DNA of 64,000 bases from an uncultured Brachyspira sp. GTDB taxonomy: Bacteria; Spirochaetota; Brachyspiria; Brachyspirales; Brachyspiraceae. A program made the translations under genes and the position numbers. The notes under the pieces were generated by a model, which was given only the letters and a program-made list of their open reading frames with translations, made no database searches and was not told the origin of the DNA. The stretch is from assembly GCF_944393015.1 (NCBI RefSeq), contig NZ_CALXYQ010000009.1:1-64000 (forward strand), read 5' to 3'. Below are positions 1 to 64,000 of this stretch, in pieces (positions within the stretch are counted from its first letter, which is position 1; each line of letters opens with the position of its first letter).

Positions 1-234
1 TTCTATAAATATCATATCTTTAGCATTTTCATAAGGCGGCTTTAATATATAATCCTTTATTAAAGTTTTTGCCTTATTAGTAGGCTTTATAAAAAGATGA
101 TTATCGCATACATAAGCTGTTATTTTTTTGTTATAATAGATTATGTATTCCCCCATCATCTGTTTATAATTAATATCATCTAAAGATTCTAGTTTATTTA
201 ATACTATATTAAGAAAGTCTTTAGATGATGGCAT
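1..234 (-). CDS. TfoX N-terminal domain protein, partial (3' end outside window)
   Basis: Reading the minus strand from the ATG at 234 gives 78 codons that stay open to the window edge. The start MPSSKDFLNIVLNKLE and the segment YKQMMGEYIIYYNKK match my memory of the TfoX/Sxy N-terminal domain, which usually stands alone in a roughly 100-residue protein. In Proteobacteria TfoX regulates competence; single-domain versions in other phyla have no settled role. The start codon overlaps the serS stop codon by one base (TAATG), so the gene is probably translated by coupling to serS in one transcript. The C-terminal quarter is not in view. Confidence 0.75.
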   Translation of the reverse strand, partial: MPSSKDFLNIVLNKLESLDDINYKQMMGEYIIYYNKKITAYVCDNHLFIKPTNKAKTLIKDYILKPPYENAKDMIFIE

Positions 235-1514
235 TAATTAACCTTTTCTATTTTATCAAATCCTGTAAACGGTCTTAAAGCATCTGGAATTATTACGCTT
301 CCGTCTGCCTGCTGATAATTTTCAAGTATAGCAATCCAAGTTCTTCCAACTGCAATACCTGAACCGTTTAATGTATGTACTAATTCTGTTTTGCCGTTTC
401 TTCTAGTTCTCATCTGCATTCTTCTTGCCTGATAATCCCAGCAGTTACTTACACTTGATATCTCTCTGTACATGTTTTGTGAAGGAAGCCAAACTTCTAT
501 ATCAAAAGTTTTATAAGCAGCATTTCCTATATCTCCTGAAGAAAGAACAACTACTCTGTATGGAAGTTCTAATGCCTGTAAAATACTTTCTGCATCTTTA
601 AGCATTTTTTCATGTTCTTCTTTAGATTTATCAGCAGCACATATTTTTACTAATTCTACTTTATCGAATTGATGCTGTCTTATTAATCCTCTCATATCGC
701 GTCCGTAAGAACCAGCTTCAGAACGGAAACAAGGTGTATAAGCAGTACAATATAAAGGAAGCATGTTTTCAGGTATGATTTCTTCTCTGTATATATTTGT
801 AAGAGGAACTTCTGCTGTAGGTATAAGGTATAAAGCAGGATCATCTGTAGTTTTAAATAAATCCTCCTCAAATTTTGGAAGCTGACCAGTACCTGTCATA
901 GTTCTGCCATTAACAAGTATAGGAGGTACATATTCTGTATAACCATGTTCTGTAGTATGTTTTTTTAACATGAAGTTAATTAAAGCTCTTTCTAATGCTG
1001 CACCTTTTCCTTTCATAAGTGAGAAACGAGTTCTTGACATTCTAACAGCTCTTTCTATATCAAGAATATCTAAACCCATAGCTATATCAACATGGTCTTT
1101 TACTTCAAAATCAAATTTACGAGGCTCTCCCCATCTGATAATTTCTTTATTTGCTTTTTCATCATCGCCGTCTGGAACATCTTCAGAAAGCATATTAGGC
1201 AAATAAAGTATTTCATTATTAACGGCCTCTTCCAACTGCGATAACTTCTCTTCTTTTTTATTTAAGGATTCTGTGAAGTTTTTCATTTCTTCTTTTATTT
1301 TTTCTGCCTCTTCTTTATTGCCGGCTTTCATGCATTCGCCAATTTTTTTTGAAGATTCATTTTTTTTAGCTCTATCCTGCTCTACTTCTTTCAATAAATC
1401 TAGTCTTTCATGTTCTAATGCTTTTAACTTGTCTAAAGATACTTTGCTTCTTCTCTTTCTCAAGTTTTCTTCTACTAATTCAATATTTTCTCTTATTAAT
1501 TTTACATCTATCAT
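234..1514 (-). CDS. serS: Seryl-tRNA synthetase
   Basis: A 426-residue class II synthetase that charges tRNA-Ser (and tRNA-Sec where present) in the cytoplasm. The first about 110 residues form the long antiparallel coiled-coil arm that grips the tRNA variable arm (Lys/Glu-rich, starting MIDVKLIRENIELVEENL). Class II motif 2 is seen around residue 265 (FRSEAGSYGRDMRGLIRQHQ) and motif 3 near the C-terminus (LNGSGIAVGRTWIAILENYQ). Length is normal. The stop codon overlaps the start of the TfoX-like gene. Upstream is a 500-bp divergent gap shared with an alcohol dehydrogenase and holding a complete copy of the dispersed palindromic repeat. Confidence 0.97.
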   Translation of the reverse strand: MIDVKLIRENIELVEENLRKRRSKVSLDKLKALEHERLDLLKEVEQDRAKKNESSKKIGECMKAGNKEEAEKIKEEMKNFTESLNKKEEKLSQLEEAVNNEILYLPNMLSEDVPDGDDEKANKEIIRWGEPRKFDFEVKDHVDIAMGLDILDIERAVRMSRTRFSLMKGKGAALERALINFMLKKHTTEHGYTEYVPPILVNGRTMTGTGQLPKFEEDLFKTTDDPALYLIPTAEVPLTNIYREEIIPENMLPLYCTAYTPCFRSEAGSYGRDMRGLIRQHQFDKVELVKICAADKSKEEHEKMLKDAESILQALELPYRVVVLSSGDIGNAAYKTFDIEVWLPSQNMYREISSVSNCWDYQARRMQMRTRRNGKTELVHTLNGSGIAVGRTWIAILENYQQADGSVIIPDALRPFTGFDKIEKVN

Positions 1515-1603
1515 AATAAAAATCCTTAAATAAAATTTGTATTAAATTATACAGCTTTTTAAAAAATAGTAAATTGTATTTTATTAAATTTTATTCTCGC
1601 CTC

Positions 1604-1914
1604 CCCACCCTCTAGGCTTGATAATTTTGATTAGAATATTTTGTTTTTAATATATTTGATAATCTCATTAGAAATTTCAGCACCCCCCCAAGTTTTTTTT
1701 AAATTTGTAGCTTATACACCCGCACGCAGAGTGAAACCATAAATATAAATTAAATTATTAATAGAAATGAAATTATATATAAAAATACGTTCACCGTGCG
1801 GTTAATATACTTTAAATCTAATAAACGCTTGGGCGGGAATACTTTTTCTGAATTGGCTTTAAATGTGAATAAAGCTATTAATTGTAAATAAAGTTAACAA
1901 AAATAAGGGGCGGG
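1604..1914. repeat. Complete 311-bp palindromic repeat unit (left arm, core, right arm)
   Basis: Boxes in order: CCCACCC at 1604, a second C-rich box followed by AAG ending 1692, CGCACG at 1721-1726, CGTGCG at 1795-1800, CTTGGGCGGG at 1828-1837 and GGGGCGGG at 1907-1914. Spacings are mirror-symmetrical about position 1760 (about 83, 34, 74, 33 and 84 bases). It lies between divergent serS and the alcohol dehydrogenase gene. This copy is the cleanest single unit and matches the unit at 45054-45363 in length and order. Confidence 0.85.
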
Positions 1915-1951
1915 ATTTGTAATAAAAATTCAAAAATATGTATATTGCCTA

Positions 1952-1982
1952 TTGACATTGGAGTACACTTCAATGTTATAAT
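1952..1982 (+). promoter_or_regulatory. MerR-family type promoter/operator with 19-bp spacer
   Basis: TTGACA at 1952-1957 and TATAAT at 1977-1982 are separated by 19 bases. The spacer lies inside an almost perfect palindrome (1956-1976, ACATTGGAGTACACTTCAATGT including flanks, one mismatched pair). Over-long spacers spanned by a dyad are characteristic of promoters activated by MerR-family regulators, and this dyad resembles those of the NmlR/AdhR branch, which often controls alcohol dehydrogenases. No MerR gene is visible nearby, so the regulator would act from elsewhere. Confidence 0.75.
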
Positions 1983-2011
1983 AATGCCATATTTATAAAA
2001 AGGAGTTATTT

Positions 2012-3100
2012 ATGTTACTTGATAAAAACTTAGAAGAAGCTAATTCAGGCCAGAGAATAAATGCTAAAGGTTATGCCGTACATAGCAAAACAGATACTTT
2101 TAAACCATTTGAATTTTCAAGACATTCTATGGGTGATAATGATATATTAATAGAAATAATGTATGCCGGAATATGCCATAGCGATATACACTCAGCAAGA
2201 AGCGAATGGCATGAAGGAATATACCCTATGGTTCCGGGACATGAAATTGCCGGAAAGGTTGTAGCAGTAGGAAAAAATGTTACTAAATTTAAAGTAGGAG
2301 ATTATGCAGGTGTAGGATGTATGGTAAACTCATGCGGGGAATGCGAAGCATGCAAAAGAAGCCATGAACAATTTTGTGAAAGAGGTCAAACTGTATTAAC
2401 CTATGACTGTAAAGACCATTTTCATGATAATGAACCTACTTACGGCGGATATTCTAATAATATAGTAGTAAGCGAGAAATTTGCTATTACTGTACCAAAA
2501 GATGCCCCAATGGAAAAAGTAGCTCCATTACTATGTGCAGGTATTACAACTTATTCTCCTTTGAAATTCTCAGGAGTAAAAGAAGGAGATATAGTAGGTG
2601 TTGCAGGTTTCGGAGGACTTGGCTCTATGGCTGTAAAATATGCTGTTAATATGGGTGCTCAAGTTTATGTATTTGCTAGAAATGATAAGAAGAAAAAAGA
2701 AGCTTTGGAAATGGGAGCAAAAGATTTATTTACTTCTACAAAAGATGTTCCTGTACGTTTCGATTTAATCATATCTACAATTCCTACTGGTTATGATGTT
2801 AACAATTATGTTGATCTATTGAAATACGGCGGAGAAATGGCTATAGTAGGACTTCCTCCAGCAGAATTGAAACAAAGCATAGATTTGGCAAGATTAATAT
2901 TCTCAGGCGGAAAAAAAGTTTATGGTTCTATGATAGGCGGTATTAAGGAAACTCAAGAGATGTTGGATTTCTCATTAAAACATAAAATATACCCTGAAAC
3001 TGAAATTATTGCCGCAAATCAGATTGATGAAGCGTATCAAAAACTTACAACAGGTCAGGCAAAATTCAGATATGTAATTGATATGAAAACTCTTCAATAA
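2012..3100 (+). CDS. Zinc-dependent alcohol dehydrogenase (cinnamyl-alcohol/YahK-like)
   Basis: A 362-residue medium-chain dehydrogenase/reductase, expected to reduce aldehydes with NAD(P)H in the cytoplasm. Seen in sequence: catalytic zinc ligands in GICHSDIHSARSEW and PGHEIAGKVVAVG; the structural-zinc four-cysteine lobe CGECEACKRSHEQFC; a Rossmann motif GVAGFGGLGSMAVKYA around residue 195. The GICHSD and YGGYSNN signatures fit the cinnamyl-alcohol dehydrogenase/YahK subgroup. A good ribosome site (AAGGAG) lies 8 bases before the ATG. The promoter has a MerR-type dyad, suggesting induction by a reactive electrophile or aldehyde. It appears monocistronic, followed by a hairpin terminator. 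Exact substrate cannot be read. Confidence 0.93.
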   Translation: MLLDKNLEEANSGQRINAKGYAVHSKTDTFKPFEFSRHSMGDNDILIEIMYAGICHSDIHSARSEWHEGIYPMVPGHEIAGKVVAVGKNVTKFKVGDYAGVGCMVNSCGECEACKRSHEQFCERGQTVLTYDCKDHFHDNEPTYGGYSNNIVVSEKFAITVPKDAPMEKVAPLLCAGITTYSPLKFSGVKEGDIVGVAGFGGLGSMAVKYAVNMGAQVYVFARNDKKKKEALEMGAKDLFTSTKDVPVRFDLIISTIPTGYDVNNYVDLLKYGGEMAIVGLPPAELKQSIDLARLIFSGGKKVYGSMIGGIKETQEMLDFSLKHKIYPETEIIAANQIDEAYQKLTTGQAKFRYVIDMKTLQ

Positions 3101-3138
3101 GTAAAAAAATTTTTGTTCATAATATTCTTTATAAATTT

Positions 3139-3172
3139 GAGGCAGCATTAAAAATATGCTGTCTCTTTTTAT
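3139..3172 (+). terminator. Rho-independent terminator after alcohol dehydrogenase
   Basis: Ten-base stem, GAGGCAGCAT at 3139-3148 with ATGCTGTCTC at 3156-3165 (one G-T pair), seven-base loop, then TTTTTATT. Confidence 0.85.
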
Positions 3173-3232
3173 TATAAATGATATAATTAAAATAAATTAT
3201 TGATAACTATTAATATAAAAAAGGATTATTAT

Positions 3233-4054
3233 ATGACTGCCGATTATCATGTACATACAGAGTTTAGCGACGATTCTAATTATCCATTAGAAGAAGTTAT
3301 AAAAGATGCTATAAAACTAAATATAGATGATATTTGTATTACCGATCATGTGGATTATGGTATAAAAAAAGATTGTGACGAAATTGAAATAAAAAATGAA
3401 AAAACTATTTCAAATGTGAATTATCCAAAGTATATAGAAGATATTAAAAGAATGAAAGAAATATACGGAAAACAAATTAATATAAAAACAGGACTTGAAT
3501 GCGGCATACAAACTCATACTATCGATAAATATGAAGCTCTTTTAAAAAAATACGATTTCGATTTTATTATATTTTCAGTTCATCAAGTAAATGATAAAGA
3601 ATTCTGGACTCAGGATTTTCAAAGAAACAAAACACAAAAAGAATATAATGAAGCCTATTATGAAGAAATGCTAAATGTTGTAAAAATGTTTAAAAATTAT
3701 TCAGTGCTTGGGCATTTAGATTTGATTATACGATATGATAAAAAAGGCGTTTACCCTTTTGAAAAAGTAAAACCGATTATAGAAGATATATTAAAAATCG
3801 TTATAAAAGACGGTAAAGGAATAGAATTTAATACTTCATATCATAGATACGGTTTGAAAGATACTACGCCTTCAATAGATATATTAAATCTGTATCATAA
3901 ATTGGGAGGAAATATTATAACCATAGGAAGCGACAGTCATCAGCCTAGTCATTTGGGATTTCATATAAATGAAGCAAAAGAAATTCTAAAAGATATAGGA
4001 TTTAAGCAATTCTGCACTTATAATAAAATGATTCCATCTTTTCATGATCTTTAA
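3233..4054 (+). CDS. PHP-domain histidinol-phosphatase-like phosphoesterase
   Basis: A 273-residue PHP-fold metal-dependent phosphoesterase of the HisK/HisJ type. Metal-binding motifs are seen at the start (DYHVHTEFSDDS), in CITDHVDYG, the Glu of GLECG, FSVHQV, GHLDLI and the C-terminal GSDSHQPSHLG. Family members hydrolyse L-histidinol phosphate, but no other his gene is nearby, so another small phosphate ester is possible. The ATG at 3233 is preferred over an in-frame start at 3200 because AAGGATTATT sits directly before it and the HxH motif then begins at residue 5, as is usual. Confidence 0.85.
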   Translation: MTADYHVHTEFSDDSNYPLEEVIKDAIKLNIDDICITDHVDYGIKKDCDEIEIKNEKTISNVNYPKYIEDIKRMKEIYGKQINIKTGLECGIQTHTIDKYEALLKKYDFDFIIFSVHQVNDKEFWTQDFQRNKTQKEYNEAYYEEMLNVVKMFKNYSVLGHLDLIIRYDKKGVYPFEKVKPIIEDILKIVIKDGKGIEFNTSYHRYGLKDTTPSIDILNLYHKLGGNIITIGSDSHQPSHLGFHINEAKEILKDIGFKQFCTYNKMIPSFHDL

Positions 4055-4056
4055 AA

Positions 4057-4611
4057 TGTATATAAACAAATATATTTTGTCAAAATAATTTTTTTAATTT
4101 AAAATATTTGCAGGGCTTTGCCCCGCACCCCAGTTCTTTTGTTGGCACAAAGAACCAAAAAGACTGCATTTTGGCTTTAATTTTATGAATTACCTTACAT
4201 TTAAGATAATTTTAGTATTATTTAGTACTAATTTTATACTTGCACTTTTTGCAACTTTTTGCGGCGGGAAAAAGTTGAATAAAAAAATTGACAAACTTAA
4301 AAATTTTTAGTATATACCTAAACAAATACAGTTTGTCAAAAATATAAATTTATTTTTGTTTTTATATATGGGGCTTTGCCCCATACCCCAGTTCTTTTAT
4401 TGGTATAAGGCACAGCCCGCCTTCGGCGAGAACCAAAAGAACTGCATTTTTAGTATAAATATAGGTTATATCATACATTTAATACATATATTTTTAATAT
4501 AAAGTTCTAGTAATTGCGTTTTTTGCAACTTTTTTGTGCGGCAAAAAAGTTGATAATAATTATATAATGTGCAGTGGTCGGCAAAATGAAATCATTTCAG
4601 TATATATAAAA
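4057..4611. repeat. Two tandem copies of a hairpin-bearing intergenic element (610-bp gap without genes)
   Basis: The gap 4055-4664 holds two related blocks, about 4057-4310 and 4311-4600. Each begins with GTATATA..AAACAAAT..TTTGTCAA, then has a GGGCTTTGCCCC hairpin followed by an ACCCCAGTTCTTTT / AGAACCAAAA..GACTGC inverted pair, then GCAACTTTTTGCGGCGGGAA / AAGTTG-type hairpins. The second copy carries an extra G+C-rich insertion at about 4409-4429 with a CGCCTTCGGCG hairpin. The border TTTTTAGTATATACCTAAAC at 4304-4323 recurs at the ends of the repeats at 38892 and 55968. No coding sequence is apparent. Confidence 0.7.
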
Positions 4612-4614
4612 ATA

Positions 4615-4642
4615 TTGACAGCTAAAAAATATCATATATAAT
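4615..4642 (+). promoter_or_regulatory. Sigma-70 promoter for 4665 gene
   Basis: TTGACA at 4615-4620, 16-base spacer, TATAAT at 4637-4642, then AGGAGG 5 bases before the ATG at 4665. Confidence 0.7.
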
Positions 4643-4664
4643 AAAACTCTATTTAGGAGGTTGT

Positions 4665-5048
4665 ATGATATTAGACGAAGTAAAAAAATACTTTGACATG
4701 GTAGAGTATGATGAATTAAGAGCTCTTTATGAAGATGATTTTCAATTTGAAGTTTTAAAAAATAGAGAAGAATTAGAAGATCATATATACGATTTAGACG
4801 ATGATGAAAAAGAAAGAATCAGAAATGCTGTGTCGAATGAATTAAGAAATAATAATGAAATAGTTTTTTATACTTCAGAAAGTGCCGGAGAAGTATATTC
4901 AAGTGTTGAAGATTTTCTAGTTTATCTTCTCAATGAAATTTTATATCAGAAATTATTAATAAAAAGCGAAAGAAAAACATTATCCAATAACTTTATGGAA
5001 TTAGAAATCAGTATAAAAAAATTACTTATACTAATTTGGACTAGATAA
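4665..5048 (+). CDS. Hypothetical acidic protein
   Basis: A 127-residue protein without signal peptide or membrane segment. It is very acidic in the first half (LEDHIYDLDDDEKERI) and predicted helical; the C-terminus turns basic (KRSERK-type stretch near 105). A strong AGGAGG ribosome site and a consensus promoter support translation. I do not recognise a family. The next gene starts 33 bases after the stop and is likely co-transcribed, which would link it to an envelope lipoprotein, but no function can be inferred. Confidence 0.7.
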   Translation: MILDEVKKYFDMVEYDELRALYEDDFQFEVLKNREELEDHIYDLDDDEKERIRNAVSNELRNNNEIVFYTSESAGEVYSSVEDFLVYLLNEILYQKLLIKSERKTLSNNFMELEISIKKLLILIWTR

Positions 5049-5081
5049 AAAATATATAAGTTAATTATGAGGTTTATGATT

Positions 5082-5732
5082 ATGAAGAAAGTTTATATTT
5101 TATTGTTTTTAAATTTTATTTTTATTTCTTGTTTTGCACCGTCAAAATCATATTTTGAAGTTGTATCAGCAAGTAAGGAAAATGATAGTATAAAAGTAGT
5201 AGTAGAAGCTAAAAAGTCAGGCAGACAATCAGAAAATATATTTTTAGTTTCTCAATTTTTAAATGATGATGATGTCATAGTTAATACTTCTATGTCACAA
5301 ATAGGTCCTATGATGTTTGATAAAGGAAAGTACGAATTTAATGTGCCTTTTCCTACAAATAGTTTCACTAAATATACAAACTTCATTGAAGAAATTCAGC
5401 CTGAAAGAGCTCAAAGAATAGTAAATAACAGCGGATTTGGAAGCAGTTTCTTTACATATATGATGCTTATGAATATGATGGACAATAGAAGACCTGTATA
5501 TTATGATGATTATGGTCAAAGAAGAACTATTAATAGAGATTATTATGATGACAGATATACTAGAACTTCAACAAGAAGAAGCATATTTAACAATTCAAGC
5601 TCTACAACTAAAACAACAACTGTCGATAACAATAGTTCTACCACCAAAAGAAGAACATTATTCAAACCTAGTTCAGGAAGCTCTACAAGAAAACAATCTA
5701 CTTTCAGAAGATCTTCTACTAGAAGAAGATAA
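5082..5732 (+). CDS. Hypothetical lipoprotein with Arg/Ser/Thr-rich C-terminus
   Basis: The ATG at 5082 is chosen because GAGG lies 9 bases upstream and the protein then starts MKKVYILLFLNFIFISCFAP, a lipoprotein signal with lipobox ISC; an in-frame ATG at 5067 would add five residues. The middle (about 25-125) is an ordinary mixed domain. A Met-rich segment FTYMMLMNMM and a Tyr/Asp stretch follow, and the last 60 residues are low-complexity Arg, Ser and Thr (STRRSIFNNSSSTTK, ending RRSSTRRR). The basic tail could bind RNA, DNA or polyanionic surface polymers, but that is only a guess. Family unknown. Confidence 0.7.
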   Translation: MKKVYILLFLNFIFISCFAPSKSYFEVVSASKENDSIKVVVEAKKSGRQSENIFLVSQFLNDDDVIVNTSMSQIGPMMFDKGKYEFNVPFPTNSFTKYTNFIEEIQPERAQRIVNNSGFGSSFFTYMMLMNMMDNRRPVYYDDYGQRRTINRDYYDDRYTRTSTRRSIFNNSSSTTKTTTVDNNSSTTKRRTLFKPSSGSSTRKQSTFRRSSTRRR

Positions 5733-6203
5733 TATTAATAAATTATATTTTATACTATATAATATTAAATTTTTATAAATAATACATTTTTGATATTGAC
5801 TTTATTTTTTAAAAATATAAGATTACTAATTAGTTTTTAATAGAAAACATATATTCCGTTTTTATAACTTATAATCATATAGGAAATTGTATGAAATTAC
5901 TGCAGTTTTATTTATATTATCAAATATATACATTTGATAATATTGCTGTAAAATGTAATTTGTTTCTATCTCTAATTGGAAATACTATTAAATCTATTTT
6001 GCTACATAATAAATATAATCTTCTGAATTATATTTATTGAATGCTTTTATACTTTTTAAACTTTTTTCTATAAATAAAAAATAATAAAAAAGTTATGAAT
6101 TGGTTTTGAAAATATAATATGTTTCAAACCTCATTTTTATGAAAAGATTATGATAAAAATAAAAACACTACACAATTATAAAAACTTATGAATGAGGACA
6201 ATC
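5733..6203. other. 470-bp intergenic region with a perfect 11-bp hairpin
   Basis: Mostly A+T sequence. A perfect inverted repeat, TATTATCAAAT at 5915-5925 and ATTTGATAATA at 5932-5942 with a six-base gap, is the only clear structure; flanking bases ACTGCAG / TTGCTGT extend the symmetry loosely. It could be an operator for the MATE genes downstream. No T-run follows it, so it is not a typical terminator. Confidence 0.5.
5891..6040 (+). CDS. Possible 49-residue small ORF (doubtful)
   Basis: ATG at 5891 with AGGAAATTGT before it opens a 49-codon frame (MKLLQFYLYYQIYTFDNIAV...) ending TGA at 6038-6040. It is Tyr/Leu/Ile-rich as expected of translated A+T-rich spacer, spans the hairpin at 5915-5942, and resembles nothing I know. 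Listed only because it has a plausible ribosome site. Confidence 0.15.
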   Translation: MKLLQFYLYYQIYTFDNIAVKCNLFLSLIGNTIKSILLHNKYNLLNYIY

Positions 6204-7589
6204 ATGGAAAAAGATAAGATGTTGGAGCTTACCGAGGGTAATGTAAGCAGAGGACTTATAAAATTAGTTATACCTATGATATTAGGAAACCTTTTAAATA
6301 TTGCATACAATATAGTTGATACTATTTGGATAGGTCAGATGATAGGACCTAAAGGACTTGGTGCTATTGCTGTTAGTTTTCCAATAATATTAATACTTAT
6401 GGCTATAGCTTCAGGCGTTACAGTAGCTTCCAATATTTTAATAGGACAGTATTTCGGTGCTAATGATAAAGATTCTGTAATATATGTTTCAAGAGTTTCA
6501 ACTACTATAAGTTTGATAACTGCTTTAGCTTTGGCTATTATAGGATATATATTTGCTCCTGCTATGATGAGATTTTTAAATACTGCAGATAGTATAATGG
6601 AATATTCTGTTAGCTATTTCAGAATAAGCATGATAGGTTTTCCATTTATGTTTTATTATTTTCTAGTATCTGCTTTGCTTAGAGGAATTGGAGATACTGT
6701 AAGACCTTTGATATTTTTAGCTATTGCCTCCGTTTTGAATTTAATATTAGACCCGCTTATGATAAAAGGAATAGGACCTTTTCCACCTATGGGACTTGAC
6801 GGTGCTGCTTATGCTACAGCTTTCTCACAATTTGTTTCAGTTGCCGTATCTATGATATATTTAAAAATGAAAAACAGTATTGTAAAAGCTAATCCTTTTG
6901 ATTTGGCTTTCGATCTTAATATAACTAAATTAATGTTTAGAATAGGGCTTCCATTTGCAGCTATGCAGTTAATAGTGTCTATAAGCTGGTTATTTTTAAA
7001 TAGACTTATAAACACTTATGGAGAAGCTGCTTCTGCATCTGTTGCTGTGTCTATGAGAGTAGATTCTTTATCATTTCTTCCGCTTTTAGCATTATCTGCT
7101 GGTATTGCCACTATGACAGCTCAAAACATAGGTGCCGGAAAAATGGAGAGAGTAAAGGAAATATTTAAAGCAGGAATGATGATTTCTGTAGGAATATCAG
7201 CATTTATGGCTATTTTTTCGGTATTGTTTCCAGAGATCATTGTAAGAATGTTTACTAAAGATATGAGTGTTTTGAAATATACTAAAAGCTATATTTATGT
7301 TGTTATGCCTTCTATAATAATGCTTGCTGTAATGTTTACTGCAAACGGTGTTATTAATGGAGCTGGTAAAACTTTTATGCTTATGCTATTTGCTTTTTGT
7401 GCTCATATAATAATCAGAGTGCCTCTTGCATATATGATATCTCCTCAAATGGAATTATGGGGAATTTGGACTGCTATGGCTGTAAGCAACTTCTTTAGTA
7501 TGAGTTTAAGTTTATTATATTACTTCTCCAACAAATGGAAAAAAGATGCAAATATAGCCTCTCATTCGGCAGCTGAACATAATGTATAA
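6204..7589 (+). CDS. MATE family multidrug efflux transporter (first of tandem pair)
   Basis: A 461-residue inner-membrane antiporter with about 12 membrane segments in two homologous halves. MATE proteins exchange Na+ or H+ for cationic drugs or metabolites. Family-typical stretches include KLVIPMILGNLLNIAYNIVD, the loop IWIGQMIGPKGLGAIAVSFP, and YFRISMIGFPFMFYYF in segment 4. The ATG at 6204 is preferred (GAGGA 6-7 bases upstream) over 6192. An almost parallel gene follows at 7672; the N-terminal MLELTEGNVSRGL and LDLTECNVSKGL are clearly homologous, so the pair arose by tandem duplication. Substrate unknown. Confidence 0.95.
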   Translation: MEKDKMLELTEGNVSRGLIKLVIPMILGNLLNIAYNIVDTIWIGQMIGPKGLGAIAVSFPIILILMAIASGVTVASNILIGQYFGANDKDSVIYVSRVSTTISLITALALAIIGYIFAPAMMRFLNTADSIMEYSVSYFRISMIGFPFMFYYFLVSALLRGIGDTVRPLIFLAIASVLNLILDPLMIKGIGPFPPMGLDGAAYATAFSQFVSVAVSMIYLKMKNSIVKANPFDLAFDLNITKLMFRIGLPFAAMQLIVSISWLFLNRLINTYGEAASASVAVSMRVDSLSFLPLLALSAGIATMTAQNIGAGKMERVKEIFKAGMMISVGISAFMAIFSVLFPEIIVRMFTKDMSVLKYTKSYIYVVMPSIIMLAVMFTANGVINGAGKTFMLMLFAFCAHIIIRVPLAYMISPQMELWGIWTAMAVSNFFSMSLSLLYYFSNKWKKDANIASHSAAEHNV

Positions 7590-7671
7590 AAAATAAAAAA
7601 TACTGCTTATTGACTTTTATATATCTTCTGTATAATATTACCTAATATAAAATGATTAAGGTAAATTAATA

Positions 7672-9060
7672 ATGGCAAAAGAAGAAAAAGTATTAGATTT
7701 AACAGAATGTAATGTATCCAAAGGTCTTTTAATATTAGTTATTCCTATGATATTTGGAAACCTATTAAATGTGGCATACTCTACAGTTGATGCCATTTGG
7801 ATAGGTCAGATTGTAGGTTCTAAAGGACTTGCAGCTGTTGCAATAAGTTTCCCTCTTACAATGGTTGTTACAGCCATAGCTTCAGGAATAGCAACTGCTG
7901 TGAATGTTTTAATAGGACAGTATTTCGGCGCCAATGATAAAGAATATGTAACATACATTTCTAAAGTTTCAACTACTGTAAGTTTAATAACTGCTTTAAT
8001 ATTATCAGTATTAGGATATGTATTCGCTCCTGAACTTATGATATTTTTAAATACTTCCGAAACTATAATGGAAGATGCTGTTAATTATTTTAGAATAAGT
8101 ATGATAGGTTTTCCATTTGTATTTTATTATACTTTCGTTTCTGCTTTGCTTAGAGGTATAGGAGATACTGTAAGACCTTTAATATTTTTGATAATATCTT
8201 CTGTAATAAATATAGTATTAGATCCTATTTTAATAAAAGGAATAGGTCCAATTCCAGCTATGTGTGTAGAAGGTGCCGCTTATGCCACAGTATTTGCACA
8301 GGCTATATCTGTAATAGTAAGTATGATTTACTTAAAAGCAAAAAACAGTATTGTAAGGGCTAATCCGCTTAATTTCACATTTGATTTAAACATAACAAAA
8401 TTAATAATTAAAATAGGTTTGCCTTTCACTCTTATGCAGCTGATATCTTCTATAAGCTGGCTATTTTTAAATAAAGTTATTAATTCTTATGGAGAATTAG
8501 CTTCAGCATCTTTTGCTGTAGCTGCTAGAATAGATGCTTTATCATTCGTACCGCTTTCTGCTATTCTTTCAGGTGTAGGAACTATGGCCGCTCAGAATAT
8601 TGGTGCTGATAAAATGTATAGAATAAAAGAAATATTTGGTACCGGATTAAAAATTTCTTTAGCTATAGCATTGATTATGACTGCATTATGTATGCTTTTT
8701 CCAGAGTTTATTATAAATATATTTGTACAAGATGACAATATAATGCCTTACATGAAAAGCTATATATATGCCGGCGTACCAGCAACGATATTAGTTGCCA
8801 TTATATTTCCAGCAAATGGTATTATTAATGCTTCAGGAAAAACTTTTGTAATTATGCTGTTTACTTTATTCACACATTTTTTAGTAAGAATTCCTGTTGT
8901 TTATTTATTATCTCCAAAAATAGGTTTATGGGGAGTGTGGATTTCTATGTCTGTTAGTAACTTCTTTAATATGGTTTTCCATTTAGTTTATTATTATTCA
9001 AATAAATGGCAAAAGAATGCTAATCTCACATTGAATTCTCCTTCTAAAGATGATAATTAA
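7672..9060 (+). CDS. MATE family multidrug efflux transporter (second of tandem pair)
   Basis: A 462-residue paralogue of the upstream MATE gene, with the same topology and long identical runs such as ALLRGIGDTVRPLIFL and NILIGQYFGANDK-like NVLIGQYFGANDK. Differences cluster in membrane segments and the C-terminal tail (NSPSKDDN against SAAEHNV), which suggests different substrates. The intergenic gap of 82 bases carries a possible weak promoter of its own (TTGACT at 7610, TATAAT at 7631, only 15 bases apart), so it may be expressed alone as well as by read-through. Confidence 0.95.
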   Translation: MAKEEKVLDLTECNVSKGLLILVIPMIFGNLLNVAYSTVDAIWIGQIVGSKGLAAVAISFPLTMVVTAIASGIATAVNVLIGQYFGANDKEYVTYISKVSTTVSLITALILSVLGYVFAPELMIFLNTSETIMEDAVNYFRISMIGFPFVFYYTFVSALLRGIGDTVRPLIFLIISSVINIVLDPILIKGIGPIPAMCVEGAAYATVFAQAISVIVSMIYLKAKNSIVRANPLNFTFDLNITKLIIKIGLPFTLMQLISSISWLFLNKVINSYGELASASFAVAARIDALSFVPLSAILSGVGTMAAQNIGADKMYRIKEIFGTGLKISLAIALIMTALCMLFPEFIINIFVQDDNIMPYMKSYIYAGVPATILVAIIFPANGIINASGKTFVIMLFTLFTHFLVRIPVVYLLSPKIGLWGVWISMSVSNFFNMVFHLVYYYSNKWQKNANLTLNSPSKDDN

Positions 9061-9106
9061 AGCGTTAAAATAAAATTCTAAATTTAAAAAAAATTAATTA
9101 CACTTG

Positions 9107-9301
9107 CCCGCCCTTTAGGCTTTTTACATCGTTAAGTAATTTCTACATTATTTTTCTTTTTTGTTTCAAGCTGTTATTTTAGCTGCCCACCCAAGTTATT
9201 TTTAAATTTGTTGTGTATTAACCGCACGAAGAGCAAAATTTGAAATATATGTTAATTGTGAATTACAATTTAAATTATATAAAAAACGTATTCACCGTGC
9301 G
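9107..9301. repeat. Palindromic repeat: left arm plus core, right arm missing
   Basis: CCCGCCC at 9107, CCCACCCAAG at 9186-9195, CGCACG at 9223-9228 and CGTGCG at 9296-9301 reproduce the first two-thirds of the 310-bp unit with the usual spacing (core 79 bases). The expected right arm is absent: 21 bases after the core comes the stop codon of the leucine-rich repeat gene on the minus strand. Confidence 0.8.
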
Positions 9302-9322
9302 TTAAATAGGTTTTAAATCAAA

Positions 9323-10432
9323 TTACATCTCAGTTATAACTACATCTGTAGGAATACCATGCTTGCCTTTTAAAGATTGATAAGCCGCAGATGCACCTGT
9401 AGGCACGTATATAGTTTTTAAAATAGTACCTTTAAAAGTATTATCTCCATTTATTGAAGGAGGATTAGCTGACAAAAATGTTATGCTTGTTAATGACTCA
9501 CAGGTAGAAAAAACAAGATCTCCAATGCTTATAACATTAGCAGGTATTGTAATAGTTGTTAATTTTCTACAATATCCAAAAGCAGAGTCCCCTATAGTTG
9601 TTAATTTTGGATTTGCACCTTCAAACACAATATTTTCAGCACCGCTGCATGCATAAAAAGCTAAATCTTCTATAGAGGTAACAGACTCTGGTATAGTTAT
9701 AGTTTTCAATCCAGAACAGCTAGTAAAAGCAGATTTAGGTATAACAATTAAATTTTTAGATAATTTCATGCTTTGTAATTGCCTGCATGCCTCAAATGCC
9801 TCTTTTCCTATACTTGTTACAGAATCAGGCATATCAATACTTTCTATAGCAGAAATTTCAAAAGCATAATCATTTATAGTTTTTAATCCATTAGGTAAAT
9901 TAATATTTTTTACTTTTGTATTATAAAAAATACTGCCTCCTATTTCTATTAAGCTTTTAGGCATATTTACTTCTGTTAAAACTTTGCAATTAAAGAATAC
10001 TTCGTTTCCCAAAATAGCTATATAATCAGGAAGAATAACTTTTGCTATATTATAATTGTCAAGAGAAGTATTTACTAATATATAATCAGGAAGTTTATTA
10101 TTTTGAAATTTCACGTTTTCAAATGACACTATTATATCTTTAATCTCATTTATTATAGTACCAAGACTGCTAGATTTATCATAATATTTTGTAGAAATAC
10201 CTTTAAATATTACTTTATATTCGCCTTTATCATTATAATATTTTTCTAATGATTCCCTTACATTTTTAGCAGTAGCAGTGTTTATTTCTATACCATATTT
10301 ATTTAATTCTTCTTCAGTTATTGGTGGTTCAGTGGTATTTCCGTTATTATCAATATTATTAGGAGACGTTACTGTTCCTCTGCATGATAAAAAAATCATA
10401 AAAGATAAAATTATTAATATTATTTTTCTCAT
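9323..10432 (-). CDS. BspA-like leucine-rich repeat lipoprotein
   Basis: About 369 residues beginning MRKIILIILSFMIFLSCRG, a lipoprotein signal with lipobox LSC. A Ser/Thr/Asn/Glu-rich linker follows, then a small domain (about 50-110), then LRR_5/BspA repeats of about 23 residues (for example SIDMPDSVTSIGKEAFEACR, TITIPESVTSIEDLAFYACS) and a C-terminal cap ending VVITEM. BspA-like proteins of oral and gut anaerobes are surface adhesins. The ATG at 10432 is preferred over a TTG at 10438. Its ribosome site is poor (AGATAA) compared with AGGAA of the paralogue upstream, so translation may be weak. It is a tandem duplicate of the broken gene at 10499-11484. Confidence 0.88.
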   Translation of the reverse strand: MRKIILIILSFMIFLSCRGTVTSPNNIDNNGNTTEPPITEEELNKYGIEINTATAKNVRESLEKYYNDKGEYKVIFKGISTKYYDKSSSLGTIINEIKDIIVSFENVKFQNNKLPDYILVNTSLDNYNIAKVILPDYIAILGNEVFFNCKVLTEVNMPKSLIEIGGSIFYNTKVKNINLPNGLKTINDYAFEISAIESIDMPDSVTSIGKEAFEACRQLQSMKLSKNLIVIPKSAFTSCSGLKTITIPESVTSIEDLAFYACSGAENIVFEGANPKLTTIGDSAFGYCRKLTTITIPANVISIGDLVFSTCESLTSITFLSANPPSINGDNTFKGTILKTIYVPTGASAAYQSLKGKHGIPTDVVITEM

Positions 10433-10444
10433 ATTCAATTATCT

Positions 10445-10504
10445 TATTTATATAACTATTCCAAATCCATAACTTTTTGAGTACGGCAATACTATAAACT
10501 ATAT
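10445..10504 (-). pseudogene. Duplicated scrap of the modA 3' end
   Basis: Two short blocks match the end of modA: 10446-10472 repeats the stop-codon region at 11500-11526 (TATTTATATAACTATTCCAA...), and 10481-10504 repeats codons for YSIAVL at about 11609-11632. The roughly 80 bases between them in modA are deleted here. The scrap supplies the stop codon (TAG at 10499-10501) of the neighbouring leucine-rich repeat gene. It shows that the duplicated unit was modA 3' end plus lipoprotein gene. Confidence 0.8.
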
Positions 10505-11484
10505 CTCGCTTATAACTACATCTGCAGAAATACCATGTTTGCCTTTTAACGATTCATAAGCTGAAGATGCCCCTCTAGGTACATATATAGTTTTTAAAGT
10601 ATTTTTAAAAATTTTATCTCCATTCATTGAAGGAGGTGTTGAAGATAAAAATGTTATACTTGTTAATGAATTACAAGGATAAAAAGCATAATCATTTATA
10701 GAAGTAATATACTTTGGTATGTTTATAGTTTTTAATGCAGGACAGTCTGAAAAAGTAAATTTATCTATAACACTTAAATTTCAGATAATTTCACACTCTG
10801 TAATTTATAACATGATGCAAATACATATTCCCCTATTCTTATTACAGAATCAGGGATATCTATATTTTCTATATCAGACATTGAGAAAGCATTATCATTT
10901 ATAATTTTTAGTCCATTAGGTAAGCTAATATTTTTTACTTTTGTATGAACAAAAATACTGATTCCTATTTCTGTTAAGCTTTTAGGCATATTAACTTCGG
11001 TTAATGATATACACTGGAAAAATACTTCGTCTCCAAAAGCAGTTATATAATCAGGAAGAATAACTTTTGTTATGTTATTATTACCAAATGAAGTACTTCC
11101 TAATATATTATCAGGAAGCTTATTATTTTGAAATTGTACATTTTTAAACGATACTGTTATATCTGTAATGTCTTTAATCTCACCTATTATAGTAGCAAGA
11201 TTAACATGTCCAGTATACATTTTTGTAGAAACGCCTTTAAATATTAATTTATATTTACCATTATCTTTAAAATATTTTTCTAATGACTCCCTTATATTTT
11301 CAGCAGTAGCAGTATCTATTTCTAAACCATATTTATTTAATTCTTCTTCTTCTGTCATTGGTGGTTCTGTAGGCTCTTCAGTGATATTTCCGCTATTATT
11401 ATCAGTATTATTAGGAGATGTTACTGATCCTCTACATGATAATAAAATCATCAAACATGAAATTATTAATATTATTTTTCTCAT
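10499..11484 (-). pseudogene. BspA-like leucine-rich repeat lipoprotein, frameshifted
   Basis: The first 236 codons (start MRKIILIISCLMILLSCRGS, lipobox LSC) run to a stop at 10774. In the intact paralogue the matching bases read AAAAATTTA; here they read GAAATTTA near 10783-10790, one base short. Restoring one A gives an open frame through NLSVIDKFTFSDCPALKTIN down to SADVVISEI and the stop at 10499. Compared with the paralogue the restored protein also lacks about 45 residues (two repeats). A good AGGAA ribosome site precedes the ATG. Either a dead gene, a phase-variable one or a sequencing error; truncated product would keep the lipid anchor and half the repeats. Confidence 0.85.
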
Positions 11485-11501
11485 TTTTTAATTCCTATTA
11501 T

Positions 11502-12278
11502 TTATATAACTATTCCAAATCCATAATCTTTTAATATATTGATGCTTTTTTCTGAAAATAAATAATTAATAAAATCTCTTGCCTCTTTTTCTTTCAAAGA
11601 TTTTTTAAGTACAGCAATACTATAAACTATATCTGTATGAGTTTTAGGCTCAGCAGCTATTTGCAAATCATTATTATTATTAAGTATAGCTTCTGTTATA
11701 TAAACTATTCCGCAGTCTATTTTATCATTTTTTACCAAATCAATTACTTCTTTAGTATCCTTACCATATATAATTTTATCTGAAATCATATCATATATAT
11801 CAAATTTTTTTAATATTTCCTCTGTATATTGTCCTATAGAAGAAGTCATTGATTCTCCAACAGCTATCTTCGTTACATAATCATTAGTTAAATCCCAAAA
11901 AGAGTCAAGATATATATTTGAATTTTTTGGCACAACTAATACTATATCATTTTTAAGTACATTTGTTATACTATCATTGTGCAATAAATCTATACTTTTT
12001 AATATATTCATTTCTCTAGCAGAAGCTGAAAAATATAAATCAGAATAAACTCCGGATTGTATCTGTTTTCTTAACCTTCCAGATGAATCAAATGTACAGC
12101 CTATCTTTTTACCTGTTTCTTTTTCATAATTAGTGCATATTTCAATTAATGGATTCATTAAGCTAGCAGAAGCAAATATAATAATATCATCTTTTTCTTC
12201 TTTATTTTTCAAACATGAGAATAAAAATATTGATATAACAATAAAGTATAAAATTACTTTTAATTTATTTGTTTTCAT
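11502..12278 (-). CDS. modA: Molybdate ABC transporter substrate-binding lipoprotein
   Basis: About 258 residues. The ATG at 12278 is preferred (GGAA 6 bases upstream), giving MKTNKLKVILYFIVISIFLF then lipobox FSC. The mature part has ModA hallmarks: IIIFASASLMNPLIEIC near the N-terminus, FDSSGRLRKQIQSG, DLYFSASAREMN, and IDCGIVYITEA, the oxyanion-binding Ser and Ala/Tyr positions of the family. It delivers molybdate or tungstate to a ModBC permease, but no modB or modC is adjacent, so the transporter genes must lie elsewhere or the protein serves another anion. Duplicated 3' fragments occur at 10445-10504. Confidence 0.88.
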   Translation of the reverse strand: MKTNKLKVILYFIVISIFLFSCLKNKEEKDDIIIFASASLMNPLIEICTNYEKETGKKIGCTFDSSGRLRKQIQSGVYSDLYFSASAREMNILKSIDLLHNDSITNVLKNDIVLVVPKNSNIYLDSFWDLTNDYVTKIAVGESMTSSIGQYTEEILKKFDIYDMISDKIIYGKDTKEVIDLVKNDKIDCGIVYITEAILNNNNDLQIAAEPKTHTDIVYSIAVLKKSLKEKEARDFINYLFSEKSINILKDYGFGIVI

Positions 12279-12395
12279 AAATATTTCCAATATATGATGT
12301 ACAAATTTATTTTTTAATTATATATAATTTACAGAATTAGTCTATATTTTTATGATATTTTTTAATATTGAAACGAATAAAAATTGAATTTATAT

Positions 12396-13703
12396 TTATA
12401 TATGTTTTATGATCCACTCATAACGTTTTTTGAGTTCTCTCTCTTCGCCTATATCCACAGGTTCATAATACTCTTTTTTTATCCCATGCTCTAAATAGTC
12501 CTGCTTTACTATATGATAAGGATAATCATGAGGATATTTATATTCTTCATTACTTTTTTTATCGAATGTTGCTGAATGATTATCTCTTAGATAGTTTGGA
12601 ATGGAATATAATTCTCCGTTTCTTATATCTCTAATAGCTTTATTAATGGCATTGTAAGCGGAATTTGATTTAGGACATAATGCTAAATAAATAGTAACCT
12701 CAGCTAAAGGTATTCTTCCTTCAGGCATACCTATAAAGTCAACAATACTCACAAGAGAAGAAGCAATATTCATAGCATTAGGCTCGGCAAGTCCTATATC
12801 TTCAGAAGCTAATATACATAAACGTCTTGCTATATACCTAGGGTCTTCTCCGGATTCAAGCATTCTAGCTAAATAGTAAATAGCAGCATTAGGATCGCTT
12901 CCTCTTACACTCTTTATAAATGCACTTATAGTGTTGTAATGTTCATCTTCATCGAAAGTTATAGACTGCTTGCTTGTAACATCTCTTACTATCTCTTCTG
13001 TAATGGTGAGTTTTTCTTTAGTTTCATCTATTTGAGTTGCCAAGTATGATGCTTCAAGATATGTGAAGGCCTTTCTTACATCGCCATGAGAATAACGTAC
13101 TATTAAATTAACAGCCTCATCTTCAACAGCCACATCATCTTCACCAAGTCCCCTCTTATCTGTAATAGCTTTTAATACAGCTTCCTTTATATCATTATCA
13201 TCAAGATTTCTAAACTCGAAAAGCATTATACGAGATAGAAGTGCATTATTAAGATAGAAATAAGGATTTAATGTTGTGCTTCCTATAAGTATAACAGATC
13301 CGTTTTCAACTGCAGGAAGTAAAGCATCTTGCTGACTCTTATTGAATCTATGTATCTCATCTATAAATAGTATAGTCTTTTTTCTGTTTTCTAAATTCTT
13401 TTCGGCTTTTTTTATAGCTTCTCTTATTTCAGAAACATTTGAAAGTACGGCATTGAGTTTTATATATTCGCTTTTAGTTTTTTTAGCTATAATTGATGCA
13501 ACAGTTGACTTTCCTACTCCAGGAGGGCCAAAGAAAACCATAGACGTAATTTTATCATTATCTATCATTTTCCTTAAAGTTTTATTTTTGTCTAATATAT
13601 GATGCTGACCAAAAACTTCTTCTATAGTGAGAGGACGCATTCTTTCAGCCATAGGTCTGAAATTATTAAGGTCCTCTTCAAAATCAAACATTGAGTTTTT
13701 CAA
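12396..13703 (-). CDS. rarA: Replication-associated recombination protein A (AAA ATPase)
   Basis: A 435-residue clamp-loader-like AAA+ ATPase acting at stalled replication forks. Seen: Walker A GPPGVGKST around residue 60, Walker B ILFIDEIHRFNKSQQDALLP, sensor region IGSTTLNPYF, arginine-finger LLSRIMLFEF, and the C-terminal tetramerisation domain with SVRGSDPNAAIYYLARMLES and EVTIYLALCPKSNSAY. Length is normal. Its start overlaps the end of the upstream 330-residue gene by 20 bases, so both are co-translated in one minus-strand unit. Confidence 0.96.
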   Translation of the reverse strand: MKNSMFDFEEDLNNFRPMAERMRPLTIEEVFGQHHILDKNKTLRKMIDNDKITSMVFFGPPGVGKSTVASIIAKKTKSEYIKLNAVLSNVSEIREAIKKAEKNLENRKKTILFIDEIHRFNKSQQDALLPAVENGSVILIGSTTLNPYFYLNNALLSRIMLFEFRNLDDNDIKEAVLKAITDKRGLGEDDVAVEDEAVNLIVRYSHGDVRKAFTYLEASYLATQIDETKEKLTITEEIVRDVTSKQSITFDEDEHYNTISAFIKSVRGSDPNAAIYYLARMLESGEDPRYIARRLCILASEDIGLAEPNAMNIASSLVSIVDFIGMPEGRIPLAEVTIYLALCPKSNSAYNAINKAIRDIRNGELYSIPNYLRDNHSATFDKKSNEEYKYPHDYPYHIVKQDYLEHGIKKEYYEPVDIGEERELKKRYEWIIKHI

Positions 13704-14676
13704 TATGTTCCTCTACAAGCGGTATATAATTCATAATATTTTCTATTCTTTCTTTGATTTCATATTCAAGCAAATCGGCTATTGATATATAATCCTCATT
13801 TGCAAAAGCATCTAAAACATTATTCATCATTTCATTAAAATCGTTTATAGCATCTGTAAGAGTTACAGAATTTAAAGAAATTTGAGAATAATCTATTGAA
13901 TAAATAGAAGCTACATTTGAAAGTATGCTGAATGCATAACTTACGATACGGGAAAATTTCTCAGCATATATAAAAGCCTCTTTATCATTTCCTGATTGAA
14001 GTTTATTAACTATAGAATCAAGTATATCCAATATTAGAGGAAGGAATTTAGGAAGACTTCCTACTTTATATAAAGCATTACTTCCAGTGATATTTCCCGC
14101 AAAAAGGAATATTGTATTTATTTTAGCTTCTTCTATTACTGTGTACATAGTAGGAAGCATTTTTTCAGTTAGGAAAGGTTTAAACTCATTATTAAAAAAC
14201 TCATTGAATTTATCTATATTATCTGATGCATTGTTAAATTTTTCTAACTTCACTTCAAGCATTTTTAATATATGAATGATTCCATAAGAATCCAAACTCA
14301 TATTAAATAGGAATATAGTTCTAGGTATAGAATCTAATACCCAATACATACCGTCTTTCAAATCTTCTATATCTTTAGCAGTAACTGAAACAGTATTTGA
14401 TACTTTTTCTATATACTCAACAATAGACATAATAGAATATAAGGAATATTCCGCCTGACTTAATGCTTCAACTTCTATTTTCTGTATATTTTCTACCGGT
14501 ATAGTTTCATATTCTTCATCTATATAAGGCTGCATTTCTTTATTATCTATAATGATTTTATTTATTAAAAAGTCATTAGAATTGCACCATTCTTCTATTG
14601 GTTTTAATACTTCATAAGCATTAGTTTCATTTTCAAGCATTACTGATAATTCTTTGCCGTTAATAAAAATATTCAT
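13684..14676 (-). CDS. Hypothetical protein, all-helical, upstream of and overlapping rarA
   Basis: A 330-residue soluble protein with no signal peptide or membrane segment. The first 75 residues look like a small beta domain (MNIFINGKELSVMLENETNA), after which the chain is helical and acidic with no Cys-rich or nucleotide-binding motif. The tail ends YIPLVEEHIEKLNV. The 20-base overlap with rarA implies translational coupling. I do not recognise the family; association with rarA is positional only. Confidence 0.75.
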   Translation of the reverse strand: MNIFINGKELSVMLENETNAYEVLKPIEEWCNSNDFLINKIIIDNKEMQPYIDEEYETIPVENIQKIEVEALSQAEYSLYSIMSIVEYIEKVSNTVSVTAKDIEDLKDGMYWVLDSIPRTIFLFNMSLDSYGIIHILKMLEVKLEKFNNASDNIDKFNEFFNNEFKPFLTEKMLPTMYTVIEEAKINTIFLFAGNITGSNALYKVGSLPKFLPLILDILDSIVNKLQSGNDKEAFIYAEKFSRIVSYAFSILSNVASIYSIDYSQISLNSVTLTDAINDFNEMMNNVLDAFANEDYISIADLLEYEIKERIENIMNYIPLVEEHIEKLNV

Positions 14677-14896
14677 AATTTTCGCACCATAATTTATATT
14701 TAAAAATTCTATATCATCGATAATATTCGGATTTTATCAATCATTAATGATTACTTTTTAATTATTAATTAAATTAAAAATATCTAAATTTTTTTTAGAA
14801 AAATGTAAAAATATAAAAAAATTTATTGACTATGTAAAAATAATTATTAAATTCAAAGCGTTGATAATTTTTTCATAAAATATATGGAGTATATGG

Positions 14897-16747
14897 ATGA
14901 GTAAATTTAATAGTTTGGCGGTAAAAGTTCCTGTAATTCTTTGTATTGTTACCACTATATTGATAACTGTAATGCTTATTATTTCGCTTACAATAGCAGA
15001 AAATGGAATATCTAAAAGCAGATTCGAAGGTTTTGAAACAACAGTAATGGGTTATGCTTCAGTATTTGATGCTTGGTTTAGAACTCAATCTTATATACTT
15101 GAAACTTACGCCTCTGTTCCAATAATAGTAGAACAGGTATCTAATCCTAATGAAAATAGTTTAACAACATTAACTTCAACTTTAAGAACATTCAGAGAAA
15201 AAAATGCCTGTGCTATACATGTAGGAATAGTTGATAGAAATGGTATTATAATAGCAGACAGCGATTACCCTAAATGGATAGGTACTAAATTCACAGATAG
15301 AAACATAAATGTTTGGAATAAACTTCATAATAAAGAATATGGATATGGCAGTGTAAGCTATGGAAATGGTCTTGCTCCTTCAGTAGTTAATGGTGAATTA
15401 TCATTTATTTTTGCTGCTCCTATAAAATATGAGAATAGAGAAATAGGTTATTTATATACTGTTTTTAACTGGAAAGAATTTTATAAAAATTATATAGAAG
15501 GCATAAAATTAGGAGATACAGGCGGACTAGATGTAATAGGTCCTAACCTGAAAGTTCTTATGAATACTGATTATAATAAAGTTAATACAGATGCCCCTCA
15601 AGTTTATAAAGAAGTATTTGATAAAAAATTATCAAAAGGAGTTGTTGAATATACTGCTAATAATCATAAGATGATGGGGTCATATACAAAAATGAAATAT
15701 GTACCTTGGATAACTTCTATGACTATGACTTCATAAGAAATATTTGCTGAAAGCAGAAAAGCTATATTAAGCGGAATCGTTTTGGGAATTATTACAATAG
15801 TAGCAATAGCAATATTCATTAATATATTTATAAGGTCTATAACAAAACCTTTATCTTTAGTAGTAGATGAAGCTCAAAAGATAGAAAGAGGCGATTTAAC
15901 AGAATTCACAGGAAAAATAAAACCTAGAAAAGATGAAATTGGAATACTGGCAGATAGCTTTGCTAATATGAGACATAAATTAGTTGAAACTATAAAAGAA
16001 GTTAATGATGCTTCTATATGTATAATGAATGCTTCAGAAAAATTAGCTAAAGGTAATATGGAATTATCAAGAAGAACAGAAGCTCAGTCAGCTAGTTTGC
16101 AGCAGACAGCAGCTTCTATGGAACAGATGGCTTCTACTATAAAATCATCTACTGAATACTCTATAACAGGAAATAATATGATGATATCTTCAAAATCTTC
16201 TATAGACGAAGCAGGAGATATTATTATACAAACTACTAAAAATATAGAGGAAGTATATGATGCAAGTACAAAAATAAAAAATATCACTAAAATAATAGAA
16301 GATATAGCATTCCAAACTAATATATTAGCATTGAATGCATCTGTAGAAGCAGCAAGAGCTGGAGATCAAGGAAAAGGCTTTGCTGTTGTAGCAAGCGAAG
16401 TAAGAAATCTTGCTCAAACTACTCAGTCATCAGTAAAAGATATCACAGATTTAGTAGAAAATGCTTATGATAAAATTAATAAGGCAACTGAAACAGCTCA
16501 TCATTCTCAGGAAATATTTGCAGATTTAAGAGCAAAAATCGATGAAACTGCCAATATAATGAGAGGAATAAGTTCTGCAGCAGTGGAACAGCAATCAGGT
16601 GTTGAGCAGGTTAATAGAGCAGTATCCGAAATGGACGGAGCTACTCAAATGAATAATGCTTTGGTAAATGATGCTGAAAATGCCTCAAAAGATTTAGTTG
16701 CTCAAGCCAATTCATTACAGCAAGCTATGAAGTTTTTCAAACTATAA
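14897..16747 (+). pseudogene. Methyl-accepting chemotaxis protein interrupted by an in-frame stop
   Basis: One continuous frame from ATG 14897 to 16747 encodes a complete chemoreceptor except for TAA at 15734-15736. Before the stop: transmembrane segment (VILCIVTTILITVMLIISLT) and a periplasmic Cache sensor (SYGNGLAPSVV, PWITSMTMTS). After it: EIFAESRKAILSGIV, second transmembrane segment, HAMP domain (ITKPLSLVVDEAQKIERGD) and the signalling hairpin with ILALNASVEAARAGDQGKGF. A single change (for example AAA to TAA) explains it. The halves match the natural boundary between sensor and signalling parts, and a TTG at 15782 could start the second. Reading it as a pseudogene is the simplest view; read-through or sequencing error remain possible. 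Confidence 0.85.
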
Positions 16748-16764
16748 ATAATATTATACTAAAA

Positions 16765-16800
16765 AAAGCACATATATACAAAATATATGTGCTTTATTTT
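16765..16800. terminator. Bidirectional terminator
   Basis: Thirteen-base perfect stem, AAAGCACATATAT at 16765-16777 with ATATATGTGCTTT at 16783-16795, flanked by T-run on one side and A-run on the other. It serves the chemoreceptor and the convergent TPR gene. Confidence 0.85.
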
Positions 16801-18588
16801 TTATAAATTATTTTCTATTATATTCATTAATATTAAATAAAGTTCTATATCTTTCTTTCTATAATAGTAATGCATGGTATTTAATATACATTCGGAAGTA
16901 TGGTTAAATAATTCTTCTATATCATCTATAACTTTTTTGGCATACTCTATTTCTGAATCATTGATAACACCATTTTCTATATTATAATTTGTTATGATAT
17001 TTCTTACTGATGTTATTTTATCTGTATTATCAAAATTATCTTTTACAGCATTATTAATTATATTTCTATATGATAAATAATTATCTATGTTAAAATCATT
17101 AAAATCTATATAGGATTTTTTTTCGGTATTAGATGAATATAAATTGTATAAATCATTCTCTTCTATATCTTGAAATAAAAGATTGATAAAATGATAAATA
17201 TCACTCTTTTTTGAATGGATTTCTTCATTATTATTTACTATTTCTTCTTTTTGATAAATAGTATCCGACTCATTATCATATTCATTATATTCAAATACAG
17301 CACTTATATTTTCTTGAGAATCATCATATCTCTTTGAAGTATTATTGTCATACATATTAGCGTTTTTTATAAGTTTTTTATATTTACTTATATAATTATT
17401 ATATTTCTCTTTCTTCCCTACTTTTAAATACAATTCGGATATCAATTTATAAGCTTCTGCCTCATTATCTTTAATTTCTATAGATTTTTTTAAATTAAAT
17501 AAAGCTTTTTTATAATTACCCAATCTGAAATAACAATCGCCAAGCCATAATAAAACCAAGTAATTTTCTTCATTATCATCGTTTAGATTTAAAGACTTTT
17601 CAAAATACTTTACTGCATCTTCATATTCGCTGTCTATATAATTAATATACCCTATCCAATAATAGGCTAAATAATTATTTTCATTACTATATTTTTCATT
17701 TATAGCTATGGATTCAAGCAAATAATGTACAGCATTTTTATAGCTTTCTAGTTTTGCATAGCAGATGCCAAGATACAAATAATTCAAATATTCATCATTT
17801 TGGGAATCAGTAAGTTTAATAAAACAGTCAAGCTCTTCATCAATATCATTATTATCCAAAGCGATATTTCTAGCCTTTTCAAAACATTCATCTGATAATG
17901 AATTCTCATCTATAACTTTATACAGCAAACCTAAAGTAAACCAATTATCAAAATCATCATCTTTTAATTTAACAGATTCGCTTAAATGCTCCAAAGCCTT
18001 ATCATATACCTGCATTATAAAATATGTATTTCCTAAATAATATCTGCTAAGATAATCATTATCCTTCAAATTTACAGATTTATTTAAATACATAATAGCT
18101 TTATCATAATTTTTTAATTGAATATGACAATACCCTATATATCCGTATACTAAATAATCTTCCGAACCTAAAGACATAGATAAATACATTAATGCTGTAT
18201 TATAATCATTATCATTTACAGCTATTTTAGAATATGTTATTCCAAGCCATAGAGTATAATATTTATTGTTATTATCCAAATTGTACGCATTTTTAAAATA
18301 TTCAAGTGCTTCTTTATATACTCTCAATGAATAGTAGCATCTTCCTATATAGTATTTATATATAGCTTTATTGGTGCTGAATTTCTCTAATGAAGAGGCC
18401 TTTATAAAATGCATCATAGATATATCATATTTTTTTAATCTATAACAGCAATATCCGGCTTTAAACATTGCTTCTATATTATTAGGGTTTATTAATAAAA
18501 TATCATTGCATAAGGAAAATGCATCATTATAGTTCTTATTTTTTATATGTTCATCTACTTCATGCAGATATTTATTAATATTTTCCAT
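16801..18588 (-). CDS. TPR repeat protein
   Basis: A 595-residue cytoplasmic protein. Residues 1 to about 400 are at least ten tetratricopeptide repeats of 34-36 residues (for example YYIGRCYYSLRVYKEALEYF, LWLGDCYFRLGNYKKALFNL), which form a helical scaffold for protein binding. The last about 190 residues are Asn/Asp/Glu-rich and then helical, without a motif I recognise. No signal peptide. A good ribosome site (AAGGGAGC) precedes the ATG. Brachyspira genomes carry many such TPR genes; partner unknown. A second large TPR gene lies at 20326. Confidence 0.88.
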   Translation of the reverse strand: MENINKYLHEVDEHIKNKNYNDAFSLCNDILLINPNNIEAMFKAGYCCYRLKKYDISMMHFIKASSLEKFSTNKAIYKYYIGRCYYSLRVYKEALEYFKNAYNLDNNNKYYTLWLGITYSKIAVNDNDYNTALMYLSMSLGSEDYLVYGYIGYCHIQLKNYDKAIMYLNKSVNLKDNDYLSRYYLGNTYFIMQVYDKALEHLSESVKLKDDDFDNWFTLGLLYKVIDENSLSDECFEKARNIALDNNDIDEELDCFIKLTDSQNDEYLNYLYLGICYAKLESYKNAVHYLLESIAINEKYSNENNYLAYYWIGYINYIDSEYEDAVKYFEKSLNLNDDNEENYLVLLWLGDCYFRLGNYKKALFNLKKSIEIKDNEAEAYKLISELYLKVGKKEKYNNYISKYKKLIKNANMYDNNTSKRYDDSQENISAVFEYNEYDNESDTIYQKEEIVNNNEEIHSKKSDIYHFINLLFQDIEENDLYNLYSSNTEKKSYIDFNDFNIDNYLSYRNIINNAVKDNFDNTDKITSVRNIITNYNIENGVINDSEIEYAKKVIDDIEELFNHTSECILNTMHYYYRKKDIELYLILMNIIENNL

Positions 18589-18771
18589 AAGCTCCCTTAC
18601 ACTATTAGTGATATATTATAAATCATATTTAATAAATTTGAAGCTACTTGTAAATAATTATATATACATTATTATAAAAAATTGTTTTATTTTAAAATAT
18701 ATAAAAATAGTTGATTTTATAGCTTAAAAACAATAATAATATACAAAAATTTTTGAAAAAAGGACAATTAA

Positions 18772-19389
18772 ATGGATAATATCAATTTTGACATACAAAG
18801 CACTAAAGAAAATTATTTTGAAAGTGAAACTACTGCCTACATTAACCCGCCTAAGAAAATACCATTCTTTTTGAAACTGCCTATGTGGATAGCAAAAAAG
18901 AAAGTTAAAAAAGATTTACTCCTTCCAAAGATTTTAGCTTGGAATCCTAAAACTGCAATAAGTTCAGGTGTAATGGAAGCCTTAATAACTCATGATGATA
19001 AAGAAGTACCTAAAAGACTTTTAAAACTCATAAGGATACAGATTTCAATAGATGTGGTGTGCCCATTTTGTATAGATATGAACAGCTTTGAATATGATAA
19101 AGAAAATGTAACTGATGAAGAAATAAAATATTTACAAAATAAAGATATAGATTCCTGCCCTACTCTATCAAACAAAGAGAAAACAGCTTTAAAATATATT
19201 TCAGCTATAACAAAAACACCTGTAATAATATCAGAAGAATTAATCACAGAAGTAAAAAAAGAGTATTCAGAGCGTGCAATATTAATATTAGCTTCCACTG
19301 CGGCACAGGTTAATTATTGGGCTAGGCTTATAAGAGGTTTAGGAGTGCCTACTGCTGGGTTTACAAATATATGTAAGATTAATAAATAA
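18772..19389 (+). CDS. Carboxymuconolactone decarboxylase/AhpD-like protein
   Basis: A 205-residue protein with a CMD/AhpD-type helical core. The signature is VVCPFCIDMNSFEYD, a CxxC pair on a helix, with Asn where AhpD proteins have His; the downstream segment LILASTAAQVNYWARLIRGL is the usual second half. Members are thiol-based peroxidase partners or decarboxylases; the CxxC argues for a redox role, consistent with oxygen defence in an anaerobe. The N-terminal 50 residues are an extra arm with a hydrophobic helix (KIPFFLKLPMWIAKKKVKK) that might touch the membrane. Ribosome site AAAAAGGAC. Confidence 0.8.
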   Translation: MDNINFDIQSTKENYFESETTAYINPPKKIPFFLKLPMWIAKKKVKKDLLLPKILAWNPKTAISSGVMEALITHDDKEVPKRLLKLIRIQISIDVVCPFCIDMNSFEYDKENVTDEEIKYLQNKDIDSCPTLSNKEKTALKYISAITKTPVIISEELITEVKKEYSERAILILASTAAQVNYWARLIRGLGVPTAGFTNICKINK

Positions 19390-19413
19390 GAATTCACAAT
19401 TAGATAAAATACA

Positions 19414-19929
19414 ATGTCAGATTATATTTATAATACAGATGATATTACAAATACTATTTTATATTGGACTAGAAATATTTTTGTAATAGAAAATAATATT
19501 TGTAAAAAAGACGATAAAGAAACAGATTTTAATTTTGATTTAATGAGTATTAAAGAAGATAATAAAATAAAATTATATAAAATATTAGATTGGATTGTTC
19601 TAGCATTTCAATTTATAAAATCTAATAAAGAAAAAATAAAAAATTATTATAATGAAAATATTTTAGATTATATACTTTTTGAAGAACCTGAAAATTATGA
19701 ATTGGATATAAAAGATAAAATATTATTTTCTTCATTATTATATTTATGCCAAAACAAAAATGGTATCATATCTTCATCTGATTTAGAAAAGATAGTATTA
19801 TTTAGAGATTTAATATTTAATGCTAATATTGAGTACACATCTAAAAATATTATAAATACATTATCTGCATTGAAAGAAATAATAAAGTTAAATGACATAA
19901 ATAATTTTAATTCTATTGGATTCATATAA
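19414..19929 (+). CDS. Hypothetical protein
   Basis: A 171-residue Ile/Asn/Lys-rich protein starting MSDYIYNTDDITNTILYWTR, with no signal peptide or clear motif, predicted helical. It begins 25 bases after the previous stop codon, without an obvious strong ribosome site, and is probably in the same transcript. The frame is conserved over its whole length despite very low G+C, which favours a real gene. Family not recognised. Confidence 0.55.
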   Translation: MSDYIYNTDDITNTILYWTRNIFVIENNICKKDDKETDFNFDLMSIKEDNKIKLYKILDWIVLAFQFIKSNKEKIKNYYNENILDYILFEEPENYELDIKDKILFSSLLYLCQNKNGIISSSDLEKIVLFRDLIFNANIEYTSKNIINTLSALKEIIKLNDINNFNSIGFI

Positions 19930-19998
19930 CTTATATTGACAAAAGAAATATTATAAGTTTTAATAAAAATATAATAAACAAAATTATAACTCTAATAC

Positions 19999-20250
19999 AT
20001 GAACATAGAAGTTAAAGTAACAGCGGGAGCTAAATCCAACAGTTTTAAATTTGAGAATGGGGCCTATTCCATTCGTATTATGGCTAAGGCTATAGACGGC
20101 AAAGCTAATAAGGCTATAATTGATTTTTTGGCTGATGAGCTTAATATCAAAAAAAGAGATGTTGAAATATTAAAGGGTGAGAAAAACAGCAAAAAACTTA
20201 TATCTATTAATATAAATGATGATGATTTAAAAAAGTATTTTAATAAATAA
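19999..20250 (+). CDS. DUF167/UPF0235 (YggU-like) family protein
   Basis: An 83-residue single-domain protein. Seen: IEVKVTAGAKSNSF at the start, the central IRIMAKAIDGKANKAIIDFL, and DVEILKGEKNSKKLI, the three conserved blocks of the UPF0235 family. Structures of family members show a small alpha/beta fold; function is unknown. It sits between an unknown gene and a TPR gene and shows nothing unusual. Confidence 0.9.
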   Translation: MNIEVKVTAGAKSNSFKFENGAYSIRIMAKAIDGKANKAIIDFLADELNIKKRDVEILKGEKNSKKLISININDDDLKKYFNK

Positions 20251-20267
20251 AAAATTGCATTTTAATG

Positions 20268-20297
20268 TTGACATAATATACATATTCATTGTAAAAT
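20268..20297 (+). promoter_or_regulatory. Promoter for TPR gene at 20326
   Basis: TTGACA at 20268-20273, 18-base spacer, TAAAAT at 20292-20297. The gene start follows after GGGG at about 20316-20319. Confidence 0.5.
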
Positions 20298-20325
20298 ATT
20301 TACAATAATTGTATACGGGGTTTTT

Positions 20326-22632
20326 ATGTACAATACAAAGATGGAAAATCTTTTAAATGAAGTTTCATACAGACTTAATAATGAAGATTATCATCAGACT
20401 CTTGAAATATTAGATGTTATACTAAAAAAAGTTCCTAAAAATTATAGAGCAAATCTATATAAAGGACAAGTATGCGTTGAGCTTAAAGAGTATGAAGATG
20501 CTGTAAGATATTTTGAAGAAGCTAAAAAAGTAGATATAAAAACTTTTAAATCTTATAATCTTCTTGGTATAAGTTACCATGCTATAAAACAGTATGACAA
20601 AGCTATAGAATGTTTCAATGAAACTTTAAAAATTACCCCTAATTCTTTTAAAGCATATAATCTGCTTGGAATAAGTTATTTTGAAAAAAAAGATTATACT
20701 AATGCTATAGAAAATTTTAATAAAGCTATAGAAATTAATCCTAAATATGATAAGGCTTTTAATAATCTAGCTTTATTCTATTATAAAAATAAAAAATATA
20801 ATGAAGCAATAGAGTTTTTTGAACATTCAAAATCTTTAGATGAAAGAGTTTTTAAAGCTTATGATATGCTTGGAATGAGCTATTATAATATTAGTAATTA
20901 TGAAAAGGCAATAGAATGCTTTACTAAATTCCTTCAGTATAATGGTAAGTCATGCAAAATAGCTAATACTTTGGGAGCAGTATACTCATTTTTAAAAGAT
21001 TATGATAATGCAATAAAATATTTCAATATAGCTATAGATATTAATCCTAAATATGCAAATGCCTATAATAATTTAGCTTTAGTTTATTTCAATAGAAAGA
21101 TGTTCGATAAGGCGGCACTTTATTTTGATAAGGCTAAAAAATTAGATATTAATACTTTTACCGATTATAATAAATTGGGCATAAGCTATTATTCTAAAAA
21201 ATATTATTATGAAGCTATAGAATGTTTTGAAAGAGTGATAGAAAAAAACTCAAATGCTTATAAGGCTTATAACTTTATAGGTATATGCTACTCATCTAAT
21301 GAAGAATATGATAAAGCTATAAACTATTTTAATAAATCCATAGAAATTAATGACAGATATTATAAGGCTTATAATAATTTGGCACTAGCTTATTATAATT
21401 TAAAAGACTATAACAATGCAATAGAAAATTTCAATAAATCAATAGATATAAATAATAATAATGCTGATTCCTATAACGGCATAGGTTTATCCTACTATTA
21501 TTTAGGCGAAAAAGAAAAATCATTAATCTATTTAAATAGAGCATTAGAACTTAATCCTTCATACAGCAATTCTTATGAAATATTATTTAATATATATCTT
21601 GATTTAGAAGAATATGATGATGCTTTAAGTATTGCAGATAAAATTATAGAAGTAAATCCTAATTCATTTAAACATTATGATAAATTACTTTCAATATGTT
21701 TTGATAATAAAGATTATAATAAAGTCATAGAATATGCATCAAGAATAGATAAAAGAGATGATGATATTTATAATATTCTAGCTCAGTCATACTATAGAAT
21801 AAAAGATTATGATAATGCCTCTATATGCTATAATAAATTAATAGAAAATAAAAAATCATCTTTCGAGCTTTATAATAATTTGGCTGTTATATACTATTTG
21901 AAAAAAGATTATGATTCACTTCTTAATACTTATAATAGATATATAGATAATTTTGATTTAAGAGAAGATAATTTTGCAAGCTATAATATATTTTTATTAT
22001 CATATACTTTATTGAAAGGAAATATAATAAAATATAATGACTTTTTAGACCTATTTGAAAAATCTTTAAATAAAACTATAGAGTTCCATAATATACATAA
22101 AAATAATTCTTCTTACAATCTATACAAAAATATTAATTATAATACAGATACTCTTAAATTATTATTGGATAAAAAAACAGAAACAGAGAATATATTTGAT
22201 ATTTTAGAGCAGTCAATAGATTCAGGAAAACTAACAGCAATAAAACCTGTTATAGAAAATTTTAATAAGAAAATGAATATTGATTTCTCTTCATTTAGTT
22301 CATCTATTAATAATTTAGATGATAATATTATATGTATAGAATATGAATCCAATGATTCAATTATAATTAAAACAAAAAATCATAATAATGAAGAAAATAT
22401 TTATGGAAAAACTGCTAAGTTTATCACTAAAGAAGATAATATTAATTATGACACTTTATTTTCTATGTTCAGATATAACTCAGAAAATTACGATTACAGA
22501 GCAATTTTAAATAACAGTAATATAAAAATAAAAAGCATATACTTCCCTAAAAACTTCGATGATTCTAATATAGAAATTATAAGAAGAATAATTAATGATG
22601 AAAGTATTAAACTTTGCAAATTAGATAATTGA
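20326..22632 (+). CDS. Large TPR repeat protein
   Basis: A 768-residue protein made of about 15 tetratricopeptide repeats over residues 10-560 (for example YNLLGISYHAIKQYDKAIEC, YNNLALAYYNLKDYNNAIEN), followed by a C-terminal region (about 590-768) without repeats that mixes strands and helices. No signal peptide or membrane segment is seen, so it is probably a cytoplasmic scaffold. Its own promoter precedes it. It has diverged repeats, unlike the near-identical ones of the gene at 44197. Partner unknown. Confidence 0.88.
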   Translation: MYNTKMENLLNEVSYRLNNEDYHQTLEILDVILKKVPKNYRANLYKGQVCVELKEYEDAVRYFEEAKKVDIKTFKSYNLLGISYHAIKQYDKAIECFNETLKITPNSFKAYNLLGISYFEKKDYTNAIENFNKAIEINPKYDKAFNNLALFYYKNKKYNEAIEFFEHSKSLDERVFKAYDMLGMSYYNISNYEKAIECFTKFLQYNGKSCKIANTLGAVYSFLKDYDNAIKYFNIAIDINPKYANAYNNLALVYFNRKMFDKAALYFDKAKKLDINTFTDYNKLGISYYSKKYYYEAIECFERVIEKNSNAYKAYNFIGICYSSNEEYDKAINYFNKSIEINDRYYKAYNNLALAYYNLKDYNNAIENFNKSIDINNNNADSYNGIGLSYYYLGEKEKSLIYLNRALELNPSYSNSYEILFNIYLDLEEYDDALSIADKIIEVNPNSFKHYDKLLSICFDNKDYNKVIEYASRIDKRDDDIYNILAQSYYRIKDYDNASICYNKLIENKKSSFELYNNLAVIYYLKKDYDSLLNTYNRYIDNFDLREDNFASYNIFLLSYTLLKGNIIKYNDFLDLFEKSLNKTIEFHNIHKNNSSYNLYKNINYNTDTLKLLLDKKTETENIFDILEQSIDSGKLTAIKPVIENFNKKMNIDFSSFSSSINNLDDNIICIEYESNDSIIIKTKNHNNEENIYGKTAKFITKEDNINYDTLFSMFRYNSENYDYRAILNNSNIKIKSIYFPKNFDDSNIEIIRRIINDESIKLCKLDN

Positions 22633-22680
22633 AATATAATTTATAAAAAATAATCTAAATAATTTTCATTGGTAAAATAT

Positions 22681-22730
22681 AAAAATTGTGAGCCTTTGCC
22701 ATAAGCACACAAAGTGAGAAAACAATTTTT
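22681..22730 (+). promoter_or_regulatory. Structured leader or terminator before the ABC importer genes
   Basis: AAAAATTGT at 22681-22689 pairs with ACAATTTTT at 22722-22730, enclosing a smaller CTTTG (22694-22698) and CAAAG (22710-22714) stem. It may terminate the TPR transcript or act as a leader for the importer operon 33 bases further on. It does not resemble the cobalamin riboswitch core that I know. The sequence ACAATTTTT.TTAGCAATAATAAA recurs near 35474. Confidence 0.4.
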
Positions 22731-22762
22731 ATTAGCAATAATAAAAAATAGGAGCATAAAAA

Positions 22763-23813
22763 ATGAAAAAATATTTATTGCTTATATTATTTACAGCTTT
22801 ATATTTTATTTCATGCAATAATACAAAAGATGCAAATAATAAAAATAATATCAATAGACAGAGGCTTCATACCTCAAACTTTAAAAGCATTAGGAAAAGA
22901 TAATTTATTAGCAGCTACAGGAGGAGTATATCCTCAATCAGGTCCTTATAATGCAGACAGATCCGATAACTTTTATATAGTAACAAATATATTATCGATT
23001 CCAAATGTAGGCTGGGCAGGATACGGCAGTTATAATTTTGAAAAAATATTAGAAGTTTCACCAGACGTTATTATAATAGTTCCTTATGGTTCTTTATCTG
23101 AAAACAGTTATCATCAGGAATTAATTAATAGAATAGAAAATGAATTTAAAATACCAGTGATAATATTGAATGATCATACTATAGCAACAAATTTAAACGC
23201 CTACTATAATAATATAAGAATAATATCAAAAGTTGTTAATGCTGAAGACAAATCAGAAGAACTTATAAAAAAACTACAGGGATATGTTGATTTAGCTTCA
23301 TCTTTCAAAAAAGATAATGATACAGATAAAATGCTTTTCTTGGGACTTACAGATTCAGAAACAGGTGCAGGATATGTTCATGGAAAAGATTATGGCGGAG
23401 CAGCATATACAACATCAATATTAGGCATCAGCAATTCTTATGAAAAATCAGAAATGCCTATTCTCGGTGCTGAAGAAATATTGGAAATGAATCCTGACAT
23501 CATAGCAATGATAGATTCTCCTCAATATTCAAAAGCTGTAGAAACATATACAAAAAATGCAGTATTTCAAAATATTAATGCTGTAAAAAATAAAAGAGTA
23601 TATAGTATGGGACAGGTTTTATGGTGGTCAGATCCTAAATTATTACTTCCAGTACAGCTTCTTTTATTCAGCTATATATATTATATGCCTGAAAATGTTA
23701 ATATTAGAGAAGTATATGATAATTACATGTCAGATATATTTGGTATAAAAAAAACTGATAAACTTATTGTGCTTCATAAATTAGAACCATTTTTTGAACA
23801 AATAAAGAATTAA
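22763..23813 (+). CDS. Iron/cobalamin-type ABC transporter substrate-binding lipoprotein, frameshifted after the signal peptide
   Basis: A lipoprotein signal MKKYLLLILFTALYFISC starts at ATG 22763 behind AGGAGC, but that frame stops after 45 codons. The mature binding protein (KIISIDRGFIPQTLKALGKD through LHKLEPFFEQIKN) is open in the next frame from 22830. Removing one A from the A5 run at 22841-22845 joins them exactly (CNNTKDANNK then IISIDRGF). The mature part fits the FecB/BtuF class of Fe-siderophore, haem or cobalamin binders. As written, the product lacks an export signal; slippage at A5, phase variation or a sequencing error are possible. It heads a three-gene importer operon. Confidence 0.85.
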
Positions 23814-23818
23814 AAAAT

Positions 23819-24811
23819 ATGAAGAATAAATCATTAATAATATTATCATCTATACTAGTAATATTATTTATATTATCTATATTTATAGGTTCATGGGATA
23901 TTTCGCCTTTAGAAATAATCAATATATTTTTTAATAAAACAGAAGATATTAATAAAGCAATAGCAATACTCAATGTAAGGCTTCCAAGAATACTTTTAGC
24001 GGTATCAAGCGGAGCCATACTTGGAGTATGCGGAGTTATATGCCAATCATGTTTTCAAAATCCATTGGTTGATCCTTATTTCTTAGGCATATCATCAGGT
24101 TCAGCATTCGGGGCTGCTTTTGCTATAGTATTCTCATTACCTATATTTTTAATAGCACCATTATTTACTTTTATAGCGGTACTAATACCAATGTTTTTCT
24201 CATTCAGAAGTTCATATGTATTAAAACTTCTTTTTATGGGTATAGTAATTAATTCAGTATTTTCTTCAGGTCTTTCTATATTAAAAGTGGCCGCAGAAAT
24301 TGGCAAACTTAGAGAAATAACTTTTTGGCTTATGGGCAGTTTAGGAAATACTAATATAAGATACACATTAATATTATTAGCTGTATTTATAATAGCACTA
24401 TTTTTCTTTTTAATGCAGTCATCAAAGATAGATGCTCTTACATTAGGAGAGCTTCATGCTTATGATAAAGTAAAGGATATTAGAGTTTTTAGACTTCAAT
24501 TACTTTTTGTAGTTTCAATATTAATGTCTATGTCTGTACTTGCAACAGGAATAATAAGCTGGGTGGGATTGGGTGTGCCACATCTTTCAAGAATAATATG
24601 GAAAACTTCAGCTTCTTCAAAATTGCTTATCAATTCTGCATTCGGCGGTGCAATACTTCTATTATTATGTGATTTAGTCATAAGGTCTATAATAAAGATT
24701 CCTTTGTTTGGAGGAAGAATCGCCGGCGAACTTCCTATATCTGTTGCTACTTCATTATTCGGAGCGATATTTTTATTTGTATTTTTATTTAGAAGAAGTA
24801 AATATGATTAA
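23819..24811 (+). CDS. FecCD-family ABC transporter permease
   Basis: A 330-residue inner-membrane permease with about 9-10 membrane segments. Family blocks: LNVRLPRILLAVSSGAILGV, CQSCFQNPLVDPYFLGISSG, FWLMGSLGN and the cytoplasmic coupling stretch GIISWVGLGVPHLSRII, plus GGRIAGELPISVATSLFGA at the end. These match FecCD/BtuC permeases for iron chelates or vitamin B12. It starts 5 bases after the binding-protein stop and is followed 22 bases later by the ATPase gene, so the three are one operon. Some importers of this type handle corrinoids; the ligand cannot be told from sequence alone. Confidence 0.93.
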   Translation: MKNKSLIILSSILVILFILSIFIGSWDISPLEIINIFFNKTEDINKAIAILNVRLPRILLAVSSGAILGVCGVICQSCFQNPLVDPYFLGISSGSAFGAAFAIVFSLPIFLIAPLFTFIAVLIPMFFSFRSSYVLKLLFMGIVINSVFSSGLSILKVAAEIGKLREITFWLMGSLGNTNIRYTLILLAVFIIALFFFLMQSSKIDALTLGELHAYDKVKDIRVFRLQLLFVVSILMSMSVLATGIISWVGLGVPHLSRIIWKTSASSKLLINSAFGGAILLLLCDLVIRSIIKIPLFGGRIAGELPISVATSLFGAIFLFVFLFRRSKYD

Positions 24812-24833
24812 TAATTTATAAAGAGATTATTAT

Positions 24834-25568
24834 ATGATATATTGTAAAGATTTGATTTTAGAATATAAAAACAAAAAAGTTCTGCAATTAGATGAGCTTA
24901 GCATAAATGAACATGGAATATATATACTTTTAGGAGCTAATGGAAGCGGAAAAAGTACATTTATAAAATCTCTCATAATGGACGGCAGTGTAAAAAGAAG
25001 CGGAATTATAAATGTCAATAATAAAACTCTTTCAAAAGAAGTAATATTTAATGATATAGCCTTTATGCCTCAATTTTTAAATGTAAATTTTCCTTTTAGG
25101 GCTATTGAAGTAGTGATGATGGGACATAAAGAGTACGGTATATTTTCAGATGAGAAAAAAATAAGAACAAAATCTTTAGAAGTGATGGAGTCTTTAAACA
25201 TACTGCATTTACAAAATAGAAATGTTGAAAACTTATCCGGAGGCGAAAGGGCTTTAGTATTTCTAGCTAAAACATTATGCAAAAATACAAATATCATTCT
25301 TTTGGATGAGCCTGACAGTTCATTGGATTTTCAAAACAAAGTAAAACTTTTTCATTATTTAGAGGCTAATAAAAAAAATAAAATTATTATACTATCTTCT
25401 CATGATATAGTTTCAATTACAAAAACTGATTATATAATAAAATTTTCAAAAAACTCCAATTATAAGCCTATACATAAAAAAGATATAAATAAAAAGGAAT
25501 TAAAAGATATATTTCCAGATGTAAATTATGATGAAATATTAAAAGACATATATTCTATAATTAATTAA
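24834..25568 (+). CDS. ABC transporter ATPase (FecE/BtuD type)
   Basis: A 244-residue nucleotide-binding subunit driving the importer. Walker A GANGSGKST is near residue 34, Q-loop FMPQFLNVNFPFR near 80, signature LSGGERALVFLAKTL near 131, Walker B IILLDEPDSSLD near 155 and the switch His in LSSHD. The signature second half is slightly unusual (ERALV for QRQRV) but functional residues are present. The ribosome site AGAG before the ATG is adequate. It closes the importer operon; a gap with a new promoter follows. Confidence 0.94.
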   Translation: MIYCKDLILEYKNKKVLQLDELSINEHGIYILLGANGSGKSTFIKSLIMDGSVKRSGIINVNNKTLSKEVIFNDIAFMPQFLNVNFPFRAIEVVMMGHKEYGIFSDEKKIRTKSLEVMESLNILHLQNRNVENLSGGERALVFLAKTLCKNTNIILLDEPDSSLDFQNKVKLFHYLEANKKNKIIILSSHDIVSITKTDYIIKFSKNSNYKPIHKKDINKKELKDIFPDVNYDEILKDIYSIIN

Positions 25569-25621
25569 AAAATAAATTTATATTCCCATAAAAATATATA
25601 CACAAAATTATGTCTAAACGA

Positions 25622-25649
25622 TTGAAAAAAGTTTTTAATATGCTATAAT
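25622..25649 (+). promoter_or_regulatory. Sigma-70 promoter for scpB
   Basis: TTGAAA at 25622-25627, 16-base spacer, TATAAT at 25644-25649. Confidence 0.7.
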
Positions 25650-25701
25650 CTGCCTATATTAAAAAATAAAAAGGAAGTTATTTTTTAGGGATATAAATAT
25701 T

Positions 25702-26367
25702 ATGGATGAAATGATTGAAACAAACGGTGCTCTTTTGGAGAATGAAATTTCAGAAAAGAATTCTGAAAATAATGCAGATACTCAGGCAGTAAATACTAAA
25801 AACAGTTTAGAGATAGACGATTCTATACTTGCAAATGAAGAAGAACTTGAAAAGATTATGGAAGCTATTATATATGTTGAAGGCAATGTTCCAATAAGCA
25901 GATTAAGAACTCTTTTCAAATGCGAAAATTCTGATATAAGAACTCATATAGAAAATATCAATAATAGATATAGAAATGCTAAAAGTGCTATAGAGATACT
26001 TGAAGTAGGAGATTCCATACTTATGACTATAATACCTTCTACATTCGGTACTTTATCAGCAATATATGATAAAAAAAGAAAGAAAAAAATATCAAAAGCA
26101 ATGCTTCAAACTCTTTCTATAATAGCATATAAACAGCCTTTAACTAAAGCAGAAATTGATGATATAAGACAAAGCGACAGCGGTTATCATTTAAGGGCTT
26201 TAATGGAAGACGGTTTCATTGCTTGGAAAGGAAGAAAAGACTATTTAGATAAAAGACAAACTTACGGCACTACTGATAAGTTCTTAATGCATTTCGGTAT
26301 AAATAGTTTAGATGATCTTCCAAAATTAAGAGAGCTTAAAGATTTGGAATTCAATAAAGATGAATAA
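25702..26367 (+). CDS. scpB: Segregation and condensation protein B
   Basis: A 221-residue partner of SMC and ScpA in chromosome condensation. After a 45-residue acidic N-terminal extension, winged-helix domains are seen: LEKIMEAIIYVEGNVPISRL, MLQTLSIIAYKQPLTKAEID and DSGYHLRALMEDGFIAWKGR, then TYGTTDKFLMHFGINSLDDL, all ScpB signatures. scpA is not next to it, which is unusual since the two are often adjacent. It has its own promoter and terminator. Confidence 0.95.
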   Translation: MDEMIETNGALLENEISEKNSENNADTQAVNTKNSLEIDDSILANEEELEKIMEAIIYVEGNVPISRLRTLFKCENSDIRTHIENINNRYRNAKSAIEILEVGDSILMTIIPSTFGTLSAIYDKKRKKKISKAMLQTLSIIAYKQPLTKAEIDDIRQSDSGYHLRALMEDGFIAWKGRKDYLDKRQTYGTTDKFLMHFGINSLDDLPKLRELKDLEFNKDE

Positions 26368-26420
26368 TTATTAGAATACAAATATAAAATAATTGAGAAT
26401 AAAATATTAATAAATGATTG

Positions 26421-26455
26421 GGCTTTACTTTATAAGAGTGAAGCCTTTATTTTTG
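26421..26455 (+). terminator. Terminator after scpB
   Basis: GGCTTTACT at 26421-26429 pairs with AGTGAAGCC at 26437-26445 (one G-T pair), followed by TTTATTTTTG. Confidence 0.75.
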
Positions 26456-26478
26456 TATTTTTTATAAAATTCATTCAA

Positions 26479-26673
26479 CGCACGGTGAGCTGATTTTTAT
26501 TTATTATTAACATTATAATTCAAAAATATTCTGTATTTTAAACTTCACTTAGCGTGCGGTGATTACACTATAAATTAAAAAAAATCTTGGGTGGGCAGCT
26601 ATAAATTCTAAGTGAGCAAAAAGAAAATACTAAATTAAAATTGCATATAAAACTCATAAATCTAAAGGGCGGG
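26479..26673. repeat. Palindromic repeat: core plus right arm
   Basis: CGCACG at 26479-26484 and CGTGCG at 26553-26558 bound an 80-bp core, followed by CTTGGGTGGG at 26586-26595 and GGGCGGG at 26667-26673. The core is flipped relative to most copies (GGTGA follows the left box, CACTTAG precedes the right one). No left arm is present. Part of the 620-bp gap between scpB and the surface protein; 26674-26840 shows nothing else. Confidence 0.8.
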
Positions 26674-26842
26674 CAAATGTAAGTAATTTTTAACACTTAA
26701 ATTGTATATCCTTCCAATAGACATTTTATGCTGCAATAAAAATTATAATTTCATACTAATATTTAATCTAACAAAAATCATTTACACAAGCTGTAATTAT
26801 AGCAAAAAATTATATATTTTTTGCAAAAATGATATTTTAATA

Positions 26843-26870
26843 TTGTTTTTTTTTTTTTTTTTTTTACAAT
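26843..26870 (+). promoter_or_regulatory. Promoter with a T20 tract forming the spacer (surface protein gene)
   Basis: A run of exactly 20 T residues spans 26846-26865. It is preceded by TTG (26843-26845) and followed by ACAAT, so the -35 element is TTGTTT, the -10 element TACAAT (26865-26870), and the 16-base spacer between them is all T. Slippage of the tract would change promoter spacing and so expression. The transcript would begin near 26877, about 110 bases before the ATG. Confidence 0.65.
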
Positions 26871-26899
26871 ACTTGTAGTTAATAAAACTTTTTTCAATG

Positions 26900-26956
26900 C
26901 CGGACAAAACAATCTTGTCCGGTACTATATTTGGTGCTGATACTCAGAAATGAGTA
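26900..26956 (+). promoter_or_regulatory. Two hairpins in the 5' leader of the surface protein mRNA
   Basis: CCGGACAA at 26900-26907 pairs perfectly with TTGTCCGG at 26915-26922. A second hairpin, TACTCA and TGAGTA with an AGAA-type loop, lies at 26941-26956. No T-run follows either, so they are leader structures, perhaps protecting an abundant outer-membrane mRNA from decay or binding a regulator. Confidence 0.6.
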
Positions 26957-26987
26957 ATAGTATAAAAAATATTTAGGAGATAACTTT

Positions 26988-28196
26988 ATGGTAAAAAAAG
27001 TTAGCAAAAAAGTAAAGTTCCTAGCTGCTGTAATAGGTTCTTTATTAATTACAACAGTTTCAGCATTCGGTATGTATGGTGTAGACGGTGATGACTGGAT
27101 TGGATTTCTTACTCATGGAAACCAATTCAGAGCTAGAATGGACCAATTAGGTTTTGTTTTAGGCAATGGTACAATTAAAGGTACTGTCGGATTCAGATCT
27201 GATAACGGCTGGTTAGGCAGTATTTTATCATCAGAAGGAGGTGCACAAAATAATGAATCTCTTTCTTTTAACCCTACATTGTCTTTAGGTATAGGATATA
27301 CTTCTGATATGATAGGTGTTGGTATTGGATACAATTTCACTTATATAAACAGATTTATACAAGTACATACTCCTACACTTGTTCTTAATGCTTTAAATAA
27401 CAATCTAAGATTTGCAGTTCCTATACAAATAGCAGTATCAGATCAAAATGAGATTTACTCTAAAGATTTAGGATATAAGTTTACAGGTATAGGATTCAAT
27501 AATATGGAAGTTAGATATTTGACTGGAATAGATGCTTTCAATCAAATAAGAGTATATGCTTCTTATAGAAATTGGAAAATAGAAAACAAAAATATAGGCG
27601 GTCATGATTTTCTTTCAGAAGATATGCATTTACAGTTGAGATTATATTTCTTGAATACACAAATAGGAAATGTTACTATTAATCCATATATTAGAATAGA
27701 TTATGCTACAGCTTTAAGAGGCGATTTAATAGATGATAATATCACTATAATAAACAATGGTTATTTCAGCCCTAATGTTAATGGTAACAGTGGTTATGAT
27801 CGTAGCAGACCTTATGAATGGTCAACTGGAAGCGGCTACTATTCTGTAAGACCTTATAAACTTGCTATTAAACCAGTATTATCTTTGGCAGCAAACAGCG
27901 ATATAGTTTCTTTATATTTTGAACCTTCTTTAGGTTATGAATATACTTATAAGAAATTTAAATCTATTTATAATGGCGGAGAAGAAATTGTTTCTCATAA
28001 ATTAACATGGGGTGCTTATGCTGAAATGTATGTAAGACCAGTTCAAGACTTAGAATGGTACTTTGAAATGGATATTAACGGCAAATATGGAAAAACTCCT
28101 GCTGCTGCAGTTGTTGCTGAAGTTCCTGTATACTTTGAAACTACTACTGGTATAACTTGGTACTTGCCTTCACTTGGCGGAGATACTGCTCAATAA
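26988..28196 (+). CDS. Brachyspira variable surface protein (Vsp family) outer membrane protein
   Basis: A 402-residue exported protein. The signal peptide VKFLAAVIGSLLITTVSAFG is cleaved near residue 26, and the mature chain opens MYGVDGDDWIGFLTHGNQFR and ARMDQLGFVLGNGTIKGTVG, which I recognise as the Brachyspira hyodysenteriae Vsp type. The rest alternates aromatic and hydrophobic residues as in outer-membrane beta-barrels (SLGIGYTSDMIGVGIGYNF) and the C-terminus has TTTGITWYLPS. Vsp proteins are abundant surface antigens encoded by several paralogues. A strong AGGAG ribosome site, a hairpin leader and a strong terminator suggest high expression, and the T20 promoter suggests it can be switched. 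Confidence 0.85.
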   Translation: MVKKVSKKVKFLAAVIGSLLITTVSAFGMYGVDGDDWIGFLTHGNQFRARMDQLGFVLGNGTIKGTVGFRSDNGWLGSILSSEGGAQNNESLSFNPTLSLGIGYTSDMIGVGIGYNFTYINRFIQVHTPTLVLNALNNNLRFAVPIQIAVSDQNEIYSKDLGYKFTGIGFNNMEVRYLTGIDAFNQIRVYASYRNWKIENKNIGGHDFLSEDMHLQLRLYFLNTQIGNVTINPYIRIDYATALRGDLIDDNITIINNGYFSPNVNGNSGYDRSRPYEWSTGSGYYSVRPYKLAIKPVLSLAANSDIVSLYFEPSLGYEYTYKKFKSIYNGGEEIVSHKLTWGAYAEMYVRPVQDLEWYFEMDINGKYGKTPAAAVVAEVPVYFETTTGITWYLPSLGGDTAQ

Positions 28197-28227
28197 TAAA
28201 AATATAAAAAAGTATATATAATTATGA

Positions 28228-28253
28228 GGGGGCTTTTTATAAGCCCCTTTTTT
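28228..28253 (+). terminator. Strong terminator after the surface protein gene
   Basis: GGGGGCTT at 28228-28235 pairs with AAGCCCC at 28241-28247, followed by six T residues. Confidence 0.9.
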
Positions 28254-28385
28254 AATATAGTAAAACTATATTATTCTTTTCTTTATAATTTTTAATTATA
28301 AACGCATTTTATATATAGTGTAAATTATAATTATTAACATCATATATAGATGCGGTAAATAAACAATGCATATGAAATAAATTTT

Positions 28386-28700
28386 GGGCGGGCAGCTATA
28401 AATTCTAAGAAAACAAAAATAAAATAGAAAATTAGAATTACAAATAAAAGTTATAAGCCTAAAGGGTGGGCAAATGTAATTAATTTTTTAACTTTAATTA
28501 CATACCCCGCCCTTTCAAATTTATTGCTATATTTTGAATTTTGGTTTTAATTATCTTTAAAGCCGAATTAGAAATTAAAGCACCCGCCCAAGTTTTTATT
28601 AACTTTAAAACTTAACTAAACGCACGGTGAGCTAATTTTCATTTATTATTAACATTGTAATTTAAATATTACTCATATTTAAAACTTTACTCTGCGTGCG
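28386..28700. repeat. Palindromic repeat: right arm, left arm, core
   Basis: Boxes: GGGCGGG at 28386, GGGTGGG at 28464, CCCGCCC at 28506, CCCGCCC at 28583 (followed by AAG), CGCACG at 28621-28626 and CGTGCG at 28695-28700. The right-arm to left-arm junction (28464-28512) is itself a hairpin: GGGTGGGCAAATGTAATTAA faces TTAATTACAT..CCCCGCCC. It fills most of the 617-bp gap before mnmG; the order shows that units join head to tail. Confidence 0.85.
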
Positions 28701-28743
28701 GTTATTAAATCCAATTTTTAAATACTAGTTTAAAAATATTTCT

Positions 28744-28772
28744 TTGACAATAAAAACTTTTTAATATATTAT
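28744..28772 (+). promoter_or_regulatory. Sigma-70 promoter for mnmG
   Basis: TTGACA at 28744-28749, 17-base spacer, TATTAT at 28767-28772. Confidence 0.75.
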
Positions 28773-28813
28773 CTTTTTAATAAAAATTTAATTTTCAAAT
28801 GAGAATATTATAT

Positions 28814-30667
28814 ATGAATGATAATAAATACAATGTTATAGTAGTAGGTGCAGGACATGCCGGAATAGAGGCTGCACTTTCATCAGCAAGATTAGGAATG
28901 AAAACTCTAATTATATCTATTAACTTGGATACTATAGGACAAATGTCATGCAATCCTTCTATAGGAGGAGTTGCCAAAGGCACTATCGTTAAAGAGATTG
29001 ATGCCCTCGGCGGCGAGATGGGAATATTAATAGATAAAACTATGATGCAGTTTAGAATGCTTAACAGAAGTAAAGGCAAAGCTGTATGGGCACCAAGAGC
29101 TCAGGCTGATAAATACGCATATAAAGAAGAAGCTGCTAAAACATTGTATGCCGAGAATAATCTATCACTTCATCAGGATATTGTAACAGAAATAATTGTA
29201 GAAAATAATGTACTTAAAGGAATCAGAACAGAAAGAGGAAGAGAGTATGAATGCCAAGCAGTTATACTCACAACAGGAACATTTTTAAATGGACTTATTC
29301 ATATAGGTAAATATCAAAAGCAGGCAGGCAGAATCGGAGAATTACCTGCAATAGGACTTTCTGATAATTTAAGAAGTTTAGGGCTTGAGGTTGGAAGATT
29401 AAAAACAGGAACGCCTGCAAGAGTAGATTATTATTCTATTAACTTTGATATATTAGAGATGCAAAAAGGCGATGATGAAATAACACCATTCTCTTTTTTA
29501 GATGAAAAAATTGATATAGTTCAGGAACCTTGCTATATAACTTATACAGATACTAATATTCATAAAATCATTCAGGATAATATACATTTATCCCCAATGT
29601 ACAGCGGAGTTATAACTGGTATAGGTCCAAGATACTGCCCAAGCATAGAGGATAAGGTTGTAAGATTTGCAGATAAACCAAGACATCAGCTCCATTTAGA
29701 GAGAGAAAGCTACAGAACTAATGAAGTTTATATAAACGGATTTTCTTCAAGCTTACCGGAAGAAGTTCAGATAAAAATGATAAGATCATTGAAAGGACTT
29801 GAGGAAGTAAGAATATTAAAACCAGCCTATGCAGTAGAATATGATTATGTGAACCCTATAGAATTAAAGCCTACGCTTGAAACTAAAAAAATTGAGGGAT
29901 TATTTCTAGCAGGACAAATTAACGGCACAAGCGGATACGAAGAAGCTGCATGTCAGGGACTTATGGCAGGAATAAATGCAAGCTTAAAAATAAAAAAAGA
30001 AGCTCCATTCATATTAAAAAGAAGCGACGGATATATAGGCGTTTTAATTGATGACTTAACTACTAAAGGAACTAAAGAACCTCATAGAATGTTTACTTCT
30101 CAGGCAGAACATAGAATGCTTTTAAGACAAGATAATGCAGATGAAAGATTAACAGAACTTTCTTATAATATAGGGCTTGCAAGCAAAGAAAGACTTGAAA
30201 AGGTAAGAGATAAAAAACAAAAAACTCAAATACTTGTGGAATATTTAAATAAACGCACGCTCACTCAAAAAGAAACAGAAGATTTAGGATTCACAAAAGA
30301 AGCTAAAGAATATAGAACTATGAGTTTAGCTTCTATAATAAAGCGCCCAGAGTGCGGTATTGACATGCTTAAACATTTGATAGACGGCGATTATAATAAA
30401 AATGTTTTGGAGAATGCCGAAATCGCTATTAAGTATGAAGGCTATATTGCAAGATATTTAAATGAAATAAGAGATATAGAAAAATACGAGAACATGCTTA
30501 TACCTGAAGATTTTGACTACTCTACTTTAAAAAGTGTAAAAATTGATGCTATTAATAAATTGAAACAGTATAAGCCTTATAATATATCACAGGCTTTAAG
30601 AATACCTGAAGTAGATAAATCAGTTGTGCATATACTAATACTTGCACTTACTAATAAGAAAAAATAA
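28814..30667 (+). CDS. mnmG: tRNA uridine-5-carboxymethylaminomethyl(34) synthesis enzyme MnmG (GidA)
   Basis: About 617 residues. With MnmE it installs the cmnm5 modification on wobble U34 using FAD, NADH and methylene-tetrahydrofolate. Seen: FAD-binding [20 protein letters not shown], the signature [32 protein letters not shown] with the conserved Cys, and [20 protein letters not shown]; the C-terminal helical domain that meets MnmE is present. The ATG at 28814 is preferred to 28799 because the FAD motif then begins at the usual distance; the ribosome site is weak for both. mnmE is not in view. Confidence 0.96.
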
Positions 30668-30698
30668 TTTATTATATTATTATGCCGTTTTATTAATT

Positions 30699-30758
30699 AT
30701 GTATTTCATAGATAAAGTAATTACTGAAGAAGATGAAAAAAATATCAAAAAACAATAA
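30699..30758 (+). pseudogene. Possible 3' remnant of an M30-like peptidase gene
   Basis: The 21 bases at 30702-30722 are identical to 32779-32799, the last codons of the lipoprotein peptidase gene (YFIDKVI). The remnant stays in the same frame and continues TEEDEKNIKKQ to a stop at 30756-30758. Likely the tail of a lost paralogue; no upstream part survives. Confidence 0.4.
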
Positions 30759-30783
30759 AATAAGATTGTAATAGTTTATAAAC

Positions 30784-30818
30784 AAAATAACCTGCTCATA
30801 TATAGGGCAGGTTATTTT
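30784..30818. terminator. Bidirectional terminator between mnmG and the lipoprotein gene
   Basis: Perfect 12-base stem, AAAATAACCTGC at 30784-30795 and GCAGGTTATTTT at 30807-30818, flanked by A and T runs. Confidence 0.85.
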
Positions 30819-30840
30819 GTATATACATCAAAATTATTAG

Positions 30841-31317
30841 TTACTTTTTTATTAAGTCAGCTTTTTGTATTACTAAATTAAAAGGGTTTAATCCTGCTCT
30901 ACCTTGAAGAATCATATATATTTTGAGTGAATTATGACTAGTAAATTCAAGTTTATAATAAGCTCCATTAACTTGTCCACCTTGCATAGCAATGATTGAT
31001 AAATACTGAGGAGGAACATAATCAGTCGAAATATATAAATAGTAACTATCAACTGTATCAGGTAAATGCCTAATTGAAATAGGAACAATATTATCAATCA
31101 CTATATCAGTATCGCTATTTATTTTAATAGTGATTCCCTCTGCTGTAATCCATACATCATTATTAAGATCAAGCATCTGAACATTATCTGCAACCCAAGT
31201 TCCTCTATATTTTCCTAATTCTTCAAAAGTACTGGGATTTGTAGCATTACTTTTACATCCTAAAATAAAAATTAATACAGAAATAATAAAAATAATATAT
31301 TTTACTTTTTTATTCAT
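30841..31317 (-). CDS. Hypothetical lipoprotein
   Basis: A 158-residue protein with signal KYIIFIISVLIFILGCKSNA (lipobox LGC) and a mature part of beta character: GKYRGTWVADNVQMLDLNND, ITIKINSDTDIVID, YKLEFTSHNSLKIYMI. This resembles small lipocalin-like or META-like lipoproteins in layout (GTW near the start of the mature domain), but I cannot assign a family. Similar layout is seen in the lipoprotein at 58163. The ribosome site AGAGG is good. Divergent from the peptidase gene at 31510 across a 190-bp gap. Confidence 0.75.
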   Translation of the reverse strand: MNKKVKYIIFIISVLIFILGCKSNATNPSTFEELGKYRGTWVADNVQMLDLNNDVWITAEGITIKINSDTDIVIDNIVPISIRHLPDTVDSYYLYISTDYVPPQYLSIIAMQGGQVNGAYYKLEFTSHNSLKIYMILQGRAGLNPFNLVIQKADLIKK

Positions 31318-31509
31318 TTTTTACCTCTAATAATTTTATTATAAAAAATACAATAACATCTATTCTAAATTTATTCAATATTAATAAAAAATTAATTTGA
31401 TTTTTACAAAATATTTGATAACTTCATATTGTAATAATAAGTAAAAAAATTTACTATTAAGCAAATAATATTATTATTTACTTAAATCAAAAATTATAAG
31501 GAATAGCTT

Positions 31510-32805
31510 ATGAAGAAAAGTCATATATTTTTATTCATTATTTTTATGTTTATTATTTCATGCGGTAATAAAGTTACAGCACCTTCTGTAAGTGATATAA
31601 CATATTATGATCCTAATAACACTATAATAAAAACATATACTTATAATATAAAGGATAACAAAGATCAAAGTATGATAGCTAAAGAAGGAGCATTTAAAAA
31701 GATAGCTGAATCAGCAAATGCAATTATCTATGTAGAAGAAAGTCAGATTGATAAAGGCATCACAAAAGCTGGTATAATATCTTTTTTAAGAAAATTTGAA
31801 AATTACCTGCCTAGAGAAATAGAAATATATGGACAATTTCCTGATATTGACGGAAATGGAAAAGTAATATTTTTAATGGCTGATCTTAATACAAATGTAA
31901 CTACATCAGGACTGGGAGGATATTTTCAGCCATCTGATTTAATGAATGGTAAGAACGGAGCACCTGGAGAATATTTACATGTTAATCTTCCTGTTTCTGA
32001 TATGACATTGGGTATTATGATGCATGAATTACAGCATTTAATTAACGCTTATAACAATCTAATGCAAGGCAAATCAATGGATATATGGCTTAATGAAGCA
32101 CTTTCAGAATCTACTTCTCTTATATTTTCAGAACCTATTGCTAAAGAAAGAGAATATATTTTTAACACATCTCATTATTATTCTTTTTACACTTGGGATT
32201 TAGCATATAGAAGTACTTCAGGAATAGTTCCAGTTGGAGGAGATGGAAATATATTGATGAGTTACGCTTCTTCATCAATGTTTATGAAATGGCTTGATAG
32301 TAAAACAGGCGGAAAGCAGGAAATTTATAAAGAAATAGCACATTCTCCTTCTGCACCAACAAGCGAACAAAGACTTATGAATGTTTTATCAAAACATGGT
32401 TTTGCAAATGATATGGATACTGTATTGCTTGATTGGATAGCAGATATAAATAATGGAGCTGTTCCAGGACTAAAGCTATCTGCTATAGATCCAACTGATC
32501 CAAAATTTAATATAAATGGAAAAATACCATTATTGCCTAAGTCATTAGTAGTTTATAGCACTGCTGATAATCCTCAAATAACAACCGGCGGTAGATTAGA
32601 AACAAGACAATTAGGACAAACAGAACTTTCTGTTGTAATAAATAATTCTGAAAATCAAGGACAAAATTGGGTAGCAGTAATTGCTGATAAAGCAAATGTT
32701 GAAGAACTTACTATAAAGAAAGCAGCTAATTTGAACTCTTCAATTAAATATCAAAGATTCAATTTACAAGATAGAGAATATTTCATAGATAAAGTAATTG
32801 ATTAA
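31510..32805 (+). CDS. Lipoprotein metallopeptidase, M30 (hyicolysin)-like
   Basis: A 431-residue protein with lipoprotein signal HIFLFIIFMFIISCGNK (lipobox ISC). The zinc-protease motif HELQH is at about residues 172-176 within GIMMHELQHLINAYN, and the downstream DIWLNEALSES supplies a likely third ligand or general Glu region, as in M30/hyicolysin-type peptidases. EIYGQFPDIDGNGKVIFLMA is also typical. It would be anchored at the cell surface or in the periplasm and degrade host or dietary protein. The C-terminal 120 residues look like a beta-rich accessory domain. A remnant of a paralogue's tail lies at 30699. Confidence 0.85.
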   Translation: MKKSHIFLFIIFMFIISCGNKVTAPSVSDITYYDPNNTIIKTYTYNIKDNKDQSMIAKEGAFKKIAESANAIIYVEESQIDKGITKAGIISFLRKFENYLPREIEIYGQFPDIDGNGKVIFLMADLNTNVTTSGLGGYFQPSDLMNGKNGAPGEYLHVNLPVSDMTLGIMMHELQHLINAYNNLMQGKSMDIWLNEALSESTSLIFSEPIAKEREYIFNTSHYYSFYTWDLAYRSTSGIVPVGGDGNILMSYASSSMFMKWLDSKTGGKQEIYKEIAHSPSAPTSEQRLMNVLSKHGFANDMDTVLLDWIADINNGAVPGLKLSAIDPTDPKFNINGKIPLLPKSLVVYSTADNPQITTGGRLETRQLGQTELSVVINNSENQGQNWVAVIADKANVEELTIKKAANLNSSIKYQRFNLQDREYFIDKVID

Positions 32806-32830
32806 TAAGATATATAGATAATAAAAAATA

Positions 32831-32871
32831 AAATCAGATTGTTATTATAAATGGCAGTCTGATTTTTTTTT
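32831..32871 (+). terminator. Terminator after the peptidase gene
   Basis: AAATCAGATTG at 32831-32841 pairs with CAGTCTGATTT at 32855-32865 (one G-T pair), followed by a run of T to 32871. Confidence 0.85.
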
Positions 32872-32876
32872 CATTA

Positions 32877-33085
32877 TTGCTAGCATAAATGAGCATCTTA
32901 TAACTTTGTTTATCAGCTTTTTTAAAATAAAAAAATATAGCATCTATCACACTTTATATTATAAAGGTTTTAAAGCGAGATTTTTTATATATAATAAAAA
33001 GTTTATCGCTAGCAACTTTAAAGCGATAAATGAGCAGATGATAACTTCAGTTGTCAGCTACTATTGGCTCATTTATCACTAGCAA
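32877..33085. repeat. 209-bp MITE-like element with inverted ends
   Basis: TTGCTAGCATAAATGAGC at 32877-32894 is matched in reverse by GCTCATTTATCACTAGCAA at 33067-33085. An inner copy of the end motif (GCGATAAATGAGCAGATG) begins at about 33027. There is no ORF inside. A shorter relic (AAAGTGATAAACGAGCAACA) occurs at 45666-45685. Target-site duplication is not obvious. Confidence 0.6.
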
Positions 33086-33120
33086 CAATAAATTTTTTTA
33101 TTTAAAATTATTATTTAGTA

Positions 33121-33148
33121 TTGATTTTTTATAAAATAGTTATATAAT
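33121..33148 (+). promoter_or_regulatory. Promoter for the flavin reductase-rubredoxin gene
   Basis: TTGATT at 33121-33126, 16-base spacer, TATAAT at 33143-33148. Confidence 0.65.
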
Positions 33149-33178
33149 TAGTAATTATTATCAATAAGGACAGAGTAT

Positions 33179-33976
33179 ATGAACGATTTTGCTTTAACTA
33201 AACTTTCTTATGGAATGTATATTTTAACAACTATGGATAATGATAAACCTGTAGGCTGTACTATAAATACTTCTACTCAAATAACAGCTACACCTACAAC
33301 TATTATGATTAGTGTTAATAGAAATAATTATACTAATGAATGTATAAAGAAACATGGTAAATTTGCTTTATCTATACTTTCAGAAAAAAGCGATCCTACA
33401 TTAATAGGAGGGTTTGGATTTAGAAGTTCAAGAGATAATAATAAATTTGAAAATGTTTCTTATGAAATGAAAGAAGGTTTGCCTGTAATTAAAGCAGCAA
33501 ATGCATATTTAGTATGTAAAGTAGTGAATAGTTTTGAAGTATATACTCATACTATATTTATAGGAGAGCTTCTAGATGCTGATATATTTGATAATAATAC
33601 TCCTTCTATGACTTATGCTTATTATCATAATGTTGTTAAAGGCACTACTCCTCCTAATGCTTCCACTGCTAATGCTTATAAGAAAGAAGATAGCAATAGT
33701 AATAAAGCTGTTTATAAATGTAAAACTTGCGGATTTGAATATAAAGGCGATACACCTTTTGAGGATTTACCAGAAGATTGGGTATGCCCTATATGCGGAG
33801 AACCTAAAAAGAATTTCGTAAAAGTAGAGCCTAATAAAAATAAATCATCTGCTGTTTATAAATGCAGAACTTGTAATCATATATATAACGGCGATATACC
33901 TTTTGAGGATTTACCAAGCGATTGGAAATGTCCTATATGCGGTGAGCCAAAAAGTAACTTTGAAAAAATCTCATAA
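33179..33976 (+). CDS. Flavin reductase-like protein fused to two rubredoxin domains
   Basis: A 265-residue three-domain redox protein. Residues 1-155 are a flavin reductase/flavoredoxin-like FMN domain ([52 protein letters not shown]). Two rubredoxin domains follow at about 179-213 and 227-262, each with CxxC near the start ([16 protein letters not shown]) and CPICGEPK at the end. One FMN domain plus one rubredoxin matches the high-molecular-weight rubredoxin of acetogens, which reduces oxygen-scavenging flavodiiron proteins; the second rubredoxin is an added feature. It probably passes NAD(P)H electrons to an oxygen or peroxide reductase. Confidence 0.92.
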
Positions 33977-34010
33977 TAATAAATCAAACTAATTTTTACC
34001 CCAATTTTAC

Positions 34011-34045
34011 GGCAGTGTATAGAAATATGCACTGCCTTATATTTG
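34011..34045 (+). terminator. Terminator after the rubredoxin fusion gene
   Basis: GGCAGTG at 34011-34017 pairs with CACTGCC at 34030-34036, followed by a broken T-rich stretch TTATATTTG. Confidence 0.65.
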
Positions 34046-34127
34046 CATAAAATCATTCAATTATATTTATATAATAATTTTTTATTATAATTTTTAAAAA
34101 AATAATTAATTAACATAATATTTTTAA

Positions 34128-34156
34128 TTGACAAAACAATATATGTATAATAGTAT
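34128..34156 (+). promoter_or_regulatory. Promoter for mraY
   Basis: TTGACA at 34128-34133, 17-base spacer, TAGTAT at 34151-34156. Confidence 0.65.
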
Positions 34157-34207
34157 ATTTACAATAAACATTTAACTTTTTCAATTATATAAAGGTTGTA
34201 AATAAAC

Positions 34208-35359
34208 ATGTTGTATCAAATTTTTTACCCACTAAGAGAATCATTTTTTGGTTTTAACCTATTTAGATATATTACATTCAGAACTGCAGGTGCTGTAGCT
34301 ACTGCATTGATATTAGTACTTTTATTTGCACCTAATATCATAGAGAAATTAAGAAAATTAAATTTCGGACAAGTAGTAAGAGATGACGGCCCTGAAACAC
34401 ATTTAGTAAAAACAGGTACACCTACTATGGGCGGTATATTTATAGTAGGAAGCATATTGATTAGTGTGCTGTTATGGGCTGAATTAGATAATTTAAAAAT
34501 AATACTTCTAACTGTATCATTAGTAATACTTTCAATAGCTGGATTCTTAGATGATTTCCTAAAAATAAAATATAAAAATTCAAAAGGGCTTCCGGGTAAA
34601 TATAAAATATTTTTTCAAACTTTTGTAGGAATAATAATAGGTGTTTACTTATACTATTTTGATAAATCAACATTCTTAATGACATTTGAACTCAATCAAG
34701 GCATAGGAGTATTGGAAGCTGTAAAAGTTGCACAAGTTCCTTCTTCAACAATATTCCTTCCATTTGCAAGTACAATATATATAGACTTAAAAATTTTGTA
34801 TATACCATTTGCTACATTTGTTGTAGTAAGTATGAGTAATGCTGTAAATTTAACTGACGGACTTGACGGACTTGCTATAGGACTTTTAATAATAATGTCT
34901 ATGGCTTTGGCCGTTCTTTCTTATGTATCAGGAAACTCATTAATAGCAACTTACTTAAAAATACCTTTTATATCAGATGCAGGAGAGGTTACTGTTTTTG
35001 TAGGCGCTTTAATAGGTGCAGGTTTAGGATTCTTATGGTTTAATGCTCATCCTGCTCAGGTATTTATGGGGGACGTTGGAAGTTTATCTTTAGGCGGAGT
35101 TTTGGGTATTATAGCCTTATTCATAAAACATGAATTACTTCTTGTTATAATAGGTGCTGTTTATGTGGCAGAGGCTTTAAGTGTAGTTTTACAAGTATTT
35201 TCTTATAAATTCTTTAATAAAAAACGTATATTCAAAATGGCTCCACTACATCACCATTTTGAGAAATCGGGTTGGAAAGAAACTCAGGTGGTATTTAGAT
35301 TCTATATTATAGGAATAATAATGGCTCTCATTGGTATAGCTACGCTTAAAATAAGATAA
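34208..35359 (+). CDS. mraY: Phospho-N-acetylmuramoyl-pentapeptide transferase
   Basis: A 383-residue inner-membrane enzyme with ten membrane segments that makes lipid I in peptidoglycan synthesis. Seen: HLVKTGTPTMGGIFIV, the catalytic Asp pair in AGFLDDFLKI, NLTDGLDGLAIG, the FMGDVGSLSLGGVLG block and the C-terminal PLHHHFEKSGWKETQVVFRF. Length is slightly above the common 360 because of an insert around 165-195. It has its own promoter and stands outside a dcw cluster here, since no mur gene is adjacent. Confidence 0.97.
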   Translation: MLYQIFYPLRESFFGFNLFRYITFRTAGAVATALILVLLFAPNIIEKLRKLNFGQVVRDDGPETHLVKTGTPTMGGIFIVGSILISVLLWAELDNLKIILLTVSLVILSIAGFLDDFLKIKYKNSKGLPGKYKIFFQTFVGIIIGVYLYYFDKSTFLMTFELNQGIGVLEAVKVAQVPSSTIFLPFASTIYIDLKILYIPFATFVVVSMSNAVNLTDGLDGLAIGLLIIMSMALAVLSYVSGNSLIATYLKIPFISDAGEVTVFVGALIGAGLGFLWFNAHPAQVFMGDVGSLSLGGVLGIIALFIKHELLLVIIGAVYVAEALSVVLQVFSYKFFNKKRIFKMAPLHHHFEKSGWKETQVVFRFYIIGIIMALIGIATLKIR

Positions 35360-35713
35360 TTACATATAATTAAAATATAGTGATTGGTCAATTTGTTGAC
35401 TAATTTATTGGAGATTAATATAATAATAAAAAATTGTAGATATATGTAAAATTGATTTATCATCATTGTAAGAAACAATTTTTTAGCAATAATAAAATAA
35501 AAATTATTCTAAACTAGGATAAATATTTTAAATAACAAATAAATATTTTTTATCAATAACATAAAAATTTTGACCGTTTTTCAAATTAACCGAAATCGGA
35601 CAAACATTTTTCAAAATGATATAACAATTTTTATTAAATAATTTGATTTATTTTTAATAATTGTTATATTTATAATACGGGTAGGGTGTAAATATAATTT
35701 AGGAAAAAATAAT
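35360..35713. other. 354-bp intergenic region with tmk promoter
   Basis: Contains a small dyad TTGGTCAA / TTGACTAA just after mraY (about 35386-35402), the recurring string ACAATTTTTTAGCAATAATA near 35474, a CCGAAATCGG micro-hairpin near 35590, and a plausible tmk promoter TTGATT at 35643-35648 with TATATT at 35665-35670. No gene is seen. Confidence 0.45.
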
Positions 35714-36325
35714 ATGAAAGGAAAATTAATAGTATTAGAAGGTATTGACGGTTCAGGAAAATCAAGCATTGGCATGATGCTCACTGATGCTTTGAATAGT
35801 CTTGGAATAAAATCAATATATACTTTTGAACCGACTCACGCCTATTATGGTTCTAAATTAAGAGAAAGTATGCTCTCTAAAGATTTAAAACCTGAAGAGG
35901 AATTATCATTATTTATAGCCGATAGAAAAGAACATATAAAACATATGATAAGACCTGCTATTAATGACGGATATGTAATAGTATTAGATAGGTATATGTA
36001 TTCATCTATAGCATATCAAGGTGCTAAAGGAATTGATAAAGAATATATATACAATATGCATAAAGATTTTATATTAGAAGCTGATTTAGTATTTATATTA
36101 CATCTTAATATAGAAACTGCTTTAAACAGAATCATGGAAAAAAGAGGATTCGTAGATAGATTTGAAAACAAGCATTATTTAGAAGAGGTTGATAAAATAT
36201 TTTCATCTTTTAATGCCGCATACATACATCATATAGATGCATCCAGAGATCAAAAATCAATCTGCGATGAAATTTTAAATACTATAAAAGACTCTAAAAT
36301 ACTTCCTCTAGATTCTCTTCTATAA
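35714..36325 (+). CDS. tmk: Thymidylate kinase
   Basis: A 203-residue dTMP kinase for dTTP synthesis. P-loop LEGIDGSGKSS is at residues 8-18, the DRx motif is VIVLDRYMYSSIAYQG near 93, and the family's FEPT substrate loop is YTFEPTHAYYGSKLR. The segment MEKRGFVDRFENKHYLEEV is the LID region. Ribosome site TTTAGGAAA. Its 3' end overlaps the convergent ssb gene by 32 bases. Confidence 0.95.
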   Translation: MKGKLIVLEGIDGSGKSSIGMMLTDALNSLGIKSIYTFEPTHAYYGSKLRESMLSKDLKPEEELSLFIADRKEHIKHMIRPAINDGYVIVLDRYMYSSIAYQGAKGIDKEYIYNMHKDFILEADLVFILHLNIETALNRIMEKRGFVDRFENKHYLEEVDKIFSSFNAAYIHHIDASRDQKSICDEILNTIKDSKILPLDSLL

Positions 36326-36710
36326 AATCTGATACTATTTGATTATTGGCAGTTTTTGTATAAGAAGTATTTCCTATAGATTTCTTGTCTAAATTTTTTA
36401 TATCCAATGCTAGTATGTAAATATCATTTTTTTTAGTACCGTCTTTTGCAGTATAAATATTTTGTCTTAATTCTCCGCTTACAAGTACATGTCTTCCTTT
36501 AAATAAACTAACTGCGGCCTTATCAGCATTATATCCCCAAGTAACTAAATCAAAGAAATATACTTCCTTTTGCAAAGTTCCGTTTGTATAATAGAATTTG
36601 TTATTAGCTATAGAAAATTTGCATAGAGATCTTCCATTTTTAGTTTTCATATAAGTTGGATCTTTTGTTAATCTTCCTTCTATTACTATAATATTAGCAT
36701 TTCCTGACAT
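36294..36710 (-). CDS. ssb: Single-stranded DNA-binding protein
   Basis: A 138-residue OB-fold protein covering single-stranded DNA during replication and repair. Seen: IVIEGRLTKDPTYMKTKNGR, CKFSIANNKFYY, VYFFDLVTWGYNADKAAVSL and LVSGELRQNIYTAKDGTKKN. The usual acidic tip is recognisable at the C-terminus (SDFIEENLEEVF) though without the classic DDDIPF form. Its stop lies inside the end of convergent tmk, an overlap of 32 bases. Confidence 0.92.
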   Translation of the reverse strand: MSGNANIIVIEGRLTKDPTYMKTKNGRSLCKFSIANNKFYYTNGTLQKEVYFFDLVTWGYNADKAAVSLFKGRHVLVSGELRQNIYTAKDGTKKNDIYILALDIKNLDKKSIGNTSYTKTANNQIVSDFIEENLEEVF

Positions 36711-36795
36711 ATAAAAACTCCTATTAATTTATTGTCTTTATGCTAATAGTTAAACAAATTTTTTTATCAATTTAAGCCTAAATTTAATAAAAAAA

Positions 36796-37845
36796 TTATA
36801 AAAATAAATAATATAAAGGAGAATCTTCTTTTACATAAGGTTTTAATTCTTCAAATGTAAAACTTATCTCTGTTATTCCTACTGTATATGGAGATATATC
36901 ATTAGCCTGCCATACAAAATTTATAGAATTAGGAAGTATTCTAAAAGATGAGCTTTCCAATGTTATAGAATTAAATTCATAATAGTCTTCTCTGGCAGAA
37001 CCAGTTTTTAATATTTTATCTCTCATTAATGATATTAGATCAGCATTATTGAAGTCTGATATTAAATCCCTTATAGTAATAAGGTTAGAACTTTCTAATG
37101 AAAATACTTCTTGAATATTAGCTTTTTCAATATGATCTCCGCCAGTATACATAGATGAATAATTATCAAGTGCTATTATTTTATTATCTATATAACCCAC
37201 ATTAATTGTATTATCTATTTCATAAGTGGTATTACTAGCACCTACATATAAAAGTGCTTTCCACTCATTATAATAATTATCACATTCTTCTTCAACATAA
37301 TTAATAGATGATTCCATATCAACAGAATTCATATCACCGCTTTTACTAAATAAAAATAAAGTTCTATGATAAGAGAATATAGAATTACTTATGCTTTCAT
37401 TTTTATAATAATCAACTATATCAGCATAATATACAGGGAGATTTCTATTTAATGAAAACTCCATATCTTTAACTTCCTCTGATTCTTCATATCTTATTTC
37501 AGCACTCAATACTATATCATCGCTTAAATTACCAACTATAGAAGCATGCATATTATTGTTTTCATCAACTTCTTGTAAATTCAATTTCTTATTATTAATA
37601 CTACCTGTAATTACTGATTTTTTATTTTTCGTATAATAATAACCGCTTACTTTTTTATCTTTTTCATTTACATAAAGATACATATCGGCTTTTTCTCCAG
37701 ATATGTTTCCTTCAAGCAAATAGAATTTAGACTCTTGTATTTCAGAACCATTTTGATTTTTTTCTGATGAACTATTTTGATTATTATTCTTACATGAAAT
37801 AAATAACATAATAAGAATAAATACATACAAAGACTTCTTAAACAT
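36796..37845 (-). CDS. Lipoprotein with DUF3298/RsiV-like C-terminal domain
   Basis: A 349-residue protein with signal LYVFILIMLFISCKNNNQ (lipobox ISC) and an Asn/Ser/Glu-rich linker. A beta-rich N-terminal domain (to about 135) is followed by a DUF4163/DUF3298-like fold; the end SFRILPNSINFVWQANDISP and YTVGITEISFTFEELKPYV follows the DUF3298 pattern seen in anti-sigma factor RsiV and PdaC. In those proteins the domain binds lysozyme or peptidoglycan-related ligands; here the role is not known. Monocistronic on the minus strand. Confidence 0.75.
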   Translation of the reverse strand: MFKKSLYVFILIMLFISCKNNNQNSSSEKNQNGSEIQESKFYLLEGNISGEKADMYLYVNEKDKKVSGYYYTKNKKSVITGSINNKKLNLQEVDENNNMHASIVGNLSDDIVLSAEIRYEESEEVKDMEFSLNRNLPVYYADIVDYYKNESISNSIFSYHRTLFLFSKSGDMNSVDMESSINYVEEECDNYYNEWKALLYVGASNTTYEIDNTINVGYIDNKIIALDNYSSMYTGGDHIEKANIQEVFSLESSNLITIRDLISDFNNADLISLMRDKILKTGSAREDYYEFNSITLESSSFRILPNSINFVWQANDISPYTVGITEISFTFEELKPYVKEDSPLYYLFL

Positions 37846-38007
37846 ATATACACACCCTTAATTTTTTACTATAATATTATAATTGTTAATATATAAATTA
37901 ATGCCAATAAATCAATACAAATCATCAAAATTATTATAAATAATTGACTTTTTATAAAATTAATAATATCATTGATCAAATATAAATTTCTTAAAAAAGG
38001 CTTAAAT

Positions 38008-38904
38008 ATGGAAAAAGTGCAAATAGAAAATGTTGAACTTACATTATCACATCCGGATAATTTGAATATAAAATGGACAGGACAGAATGATTTAGTAAGA
38101 CAGATAATGGCTTCTTGGCATTTAATTTCAGAAGACGATATACCTCTAAACCCTAGAATCGTAGGAAAACCAGGGGCTGGAAAAACTACTCTTTCATATT
38201 ATGTAGGAAAAGAGCTTCTTAATAGAGATGTTTATATTTTTCAATGCACTGTAGATACAAGACCGGAAGACTTAATAATTATTCCTGTAATATCTGAAAA
38301 CAATAAAATAAGTTATCATGCTTCTAGTTTGGTTACTGCTATGATAAAAGGCGGTGTAGCAATACTTGATGAAGGAAACAGAATGAGTGAGAAGACTTGG
38401 GCTTCGCTTGCTCCGCTTCTTGATGACAGAAGATATGTAGAAAGCGTAATAGCTGGAATAAAAATTAAAGCTCATCCTGATTTCAGAGTAATAGTTACTA
38501 TGAATGATGATGCCAGCACTTTTGAGCTTCCTGAATATATTCACTCACGTTTACAGCCTACAATAGAACTTCCATTTCCTGATGTTAAAGAAGAGTATGA
38601 TATATTGAAAATGAATCTTCCTTTCGCTGATGATGAGATATTAAAAATCACTGTAGGATTCTTACAAAAATCACATATTAATAATGCTTCTTTTTCTGTA
38701 AGAGATGGTATTAATATGGCTAGATATGCTATGAAACTATATAAAAGTAATATAGCATCAAGCAGAGATACAGCATTTTTAATAGCATTAAAATCCGTAC
38801 TTGGTACTGAAGGACTTAGAATATTAAGTCTTAATATGGACGATAGAGATAATAAAGATCATAGAAGAAATATGGATGATGATGACAGCACTAGTATATA
38901 CTAA
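38008..38904 (+). CDS. MoxR-like AAA ATPase
   Basis: About 298 residues. The ATG at 38008 follows AAAAAAGG and is preferred to a TTG at 37972. Walker A is GKPGAGKTT near residue 52, Walker B GGVAILDEGNRMSEKTWASL, sensor VIVTMNDD, arginine finger PEYIHSRLQPTIELPFP. MoxR ATPases act as chaperones that mature enzyme complexes, normally beside a VWA-domain gene, which is absent here. The C-terminal tail is charged (DDRDNKDHRRNMDDDDSTS), and the last three codons and stop lie inside the border of a dispersed repeat, so its natural 3' end may have been replaced. Confidence 0.85.
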   Translation: MEKVQIENVELTLSHPDNLNIKWTGQNDLVRQIMASWHLISEDDIPLNPRIVGKPGAGKTTLSYYVGKELLNRDVYIFQCTVDTRPEDLIIIPVISENNKISYHASSLVTAMIKGGVAILDEGNRMSEKTWASLAPLLDDRRYVESVIAGIKIKAHPDFRVIVTMNDDASTFELPEYIHSRLQPTIELPFPDVKEEYDILKMNLPFADDEILKITVGFLQKSHINNASFSVRDGINMARYAMKLYKSNIASSRDTAFLIALKSVLGTEGLRILSLNMDDRDNKDHRRNMDDDDSTSIY

Positions 38905-39148
38905 AAATTTTTAAGTTTGTCAACTATTCGCCATAGTGGCTTTCCGCACGGTACTGCAAATTATTATGGATAGCTAACTATACGTGCGGCTGATTACTCA
39001 TTATTGTACAAAAATTAATAAGCTATATTACAGATAAAACATATTTACTAATATTAGATAATATTTGATATTATAAAAAATAATAGTTTATATTCATAAA
39101 AAAGCAAAAATTGACAAATATAGTTGTTATAGTTGTTTAGGTATATTA
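38892..39148. repeat. 257-bp dispersed repeat, copy A (partner at 55968-56230)
   Basis: Near-identical to 55968-56230. It begins TAGTATATACTAAAAATTTT, contains CCGCACG at 38944-38950 facing CGTGCGG at 38983-38989, and ends with TTGACAAAT..TTGTTTAGGTATAT. The left end and the reverse complement of the right end share TATACTAAAAATTTT, giving short inverted termini. No ORF. It overlaps the stop codon of the MoxR-like gene. Confidence 0.8.
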
Positions 39149-39198
39149 TAATCATATAATGCATTTCTTATATGCACTATATGATTATTTGTTTTGCT

Positions 39199-41001
39199 TT
39201 ATCCTATTTTATGTAATTTAAAATATTCTAATTCCGAATAAACGCTTTCTGTATTATTAGAAACTTCTCTTCCCAAAATAGCACTGTTATGTACTAGATT
39301 AGCATTTTCCTGAGTGATATTATTTAATTCATTCATGGCAAGTGCAATTTCTTTTACGCTTCCTTCCTCTTCTGAAACAGCATTATAGAGATTAGTTAAA
39401 ACTTCTGAAACTTCATTTGCAGAAGACTCTATATTTAAAAGTATTTCTAAAGAATGTTTAACAGATTCATCTCCGGTTTCTATTTTAGCAACAGTATTTT
39501 CTATAATAGTAGTAATTTTTCCGGCAGCATCATTAACATTTTGAGCAAGCGAACGTATTTCTGATGCAACAACTGCAAAACCTTTTCCCTGCTCCCCTGC
39601 CCTAGCCGCTTCTACAGCTGCATTCAAAGCAAGTATATTTGTCTGAAATGCTATAGACTGTATAAGCTTTATTATATCCGATATCTCTTTACTAGACTCT
39701 GATATATCAATCATATTATTTGAAATTTGTGTTACAGCCTCAACTCCAAGCTTTGTAGAATCCGCTACTTTATTACTCATCTCTTTTACATCATTAGTAT
39801 GCTTTGATGTTTCCGATATAGAAGAAAACAAATTTTCTATAGCACCGCTTACTTGTTCTATAGCTGCTGCCTGCGAAGATGTTCTATCCGATAAATTATC
39901 TATACCATTTGATATTTGCCCGCTTGAATTATTAATAGAAGCTATATTCATTTTTATTTCTGATACTATAGATGATATTTTGTTTTGCATATCATTAACA
40001 GAATTAACTAAATGTCCGGACTCATCTTTTAATGCTAAATCTTCTTTATTAAATACGCTATTAAAATTACCTTCTTTCATTAAGTCTATAATCTTTATTG
40101 TATTCTTTAATGGCTTTACTATTTTATAAACTAAAAATCCTTCAAGGAATAAAAGAATAACCATCACAACAAATACCACAAGCATTAAAATCATAAATTG
40201 ATTATTTAATTCGCTGGCATCTCCTTTGAATATTAATATCCATGGAGCATTATCCGTTTTTTGTACAGCATACCATTGATTGCCTACAATTTTCACTTCT
40301 CCTATATGCGATATTAGATTGCCTTTGAAAGAACTAAAAAGAGGATCTGTAAATAAATTCTTATTTTCCTCTAAAACATAATCGCTATTTTCATGAGTCA
40401 TATATATTCCGTTAGGCGATACTATATAAAAACTTTCATCAAAATTTTCTTTTATATCTTTCATGATGCTATTCATATCAGCAAAGTCTATAGCAAATAC
40501 TCCTTTTAATTTTCCATTTGTGTATATAGCCTTACTAAATGTAACTGTAAGTTCATTAACAGCAAAGTCTATATATGGATCGCTTATTGCTATATCATTT
40601 GTAGCTACGGCATCTTTATACCATGGTCTTGAAATTTGATTATATGTACGCGGATATTCTTCTAAAGTATTTATATATATTCCCCCTTCTGAATATGGTA
40701 CTGTATCACCAAAATACATGTTTAAATAACCTGATCCTGTTTTTTGAACATTGGTTATAAAATTTCCGAATGTTTCTAAATCTGGATTAGCTTCCAAATT
40801 ATTAACTATCAAATTAACTGTGTTTTTTATTTCCTTTACATAAGCTTCTGTTTCATTTTTTGAGTTTAGAGTTTGAAAGTATTTTTCCTTTAAAAATTTT
40901 GATTTATATATTGGCTTGTATATAAATAATATTGCTAAAAATGCTGCAAAAAGAAATACAGAAAAAATACTCAAAAACTTGAACATTAATCCTCTTTTCA
41001 T
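39199..41001 (-). CDS. Methyl-accepting chemotaxis protein with Cache sensor
   Basis: A 600-residue chemoreceptor. The ATG at 41001 is preferred (GGAG 8 bases upstream) over a GTG at 41013. Transmembrane segment 1 is [20 protein letters not shown]; the periplasmic dCache domain follows to about 270 with [14 protein letters not shown] and [20 protein letters not shown], resembling the pocket of amino-acid-binding Cache domains; segment 2 is [20 protein letters not shown]; then HAMP and the signalling hairpin tip [20 protein letters not shown]. It is intact, unlike the receptor at 14897. No CheB/CheR-binding tail pentapeptide is seen. Confidence 0.95.
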
Positions 41002-41158
41002 AAATTTCTCCACAATTTACTTTTATTGTATTTCTACAAGATTAAATATAAAAAAATTTTTTAAAAATACAAAATTTTTTAGAAGAAAAATAAAAAAAAT
41101 TTATTCTTTATGTAGTTTTGAAAATCATATATAAAAATTAAATTTATTATTTTTTAAA

Positions 41159-41760
41159 CGCACGCAGAGCAAAGTTATAAATATAGTTTTATTTTTATTT
41201 CAAATTTTATTATATTACAAATTTAGTTAATCGTGCGTTGAGTAAAGCAAAAAATTTAAATAAAGCTTGGGCGGGTGCTAACAAATTCTAATTAAGCTAT
41301 AAAGACAATCAATATTAAAATTAAAAATAAAGCAATGAATTTTAAAGGGTGGGATTTAAAATAAATTTGAAAACTTATTTTTTATCAACTTTTCCCGGAC
41401 TTCGTCAAAGTTGCAAAAGTGCTAATTTTTTATAATATAAAATTTTATAAATCATTCTTAAATTTAATAAATATTTGATCTAGTGCTAAAATTTCTAATT
41501 ATCTATAAAAATTAAAAATGAAGCAGTGAATTTTAATATTTAAGTTTAAAAATTTAATTACATTTGCCCACCCTCTAGGCTTATTACTTTAATTTGCAAT
41601 TATGACTTTTTATTTCTTTGAAGTATAAACAAAATTTCTAACAACCCACCCAAGTTGTATTTAAATTTATAGTGCATTCACCGCACGCAGAGTAAAGCTA
41701 TATATACAGATTTATTTGCAATTAAAATATTATTATATTAAAAATTTTGTTCACCGTGCG
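41159..41760. repeat. Palindromic repeat cluster: core, right arm, unrelated hairpin, decayed arm, left arm, core
   Basis: CGCACG at 41159 and CGTGCG at 41232-41237; CTTGGGCGGG at 41266-41275; GGGTGGG at 41347-41353; then a CAACTTTT..AAAGTTG hairpin of the type seen near 4250 (about 41396-41413); a degenerate right arm without G boxes (about 41483-41540); CCCACCC at 41567 and at 41645 (followed by AAG); CGCACG at 41682-41687 and CGTGCG at 41755-41760. It fills the 828-bp gap between the chemoreceptor and the zinc-ribbon gene. Confidence 0.8.
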
Positions 41761-41829
41761 TAGAGTTTAACTATTATAAAAATGAATTGTTATAAAATTA
41801 GTCAGCTTTATTTTAAAAGAGGTAAAACT

Positions 41830-42954
41830 ATGCTTGAACATAAATGTGATAAATGCGGTGTAGAATTGGGTTATAAAGGTTTATGCTTTAAATGTAAGGC
41901 AGAAGAAGAAAGAAATAAAACTCTTGCTTTAACTGATGATGAAATAAAAGAGATTATCAATAAATATGTAAAAGATTTAAAAGAAAAAAATGTTGATAAA
42001 GAATTATTAAATGGCATTTACATTTATGATTTGATTGCATATAGAAATATAGATTTAAAAGATATAGCCAAAAAAGCATTAAAGAAAAAAATTTATTATC
42101 CTGAAGTATTTTATTATAAGGCAAGCGAAGAAATAAGAGATGAACTTATAAAAAGAATAAGAGCAACTAAAGATTATTCTGAAGGAGCTAATTTATTATC
42201 ATGTTTAGCTATGCAGGGAGATGATGTTGCCCTTGACTGTTTGTATGATTTTGAAATGAATCCAAGAGAATGGAGAAAGCAACTTTATGTTGATCCTTCA
42301 GTTTATGCTGAATGTGCAGGATGGACTTTTGATAAAGACAAAAAAAGACAAATACTTAATTTCGATAAATGCTATTATTTAGATAAAGCCCAAAGCAAAG
42401 AAGAAAAAGAACAAAGCCCTATTAAAATAGCTTCATTAAGAGATGATAATTGTCCTGAATGCGGATGCAGAAATATTGATATGGCTATTATTGACGGAAG
42501 AGATGAAAAACTTAAATTTATAGGTGTTGATGGAATAATAAAAGCTTCATGCTGTCCTAATTGCGTAACATACAATATAACTTATTCAAAGTATGACTTA
42601 AAAGGAGGAAGCGAGATACTTCCTCTCGATAAAGAGTCAGAAAACTATTATGCTTCTGAAGAAAATTATATAGAGGAAGAAGAATTAAATTCAATGCATA
42701 ATAATAATTATATACTTTCAAAAAATGAAGTTCCTTTGTTTTATGGTGCATTCGATGATACTTTAAATACAATAGGAGGATTTGCTAATTGGGTTCAGGA
42801 CTGGGAATATATGAAATGCCCAATCTGCGGAAAGAAAATGAAATACTTAATGCAAATTCAATGGCATACTGTTGAATCTATGGCTGAAGGTACTTTATTT
42901 ATAGAAATCTGTACTGATTGTAATATTACGGCAATGTTACACCAGCAAACTTGA
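41830..42954 (+). CDS. Zinc-ribbon protein of unknown function
   Basis: About 374 residues. The ATG at 41830 follows AGAGG and starts MLEHKCDKCGVELGYKGLCF, a short CxxC zinc finger, so it is preferred to 41782. A helical, Lys/Glu-rich region with HEAT-like character follows (70-190). The C-terminal half has further Cys pairs: NCPECGCRNIDMA, ASCCPNCV, and KCPICGKKMKYLMQIQWHTV ending EICTDCNITAMLHQQ. The last block, with GGFANWVQDWEYMKCP, recalls DUF1963/PDCD2-like folds. A cytoplasmic metal-binding protein; lies in a repeat-rich accessory stretch beside an Imm26-like gene. Confidence 0.7.
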   Translation: MLEHKCDKCGVELGYKGLCFKCKAEEERNKTLALTDDEIKEIINKYVKDLKEKNVDKELLNGIYIYDLIAYRNIDLKDIAKKALKKKIYYPEVFYYKASEEIRDELIKRIRATKDYSEGANLLSCLAMQGDDVALDCLYDFEMNPREWRKQLYVDPSVYAECAGWTFDKDKKRQILNFDKCYYLDKAQSKEEKEQSPIKIASLRDDNCPECGCRNIDMAIIDGRDEKLKFIGVDGIIKASCCPNCVTYNITYSKYDLKGGSEILPLDKESENYYASEENYIEEEELNSMHNNNYILSKNEVPLFYGAFDDTLNTIGGFANWVQDWEYMKCPICGKKMKYLMQIQWHTVESMAEGTLFIEICTDCNITAMLHQQT

Positions 42955-42956
42955 TT

Positions 42957-43454
42957 TTATTTATTACTGCTTATACGCTCTTTTATCATTGTCTCTATAT
43001 CTGTAGGAGTATAAACAATCCACTCATTATATTTATTCGTATCATATTTTTTTATTGTTTTTATTTTACCGCCTATACGCAATTTCGGATCATATTCATC
43101 ACCTAATAAAAAAGTTATTTTTGAATAATTGGAATCTCTTTCTCTATCATAATTCAATTCTTCAAAAATGAATCTCCATCTTTTTTTAGTGAATGCCATT
43201 GATATATGCAGCGGCTCAAACATAAGTCCTGATTTAATTATATCATCTTTATCATTAGGAATATTACCTGTATAATTAAATATTTCGATTAAATCACCTC
43301 CAGATTTATCAATTTCAATTAGTCTTCCAAAAGCGTAATTTTCTTCAGAAGTAAAATTTGTTTTTGAATAGCTTTTAATATTATCTTTTATATCATTTGG
43401 TAAAAACAATGGAATAAAAAATATATTGCCTTCTTTTTTTTCAAAATATTTCAT
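42957..43454 (-). CDS. Imm26-like immunity protein (orphan)
   Basis: A 165-residue cytoplasmic protein. The opening FEKKEGNIFFIPLFLP, the ENYAFGRLIEIDKSGGDLIE strand pair and IFNYTG resemble the Imm26 family, immunity proteins that neutralise secreted polymorphic toxins and share the pattern GDIFAIPL..GRV. The C-terminal third (RIGGKIKTIKKYDTNKYNEW) fits the same beta-rich fold. No toxin is adjacent; the only toxin in view is at 50604, about 7 kb away. It is convergent with the zinc-ribbon gene with only 2 bases between stop codons. An orphan immunity gene would protect against toxins of competitors. Confidence 0.5.
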   Translation of the reverse strand: MKYFEKKEGNIFFIPLFLPNDIKDNIKSYSKTNFTSEENYAFGRLIEIDKSGGDLIEIFNYTGNIPNDKDDIIKSGLMFEPLHISMAFTKKRWRFIFEELNYDRERDSNYSKITFLLGDEYDPKLRIGGKIKTIKKYDTNKYNEWIVYTPTDIETMIKERISSNK

Positions 43455-43545
43455 TATTGATTATACCTTTTTTATATTCAGAATAGGATTATAAATATAC
43501 ATTAATTAATAATCGAATTTTGATAATAAAAAATTAAATATTAAT

Positions 43546-43733
43546 CGTGCGTTGAGTAAAGCAAAAAATTTAAATAAAGCTTGGGTGGGTGCTAACAAAT
43601 CATAATTAAGCTATAAATATAATTAATATTAGAATTCAAAATAAAGCAATAAACTTTAAAGGGCGGGCTTTTAAATAAATTTGAAAAATTATTTTTTATC
43701 AACTTTTCCAGTGGAAAAAGTTGCAAAAGCACA
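43546..43733. repeat. Palindromic repeat: half core and right arm, followed by a hairpin
   Basis: CGTGCG at 43546-43551 without its partner, CTTGGGTGGG ending 43589, GGGCGGG at 43661-43667, then the hairpin AACTTTTCCA / GGAAAAAGTT at about 43701-43722. The same order (right arm, then AACTTTT hairpin) is found at 41347-41413. Part of a 742-bp gap with no gene (43455-44196). Confidence 0.75.
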
Positions 43734-43855
43734 TTTTATAATTAAAAATACATTTTAAAATCATGTTATAATCTGCTATTTTTACAAATATAAAAATACT
43801 ATTATAAATAAATTCAAAATCTTATTATATTTTAATTTAGTTCATCGTGAGTTAA

Positions 43856-44191
43856 GTAAGCAAAAAATTTAATTACCGCTTGGGCGGGTGCTAACAAATC
43901 ATAATTAAGCTATAAATATAATTAATATTAGAATTCAAAATAAAGCAATAAACTTTAAGGGGGGATGTAAATAAAGTTTTAAAACTTATTTACATTTGCC
44001 CACCCTTTATCTTTATTGATACAATTTACAATTATGATTTTTTATTTCTTTGGTGTTTAAAAGAAATTGTTAACGCCCACCCAAGATTTTTTTAAATTTA
44101 TAGTGCATTCACCGCACGGAGAATAAAGCTAAATATATAGATTTATTTGAAATTTAAATTTTATCGTATTGTTAATTTTGTTTACCGTGCG
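43856..44191. repeat. Palindromic repeat: half core, right arm, left arm, core
   Basis: A decayed CGTGAG at 43856, CTTGGGCGGG at 43879-43888, a G6 box at 43959-43964, CCCACCC at 43999 and 44076 (followed by AAG), CGCACG at 44113-44118 and CGTGCG at 44186-44191. The core ends 5 bases before the stop codon of the minus-strand TPR gene. Confidence 0.8.
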
Positions 44192-44196
44192 TAAAG

Positions 44197-44973
44197 TCAT
44201 TTCAAACCATATTTATTTTGAAGATTTTTTATATTATTTTTAGCTATGTTATTATTAGAATCTAATTCCAAAGCCTTTTTATAATCTTTTAATGCATCTT
44301 TATACTGTCCTAAATTTTCTTTAGATACTCCTCTGTTATTATAAACATCGCTATAACTAGGGTTTAACTCTATAGATTTATCAAAATCTTTAATAGCTTC
44401 TTTATATTGTCCTAAACTTCCTTTAGCAAGTCCCCTGTTATTATAAGCATTACTATCATTAGTGTCTAACTCTATTGCTTTATCATAGTCTTTTATAGCT
44501 TCTTCATACAGTCCTAAATTTTTTTTAGCAATTCCTCTGTTATTATAAGCATCACTATCATTAGTGTCTAACTCTATTGCTTTGTTATAGTCTTTTATAG
44601 CTTCTTCATACAGTCCTAAATTTTTTTTAGCAATTCCTCTGTTATTATAAGCATCACTATCATTAGTGTCTAACTCTATTGCTTTATCATAGTCTTTTAT
44701 AGCTTCTTTATACTGTCCTAGATTATATTTAGCAATTCCTCTATTATTATAAGCATCACTATTATTAGTGTCTAACTCTATTGATTTGTCATAGTCTTTT
44801 ATAGCTTCTTTATACTGTCCTAAATTTTCCTTAGATACTCCTCTGTTATAATAAGCATTACTATAATTAGGGTCTAACTCTATTGCTTTATCAAAAGATT
44901 CTATAGCTTCTTTGTATTTTCTATCTTTATGATAATTAATACCTTCTTTATAATATTTTTCTGATGATGACAT
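44197..44973 (-). CDS. TPR protein built of near-identical repeats
   Basis: A 258-residue protein made of seven 34-residue tetratricopeptide repeats with consensus AYNNRGIAKKNLGLYEEAIK plus DYDKAIELDTNDSD, capped by a short basic tail (NIKNLQNKYGLK). Repeats 3-5 are nearly identical at DNA level over 102 bases, unlike the diverged repeats of the other TPR genes here. That indicates recent expansion or ongoing homogenisation, and repeat number could vary between isolates. No signal peptide. Flanked on both sides by the dispersed palindromic repeats. Confidence 0.88.
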   Translation of the reverse strand: MSSSEKYYKEGINYHKDRKYKEAIESFDKAIELDPNYSNAYYNRGVSKENLGQYKEAIKDYDKSIELDTNNSDAYNNRGIAKYNLGQYKEAIKDYDKAIELDTNDSDAYNNRGIAKKNLGLYEEAIKDYNKAIELDTNDSDAYNNRGIAKKNLGLYEEAIKDYDKAIELDTNDSNAYNNRGLAKGSLGQYKEAIKDFDKSIELNPSYSDVYNNRGVSKENLGQYKDALKDYKKALELDSNNNIAKNNIKNLQNKYGLK

Positions 44974-45053
44974 ATTTTACCTCAAATAATTTTTTATTAT
45001 AAAAATAATTATATTTCGTTTTTTAGTATTTTCAAGTTAATATTATTAAAAAT

Positions 45054-45639
45054 CCTACCCTCTATGCTTATTATTTTTATTTGAAATTATGACTTTTTAT
45101 TTCTTTGATGTTTAAAAGAAATTGTTAACGCCCACCCAAGATTTTTTTAAATTTATAATGCATTCACCGCACGCAGAATAAAACTAAATATATAGATTCA
45201 TTTGAAATTTAAATTTATCATATTGTTAATTTTTTTTTTACCGTGCGTTAAATAAATTTTAAATCTAATCAACATTTGGGCGGGTGCTAACAAATCATAA
45301 TTAAGCTATAAATATAATTAATATTAGAATTCAAAATAAAGCAGTAAATTTAGAAGGGCGGGGTATGTAAATAAAGTTTTAAAACTTATTTACATTTGCC
45401 CACCCTTTAGACTTATTACTTTAATTTGCAATTATGATTTTTTATTTCTTTGAAGTATAAACAGAATTTCTAACAACCCACCCAAGTTATATTTAAAATT
45501 ATAGTGCATTCACCGCACGCAGAGTAAAGCTATAAATATAGCTTTATTGGCAATTTAAATTTTATTATATTAAGAATTTAGTTTACCGTGCGTTAAATAA
45601 TTTTTAAATCTAATCAAAACTTGGATGGGTACTGAAATT
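45054..45639. repeat. Two tandem palindromic repeat units (310 bp each, second one decayed at its end)
   Basis: First unit: CCTACCC at 45054, CCCACCC at 45131, CGCACG at 45168, CGTGCG at 45242, GGGCGGG at 45278, GGGCGGGG at 45356-45363. Second unit: CCCACCC at 45399 and 45477, CGCACG at 45514, CGTGCG at 45597 and a decayed TTGGATGGG at 45631-45639. The junction 45356-45405 is a long hairpin (GTAAATAAAGTTTT facing AAAACTTATTTAC). It occupies the 710-bp gap 44974-45683 upstream of the TPR gene; a relic of the 32877-type element follows at 45666. Confidence 0.88.
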
Positions 45640-45683
45640 TATAATTATGAGTTTTAAAGTGATAAACGAGCAACAATAATAAA

Positions 45684-46373
45684 TTAAATATACTTGCTTG
45701 CTTCTTTGATGCTTAGATTAGCCAAGTTTTTCTTGTGCCTCTCTATAAAATCACGAACCCAATCAGGATTAGTTTTACTATAATCCCTTAAAGACCAGCC
45801 TATTGCTTTGTTTATAAAAAACTCTTTGTTGTTTAGATTATTTATGATTATTTTTTCTAATAATTCAGTATTCGTTTTATCTTTTCTTAAAAGCTGATGA
45901 TCTATAGCTATTCGCCTAAGCCAAATATTATCAGATAAAGACCATTCTAAAAGTATATTATTGACAGACTCATCTCTTAAAGCAATTGCTCCAATTATCC
46001 TGTCCAAACAATCTATGCTATCCCACCAAGATTTTGTAAAAGCATATTCTTTTAATTTTTCTATATGAGTTTTATTTAAATATTTCTTTTTTGAATTTAA
46101 GTAGTCTAAAGCAGAATATTGAAATTCTCTGTATTTATTCTCATAGCATTTATCTGTAAAATAAAAATCAATAAACTCTTTTTCATTTTTTGGAATAGTT
46201 TTAAATACTTTTTTCTGAGCTTCTTTTCTCTCTTTTGAATGAATACCTAAAAACTCAAAATTGTTTTTCATGTACTTAGCCATTGGTATAGCTTCTTTAT
46301 CATTTTTTAGAATATCAAATTCTACTGAAAGATTATTATATAAATTATTAACTTTGTATTTTATATAATCCAT
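45684..46373 (-). CDS. AlkD-like DNA alkylation repair protein
   Basis: About 229 residues, helical HEAT-like repeats of the AlkD family of DNA glycosylases that excise alkylated bases. Seen: KNNFEFLGIHSKERKEAQ near the N-terminus, YREFQYSALDYLN, the pair TKSWWDSIDCLDRIIGAIAL, SDNIWLRRIAIDHQLL, and the C-terminal FINKAIGWSLRDYSKTNPDW, all family signatures including the DNA-contacting Trp and Asp/Arg positions. The ATG at 46373 is preferred to TTG at 46382. It overlaps the ABC ATPase gene by 26 bases, ending the seven-gene operon. A truncated second copy lies at 51841. Confidence 0.88.
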   Translation of the reverse strand: MDYIKYKVNNLYNNLSVEFDILKNDKEAIPMAKYMKNNFEFLGIHSKERKEAQKKVFKTIPKNEKEFIDFYFTDKCYENKYREFQYSALDYLNSKKKYLNKTHIEKLKEYAFTKSWWDSIDCLDRIIGAIALRDESVNNILLEWSLSDNIWLRRIAIDHQLLRKDKTNTELLEKIIINNLNNKEFFINKAIGWSLRDYSKTNPDWVRDFIERHKKNLANLSIKEASKYI

Positions 46374-47085
46374 TGCTATCAATTTCTCCGAAACAATTAT
46401 GACAATTATATTTTCTATTTGAGTTATTTATAACTCCGTTTGATATTTCTATAACTCTATCTATCATAGGAAATATATGACAATGGCTTACTATTAACAT
46501 AGAAAGCTTATTAAATCTTTTATGTATTTTTGTTATTATATTACTAACTAAACATGAATTATTAAAATCTAAATTGTTAATAGGCTCATCTATAATAAAT
46601 ATTTTACTCGTATTTGCTCTTACTATAGTTGATAATATGGAAACTATCTTTTTTTGCCCTCCGCTTAAATTATTCGGATTTTTATTAATATAATCTTCCA
46701 AACCGTATTCTTTAAACATATCAATAATTTCGGACTTATTTATATCAGCCTTTGCATATTTAACGCTCATCATTATTTGTTTTAAACATGTATTCTCTGA
46801 AAAAGTATCTGCCTGTTTCATATATCCTACTACGCTTCTAAAGTATTGTATATCTTTTTCTTTAAGCAAATTCTTATTATCATAAATAATTTCACCCGAT
46901 ATATTGCTTGGATATTCTTTAAAATCATGCATAATTGAAGATATTATAGAAGATTTTCCGCTTCCATTATGACCAGAAAGCATTATTAATTCTCCTTCAT
47001 AAATATCAAAACTTACATCTTTTAATATTTGAGATTTTTTATAAAATAAATTTAAATTTTTTATTTCTAAAATTTTATTTTTCAT
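46348..47085 (-). CDS. ABC transporter ATPase of MacB/LolD-like exporter
   Basis: A 245-residue nucleotide-binding protein. Walker A LSGHNGSGKSS is near residue 33, signature NNLSGGQKKIVSILSTIVRA near 138, Walker B IFIIDEPINNLDF, switch His SHCHIF. The ATPase lies directly behind two FtsX-like permease genes (14-base gap) and must power them. The C-terminus has an unusual extension with CHNCFGEIDSNGLYK, a possible metal-binding or redox Cys pair. The end overlaps alkD. Confidence 0.9.
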   Translation of the reverse strand: MKNKILEIKNLNLFYKKSQILKDVSFDIYEGELIMLSGHNGSGKSSIISSIMHDFKEYPSNISGEIIYDNKNLLKEKDIQYFRSVVGYMKQADTFSENTCLKQIMMSVKYAKADINKSEIIDMFKEYGLEDYINKNPNNLSGGQKKIVSILSTIVRANTSKIFIIDEPINNLDFNNSCLVSNIITKIHKRFNKLSMLIVSHCHIFPMIDRVIEISNGVINNSNRKYNCHNCFGEIDSNGLYKIQS

Positions 47086-47099
47086 TTATAAATCCTATT

Positions 47100-48047
47100 T
47101 TATTTTTTATTTAGAATAATTCCGTAACAAAACGATATTATAATAATAGGTATTAATAATATTGGCAATAATATAATTATAGAAAATAGGCTAGCATAGC
47201 TATTGAGTATTATATTAGTTAATGACGCAAATATTAATATTATTGTAATTGATATAAAATAAAAAGCTGCAAAATCTTTTACAATATTAAGTTTTATTAT
47301 TCTTTTAGAACAACCGTATATTATCATATCTTCATATTTAAATTTTCTATAATATCTAAATAAAGATATATAAAGCAAAGAATATGATACAATTAAGAAA
47401 ACCATTAATACTAATATATATTTAGGAAAATAATAGTAATTAATATCTTTTATGTATATTTCTTCTATAGGTATTTTATTTAGAATAGTGTCTATATTAG
47501 ATATTGAAATAATCTTTTGCGTATTTATATTATTTGCATATTCTTTATTAAACCCCATTAAAATAATACCATAATGATTATTTACATCAGTTTTATATAT
47601 ACCGTAAGCATCCTTAAAAATATATTTTATTTTATATTCTTCAAACTTACCTGTAGATTCATTATTAAAATATATGGAATTTGCTATTTTTAATTTTAGA
47701 CTATCAGATAAGTTTTTTGATATTGCAACCTCTTTACAAGTCAAAATATCATATTGTCCTTCAACTATATTATTGGTATATATTATGGCCTCATCATTAT
47801 ATTGAGATTGCGTTTCCATTAGAATGAATGCAATTATTTTTTCATTATTTACAGCAAAATAAGTTTTATTAGCATAATATAAGTAAGTATTATATTTATA
47901 CATGCTATCGGATAGAACTATATACAGATAATTATTGTTTATACCAAATTCTACCTGTCTGTAACGTTTTTCAATGTATGAAGATATATAGCATGAAAGT
48001 ACTATAACTATAATAGATAATATTAATATAATTTTTTTAATTATCAT
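47100..48047 (-). CDS. FtsX/MacB-like ABC permease, subunit 2
   Basis: A 315-residue membrane protein. One N-terminal membrane segment (IIKKIILILSIIVIVLSCYI) precedes an about 180-residue extracytoplasmic domain and three C-terminal membrane segments (YILVLMVFLIVSYSLLYISL, FAAFYFISITIILIFASLTN, SIIILLPILLIPIIIISFCY). This 1+3 topology is that of type VII ABC transporters (MacB, LolCE, FtsX), which move lipoproteins, peptides or mechanical signals across the periplasm rather than import. It is two bases from the other permease gene, so they likely form a heterodimer. Sequence is poorly conserved; substrate unknown. Confidence 0.75.
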   Translation of the reverse strand: MIIKKIILILSIIVIVLSCYISSYIEKRYRQVEFGINNNYLYIVLSDSMYKYNTYLYYANKTYFAVNNEKIIAFILMETQSQYNDEAIIYTNNIVEGQYDILTCKEVAISKNLSDSLKLKIANSIYFNNESTGKFEEYKIKYIFKDAYGIYKTDVNNHYGIILMGFNKEYANNINTQKIISISNIDTILNKIPIEEIYIKDINYYYFPKYILVLMVFLIVSYSLLYISLFRYYRKFKYEDMIIYGCSKRIIKLNIVKDFAAFYFISITIILIFASLTNIILNSYASLFSIIILLPILLIPIIIISFCYGIILNKK

Positions 48048-48049
48048 TC

Positions 48050-49201
48050 TTATCTTTTCTTATTTTTTATTTTTACAATTTTCAATATTTTAGATATGCT
48101 TTTAGTATTAGATATATAAGATATAATAATAGCGAATATACTTGCTATTCCAGTAATATGAGATTCTATAAAAATATTATCTTTAGCAACATAATACGCC
48201 GTATTATTAGACAATATATTTCCGCATACTGCACTTATTATTATAGATACTATAAAAGTTAATAAAAATATCTTGGTATAAAAACTTTTTACCTCTCTTA
48301 TATCTGCTCCTTTCATCAATATATCTTCTATATTATTTTTATTTTTTAAGAACAAGAAATTATTCAAAAGCACAAATGCCAAAAATAATATAACTGTTCC
48401 AAAAGAGCATCTAACAAAAACAGACAAATAATTGCTTTCAAGCATATTAATATCGTTTCTAGCTTTTATATTAAAATCTGTAATCTCATTATTATAATCC
48501 CATGACATTATAGCATTACTATGTATATTATACGCTTCATCTGTTTGGAATTCGCTTCTGTCTCTTAATCTACCCAAAGATTTATAATTTTTCAAATAAT
48601 TTTCACATGCCGCTATATCTTTAGCCTTAATAAAAGCTCCGGAATAAGGTATATATCTATTTCCTACATAGCTAGGATTCCATATACATCCTGAAACGCC
48701 ATCTGAATATATTAAATTTTCTTTATATATTCCTCCTATAGAAAGTTCTATTTTTTTACCGTTAATATTTATATCAGCCAATCCGTTAATATCCATACTT
48801 AAATCCCTAGCTAAATAATAATCGGCAAATATAGCATTTTGAGATTCGATTCCTTTATATATTTCCATATTATCGCTAAAAATATATTTCAAATCTTCCA
48901 TATTTTCAAAAAATAGTATATTTGAATCTCTTTTATTTCCTGAATAATTAACATCCAATCCCACATAATAGTAAGGTATAACTTTTTCTATAAAATTTAA
49001 TCTTCTAAACTCATTAATTTGATCTCTTGACGGGCTTGGAATATTAAAATCCAATTGAAAATTATCATAAAAACTTGAATATGCATATTGCTCAGATTTA
49101 TAATCTATATAAGGCGACACAAATACAAAAGAAATAAGCAAGTTCATAATTATAATTATAATAGTCCAAGCCAGTATATTGTTTATAATTTTTTCTTTCA
49201 T
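48050..49201 (-). CDS. FtsX/MacB-like ABC permease, subunit 1
   Basis: A 383-residue membrane protein with the 1+3 topology: first segment NILAWTIIIIIMNLLISFVF, a long extracytoplasmic domain (about 35-255), then FGTVILFLAFVLLNNFLFL, KIFLLTFIVSIIISAVCGNI and a third segment near ITGIASIFAIIISYI. The cytoplasmic loop LFLKNKNNIEDILMKGADIR has the FtsX-type coupling feature (gene for MKGA-like helix). Partner of the gene at 47100 and of the ATPase at 46348. Located in the operon directly after the exported protein, toxin and immunity genes. Confidence 0.78.
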   Translation of the reverse strand: MKEKIINNILAWTIIIIIMNLLISFVFVSPYIDYKSEQYAYSSFYDNFQLDFNIPSPSRDQINEFRRLNFIEKVIPYYYVGLDVNYSGNKRDSNILFFENMEDLKYIFSDNMEIYKGIESQNAIFADYYLARDLSMDINGLADININGKKIELSIGGIYKENLIYSDGVSGCIWNPSYVGNRYIPYSGAFIKAKDIAACENYLKNYKSLGRLRDRSEFQTDEAYNIHSNAIMSWDYNNEITDFNIKARNDINMLESNYLSVFVRCSFGTVILFLAFVLLNNFLFLKNKNNIEDILMKGADIREVKSFYTKIFLLTFIVSIIISAVCGNILSNNTAYYVAKDNIFIESHITGIASIFAIIISYISNTKSISKILKIVKIKNKKR

Positions 49202-49221
49202 CTTCTTCCTCTTAATAAAAA

Positions 49222-49767
49222 TTATTCAACAAATTTTAAAGTTATTCTTTTATCATGTACATCAGATACATTATCATCAAATATTAAATCCATATGTATA
49301 TATCCTTCTTCAATAGGTTTAAATTCAATATTGAATTCATTTGTAACTGGTTTTTTTATAGAATGTGGTACACTAATAATTAATTGGCATTTTAATGCAT
49401 TATTTATATTATCCACCACTGATGGAATTGCATTACCATCAAGATATTTTGCCTCTACTATAGTTGATTTTGGTATTATTAATTCAGCTCTTATAGACCT
49501 ATCTGCCCTTTCTCCGCTGAGAAATGGAATATGCTGATACCATCTTTTTTTCCAATCTACTGTCACATATAATTTCAGATACACGCTTTTTCCAACTTTA
49601 TATTCTTTTGTACTATCCCCATGACTTTTACCACCATCTTCGCTAAATAAAAATCTACACTCGGGCAAAATATATTTTTGATTTTTAATATCATCTTTTT
49701 GAGCTCCTTGTATATAGAATGAACATAAAGATAAAATAAGCAAAGATAATAAAATTTTATTTTTCAT
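49222..49767 (-). CDS. Exported protein of unknown function in toxin-ABC operon
   Basis: A 181-residue protein with a cleavable signal (ILLSLLILSLCSFYIQGAQK, cut after QGA). The mature part is beta-rich and Ig-like in pattern: KSVYLKLYVTVDWKKRWYQH, RAELIIPKSTIVEAKYLDGN, EFNIEFKPIEEGYIHMDLIF, ending DKRITLKFVE. No motif is recognised. Placed between the candidate immunity gene (29 bases away) and the permease pair (20 bases), it may be a periplasmic partner of the transporter, or a second, periplasmic immunity factor. Confidence 0.65.
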   Translation of the reverse strand: MKNKILLSLLILSLCSFYIQGAQKDDIKNQKYILPECRFLFSEDGGKSHGDSTKEYKVGKSVYLKLYVTVDWKKRWYQHIPFLSGERADRSIRAELIIPKSTIVEAKYLDGNAIPSVVDNINNALKCQLIISVPHSIKKPVTNEFNIEFKPIEEGYIHMDLIFDDNVSDVHDKRITLKFVE

Positions 49768-49796
49768 ATTATTTATCCTCCAAATATTTATTTTAA

Positions 49797-50567
49797 TTAT
49801 CCTGATATATAAACTTCTTTAAAATTATAATTGTTATCAGCATTAATTGTTATTAGATGACCACCAAATATTTCTCCATCATCAAAACAAAATTCAATAT
49901 AATCTTTATATATATTTATTGATTCTAGTATTATTTTACTAATGAAATCTTTTTTAGTAATAAAATTTTTATACTCTTCCATTATGATATTAGAGTATAT
50001 ATACTCCTTTAATTTTTTGTCTAAATATTTTTTATCTTGTATGATTTTTTTTAAAGAGTCCGTAAAATATTTATTATATTTTACGTCTAGGTTATCAAAA
50101 TATATTTTAATTTCATTACCTATCCAATTAATTTTATTTTCAAACATACCTATAGTTTCATTAAGTTTGAACGTACCTAAAATATTATCATTATAAAATT
50201 GAAATCTATTATAATTTTCCAATATAGACGAAAGACTTTTATCATTGTAATTGTTTGATATTAGTTTTATAAATAAAAAACAATTATCATCAAACTTACT
50301 ATGTCTTACTTTTAATTTTACTATGCTATTATCTTTTATATTATAATCATAATATTTTGTATTCTTATCTTTTTTAGATATAGTTATATTTCCTTCTTTT
50401 ATTATTGAATTTGATAAATCTTTATAGGCTATTGATTTAATATCAATAGTATAATAATTTTCATTTTCAAATTTTATACTGCTAACACAATTATTAGATA
50501 AAACAAATACAAATTCTTTAGTCTCTTTATAAAAATTTTGCTCAAATTCTTTTACTTCTTTTTTCAT
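49797..50567 (-). CDS. DUF2262-like protein, candidate immunity protein to the WHH toxin
   Basis: A 256-residue soluble protein starting MKKEVKEFEQNFYKETKEFV, with a beta-rich first half. The last 50 residues (ILESINIYKDYIEFCFDDGE then IFGGHLITINADNNYNFKEV, ending YISG) match the DUF2262 pattern, where a strand ending in fDDg.iFgGH and a final Gly are conserved. It begins 36 bases after the toxin gene stop. In polymorphic toxin loci the gene directly downstream of the toxin usually encodes its immunity protein, which is the basis for this role; no direct evidence exists in sequence. No signal peptide, as expected for a nuclease inhibitor. Confidence 0.6.
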   Translation of the reverse strand: MKKEVKEFEQNFYKETKEFVFVLSNNCVSSIKFENENYYTIDIKSIAYKDLSNSIIKEGNITISKKDKNTKYYDYNIKDNSIVKLKVRHSKFDDNCFLFIKLISNNYNDKSLSSILENYNRFQFYNDNILGTFKLNETIGMFENKINWIGNEIKIYFDNLDVKYNKYFTDSLKKIIQDKKYLDKKLKEYIYSNIIMEEYKNFITKKDFISKIILESINIYKDYIEFCFDDGEIFGGHLITINADNNYNFKEVYISG

Positions 50568-50603
50568 ATTTTCAACTTAAATTATTAAAATAATATTTTT
50601 TAA

Positions 50604-51593
50604 TTATAATCTTTGCCATATGCTAAATCCACCTGTATGACCTGTTTGACTATGTATTACATCTTCAACTAATTGCATAACCCCTTTTTCCTCATTGTGA
50701 TGCCAAGTTAATCCTGATATTTTAGGTCTACCATTCATTATATCTATCAACTGATCTTTTGAAAATTTACCTTCTAACTTTGTATTTCTTTTTATTTGTT
50801 CTCTTAAAATATCAGTAGCTTTTTTAAAGTGAATATCTCTATTGGAAATAGATGCTATATTCATTGGTAATTTTACTTGAACTTTGTAAGGAAATTTAGC
50901 AACAACTATCTTGAACCAGTTTCCGTATTTATCTTTTACATATTTAGTTATAAAAGGGATTCCAGTTTTTGGATGCAACTTTCCAGCTAAAGACATATTA
51001 TCTGTTTTAATAAAAGGTACATTTTTAAAATCTGTATAGCCTTTAATTGAACCTCCAACAGCACCAATAATGGCTCCCCACATAAAGCCGTCCGCAGAAC
51101 CTTTTATTGCATATTCTTTTGCAGAGTTAACGCTTCCTTCTTTTTTTAAAATTTGTATTCCAGATTCTACAGCTCCACCCATAGCCATTCCAGATAAAGC
51201 ACCTGCAACACTTCCTTTAAATGAAGTTATAAAAACACAATGCAATGGTGTATTAATAGAAACAACAGATAGTATTGCTGTTATAACTATAATACTTGAA
51301 CCTATTGCATATTTTGATGCTATAGAACCCCAGTCTATATTAGTTCCTAAAATTGGCGATATAAAATTATTGTTTTTTAAATCGTATACAGTACCATATT
51401 CAAAAATCTTGTCTTCTATGACAGCATCTTTATATATAGTCTCTTCAAAAATTGTCATTTCATGAATAATCTCTTCATAGATTTTCTCTTCTTGAATAAT
51501 CTCTTCATAAATTGTTTCAGAAAACCCTATGTTTGTTTTATATGGTAAGAGCAAAGCCGCTATCGTTATAATAAAAACTATTTTTTTAAACAT
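50604..51593 (-). CDS. Secreted polymorphic toxin with C-terminal WHH-type HNH/ENDO VII nuclease domain
   Basis: A 329-residue protein. Signal peptide FKKIVFIITIAALLLPYKTN; an odd Glu/Ile repeat IYEEIIQEEKIYEEIIHEMT (about 28-65) that looks like a short coiled coil; two Gly/Ala-rich hydrophobic stretches (about 90-195, for example ITSFKGSVAGALSGMAMGGA); then a basic C-terminal nuclease domain. The last 35 residues carry TWHHNEEKGVMQLVEDVIHS followed by TGHTGG, the WHH motif and second metal His of the WHH nuclease group. Such domains cut DNA or RNA in rival cells. It is small for a polymorphic toxin and has no RHS repeat or T6SS/T5SS carrier domain. First gene of the operon. Confidence 0.8.
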   Translation of the reverse strand: MFKKIVFIITIAALLLPYKTNIGFSETIYEEIIQEEKIYEEIIHEMTIFEETIYKDAVIEDKIFEYGTVYDLKNNNFISPILGTNIDWGSIASKYAIGSSIIVITAILSVVSINTPLHCVFITSFKGSVAGALSGMAMGGAVESGIQILKKEGSVNSAKEYAIKGSADGFMWGAIIGAVGGSIKGYTDFKNVPFIKTDNMSLAGKLHPKTGIPFITKYVKDKYGNWFKIVVAKFPYKVQVKLPMNIASISNRDIHFKKATDILREQIKRNTKLEGKFSKDQLIDIMNGRPKISGLTWHHNEEKGVMQLVEDVIHSQTGHTGGFSIWQRL

Positions 51594-51616
51594 TAATATG
51601 AATACTCCTTAAATAA

Positions 51617-51634
51617 AAACGTTATTAAACGTTA
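51617..51634 (-). promoter_or_regulatory. Direct repeat in toxin 5' leader, possible operator
   Basis: AAACGTTA occurs at 51617-51624 and again at 51627-51634, ten bases (one helical turn) apart, each containing the palindrome AACGTT. It lies between the promoter and the AAGGAG ribosome site (about 51606-51611). It could bind a repressor or form a small hairpin that hides the ribosome site. Confidence 0.4.
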
Positions 51635-51763
51635 ACATCATAAACCCTTATTATTAAGATGAACTTAAATGCAATGCAAAAAGAAACTGCATAAAATATA
51701 TAATATATTTTTTTACGACTGTAGACTGTATTTAACAAAATTAATTTTTATGCTCATGCAATT

Positions 51764-51791
51764 ATTATAACATGTACTATGATTATGTCAA
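51764..51791 (-). promoter_or_regulatory. Strong sigma-70 promoter of toxin operon
   Basis: On the minus strand TTGACA (51786-51791) and TATAAT (51764-51769), both perfect, are separated by 16 bases. The transcript would have a leader of about 160 bases before the toxin ATG at 51593. Confidence 0.75.
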
Positions 51792-51840
51792 TGAAAATTA
51801 TGAAATATTTTGCAATGTAGTATGGTTTTTTGTATATTTT

Positions 51841-52017
51841 TTATATATAAAAATAATACTTACAATATGTTTTAAATATTTTCTGCCAATTTCTCTCTTT
51901 TGAATGAATACCTAAAAACTCAAAATTGTTTTTCATATATTTAGCCATGAAAATAGCTTCTTTTTCATTTTTTAATTTTTCAAATTCTCTTGAAAGAATA
52001 TTATATAAATCACTCAT
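51841..52017 (-). pseudogene. Truncated alkD remnant
   Basis: ATG at 52017 opens a 58-codon frame MSDLYNILSREFEKLKNEKE, AIFMAKYMKNNFEFLGIHSK, then ERNWQKIFKTYCK and a stop. It aligns with the first about 55 residues of the intact AlkD-like gene at 45684-46373; around 51894-51940 the two DNA sequences are identical for more than 40 bases. The rest of the gene is gone and the toxin operon promoter begins 50 bases on. It starts 17 bases after the AllD-like gene stop, so an allD-alkD pair was probably the ancestral layout. Confidence 0.85.
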
Positions 52018-52034
52018 TTAATAAAGCCTAAAAT

Positions 52035-53039
52035 TTATTTATCGAAAATATATTTATAAACATGTTCAGATAAAGGTATTCCATTTTTTAAATAGTTGGC
52101 AGAACAAGCCTCTTTTCTCTCACCTGGTATAGATATAGTTTCTCCTTCTTTTAAAGCAGGCTCTTTTCTTATATCATCAATAAACGACTGCACAGTATTT
52201 AAATAAGTATCTAAATCATTATAAACAGCAGGATCAACAACGAGTATAAATGTAGAAAGATTTCTTTTTTTATCCATATCGCCATACATTTTCACTAAAT
52301 TATTGCAATATGCCTGTCCTATTAAAAGCCCCGTAAATGCCTCAACCATAGTCATTATTAAATATCCCTTAACTCCTCCGAAAGGCACAACATATTTTAT
52401 CTCATTAGGATTTGAACTAGGATTACCATTCTCATCAACACCCCAATGCATAGGCACTGTTTCATTATTTTCACGAGCAGTGAATATGCGTCCAAGTGAT
52501 ACCTCGCTTGTTGCCATATCTCCAAGTATAAAATCTTTTTTTGCAGGAAATCCATAACTTATAGGATTAGTTCCGAAAAATGGTCTCTTTCCGCCAAAAG
52601 GTATAACACAAGGATCAGTATTAACCATTATTAAAGAAACCTTATTTTGATGTATAGCCATTTTATTATAATAGCCTAAAGCACCTGCATGACTATTATT
52701 TTTTATTCCTATTAAAGCAATACCCTGTTTTTCAACTGTTTCTAAAGCCCATTCCATAGCATACTGCGTTGCAACATGTCCGAATCCGCCGTCAGCATCC
52801 ATTAATGCAAAAGAAGGTCTTTTTTCTTCTATATTGAATTTTGAATTTAAATTTATTCCGCCCGCTTTTATTCTTTCTATATAATGTTCAACTCTTAAAA
52901 CTCCATGAGAATGTATACCGCTTAGATCAGCGTAAATTAATAAATCTGTTACTATAGCAGCCTGTTCATTTGATACGCCTGCTGCTTTGAATTTATCATA
53001 TACTTTTTGCATTAAATCATTTACTTTCACTATAACCAT
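52035..53039 (-). CDS. Malate/L-lactate/ureidoglycolate dehydrogenase family oxidoreductase (AllD-like)
   Basis: A 334-residue NAD(P)-dependent dehydrogenase of the LDH2/MDH2 fold, distinct from Rossmann enzymes. Seen: ADLSGIHSHGVLRVEHYIER with the catalytic His, GIKNNSHAGALGYYNKMA, PFGGKRPFFGTNPISYGFPA and the pocket DMATSEVSLGRIFTAREN, then VPFGGVKGYLIMTMVEAF. The HSHG..RVE.Y pattern and overall spacing resemble E. coli ureidoglycolate dehydrogenase AllD as I recall it, but malate or sulpholactate enzymes share the fold. No allantoin-pathway gene is nearby. Ribosome site AAGG. It ends 17 bases before the alkD remnant. Confidence 0.88.
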   Translation of the reverse strand: MVIVKVNDLMQKVYDKFKAAGVSNEQAAIVTDLLIYADLSGIHSHGVLRVEHYIERIKAGGINLNSKFNIEEKRPSFALMDADGGFGHVATQYAMEWALETVEKQGIALIGIKNNSHAGALGYYNKMAIHQNKVSLIMVNTDPCVIPFGGKRPFFGTNPISYGFPAKKDFILGDMATSEVSLGRIFTARENNETVPMHWGVDENGNPSSNPNEIKYVVPFGGVKGYLIMTMVEAFTGLLIGQAYCNNLVKMYGDMDKKRNLSTFILVVDPAVYNDLDTYLNTVQSFIDDIRKEPALKEGETISIPGERKEACSANYLKNGIPLSEHVYKYIFDK

Positions 53040-53131
53040 TATACAAATACCTTCTGTAATTTAGCAAACATATTATAGTTTACATAATTACAGAAGTAAT
53101 GTCAATAATTAAAATATTAAATTTAAAAAAA

Positions 53132-53163
53132 GAACAAGGGATTTTTATGTATCCCTTGTTCGA
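53132..53163. terminator. Hairpin terminator
   Basis: Perfect 11-base stem, GAACAAGGGAT at 53132-53142 and ATCCCTTGTTC at 53151-53161. On the minus strand it is followed by TTTTTTT, so it ends the PepSY-like gene transcript. Confidence 0.85.
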
Positions 53164-53187
53164 GTTTTATATTAAAGTTTATTTATA

Positions 53188-53439
53188 TTAATCGTCCCAT
53201 TCCTGACCTAATAACTGACCTGATTTGTCAATGTATAATTCCATCATATTATTCATTTTTACTTTATATACATTGTAATGCTCCATCTCTACTGCCCAAA
53301 TCTCAGCTTGAGGATAAGTTCTCTTAGCTGTTGCTATTACAGCCTGAGGAACTTGATTAAGAGGTACATACCAATCAGCAAATAAAGCTGAAGTACTTAA
53401 AACTGTTAAAGCCACTAATAAACAAAGTATTTTTTTCAT
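53188..53439 (-). CDS. PepSY-like exported small protein
   Basis: An 83-residue exported protein: signal ILCLLVALTVLSTSALFADW, then one PepSY-like domain (PF11396 style): VPLNQVPQAVIATAKRTYPQ, AEIWAVEMEHYNVYKVKM, NNMMELYIDKSGQLLGQEWD. Proteins of this type are common in Bacteroidetes and spirochaete periplasm; some are thought to inhibit or modulate secreted enzymes. The last 20 residues are nearly identical to the neighbour at 53489, which shows a duplication. Ribosome site AAGGAG. Confidence 0.85.
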   Translation of the reverse strand: MKKILCLLVALTVLSTSALFADWYVPLNQVPQAVIATAKRTYPQAEIWAVEMEHYNVYKVKMNNMMELYIDKSGQLLGQEWDD

Positions 53440-53488
53440 ATTTTCTCCTTTTAATTAATATTTTATTTTTTATTATAAATTATTTGTA

Positions 53489-54115
53489 TTAATCGTCCCA
53501 TTTTTGACCTAATAACTGACCGTTATTATCAACATATAATTCCATCATATTGTTTAATTTTATTTCAAATATAGTGAACTGTTTTTCTATTTTCACTATA
53601 GCAGCATTAGGATAAGTTCTTTTTATTGTATTCATAACATTAGCAGGCAATATAGTAGCAGGCATATTTCCATAGCATTTAACTTCTTTCCAATCACCAT
53701 TAGGGAAGAAATCTATTTGAGTTCCATTTTCTAAATATACTTCTATATCTTCCCAATCTCTTTCAATGAAAGTAACTTTTATATTAGGGAAATGCTGTTT
53801 TATAAAGTTCTGAGCATTCTGAGGTATAGAAGATAATTGAACTCCATATCCATATTGCTGCTGACCACCTTGCTGAGCATAAGGATCCTGTGCAGGAGGC
53901 TGAGCATAAGGGTCTTGATAACCACCTTGACTGCCTTGCTGTCCATAAGGATCCTGATATCCTCCTTGACCGCCTTGCTGTCCATAAGGGTCTTGGTATC
54001 CACCTTGTCCGCCGCCTTGATTATTATTATCATAATATCCGTCATATTGAGCAAACAATGAACCTGTAAGCATCGCTGAAACAAAAAGTATAAATAAAGC
54101 TTTTTTTATAGTCAT
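53489..54115 (-). CDS. Exported protein with Gln/Gly/Tyr-rich repeats and PepSY-like domains
   Basis: About 208 residues. The ATG at 54115 (GGAG 8 bases upstream) gives the signal IKKALFILFVSAMLTGSLFA. Residues 28-95 are four to five imperfect repeats of DPYGQQGGQGGYQ type, low-complexity and probably disordered. Two PepSY-like units follow (SSIPQNAQNFIKQHFPNIKV and MNTIKRTYPNAAIVKIEKQF), ending LNNMMELYVDNNGQLLGQKW, almost the same as the small protein downstream. The 39-base repeats could vary in number. A perfect promoter lies just upstream. Function unknown; likely periplasmic. Confidence 0.85.
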   Translation of the reverse strand: MTIKKALFILFVSAMLTGSLFAQYDGYYDNNNQGGGQGGYQDPYGQQGGQGGYQDPYGQQGSQGGYQDPYAQPPAQDPYAQQGGQQQYGYGVQLSSIPQNAQNFIKQHFPNIKVTFIERDWEDIEVYLENGTQIDFFPNGDWKEVKCYGNMPATILPANVMNTIKRTYPNAAIVKIEKQFTIFEIKLNNMMELYVDNNGQLLGQKWDD

Positions 54116-54182
54116 AAAAATTCTCCTGTTTTTTATTTTGTAAAGACAATTTAGTAACAAGTAAATTATCTTTACATTTAGC

Positions 54183-54211
54183 ATTATAGTACAATTTTAT
54201 AATTATGTCAA
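54183..54211 (-). promoter_or_regulatory. Consensus sigma-70 promoter for the PepSY-like genes
   Basis: Minus strand TTGACA (54206-54211), 17-base spacer, TATAAT (54183-54188). Both hexamers are perfect, so expression should be strong. Confidence 0.8.
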
Positions 54212-54646
54212 TTAATTTTACTAGTTTTTTACTAAAAATTTACATTTTTTTTAAAATTATATTAGCTTTTTATGTTAGACTTGTTTTAAAAATATTTAAA
54301 AAAATCATATTCAGAATTGTTTTAATATTAAATTATAAAAATGAGTCATTATAAGTTTTATAAAGAATTATTTTTAATGTATAAAAATCTTTTTTCTTAC
54401 ATACACTTATGTACTCTTAATCATAAATAAATTATTGCTTACTGCTAAGTCAAAATTTATATAATAATACCTAAATATTCATTAATTTTGAAACATATAC
54501 AAAGTTTTTATTTTTAAAAAATTTTATATCATTATAAGAAAACAGTTTTAAATCAATAGTCTAATTACAGACATTTATTTATTGATTATATAATTTTAAT
54601 AATATCAATCAAATTAAAAAAGAAATATTTCTATATATAAAAATTC
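54212..54646. other. 435-bp A+T-rich intergenic stretch
   Basis: Divergent gap between the PepSY-like genes and asd. Apart from A+T runs I see no ORF, hairpin with T-run, or known repeat box. Confidence 0.5.
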
Positions 54647-54675
54647 TTGATTTTAATATATTATTAATATATAAT
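54647..54675 (+). promoter_or_regulatory. Promoter for asd
   Basis: TTGATT at 54647-54652, 17-base spacer, TATAAT at 54670-54675. Confidence 0.7.
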
Positions 54676-54716
54676 TGCAGGAACAAAAAATAAAAAATAA
54701 TTAATGGTACACTATT

Positions 54717-55829
54717 ATGAAAAAAGTAAATTTATGTTTATTAGGGGCTTCCGGTGCTGTAGGTCAGGAAATGCTTAAAGTATTGGAAGAAAGAAAATTC
54801 CCAATCAATGAGTTAAGACTTCTTGGAAATAGAGAAGCAGGAAAAAAAGTAAAATTCAACGGAAAAGAATACACAATCGAAAAGACAACTAAAGATTCAT
54901 TCAAAGATATGGACATAACATTGGTTGCTGTAGGAGCTGATTTAAGTAAGAAATTAAGTCCGTTAGCTGTAAAAGCTGGAAGTATAGTTGTAGATAACAG
55001 CAGTGCTTTCAGAATGGACAAAAATGTTCCTTTAGTAGTTCCTGAAGTTAATCCTGAAGATGTTAAGCTTCATAAAGGAATAATAGCTAATCCTAACTGC
55101 TCTACAATAATAGCTTTAGTTGCATTAGCTCCGCTTCATAAATTCGGAAAGATAAAAAGAATCATAGCTTCTACTTATCAGGCTGTTTCCGGTGCTGGTA
55201 AAGAAGGTATGGAAGAATTAGAGCAGCAGATAAAAGATTATGTTGCAGGAAAAAAACTTAAAAATAGTACTTTCAAATATCAAATACTTCACAATTTAAT
55301 TCCTCATATTGATTCTTTCGATAAGAATGGATACACTAAAGAAGAATTAAAAATGACTAATGAAGGAAGAAAAATTCTTCATGCACCTGATATGCAGATA
55401 AGCTGTACTTGTGTAAGAGTTCCTGTTATAAGAAGCCATAGCGAATCTATCACAATAGAAACTGAGAAAAAAATCACTGCTAAAAAAGCTAAGGAATTAT
55501 TATCTAAAGCAAAAGGAGTAAAAATAGTTGATGATCCTGCTAAGTTTAAATATCCTATGCCTTTAGATACTTCTAATCAGGACAATATATATGTTGGAAG
55601 AATAAGAGAAGATATCAGTGCTAAAAATTCATTGGTATTCTGGTGTGCAGGAGACCAAATAAGAAAAGGTGCTGCTACAAATGCTGTACAAATAGCTGAA
55701 CTTCTTTTACCTGAATTAGAAAAAAAATCTGATGATAATTCTGTGGAAAAGAAAACAACAGAAAAGAAAGCAGCAGCAGAAAAAAAACCTGCTAGAAAAC
55801 CATGTGTAAGAAAATCAACAAAGAAATAA
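54717..55829 (+). CDS. asd: Aspartate-semialdehyde dehydrogenase
   Basis: A 370-residue NADPH enzyme making aspartate semialdehyde for lysine, threonine, methionine and diaminopimelate. Seen: LLGASGAVGQEMLKVLEER at the start, VVDNSSAFRMD, the catalytic Cys in NPNCSTIIALVALAPLH, YQAVSGAGKEGMEELEQQ, and SCTCVRVPVIRSHSESITIE. The core ends near 335 as usual; a tail of about 35 residues follows, very rich in Lys and Ala (EKKTTEKKAAAEKKPARK), similar to histone-like tails. That extension is unusual and could bind nucleic acid or simply be a tolerated addition. Confidence 0.96.
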   Translation: MKKVNLCLLGASGAVGQEMLKVLEERKFPINELRLLGNREAGKKVKFNGKEYTIEKTTKDSFKDMDITLVAVGADLSKKLSPLAVKAGSIVVDNSSAFRMDKNVPLVVPEVNPEDVKLHKGIIANPNCSTIIALVALAPLHKFGKIKRIIASTYQAVSGAGKEGMEELEQQIKDYVAGKKLKNSTFKYQILHNLIPHIDSFDKNGYTKEELKMTNEGRKILHAPDMQISCTCVRVPVIRSHSESITIETEKKITAKKAKELLSKAKGVKIVDDPAKFKYPMPLDTSNQDNIYVGRIREDISAKNSLVFWCAGDQIRKGAATNAVQIAELLLPELEKKSDDNSVEKKTTEKKAAAEKKPARKPCVRKSTKK

Positions 55830-55855
55830 TGATTTAAGTAAAATATAAAACAAAT

Positions 55856-55889
55856 AAGAGGTTCTATATTATTATAGACCTCTTTTTTA
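55856..55889 (+). terminator. Terminator after asd
   Basis: AAGAGGT at 55856-55862 pairs with ACCTCTT at 55878-55884, extended by CTATA / TATAG across a one-base bulge, followed by T6. Confidence 0.85.
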
Positions 55890-55967
55890 TTGCAACAAAT
55901 TAATTATTTATAATTAATTTGTTATTTTAGTATTTTCATTGATTGGTTTTTATTATTTTCTTGATTT

Positions 55968-56230
55968 TAGTATATACTAAAAATTTTTAACTTTGTCAAC
56001 TATTTGCCATAGGGGCTTTCCGCACGGTACTGCAAATTATTATGGATAGCTAACTATACGTGCGGCTGATTACTTATTATTGTGTAAAAATCAATAATTT
56101 ATATTACATATAAAACATATTTAGCCAATATAAAATAATATTTTATATTATAAAAAATATTATTTACATTCATAAAAAAGCAAAAATTGACAAAATGTAA
56201 TTGTTTAGGTATATACTGAAAATTTTTAGT
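55968..56230. repeat. 263-bp dispersed repeat, copy B (partner at 38892-39148)
   Basis: Starts TAGTATATACTAAAAATTTT like copy A and ends GTATATACTGAAAATTTT followed by TAGTATA, so the inverted termini are more complete here. The inner CCGCACG (56020-56026) and CGTGCGG (56059-56065) face each other 32 bases apart. Identity with copy A is high across most of its length. No ORF. It ends 6 bases before the stop codon of the small FeoB-associated-type gene. Confidence 0.8.
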
Positions 56231-56235
56231 ATATT

Positions 56236-56394
56236 TCAAATTAATTTTCTATGCTTATTTTGGCAATTGCAATTTTTACAATCGCATGAACATTTATTAT
56301 TATGATTATTTAATTTATTTATGTTTTTTACTGCCTGAGTTATTAAAAAAATTAATGCTGCTACTACTATAAATGCTACTATGACTATATCCAT
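56236..56394 (-). CDS. FeoB-associated Cys-rich membrane protein (small, 52 residues)
   Basis: ATG at 56394 opens 52 codons: MDIVIVAFIVVAALIFLITQ is a single membrane helix, then AVKNINKLNNHNNK and a cysteine cluster CSCDCKNCNC before HRKLI. One N-terminal helix plus a C-terminal Cys cluster is the pattern of the FeoB-associated family, usually the last gene of a feoAB operon. AAAGGA precedes the ATG at a good distance and a promoter with a palindromic operator lies upstream, so this is a real gene despite its size. No feoA or feoB is nearby. It may handle Fe(II) at the membrane. Confidence 0.85.
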   Translation of the reverse strand: MDIVIVAFIVVAALIFLITQAVKNINKLNNHNNKCSCDCKNCNCQNKHRKLI

Positions 56395-56414
56395 AACATT
56401 CCTTTATACATTTG

Positions 56415-56430
56415 TTTGTATTAATACAAA
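56415..56430 (-). promoter_or_regulatory. 16-bp perfect palindrome, likely operator
   Basis: TTTGTATTAATACAAA is a perfect palindrome just downstream of the expected transcription start of the small Cys-rich gene. Its position fits repression by a dimeric regulator, plausibly metal-responsive (Fur- or DtxR-like), but it does not match a Fur box I know. Confidence 0.55.
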
Positions 56431-56442
56431 ATATGTTTTAAT

Positions 56443-56470
56443 ATTCTAACAAATTTTATACAATAGTCAA
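56443..56470 (-). promoter_or_regulatory. Promoter of the FeoB-associated-type gene
   Basis: Minus strand TTGACT (56465-56470), 16-base spacer, TAGAAT (56443-56448). Confidence 0.6.
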
Positions 56471-56505
56471 TATACCTATAAAAATAATATAATAAAATAT
56501 ATAAA

Positions 56506-56537
56506 AAAACAGAGAGATATAAAAATCCCTCTGTTTT
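56506..56537 (-). terminator. Terminator after the purine permease gene
   Basis: AAAACAGAGAGAT at 56506-56518 and ATCCCTCTGTTTT at 56525-56537 form a 13-base stem with one mismatch and terminal A/T runs. Confidence 0.8.
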
Positions 56538-56566
56538 AATACTCACATTGATCAATTAAATATTAA

Positions 56567-57877
56567 TTATCCTAAATGCTTCTGTATTATAGGCATAAGT
56601 ATTTTAATTAAAAGAAGTGCTGATAATATCCAAGTTAATAATGATATATCTCTATTTTTACCAGAAACGAATTTTAATATAGTAAATGATAATACTCCGA
56701 AAGTTATACCTTCAGCTATACTATAAGCGAAAGGCATAAATATTATACATATAAAAGCAGGAATTGCCTCTGTATAATCATTGAAATTAATCTCTAATAT
56801 AGGAGTCATCATGAATAATCCAACTATAATCAAAGCAGGTGCAGTAGCAGCAGAAGGTATAGCTAAAAATATATGTGATAAGAATAATGAAACAGCAAAT
56901 AATATAGCAACAACAAGTGAAGTTAAACCTGTTTTACCGCCTTCAGCAACACCTGATGCACTTTCTACATAAGTAGTAACAGTAGAAGTACCTAAGCATG
57001 CACCTACAACTGTTCCAACAGCATCAGCAAATAAAGCCTGTTTACATCTAGGAACTTCCCCATTTTTTGTAAGCATATCTGCTTTAGTACATACTCCAAC
57101 TAATGTACCTACTGTATCAAATATATCAACAAAAAGGAAAGTAAATAATACTATAAACATATTAGGAGTAAGTATATTGCTGAAATCAAGTTTGAAAGCT
57201 ATAGGTTCTAATGAAGGAGGTATAAAGCTAGCATCAGGAGACATTTTTGTAAGTCCCATAGGAATACCGATTATTGCTGTAATAAATATACCTAAAAGTA
57301 TTGCACCTTTTACATTATATGCTAATAAAATTGCTGTTATAAGGAGTCCTATAATAGCAAGTAATGCACTGCCTGAAGTGATGTTGCCTAGTCCAAGTAA
57401 AGTAGCATCATTATTAACTATAATTTTAGAATTTTGAAGCCCTATAAAAGCTATGAATAATCCTATACCTACTGAAATAGCTCTTTTCATATTAACAGGT
57501 ATACTATTAACTATAGCCTCTCTTACATTAAAAATAGTAAGAACAACAAATATAATACCTTCTATAAATACGGCTGTTAAAGCAGTTTGCCAGCTATAGC
57601 CCATACCCAATACTACAGTATAAGCAAAGAAAGCATTAAGTCCCATACCAGGTGCTAAAGCAAAAGGAAGATTAGCAAGTAAAGACATTATCAAAGTTGC
57701 TATTATTGCAGATACTACTGTAGCTGTAAATACTGCTCCTTTGTCCATACCTGTGGCACCAAGTACATCAGGGTTTACTGCTAGTATATAAGCCATTGTC
57801 ATGAAAGTAGTAAAGCCGGCTATTACCTCTGTTTTTACATTAGTACCATATTCTTTTAACTTGAAAAATTTGTCCAT
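56567..57877 (-). CDS. Purine (adenine/guanine/hypoxanthine) permease, NCS2/AzgA type
   Basis: A 436-residue inner-membrane transporter with about 12-14 membrane segments. Family marks: VIAGFTTFMTMAYILAVNPD, ALAPGMGLNAFFAYTVVLGM, KRAISVGIGLFIAFIGLQNS, the FVDIFDTVGTLVGV and AVGTVVGACLGTSTVTTYVE blocks with ESASGVAEGGKTGLT. These match AzgA-like hypoxanthine/guanine/adenine permeases rather than uracil ones. It allows salvage of purines from the gut. Monocistronic, with its own terminator. A 285-bp gap upstream shows nothing. Confidence 0.94.
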   Translation of the reverse strand: MDKFFKLKEYGTNVKTEVIAGFTTFMTMAYILAVNPDVLGATGMDKGAVFTATVVSAIIATLIMSLLANLPFALAPGMGLNAFFAYTVVLGMGYSWQTALTAVFIEGIIFVVLTIFNVREAIVNSIPVNMKRAISVGIGLFIAFIGLQNSKIIVNNDATLLGLGNITSGSALLAIIGLLITAILLAYNVKGAILLGIFITAIIGIPMGLTKMSPDASFIPPSLEPIAFKLDFSNILTPNMFIVLFTFLFVDIFDTVGTLVGVCTKADMLTKNGEVPRCKQALFADAVGTVVGACLGTSTVTTYVESASGVAEGGKTGLTSLVVAILFAVSLFLSHIFLAIPSAATAPALIIVGLFMMTPILEINFNDYTEAIPAFICIIFMPFAYSIAEGITFGVLSFTILKFVSGKNRDISLLTWILSALLLIKILMPIIQKHLG

Positions 57878-58086
57878 AAAATATATTCCTTATAACAGTT
57901 TTTTCTTCATAACTATTTTTAATTATGAAAGCTATAATATATATGAGATTATAATTTTTGCAATATTTTTTTATTTATAAATACAGATTAAATCCTAATT
58001 AAGAATAAAGAAATAAAAAATGAAATTCTAAAAATTTGAAAAGCAGTATTATAATTAATTAAATAAGAAATTTAAATTTAATATAA

Positions 58087-58130
58087 AAAAACATATACGC
58101 ATAAATATAATTTATTTGCATATATGTTTT
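58087..58130 (-). terminator. Hairpin terminator downstream of the 58163 lipoprotein gene
   Basis: AAAACATATA near 58087 pairs with TATATGTTTT ending 58130, with further pairing GCATAAATA / TTTATTTGC inside; on the minus strand a T7 run follows. Confidence 0.7.
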
Positions 58131-58162
58131 GTATTTTTCGCAGTATTAATTATAATTTTTTA

Positions 58163-58579
58163 TTATTCTATTTTTGTCAAATCATAATCATTCATTTCAC
58201 CAGTACTAGAATTATTTTCTAGTAATTTTCCGCCTGATATTTCACTATCACTATTAAATTGTATTGTGTATGTAGTACTTTCTAATACAAAAGAAAATTC
58301 TGTAGCTGTAGAATAAATATCTTTTGAAATATTTATTTTCTTATCCTCAGTTATTACCGGTTTTCCGCTAGACTTTTCCAAATAAATTATATTTGCTTGA
58401 TCATCAAGTTTAAACATTATTCTAATTCTGAAAGTTTCTCGAATTGCAATACCTTCATAGGTTCCCTTTCTTTGAGAAATAGTTATTATATTACTACTAG
58501 GATTAGTTACTATATCACCGCAGCTTAAAATAAAAACAGACACAATTAAAATTATAATTTTATTAATATGTTTAGTCAT
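58163..58579 (-). CDS. Hypothetical lipoprotein
   Basis: A 138-residue protein with signal NKIIILIVSVFILSCGDI (lipobox LSC). The mature part is beta-rich: QRKGTYEGIAIRETFRIRIM, EFSFVLESTTYTIQFNSDSE, ISGGKLLENNSSTGEMNDYD. Layout (short N-terminal linker, GTYEG motif, small barrel-like domain) recalls the lipoprotein at 30841. Family not assigned. The ribosome site is weak. Such short lipoproteins are numerous in Brachyspira. Confidence 0.7.
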   Translation of the reverse strand: MTKHINKIIILIVSVFILSCGDIVTNPSSNIITISQRKGTYEGIAIRETFRIRIMFKLDDQANIIYLEKSSGKPVITEDKKINISKDIYSTATEFSFVLESTTYTIQFNSDSEISGGKLLENNSSTGEMNDYDLTKIE

Positions 58580-58750
58580 TTTTCTATTCTTTTATTAATA
58601 TTGTAAACACAAGTTATCTACAATAATTATTACAGCTTAATACTTATTGTAAAATAGCAAATGTTTTTTGATTTTATATTTCTTTTATTCTATAAAAAAT
58701 AATGAATTGTCAAGATTACTTGAAGAACAATAAAAAATATAATACTATTA

Positions 58751-58867
58751 CCCATGCTAAGCAAAACAAAAAATATAATCAATATTAAAATTATACTTTC
58801 AATAAAAAACAATATTGTATAAAACATGCGTTAATCAAAGCTATAAATTTAAAAAAACTTGGGCGGG
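58751..58867. repeat. Palindromic repeat: variant core and start of right arm
   Basis: CCCATG at 58751-58756 and CATGCG at 58825-58830 bound an 80-base core of the variant type (CATG instead of CACG/CGTG, one mismatch in the pair), then CTTGGGCGGG ending 58867. The right arm is cut short. The 100 bases up to the right box closely match 59944-60060, so the gene 58998-59930 is flanked by direct repeats. The gap 58580-58997 holds nothing else. Confidence 0.7.
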
Positions 58868-58997
58868 CATGCTTTTTCTAACTAATCAGAAAAAATATTT
58901 TAAATAAACTTTTCAACAAAAAACGATAAATATAAATAGATTGGAGTAAAAATAAAATTAAAAAATAATATTTTATTAACTATAAGGAAATATATTT

Positions 58998-59930
58998 ATG
59001 AAGAAAAATAATGTATACAGAAATGAAAAAATAGAAGGAAGAAGTTTTTTCGGTATTATTAAAAATAATTCTTATTTTCTTTCTAATTTAGCAATTTATG
59101 AAGATGGTATAGTTAGTGCTTGGTCTAAATTTGATATTTATCAGTTTGAAAAAGCATTGGAGAGAAAATGGGTTGTATCATTTACAGAAGATAATGAAAA
59201 ATTAGATATTCATGGTATAGGTGATTTTAAAATTTTAGAATCACAGTGGTTTCATAAAGATGATTATTATGAATACATTAAAAGCATATTAAAAGAAATG
59301 AATCCTAAAATGCAGAATATTTATAAAACCACTCAGAGAGAGATAGAAAAATGGGAAAAATTAAAAGTATCATTTATGGCTAATCCTATTGATTTTAAAA
59401 TGAAAGGACAATTCGGGTATGATTTATCCGACGGTAAAAGTTATTTTATATTCAGAAAATCTTCTAATTACTCATCCAGCAAAGAAATATTTTTAACCTG
59501 CTATACCATTTATGATGATGAAACAATATCCATATATAATGATGATAATATATATAATTTTGATGATATAAAAAAGATGTTTGATAAAAATGAACTACTT
59601 TTATATCCTAAAGAAGATGATACCATAATAATAGAGAATCTTTCCAAACTTAAATTAAAACCATCTATAAAATACACAAATAAAAAAGAAAAATTAAAAG
59701 AGATAGAAGAAAATATAAAAGAGATTTCAGGTAAAGAAAATGCTTTTGATTATGCAATAAAATGCTACCATGATTATCTTGTATATCCTTCAGATGATAA
59801 TAGAGAATTATTAAAAGATGCTTATGAGAAAGTACCTGAACATGAAAGAATGTTTTTAGGTGATATGGACAATAAAGATACTGATTTTAGAAGAATAATA
59901 TATACTCCTAATATAAAAAGAGAAGTATGA
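58998..59930 (+). CDS. Hypothetical protein with duplicated domain
   Basis: A 310-residue soluble protein without signal peptide. Two related halves are visible: SFFGIIKNNSYFLSNLAIYE with DGIVSAWSKFDIYQFEKALE in the first, and SYFIFRKSSNYSSSKEIFLT with YTIYDDETISIYNDDNIYNF in the second, each a strand-turn-strand unit followed by a helix of KxFEKxxLxRKW type. The C-terminal 80 residues are helical and acidic. Similar duplicated proteins occur next to immunity-like genes in gut bacteria, but I cannot name the family. It is flanked by copies of the variant palindromic repeat. Confidence 0.65.
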   Translation: MKKNNVYRNEKIEGRSFFGIIKNNSYFLSNLAIYEDGIVSAWSKFDIYQFEKALERKWVVSFTEDNEKLDIHGIGDFKILESQWFHKDDYYEYIKSILKEMNPKMQNIYKTTQREIEKWEKLKVSFMANPIDFKMKGQFGYDLSDGKSYFIFRKSSNYSSSKEIFLTCYTIYDDETISIYNDDNIYNFDDIKKMFDKNELLLYPKEDDTIIIENLSKLKLKPSIKYTNKKEKLKEIEENIKEISGKENAFDYAIKCYHDYLVYPSDDNRELLKDAYEKVPEHERMFLGDMDNKDTDFRRIIYTPNIKREV

Positions 59931-59942
59931 GATTTATTATCT

Positions 59943-60366
59943 CGCATGTTAATAAAAACAAAAAATATAAAAAAATTAAAATTACACTTAAAATAAAAAA
60001 CAATATTATATAAAACATGCGTTAAGTAAATCTATAAATTTAAAAAATCTTGGGCGGGCATCTTTTTTTCTTAATTAAGCAAAAAATTTAAATAAAATAT
60101 TATATTACAAAATAGATAATAAACCTAAAGGGCGGGGTATGTAATTTAAGTTTTAAAATTTAATTACAACCCCACCCTCTATATTTTAAATATTAATCTG
60201 CAATATAAATTTTTATTTTCTTGCTGCCAAATTAGAATTTGTTAGCACCCACCCAAGCAGATATTTAAATTTATAGCATATACAACGCACGATTAACTAA
60301 ACTTAAATATTATAAAAAATTCATAATTATAATTTTTATTATATTAAAAATTCAGTTCACCGTGCG
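59943..60366. repeat. Palindromic repeat: variant core, right arm, left arm, standard core
   Basis: CGCATG at 59943-59948 faces CATGCG at 60016-60021 (79-base core with a compensated base change), then GGGCGGG at 60052-60058, GGGCGGGG at 60130-60137, CCCCACCC at 60170-60177, CCCACCC at 60248 (followed by AAGC), CGCACG at 60286-60291 and CGTGCG at 60361-60366. The right/left junction forms a hairpin at 60130-60177. It ends 9 bases before the creD stop codon. Confidence 0.85.
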
Positions 60367-60375
60367 GGAATTCTT

Positions 60376-61755
60376 TTAGTTATTCTCACCATACCAATCA
60401 ACATTGCGAGTGAAGTACATAGCAAGAGCAATAACAGCAAATAACCCTAAAGTTCCCATAAGCAATGCATAATCAGTAAGCTGAAGTATTCCAAATAAGA
60501 ATATGTATATCAAAGCCTCTACAATAGCCATTGAAATAGTGTACTTCGGAGATTTTATAATGTAGCCTATATATATTGAAGTTAAAGCCGTTACCATCAA
60601 TGCACTTATAAAATAACTAATGTTGAAGTTTATGTGCTCTGATATAGCTAAAAGTAGTAGGTAGAATATTGCATTAGCTATACCTATTAATATATATTGA
60701 ACAGGGTGTATTCTTTTCTTTGAAAGTACTTCGCATAAAAATAATACAAAAAACGGAATGAATATAAATAATATTGCATACTTCACGCTTCTTGATGTTT
60801 TCTGATAATTATCATTGAGAAGTAGAAAAGATATTAAAACATTGTTTGATGATCTATTAACATTTTGATCGGCAGTGAAGTATTGAGTATCATCAATATT
60901 ATCTGCTCTATTTGCATTTTCATCGCTAGTCCAATACTTAGTAAATGCTGTATTAAAACTGGCTATATTCCACTCGGCATTGAATCCCTCATTATTAACT
61001 TCTCTCTTTGTAGGTAAAAATCCTCCTGTAAAACTAGGGTCTTTCCATTTTGAAGATATTTTAAAAGTGTTTTCAGAAGCTAATGGAGTTATCATAAGAG
61101 AGTTTCCTCCTTGAATGTCCATTGTAATATTAAAATCAAAACCATTTAATATTCTATCTCTTGAAATGGTATAGAAGAATTTATTATTAAACATATTTAA
61201 AGCTATACTAATATTTTTCTCATAATATTTAAGTTCTTCATTTTCATTAACTAATATAGTAGGAAGCTTCATAAGATTCTTTTTATTTCCTATTCCTAAT
61301 ATAATCATAGCCTCATCATAAAGTATAGTATCATTATTTTCATCTAAATTATATATTTCAGCATTGTACTTATCGAATCTTCCTGTAATATTTAATTTAG
61401 AATTGAATATAGGTGCTTTAAATATTCCTCTATTTAAACTTGAAACTTCAACATCGCCCGTAACATTATATTCATTAGGCATATAAAAAATATATTTTCT
61501 TATATAGCTTATCTCTTTAGTTTCGCTGTCAATAACCCTAGTTAAATAAGGTATTGCAACAACTATACCTTGTATATTGGCACTGCTTCCCACAGGCTCT
61601 ATTATAGAAGATACAGCCTCTCTTTGATAACTGATTCTATCTCTTACAACACTGTTTATAAAAGACATAGGTATCAAAAGCAAAAGACCTAATATCACTA
61701 TTATAAGTATTTTAAAACCTAAAGTTTTTGTTATCTCATTAAAATTTTTTATCAT
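60376..61755 (-). CDS. creD: Inner membrane protein CreD
   Basis: A 459-residue inner-membrane protein. One N-terminal membrane segment (GFKILIIVILGLLLLIPMSF) is followed by a large extracytoplasmic domain with RISYQREAVSSIIEPVGSSA and QGIVVAIPYLTR, then six C-terminal membrane segments (YAILFIFIPFFVLFLCEVLS, HPVQYILIGIANAIFYLLLL). These match CreD, linked to envelope stress, colicin tolerance and beta-lactam response in Enterobacteria. No creBC two-component genes are adjacent. Length is normal. Confidence 0.92.
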   Translation of the reverse strand: MIKNFNEITKTLGFKILIIVILGLLLLIPMSFINSVVRDRISYQREAVSSIIEPVGSSANIQGIVVAIPYLTRVIDSETKEISYIRKYIFYMPNEYNVTGDVEVSSLNRGIFKAPIFNSKLNITGRFDKYNAEIYNLDENNDTILYDEAMIILGIGNKKNLMKLPTILVNENEELKYYEKNISIALNMFNNKFFYTISRDRILNGFDFNITMDIQGGNSLMITPLASENTFKISSKWKDPSFTGGFLPTKREVNNEGFNAEWNIASFNTAFTKYWTSDENANRADNIDDTQYFTADQNVNRSSNNVLISFLLLNDNYQKTSRSVKYAILFIFIPFFVLFLCEVLSKKRIHPVQYILIGIANAIFYLLLLAISEHINFNISYFISALMVTALTSIYIGYIIKSPKYTISMAIVEALIYIFLFGILQLTDYALLMGTLGLFAVIALAMYFTRNVDWYGENN

Positions 61756-61912
61756 TATATTTACCCCATAAAAAGTTATTTTCTAAAAATTTTGTTTGAT
61801 ATAAAAAACCATAATACCATAAATAGGTAATAAAAAATAGTAATAATAAAAATATATTAAAAAATTATTATATAATATGATTTGTAGTATAATAGGTAGA
61901 ATAATTTAAATA

Positions 61913-63355
61913 TTATCTTTTTCTTAATATAACAATATGTTCATTGCACATCGTTTCTAATTTTTTACCAACTGTATTTGTCGGAGAGTTTAATGAAGGC
62001 ATAACTTTATTAATTATATTCCTATCAATTGTATAAACATAATCCATATCATATTTACTTGCAATTTCTTTTATTATCTTATCTGTCTTTAAAAGTTCTC
62101 CTTTAACGGTTCTATTGCCTACAACCCAAAATTGATAACCGCCTGTTTTAGTTTTTTTAGAAATAGCTGATATCGCCTTTTCTAAATCTAAATAAAAACT
62201 ATATACATCGCCTGCACGCTCTAAATCAATATCTTTAATAATTTCTAAAGATTTAGTTAAAGTTTTGCTTGGAATCGAAAATTCAAATCCCTTTCTAAAC
62301 TTAGCTCCTCCCATCAATGTTTTATCAATCATCATTATTTCTTTTTCAGAAAGTCCGAATAAATCTATCCATTGAAGTGATAATCTGCTGTATTCTCCAT
62401 AAGCAACCGTTGTTCTGTTGTCTCCATAAGGCGGAGATGTAATTACTAAATCAATAGATGAATCATCAATATCAAACAAGTCTATAACATTATTATTAAA
62501 TATCCTAACTTTTGAAATGCTTCCATTTTTATTACAAGCTTCAGCAAAGCCATTCATTTTTTCTATATTTTTATCTAAAATATCAGTGAATTCTTTTAAT
62601 ACATTAGGCTTAAAACTTTTTACTTTTATCGGAGGCATTCTAAACATTTTAAACTCTCCGTTTCTGCGATTAGATACAAGCCTAACTGATTCGCTAAATG
62701 CCGCAAATACAAAATTTCGTATATTTTCATCTTCAATTTTTAATATATGATTTTTAATCATTTGAAGCTGCAATATTACCCTTGGCTTAAACCAATAGCC
62801 TATATTTTTAAAATTAGGTACTTCAAAATTAATTTTTTTTGAATCTACATATTTTTTAAGATATACAGGAGCATCATTTCCCCATCCGTCTTTTGAGGTA
62901 AGATCAAGAGTTTTTTCAAAATACTCATCTGCCATTTCATAAAAATCTATATTTTCATTATAATCATCATTAATTTGTTTTAATAAAATCGAAGCTTCTT
63001 TTTTAAGTTTATTTATATTAAGTTTATTAGTTTTTACTTTTGAAATAAATATTGCAAGAGGATTGATATCATTTCCATATATAGTCTTAATATTAGCAAG
63101 CATACCTTCAACAAGTACTGTACCTGAACCGGAAAATGGATCAAATAAAGAATCTACTTCCATAATTTGTCTAACTATATTAATAATATTCCTGCTTATA
63201 GGAGAAACCATTACAGCTGGATAACTATGGATGCTATGTGTATATTCTTTTGTATTCTCATATTTAAAATCCCAATAATTATTAGGCAATTTTTTAAGTA
63301 TAGATATTAATTTATTATCTGTTTCTATATGATTAATTATTGATTTTTTATTCAT
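61913..63355 (-). CDS. DNA methyltransferase (orphan), SPPY-type amino-methyltransferase
   Basis: A 480-residue S-adenosylmethionine-dependent enzyme. The AdoMet pocket DPFSGSGTVLVEGMLANI is at about residues 72-89 with NDINPLAIFISKV as the acidic strand; the catalytic motif TSPPYGDNRTTVAYGEYSRL lies near 305. SPPY suggests an N4-cytosine or N6-adenine methylase; the AdoMet motif precedes the catalytic motif, with a long 210-residue insert that probably reads the target. No restriction endonuclease gene is seen on either side, so it may be an epigenetic orphan or part of a defence system elsewhere. An RNA target is also possible. Confidence 0.85.
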   Translation of the reverse strand: MNKKSIINHIETDNKLISILKKLPNNYWDFKYENTKEYTHSIHSYPAVMVSPISRNIINIVRQIMEVDSLFDPFSGSGTVLVEGMLANIKTIYGNDINPLAIFISKVKTNKLNINKLKKEASILLKQINDDYNENIDFYEMADEYFEKTLDLTSKDGWGNDAPVYLKKYVDSKKINFEVPNFKNIGYWFKPRVILQLQMIKNHILKIEDENIRNFVFAAFSESVRLVSNRRNGEFKMFRMPPIKVKSFKPNVLKEFTDILDKNIEKMNGFAEACNKNGSISKVRIFNNNVIDLFDIDDSSIDLVITSPPYGDNRTTVAYGEYSRLSLQWIDLFGLSEKEIMMIDKTLMGGAKFRKGFEFSIPSKTLTKSLEIIKDIDLERAGDVYSFYLDLEKAISAISKKTKTGGYQFWVVGNRTVKGELLKTDKIIKEIASKYDMDYVYTIDRNIINKVMPSLNSPTNTVGKKLETMCNEHIVILRKR

Positions 63356-63426
63356 AGTTTTATTATAATAGACTGCTTAATATATTGTCTGCATTGTATT
63401 ATTAATAATAAATAAAATCAATAATA

Positions 63427-63459
63427 ATAAAAAAGTGCAGAATAATTAATCCTGCACCT
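63427..63459 (-). terminator. Terminator downstream of lon
   Basis: GTGCAG at 63435-63440 and CTGCAC at 63452-63457 form the stem; on the minus strand a run of six T follows. Confidence 0.75.
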
Positions 63460-63487
63460 TTTATTATTTTATATTATAATTTTTTAT

Positions 63488-64000
63488 TTACTTTTTTGTC
63501 TGTTTTTTTATTTGTTTTTTGTTTTCCGATTTATTTGATTTATTTAGCTTATTCAATTTAAACATAAAATCAAACACCTCTTTAACATCTTTTACAGGAT
63601 GGAAAGTTAAGCCCTTTTTAACATTTTCAGGAATCTCATCTAAATCCCTAATATTCTCATAAGGTATTATAATATGCTTAATGAATCCAAGCCTTTTTGC
63701 CGCTATAGTCTTTTCTTTAAGTCCGCCTATAGGCAAAACTTTTCCATTCAATGAAAGCTCACCTGTCATAGCAGTATCATTTCTTATAACTTTATTCATA
63801 GAAAGCGAAAGCAAAGCAGTAGCCATAGTAATACCTGCTGAAGGGCCGTCTTTAGGAGTAGCTCCTTCAGGAATATGCAAGTGAATCATAGCATCATTAA
63901 AATAATTTTCAGGAACGCCATAATCTTTGGCAACGCTTTTTACATAACTATAAGCTATCTCTACACTCTCGCTCATAACATCGCCAAGCTGTCCTGTTAC
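63488..64000 (-). CDS. lon: Lon protease, C-terminal part (5' end outside window)
   Basis: The frame is open from the window edge ([20 protein letters not shown]) to the stop at 63488. It is the proteolytic domain of ATP-dependent Lon: [20 protein letters not shown] with the catalytic Ser, [20 protein letters not shown] with the catalytic Lys, [20 protein letters not shown]. An extra Lys/Asn-rich tail ([20 protein letters not shown]) follows the normal end. About 170 codons are visible; the ATPase domain lies beyond the window. Confidence 0.96.

Follow-up and report, generated by a model that had tools for sequence, protein, structure and literature searches.

Spaced G/C-rich box arrays concentrated around parS in Brachyspira chromosomes: candidate protein-binding sites of the origin domain

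Introduction

In Escherichia coli, the MaoP/maoS (Ori macrodomain) and MatP/matS (Ter macrodomain) systems are site-specific systems that give a chromosome region its properties. The matS sites are many and dispersed, while maoS and MaoP reportedly act in the Ori region. In Bacillus subtilis, the RacA protein acts on ram sites, which have been called centromere-like and are dense near the origin (PMC6593407). Among the dispersed repeats of bacteria, REPs, 20–40 bp long (PMC3733652), are associated with RAYTs (PMC3116915). Such palindromes commonly occur as inverted doublets.

The repeat analysed here lies in a 64,000-nt stretch of DNA (the window), which is part of a 3.44-Mb Brachyspira genome (G000). 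Like the ram sites of B. subtilis, the Brachyspira repeats are concentrated around the replication origin; unlike ram, the sites are built into a six-box unit of ~345 bp with fixed spacing. To our knowledge, the ram and Brachyspira box sequences are unrelated, and we know of no sporulation in the genus Brachyspira. The repeat would likewise belong to a site-specific system such as MaoP/maoS and MatP/matS, but matS lies in the E. coli terminus, and neither maoS nor matS forms palindromic units capable of tandem arrangement. As in REP, BIME and REPIN elements, the copies are dispersed, intergenic, palindromic, modular and numerous (15–113 exact B-C-C' matches per genome, in the box notation given below), whereas the ~345-bp unit, the lack of a Y1 transposase in the genus, the unconserved spacers and the origin-centred distribution set them apart from REPs and REPINs. 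With MITEs the repeat shares shortness, non-coding content and an inverted-repeat organisation, but it has no terminal inverted repeats with target duplication and forms no near-identical dispersed family.

Results

Architecture of the repeat unit

The unit consists of six G/C-rich boxes in mirror order, embedded at fixed distances in DNA of 27% G+C (Table 1). As read by script and directly in the window sequence, the first half comprises A (CCCRCCC), a distance of 78 bp, B (CCCRCCCAAG), 37 bp and C (CGCACG). After 73–75 bp from C, the second half follows with C' (CGTGCG), 33–34 bp, B' (CTTGGGYGGG), 78 bp and A' (GGGYGGG), and a further 41–44 bp lead to the next A. Two half-units, A-B-C and C'-B'-A', make up the unit as an inverted pair, and copies occur whole, in tandem or truncated. 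Among isolated forms, A-B-C-C' (or its mirror) is the most frequent, followed by C-C'-B'-A'-A-B-C-C' and then by the full A-B-C-C'-B'-A'. The boxes, 6–10 bp long, are not themselves hairpins. The window contains 14 copies of CTTGGGYGGG where 0.01 would be expected, a count reached by 0 of 100 shuffles. Across the G000 genome there are 138, against 5 for the backward-read control pattern.

In 1.62 Mb of sequence pooled from several genomes, start-to-start distances are mostly 73–75 bp for C-C', 76–79 bp for A-B, 36–38 bp for B-C and 41–44 bp for A'-A; across copies, C-C' measures 73.9 ± 1.0 bp (n = 655 raw matches) and B-C 36.9 ± 1.1 bp. The symmetrical six-box order that a sequence-only reading of this DNA had described is borne out by both the script and the sequence, and the near-constant spacing reported there is far from random. 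The length of 310 bp given in that reading holds as the A-to-A' distance and not as the period, which is ~345 bp (338–345). Tandem units, also proposed there, are present as ~1.7 periods at 45054..45640 and, in two other Brachyspira records, as near-identical full units of 338 bp (L150) and as an array of 343 bp (L158).

All ten places listed in the sequence-only reading carry the repeat, as found by script and by reading the sequence, although several copies are partial or degenerate (B at 1688, A at 45054, and 58751-58867). Its '89-base' core at 45514-45602 is an error: CGTGCG starts at 45587, and this core has 79 bases, like the others. The boxes of 45054..45640 read (A degenerate CCTACCC)-B-C-C'-(B' degenerate TTTGGGCGGG)-A'-A-B-C-C'-(B' degenerate CTTGGATGGG).

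Table 1 Repeat units and associated features in the 64,000-nt window.
Feature	Position	Strand	Context or basis
Unit A-(B degenerate CCCCCCCAAG at 1688)-C-C'-B'-A'	1604..1914	.	Between divergent seryl-tRNA synthetase and alcohol dehydrogenase genes
Unit A-B-C-C'	9107..9301	.	Between convergent MatE gene and BspA-type LRR gene
Unit C-C'-B'-A'	26479..26673	.	Directly after the hairpin that follows scpB
Variable surface protein (vsp) gene (Serpulina_VSP, PF05540)	26988..28196	+	Between direct B'-A' half-units
Unit B'-A'-A-B-C-C'	28386..28700	.	Between vsp gene and mnmG
MITE, ~240 bp, two copies 94% identical	38892-39135, 55966-56230 (fragment 4282-4340)
Unit C-C'-B'-A'	41159..41353	.	Box positions
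Unit A-B-C-C'	41567..41760	.	Box positions
Partial unit C'-B'-A'	43546..43667	.	Box positions
Unit B'-(A' degenerate)-A-B-C-C'	43879..44191	.	Box positions
~1.7 tandem periods, A-to-A distance 345 bp	45054..45640	.	Box positions
Degenerate unit, B' alone intact	58751..58867	.	Box positions
Unit (degenerate C-C')-B'-A'-A-B-C-C'	59943..60366	.	Fills the gap between two convergent gene ends

At two places, 41390-41420 and 43700-43735, the usual 42-bp gap that separates A' from the boxes of the next unit is widened by a small palindrome (CAACTTTTCC...GTTGCAAAAG). Between repeat units of the same region, an Imm26-family immunity gene (42957-43454) adjoins an orphan ORF of 390 aa (41782-42954); the two possibly form a toxin-immunity pair, or the immunity gene is an orphan.

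Conservation of the boxes and drift of the spacers

Orthologous units were compared between G000 and G009, taken as B. intermedia PWS/A, with which G000 is ~95% identical and syntenic. The G000 copies were examined in stretches of that genome. Boxes were located in G000, requiring at least three exact boxes and at most two mismatches in the others, which gave 34 units. Between the two genomes, 16 of 840 box G/C sites are changed (1.9%), against 260 of 1058 spacer G/C sites (24.6%); the G/C difference in other intergenic DNA is 9.6–11%, about 10%. Measured against this 10% rate, the conservation of box G/C is significant at p=6e-21. The selection of units by at least three exact boxes in one genome lowers the expected box change at most ~2-fold, and the effect remains. 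The neutral G+C of Brachyspira is below 10% at synonymous third positions (PMC3163572), so that unselected G/C boxes should decay.

Spacer identity, both left against right and copy against copy, is 0.66–0.68 versus 0.64 when shuffled, which is near saturation, and the copies are therefore old; only tandem neighbours are near-identical in sequence. Indel events in spacers, at 15.3 per kb, are not far below the 19.6 per kb seen elsewhere, so the main evidence for a constraint on spacing is the narrow range of distances from copy to copy. Purifying selection maintains the boxes where they lie, with neutral DNA in between, a pattern unlike that of a transposon family.

The variable base (R or Y) follows a pattern of its own. 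Of 79 distinct A'-A junctions, 71 join half-units of opposite type, and the GGGCGGG/CCCGCCC combination is never seen (p=5e-15). The core arms are likewise mostly of unlike type (CGCACGCAG opposite CGCACGGT; 141 seen vs 86 expected). Among orthologous sites the variable base has changed in 15 of 80, but in 0 of 20 at A'-A junctions. The junction thus either avoids a perfect inner palindrome or needs a heterotypic pair. A replication-strand bias in half-unit polarity is weak where R/Y bases are concerned (odds 2.0, p=0.003, with boxes that are not independent) and absent from the core arms, and at best explains the junction heterotypy partly; half-unit polarity shows no transcription-strand bias. 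On folding, the A'-A junction gives a strong hairpin (z about -4.8).

Taxonomic range and comparison with mobile elements

A search of Brachyspira genomes, as proposed in the sequence-only reading, places the family genus-wide: the B-C-C' pattern is present in 23 of 26 genomes, with 15–113 exact copies each and 0 for the reversed control. The pattern is found in 0 of 270 other Spirochaetota genomes (137 genera). The three Brachyspira genomes without the repeat are the deepest-branching and the most distant by MnmG (81–85% identity), and box B' is nearly absent from them (0, 2 and 1 matches). Because these most distant members lack the repeat and almost all B', the family arose or expanded after that split. 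Among the matches listed in a scan of 84,980 species are Brachyspira (B. hampsonii, B. innocens, B. alvinipulli, B. pilosicoli and others) together with two matches in Rhodobacteraceae and Rhodocyclaceae bins, which were taken for chance. Plasmid and phage records contain no match to the repeat, and a single viral-contig match, in a G/C-rich phage, was judged to be chance. No Rfam family matches the repeat, and no description of it was found in the Brachyspira genome papers searched or in full-text searches of literature outside subscription; the suggestion that the family is perhaps undescribed agrees with both results.

The dispersed, intergenic and modular inverted-repeat organisation, the differences in copy number and presence between close species and the tandem amplification in L150 and L158 would all suit a non-autonomous mobile element of REPIN- or MITE-like type, whose mover is lost or unrecognised, with the boxes as transposase recognition ends and the copies as its remains. 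Such an origin appears unlikely. The Y1_Tnp domain (PF01797) has 0 matches in the 26 Brachyspira genomes, with positive controls, and membership in the REP/BIME-RAYT family, the analogy drawn in the sequence-only reading, is not supported within this genus. Its second analogy, to MITEs, lacks support as well: the G000/G009 comparison, which covers one close pair and the mnmG locus, displays losses and replacements of modules but no clean empty site or target duplication, although for an unrelated MITE of this window G009 does show a clean empty site. Copies left by recent transposition are nearly identical; here the spacers are saturated between copies, and no young, near-identical dispersed copies are seen. 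The conservation of boxes in place between orthologs and the lack of plasmid and phage matches, the sole viral-contig match having been judged chance, also argue against mobility.

The MITE of the window is distinct from the six-box repeat. It ends in TATAC/GTATA and contains an inner CGCACGG..CGTGCG palindrome; its clean empty site in G009 lies at a TA-rich target, and it resembles a MITE of the IS630/Tc1 type. To this element, and not to the repeat, belong the CGCACG/CGTGCG pairs at 38945/38983 and 56021/56059, which are spaced by 38 bp.

Position relative to parS and the replication origin

Along complete chromosomes the loci are non-uniformly distributed (Rayleigh p<1e-10 in G004, G007, G009 and G010, the last taken as B. 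murdochii 56-150; PMC3163572). Within 0.5 Mb of parS lie 55 of 75 loci in G009 (22.7 expected), 39 of 50 in G007 (16.4 expected), 27 of 30 in G010 (9.3 expected) and 46 of 58 in G004 (18.2 expected). The excess near parS in these four genomes is ~2.4–2.9-fold, falling with distance (p 2e-14 to 8e-11). G011 points weakly in the same direction, with 11 of 28 loci within 0.25 Mb of parS against 5.5 expected (p=0.013). Expressed per intergenic kb, density is 6–15 times higher within 0.6 Mb of parS. This measure replaced control words, which served poorly: TTGACAAA contains a promoter hexamer and trends to the pole, and GGAAAAGTTGA is too rare. The strand polarity of units shows no relation to parS. 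The dispersal proposed in the sequence-only reading is confirmed; the origin-centred distribution was not foreseen there.

The centre of the repeat cloud is a cluster of parS-like sites and not dnaA. For the PWS/A sequence file, the authors chose the GC-skew origin, to which dnaA is not linked, as base 1 (PMC3163572), and parS lies 15 kb from that base. By synteny, the window is located ~0.16–0.23 Mb from parS. To place the origin we relied on parS together with the skew origin from the literature, since GC skew computed on sampled 20-kb stretches was too noisy. A cluster centred on the terminus, as the position opposite dnaA in G010 had suggested, was reversed by parS and the skew origin (PMC3163572). 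A ParB gene is present in all five genomes and is not adjacent to parS, which in G010 lies at ~1.59 Mb.

In records from two species, L245:14726-16033 and L250:8521-9242, two to three parS-like sites lie by tetrapyrrole-methylase and TonB-domain genes, far from both parB and dnaA. The parS-like sites beside these genes are an independent marker of the Brachyspira origin region. The boxes were also considered as parS, the sites of ParB (TGTTTCACGTGAAACA consensus), and rejected: they are unrelated to it, and the few parS sites lie separately.

The origin cloud could have a historical cause, if the repeat spread outwards from one founding copy close to the origin while rearrangements stayed symmetric around it. 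It could also reflect relaxed insertion near the origin; the intergenic fraction rises somewhat toward the pole in G004.

Gene context

Unit centres fall inside an ORF of at least 100 aa in 0 of 172 cases, in keeping with the description of a dispersed, modular, dyad-symmetric, intergenic repeat without an ORF. The flanking genes are divergent in 32 cases, tandem in 72 and convergent in 50, and units abut gene ends and terminator hairpins. The ~2-fold enrichment between convergent genes (p=4e-4), these contacts with gene ends and the strong A'-A hairpin would be expected of a cis-acting regulatory or transcription-end element working on the flanking genes, such as a bidirectional terminator, a supercoil buffer or a BIME-like gyrase site. 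We consider this role quite unlikely. Divergent pairs hold 21% of units, no less than expected, and the commonest isolated form, A-B-C-C', has no A'-A hairpin. The left and right arms show no covariation, the pairing of spacers within a unit equalling that between units, near the shuffled level, and a cis role would leave the origin-centred gradient unexplained. The conservation of the boxes, taken by itself, could come from cis effects on neighbouring genes.

Turnover of the units

Modules are gained or lost between close species: of the 22 sites that can be compared between G000 and G009, 12 agree and the remaining 10 vary in length or content. The G009 counterpart of 1604..1914 keeps C-C'-B'-A', with A-B replaced by a 400-bp unique sequence. 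At the locus of 9107..9301, G009 has a lone B'-A' half-unit and is without the BspA-type LRR genes (window 9323-11484). Between scpB and mnmG, the window has the vsp gene between two direct B'-A' half-units, and G009 has a single half-unit and no vsp; read by eye, this half-unit is a chimera of the left part of one window half-unit and the right part of the other. The vsp gene was gained or lost by recombination between the half-units. About 15 species have the repeat in one form or another upstream of mnmG, even with a different neighbouring gene.

The vsp event, with its chimera left in G009, and the variable LRR genes beside a unit recall recombination or cassette-exchange sites that shuffle surface-protein genes, a function that is very unlikely here: of the 66 ends of indels or rearrangements counted over ~190 kb, only 13 are close to a repeat, a share below the 22–35% expected for random intergenic positions, the half-units at vsp are only 82% identical, and no associated recombinase was found. 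Despite the one clear vsp event, the same count, not above the intergenic background, led to the rejection of units as rearrangement hot-spots, and recombination at units looks like a by-product. Elsewhere in the window, direct repeats of 130 bp (86%) at 46225-46354 and 51890-52019 bound a 5.5-kb segment that includes an ABC-transporter gene and is missing from B. intermedia. A structured RNA from the whole palindrome is highly improbable: unit 1590-1925 folds better than shuffles (z=-3.7), but the complementarity stems from the boxes, spacers pair no better within than between units, and Rfam gives no match.

Discussion

Box identity and spacing are conserved while the filling drifts, and the units lie between genes in every orientation, concentrated around parS and the skew origin. 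We give about an even chance to the reading that these are ancient, Brachyspira-specific arrays of spaced G/C boxes, stationary and selected for their boxes, which are predicted to be protein-binding sites acting on the origin domain. The protein, its helical phasing and its function are what we infer from this pattern, while the selection on the boxes and their location relative to parS are findings. Since words and distances are conserved, the filling is neutral, and the units occur on both strands, in all gene contexts and along an origin-centred gradient, the boxes are best read as double-strand sites for a nucleoid protein.

In the proposed mechanism, the boxes would be phased double-strand sites, bound by at least one DNA-binding protein able to oligomerise along the array. 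From the distances between box centres, A, C, C' and A' lie near one helical face (10.9, 7.0 and 4.0 turns), with B offset by about half a turn (3.5); the phasing is suggestive only, and would suit a protein bridging along the array. The bound protein may compact the origin domain, anchor it or mark it for segregation; the nearest known parallel in mode of action is RacA at its ram sites. Similar copies would occasionally serve as substrates of homologous recombination, which could give rise to tandem arrays and truncated copies and to the removal or addition of a neighbouring gene.

Somewhat short of an even chance, the arrays may be regarded as a pericentromere-like bacterial satellite, specific to this genus and previously undescribed, with phased G/C boxes spread over ~1 Mb around parS and a predicted protein that builds the origin domain. 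We suggest, equally tentatively, that this protein would act alongside ParB-parS yet be distinct from it.

The organisation of spirochete chromosomes is little known, and the Brachyspira origin had been placed away from dnaA on skew alone. The parS sites and the repeat cloud independently mark one place as the origin region. The family also serves as a caution that dispersed palindromic repeats of bacteria need not be transposon remnants. If the boxes bind protein, box DNA could be used as bait for that protein, and the repeat would provide a natural, highly replicated, centromere-associated array in which the building of an origin domain can be studied.
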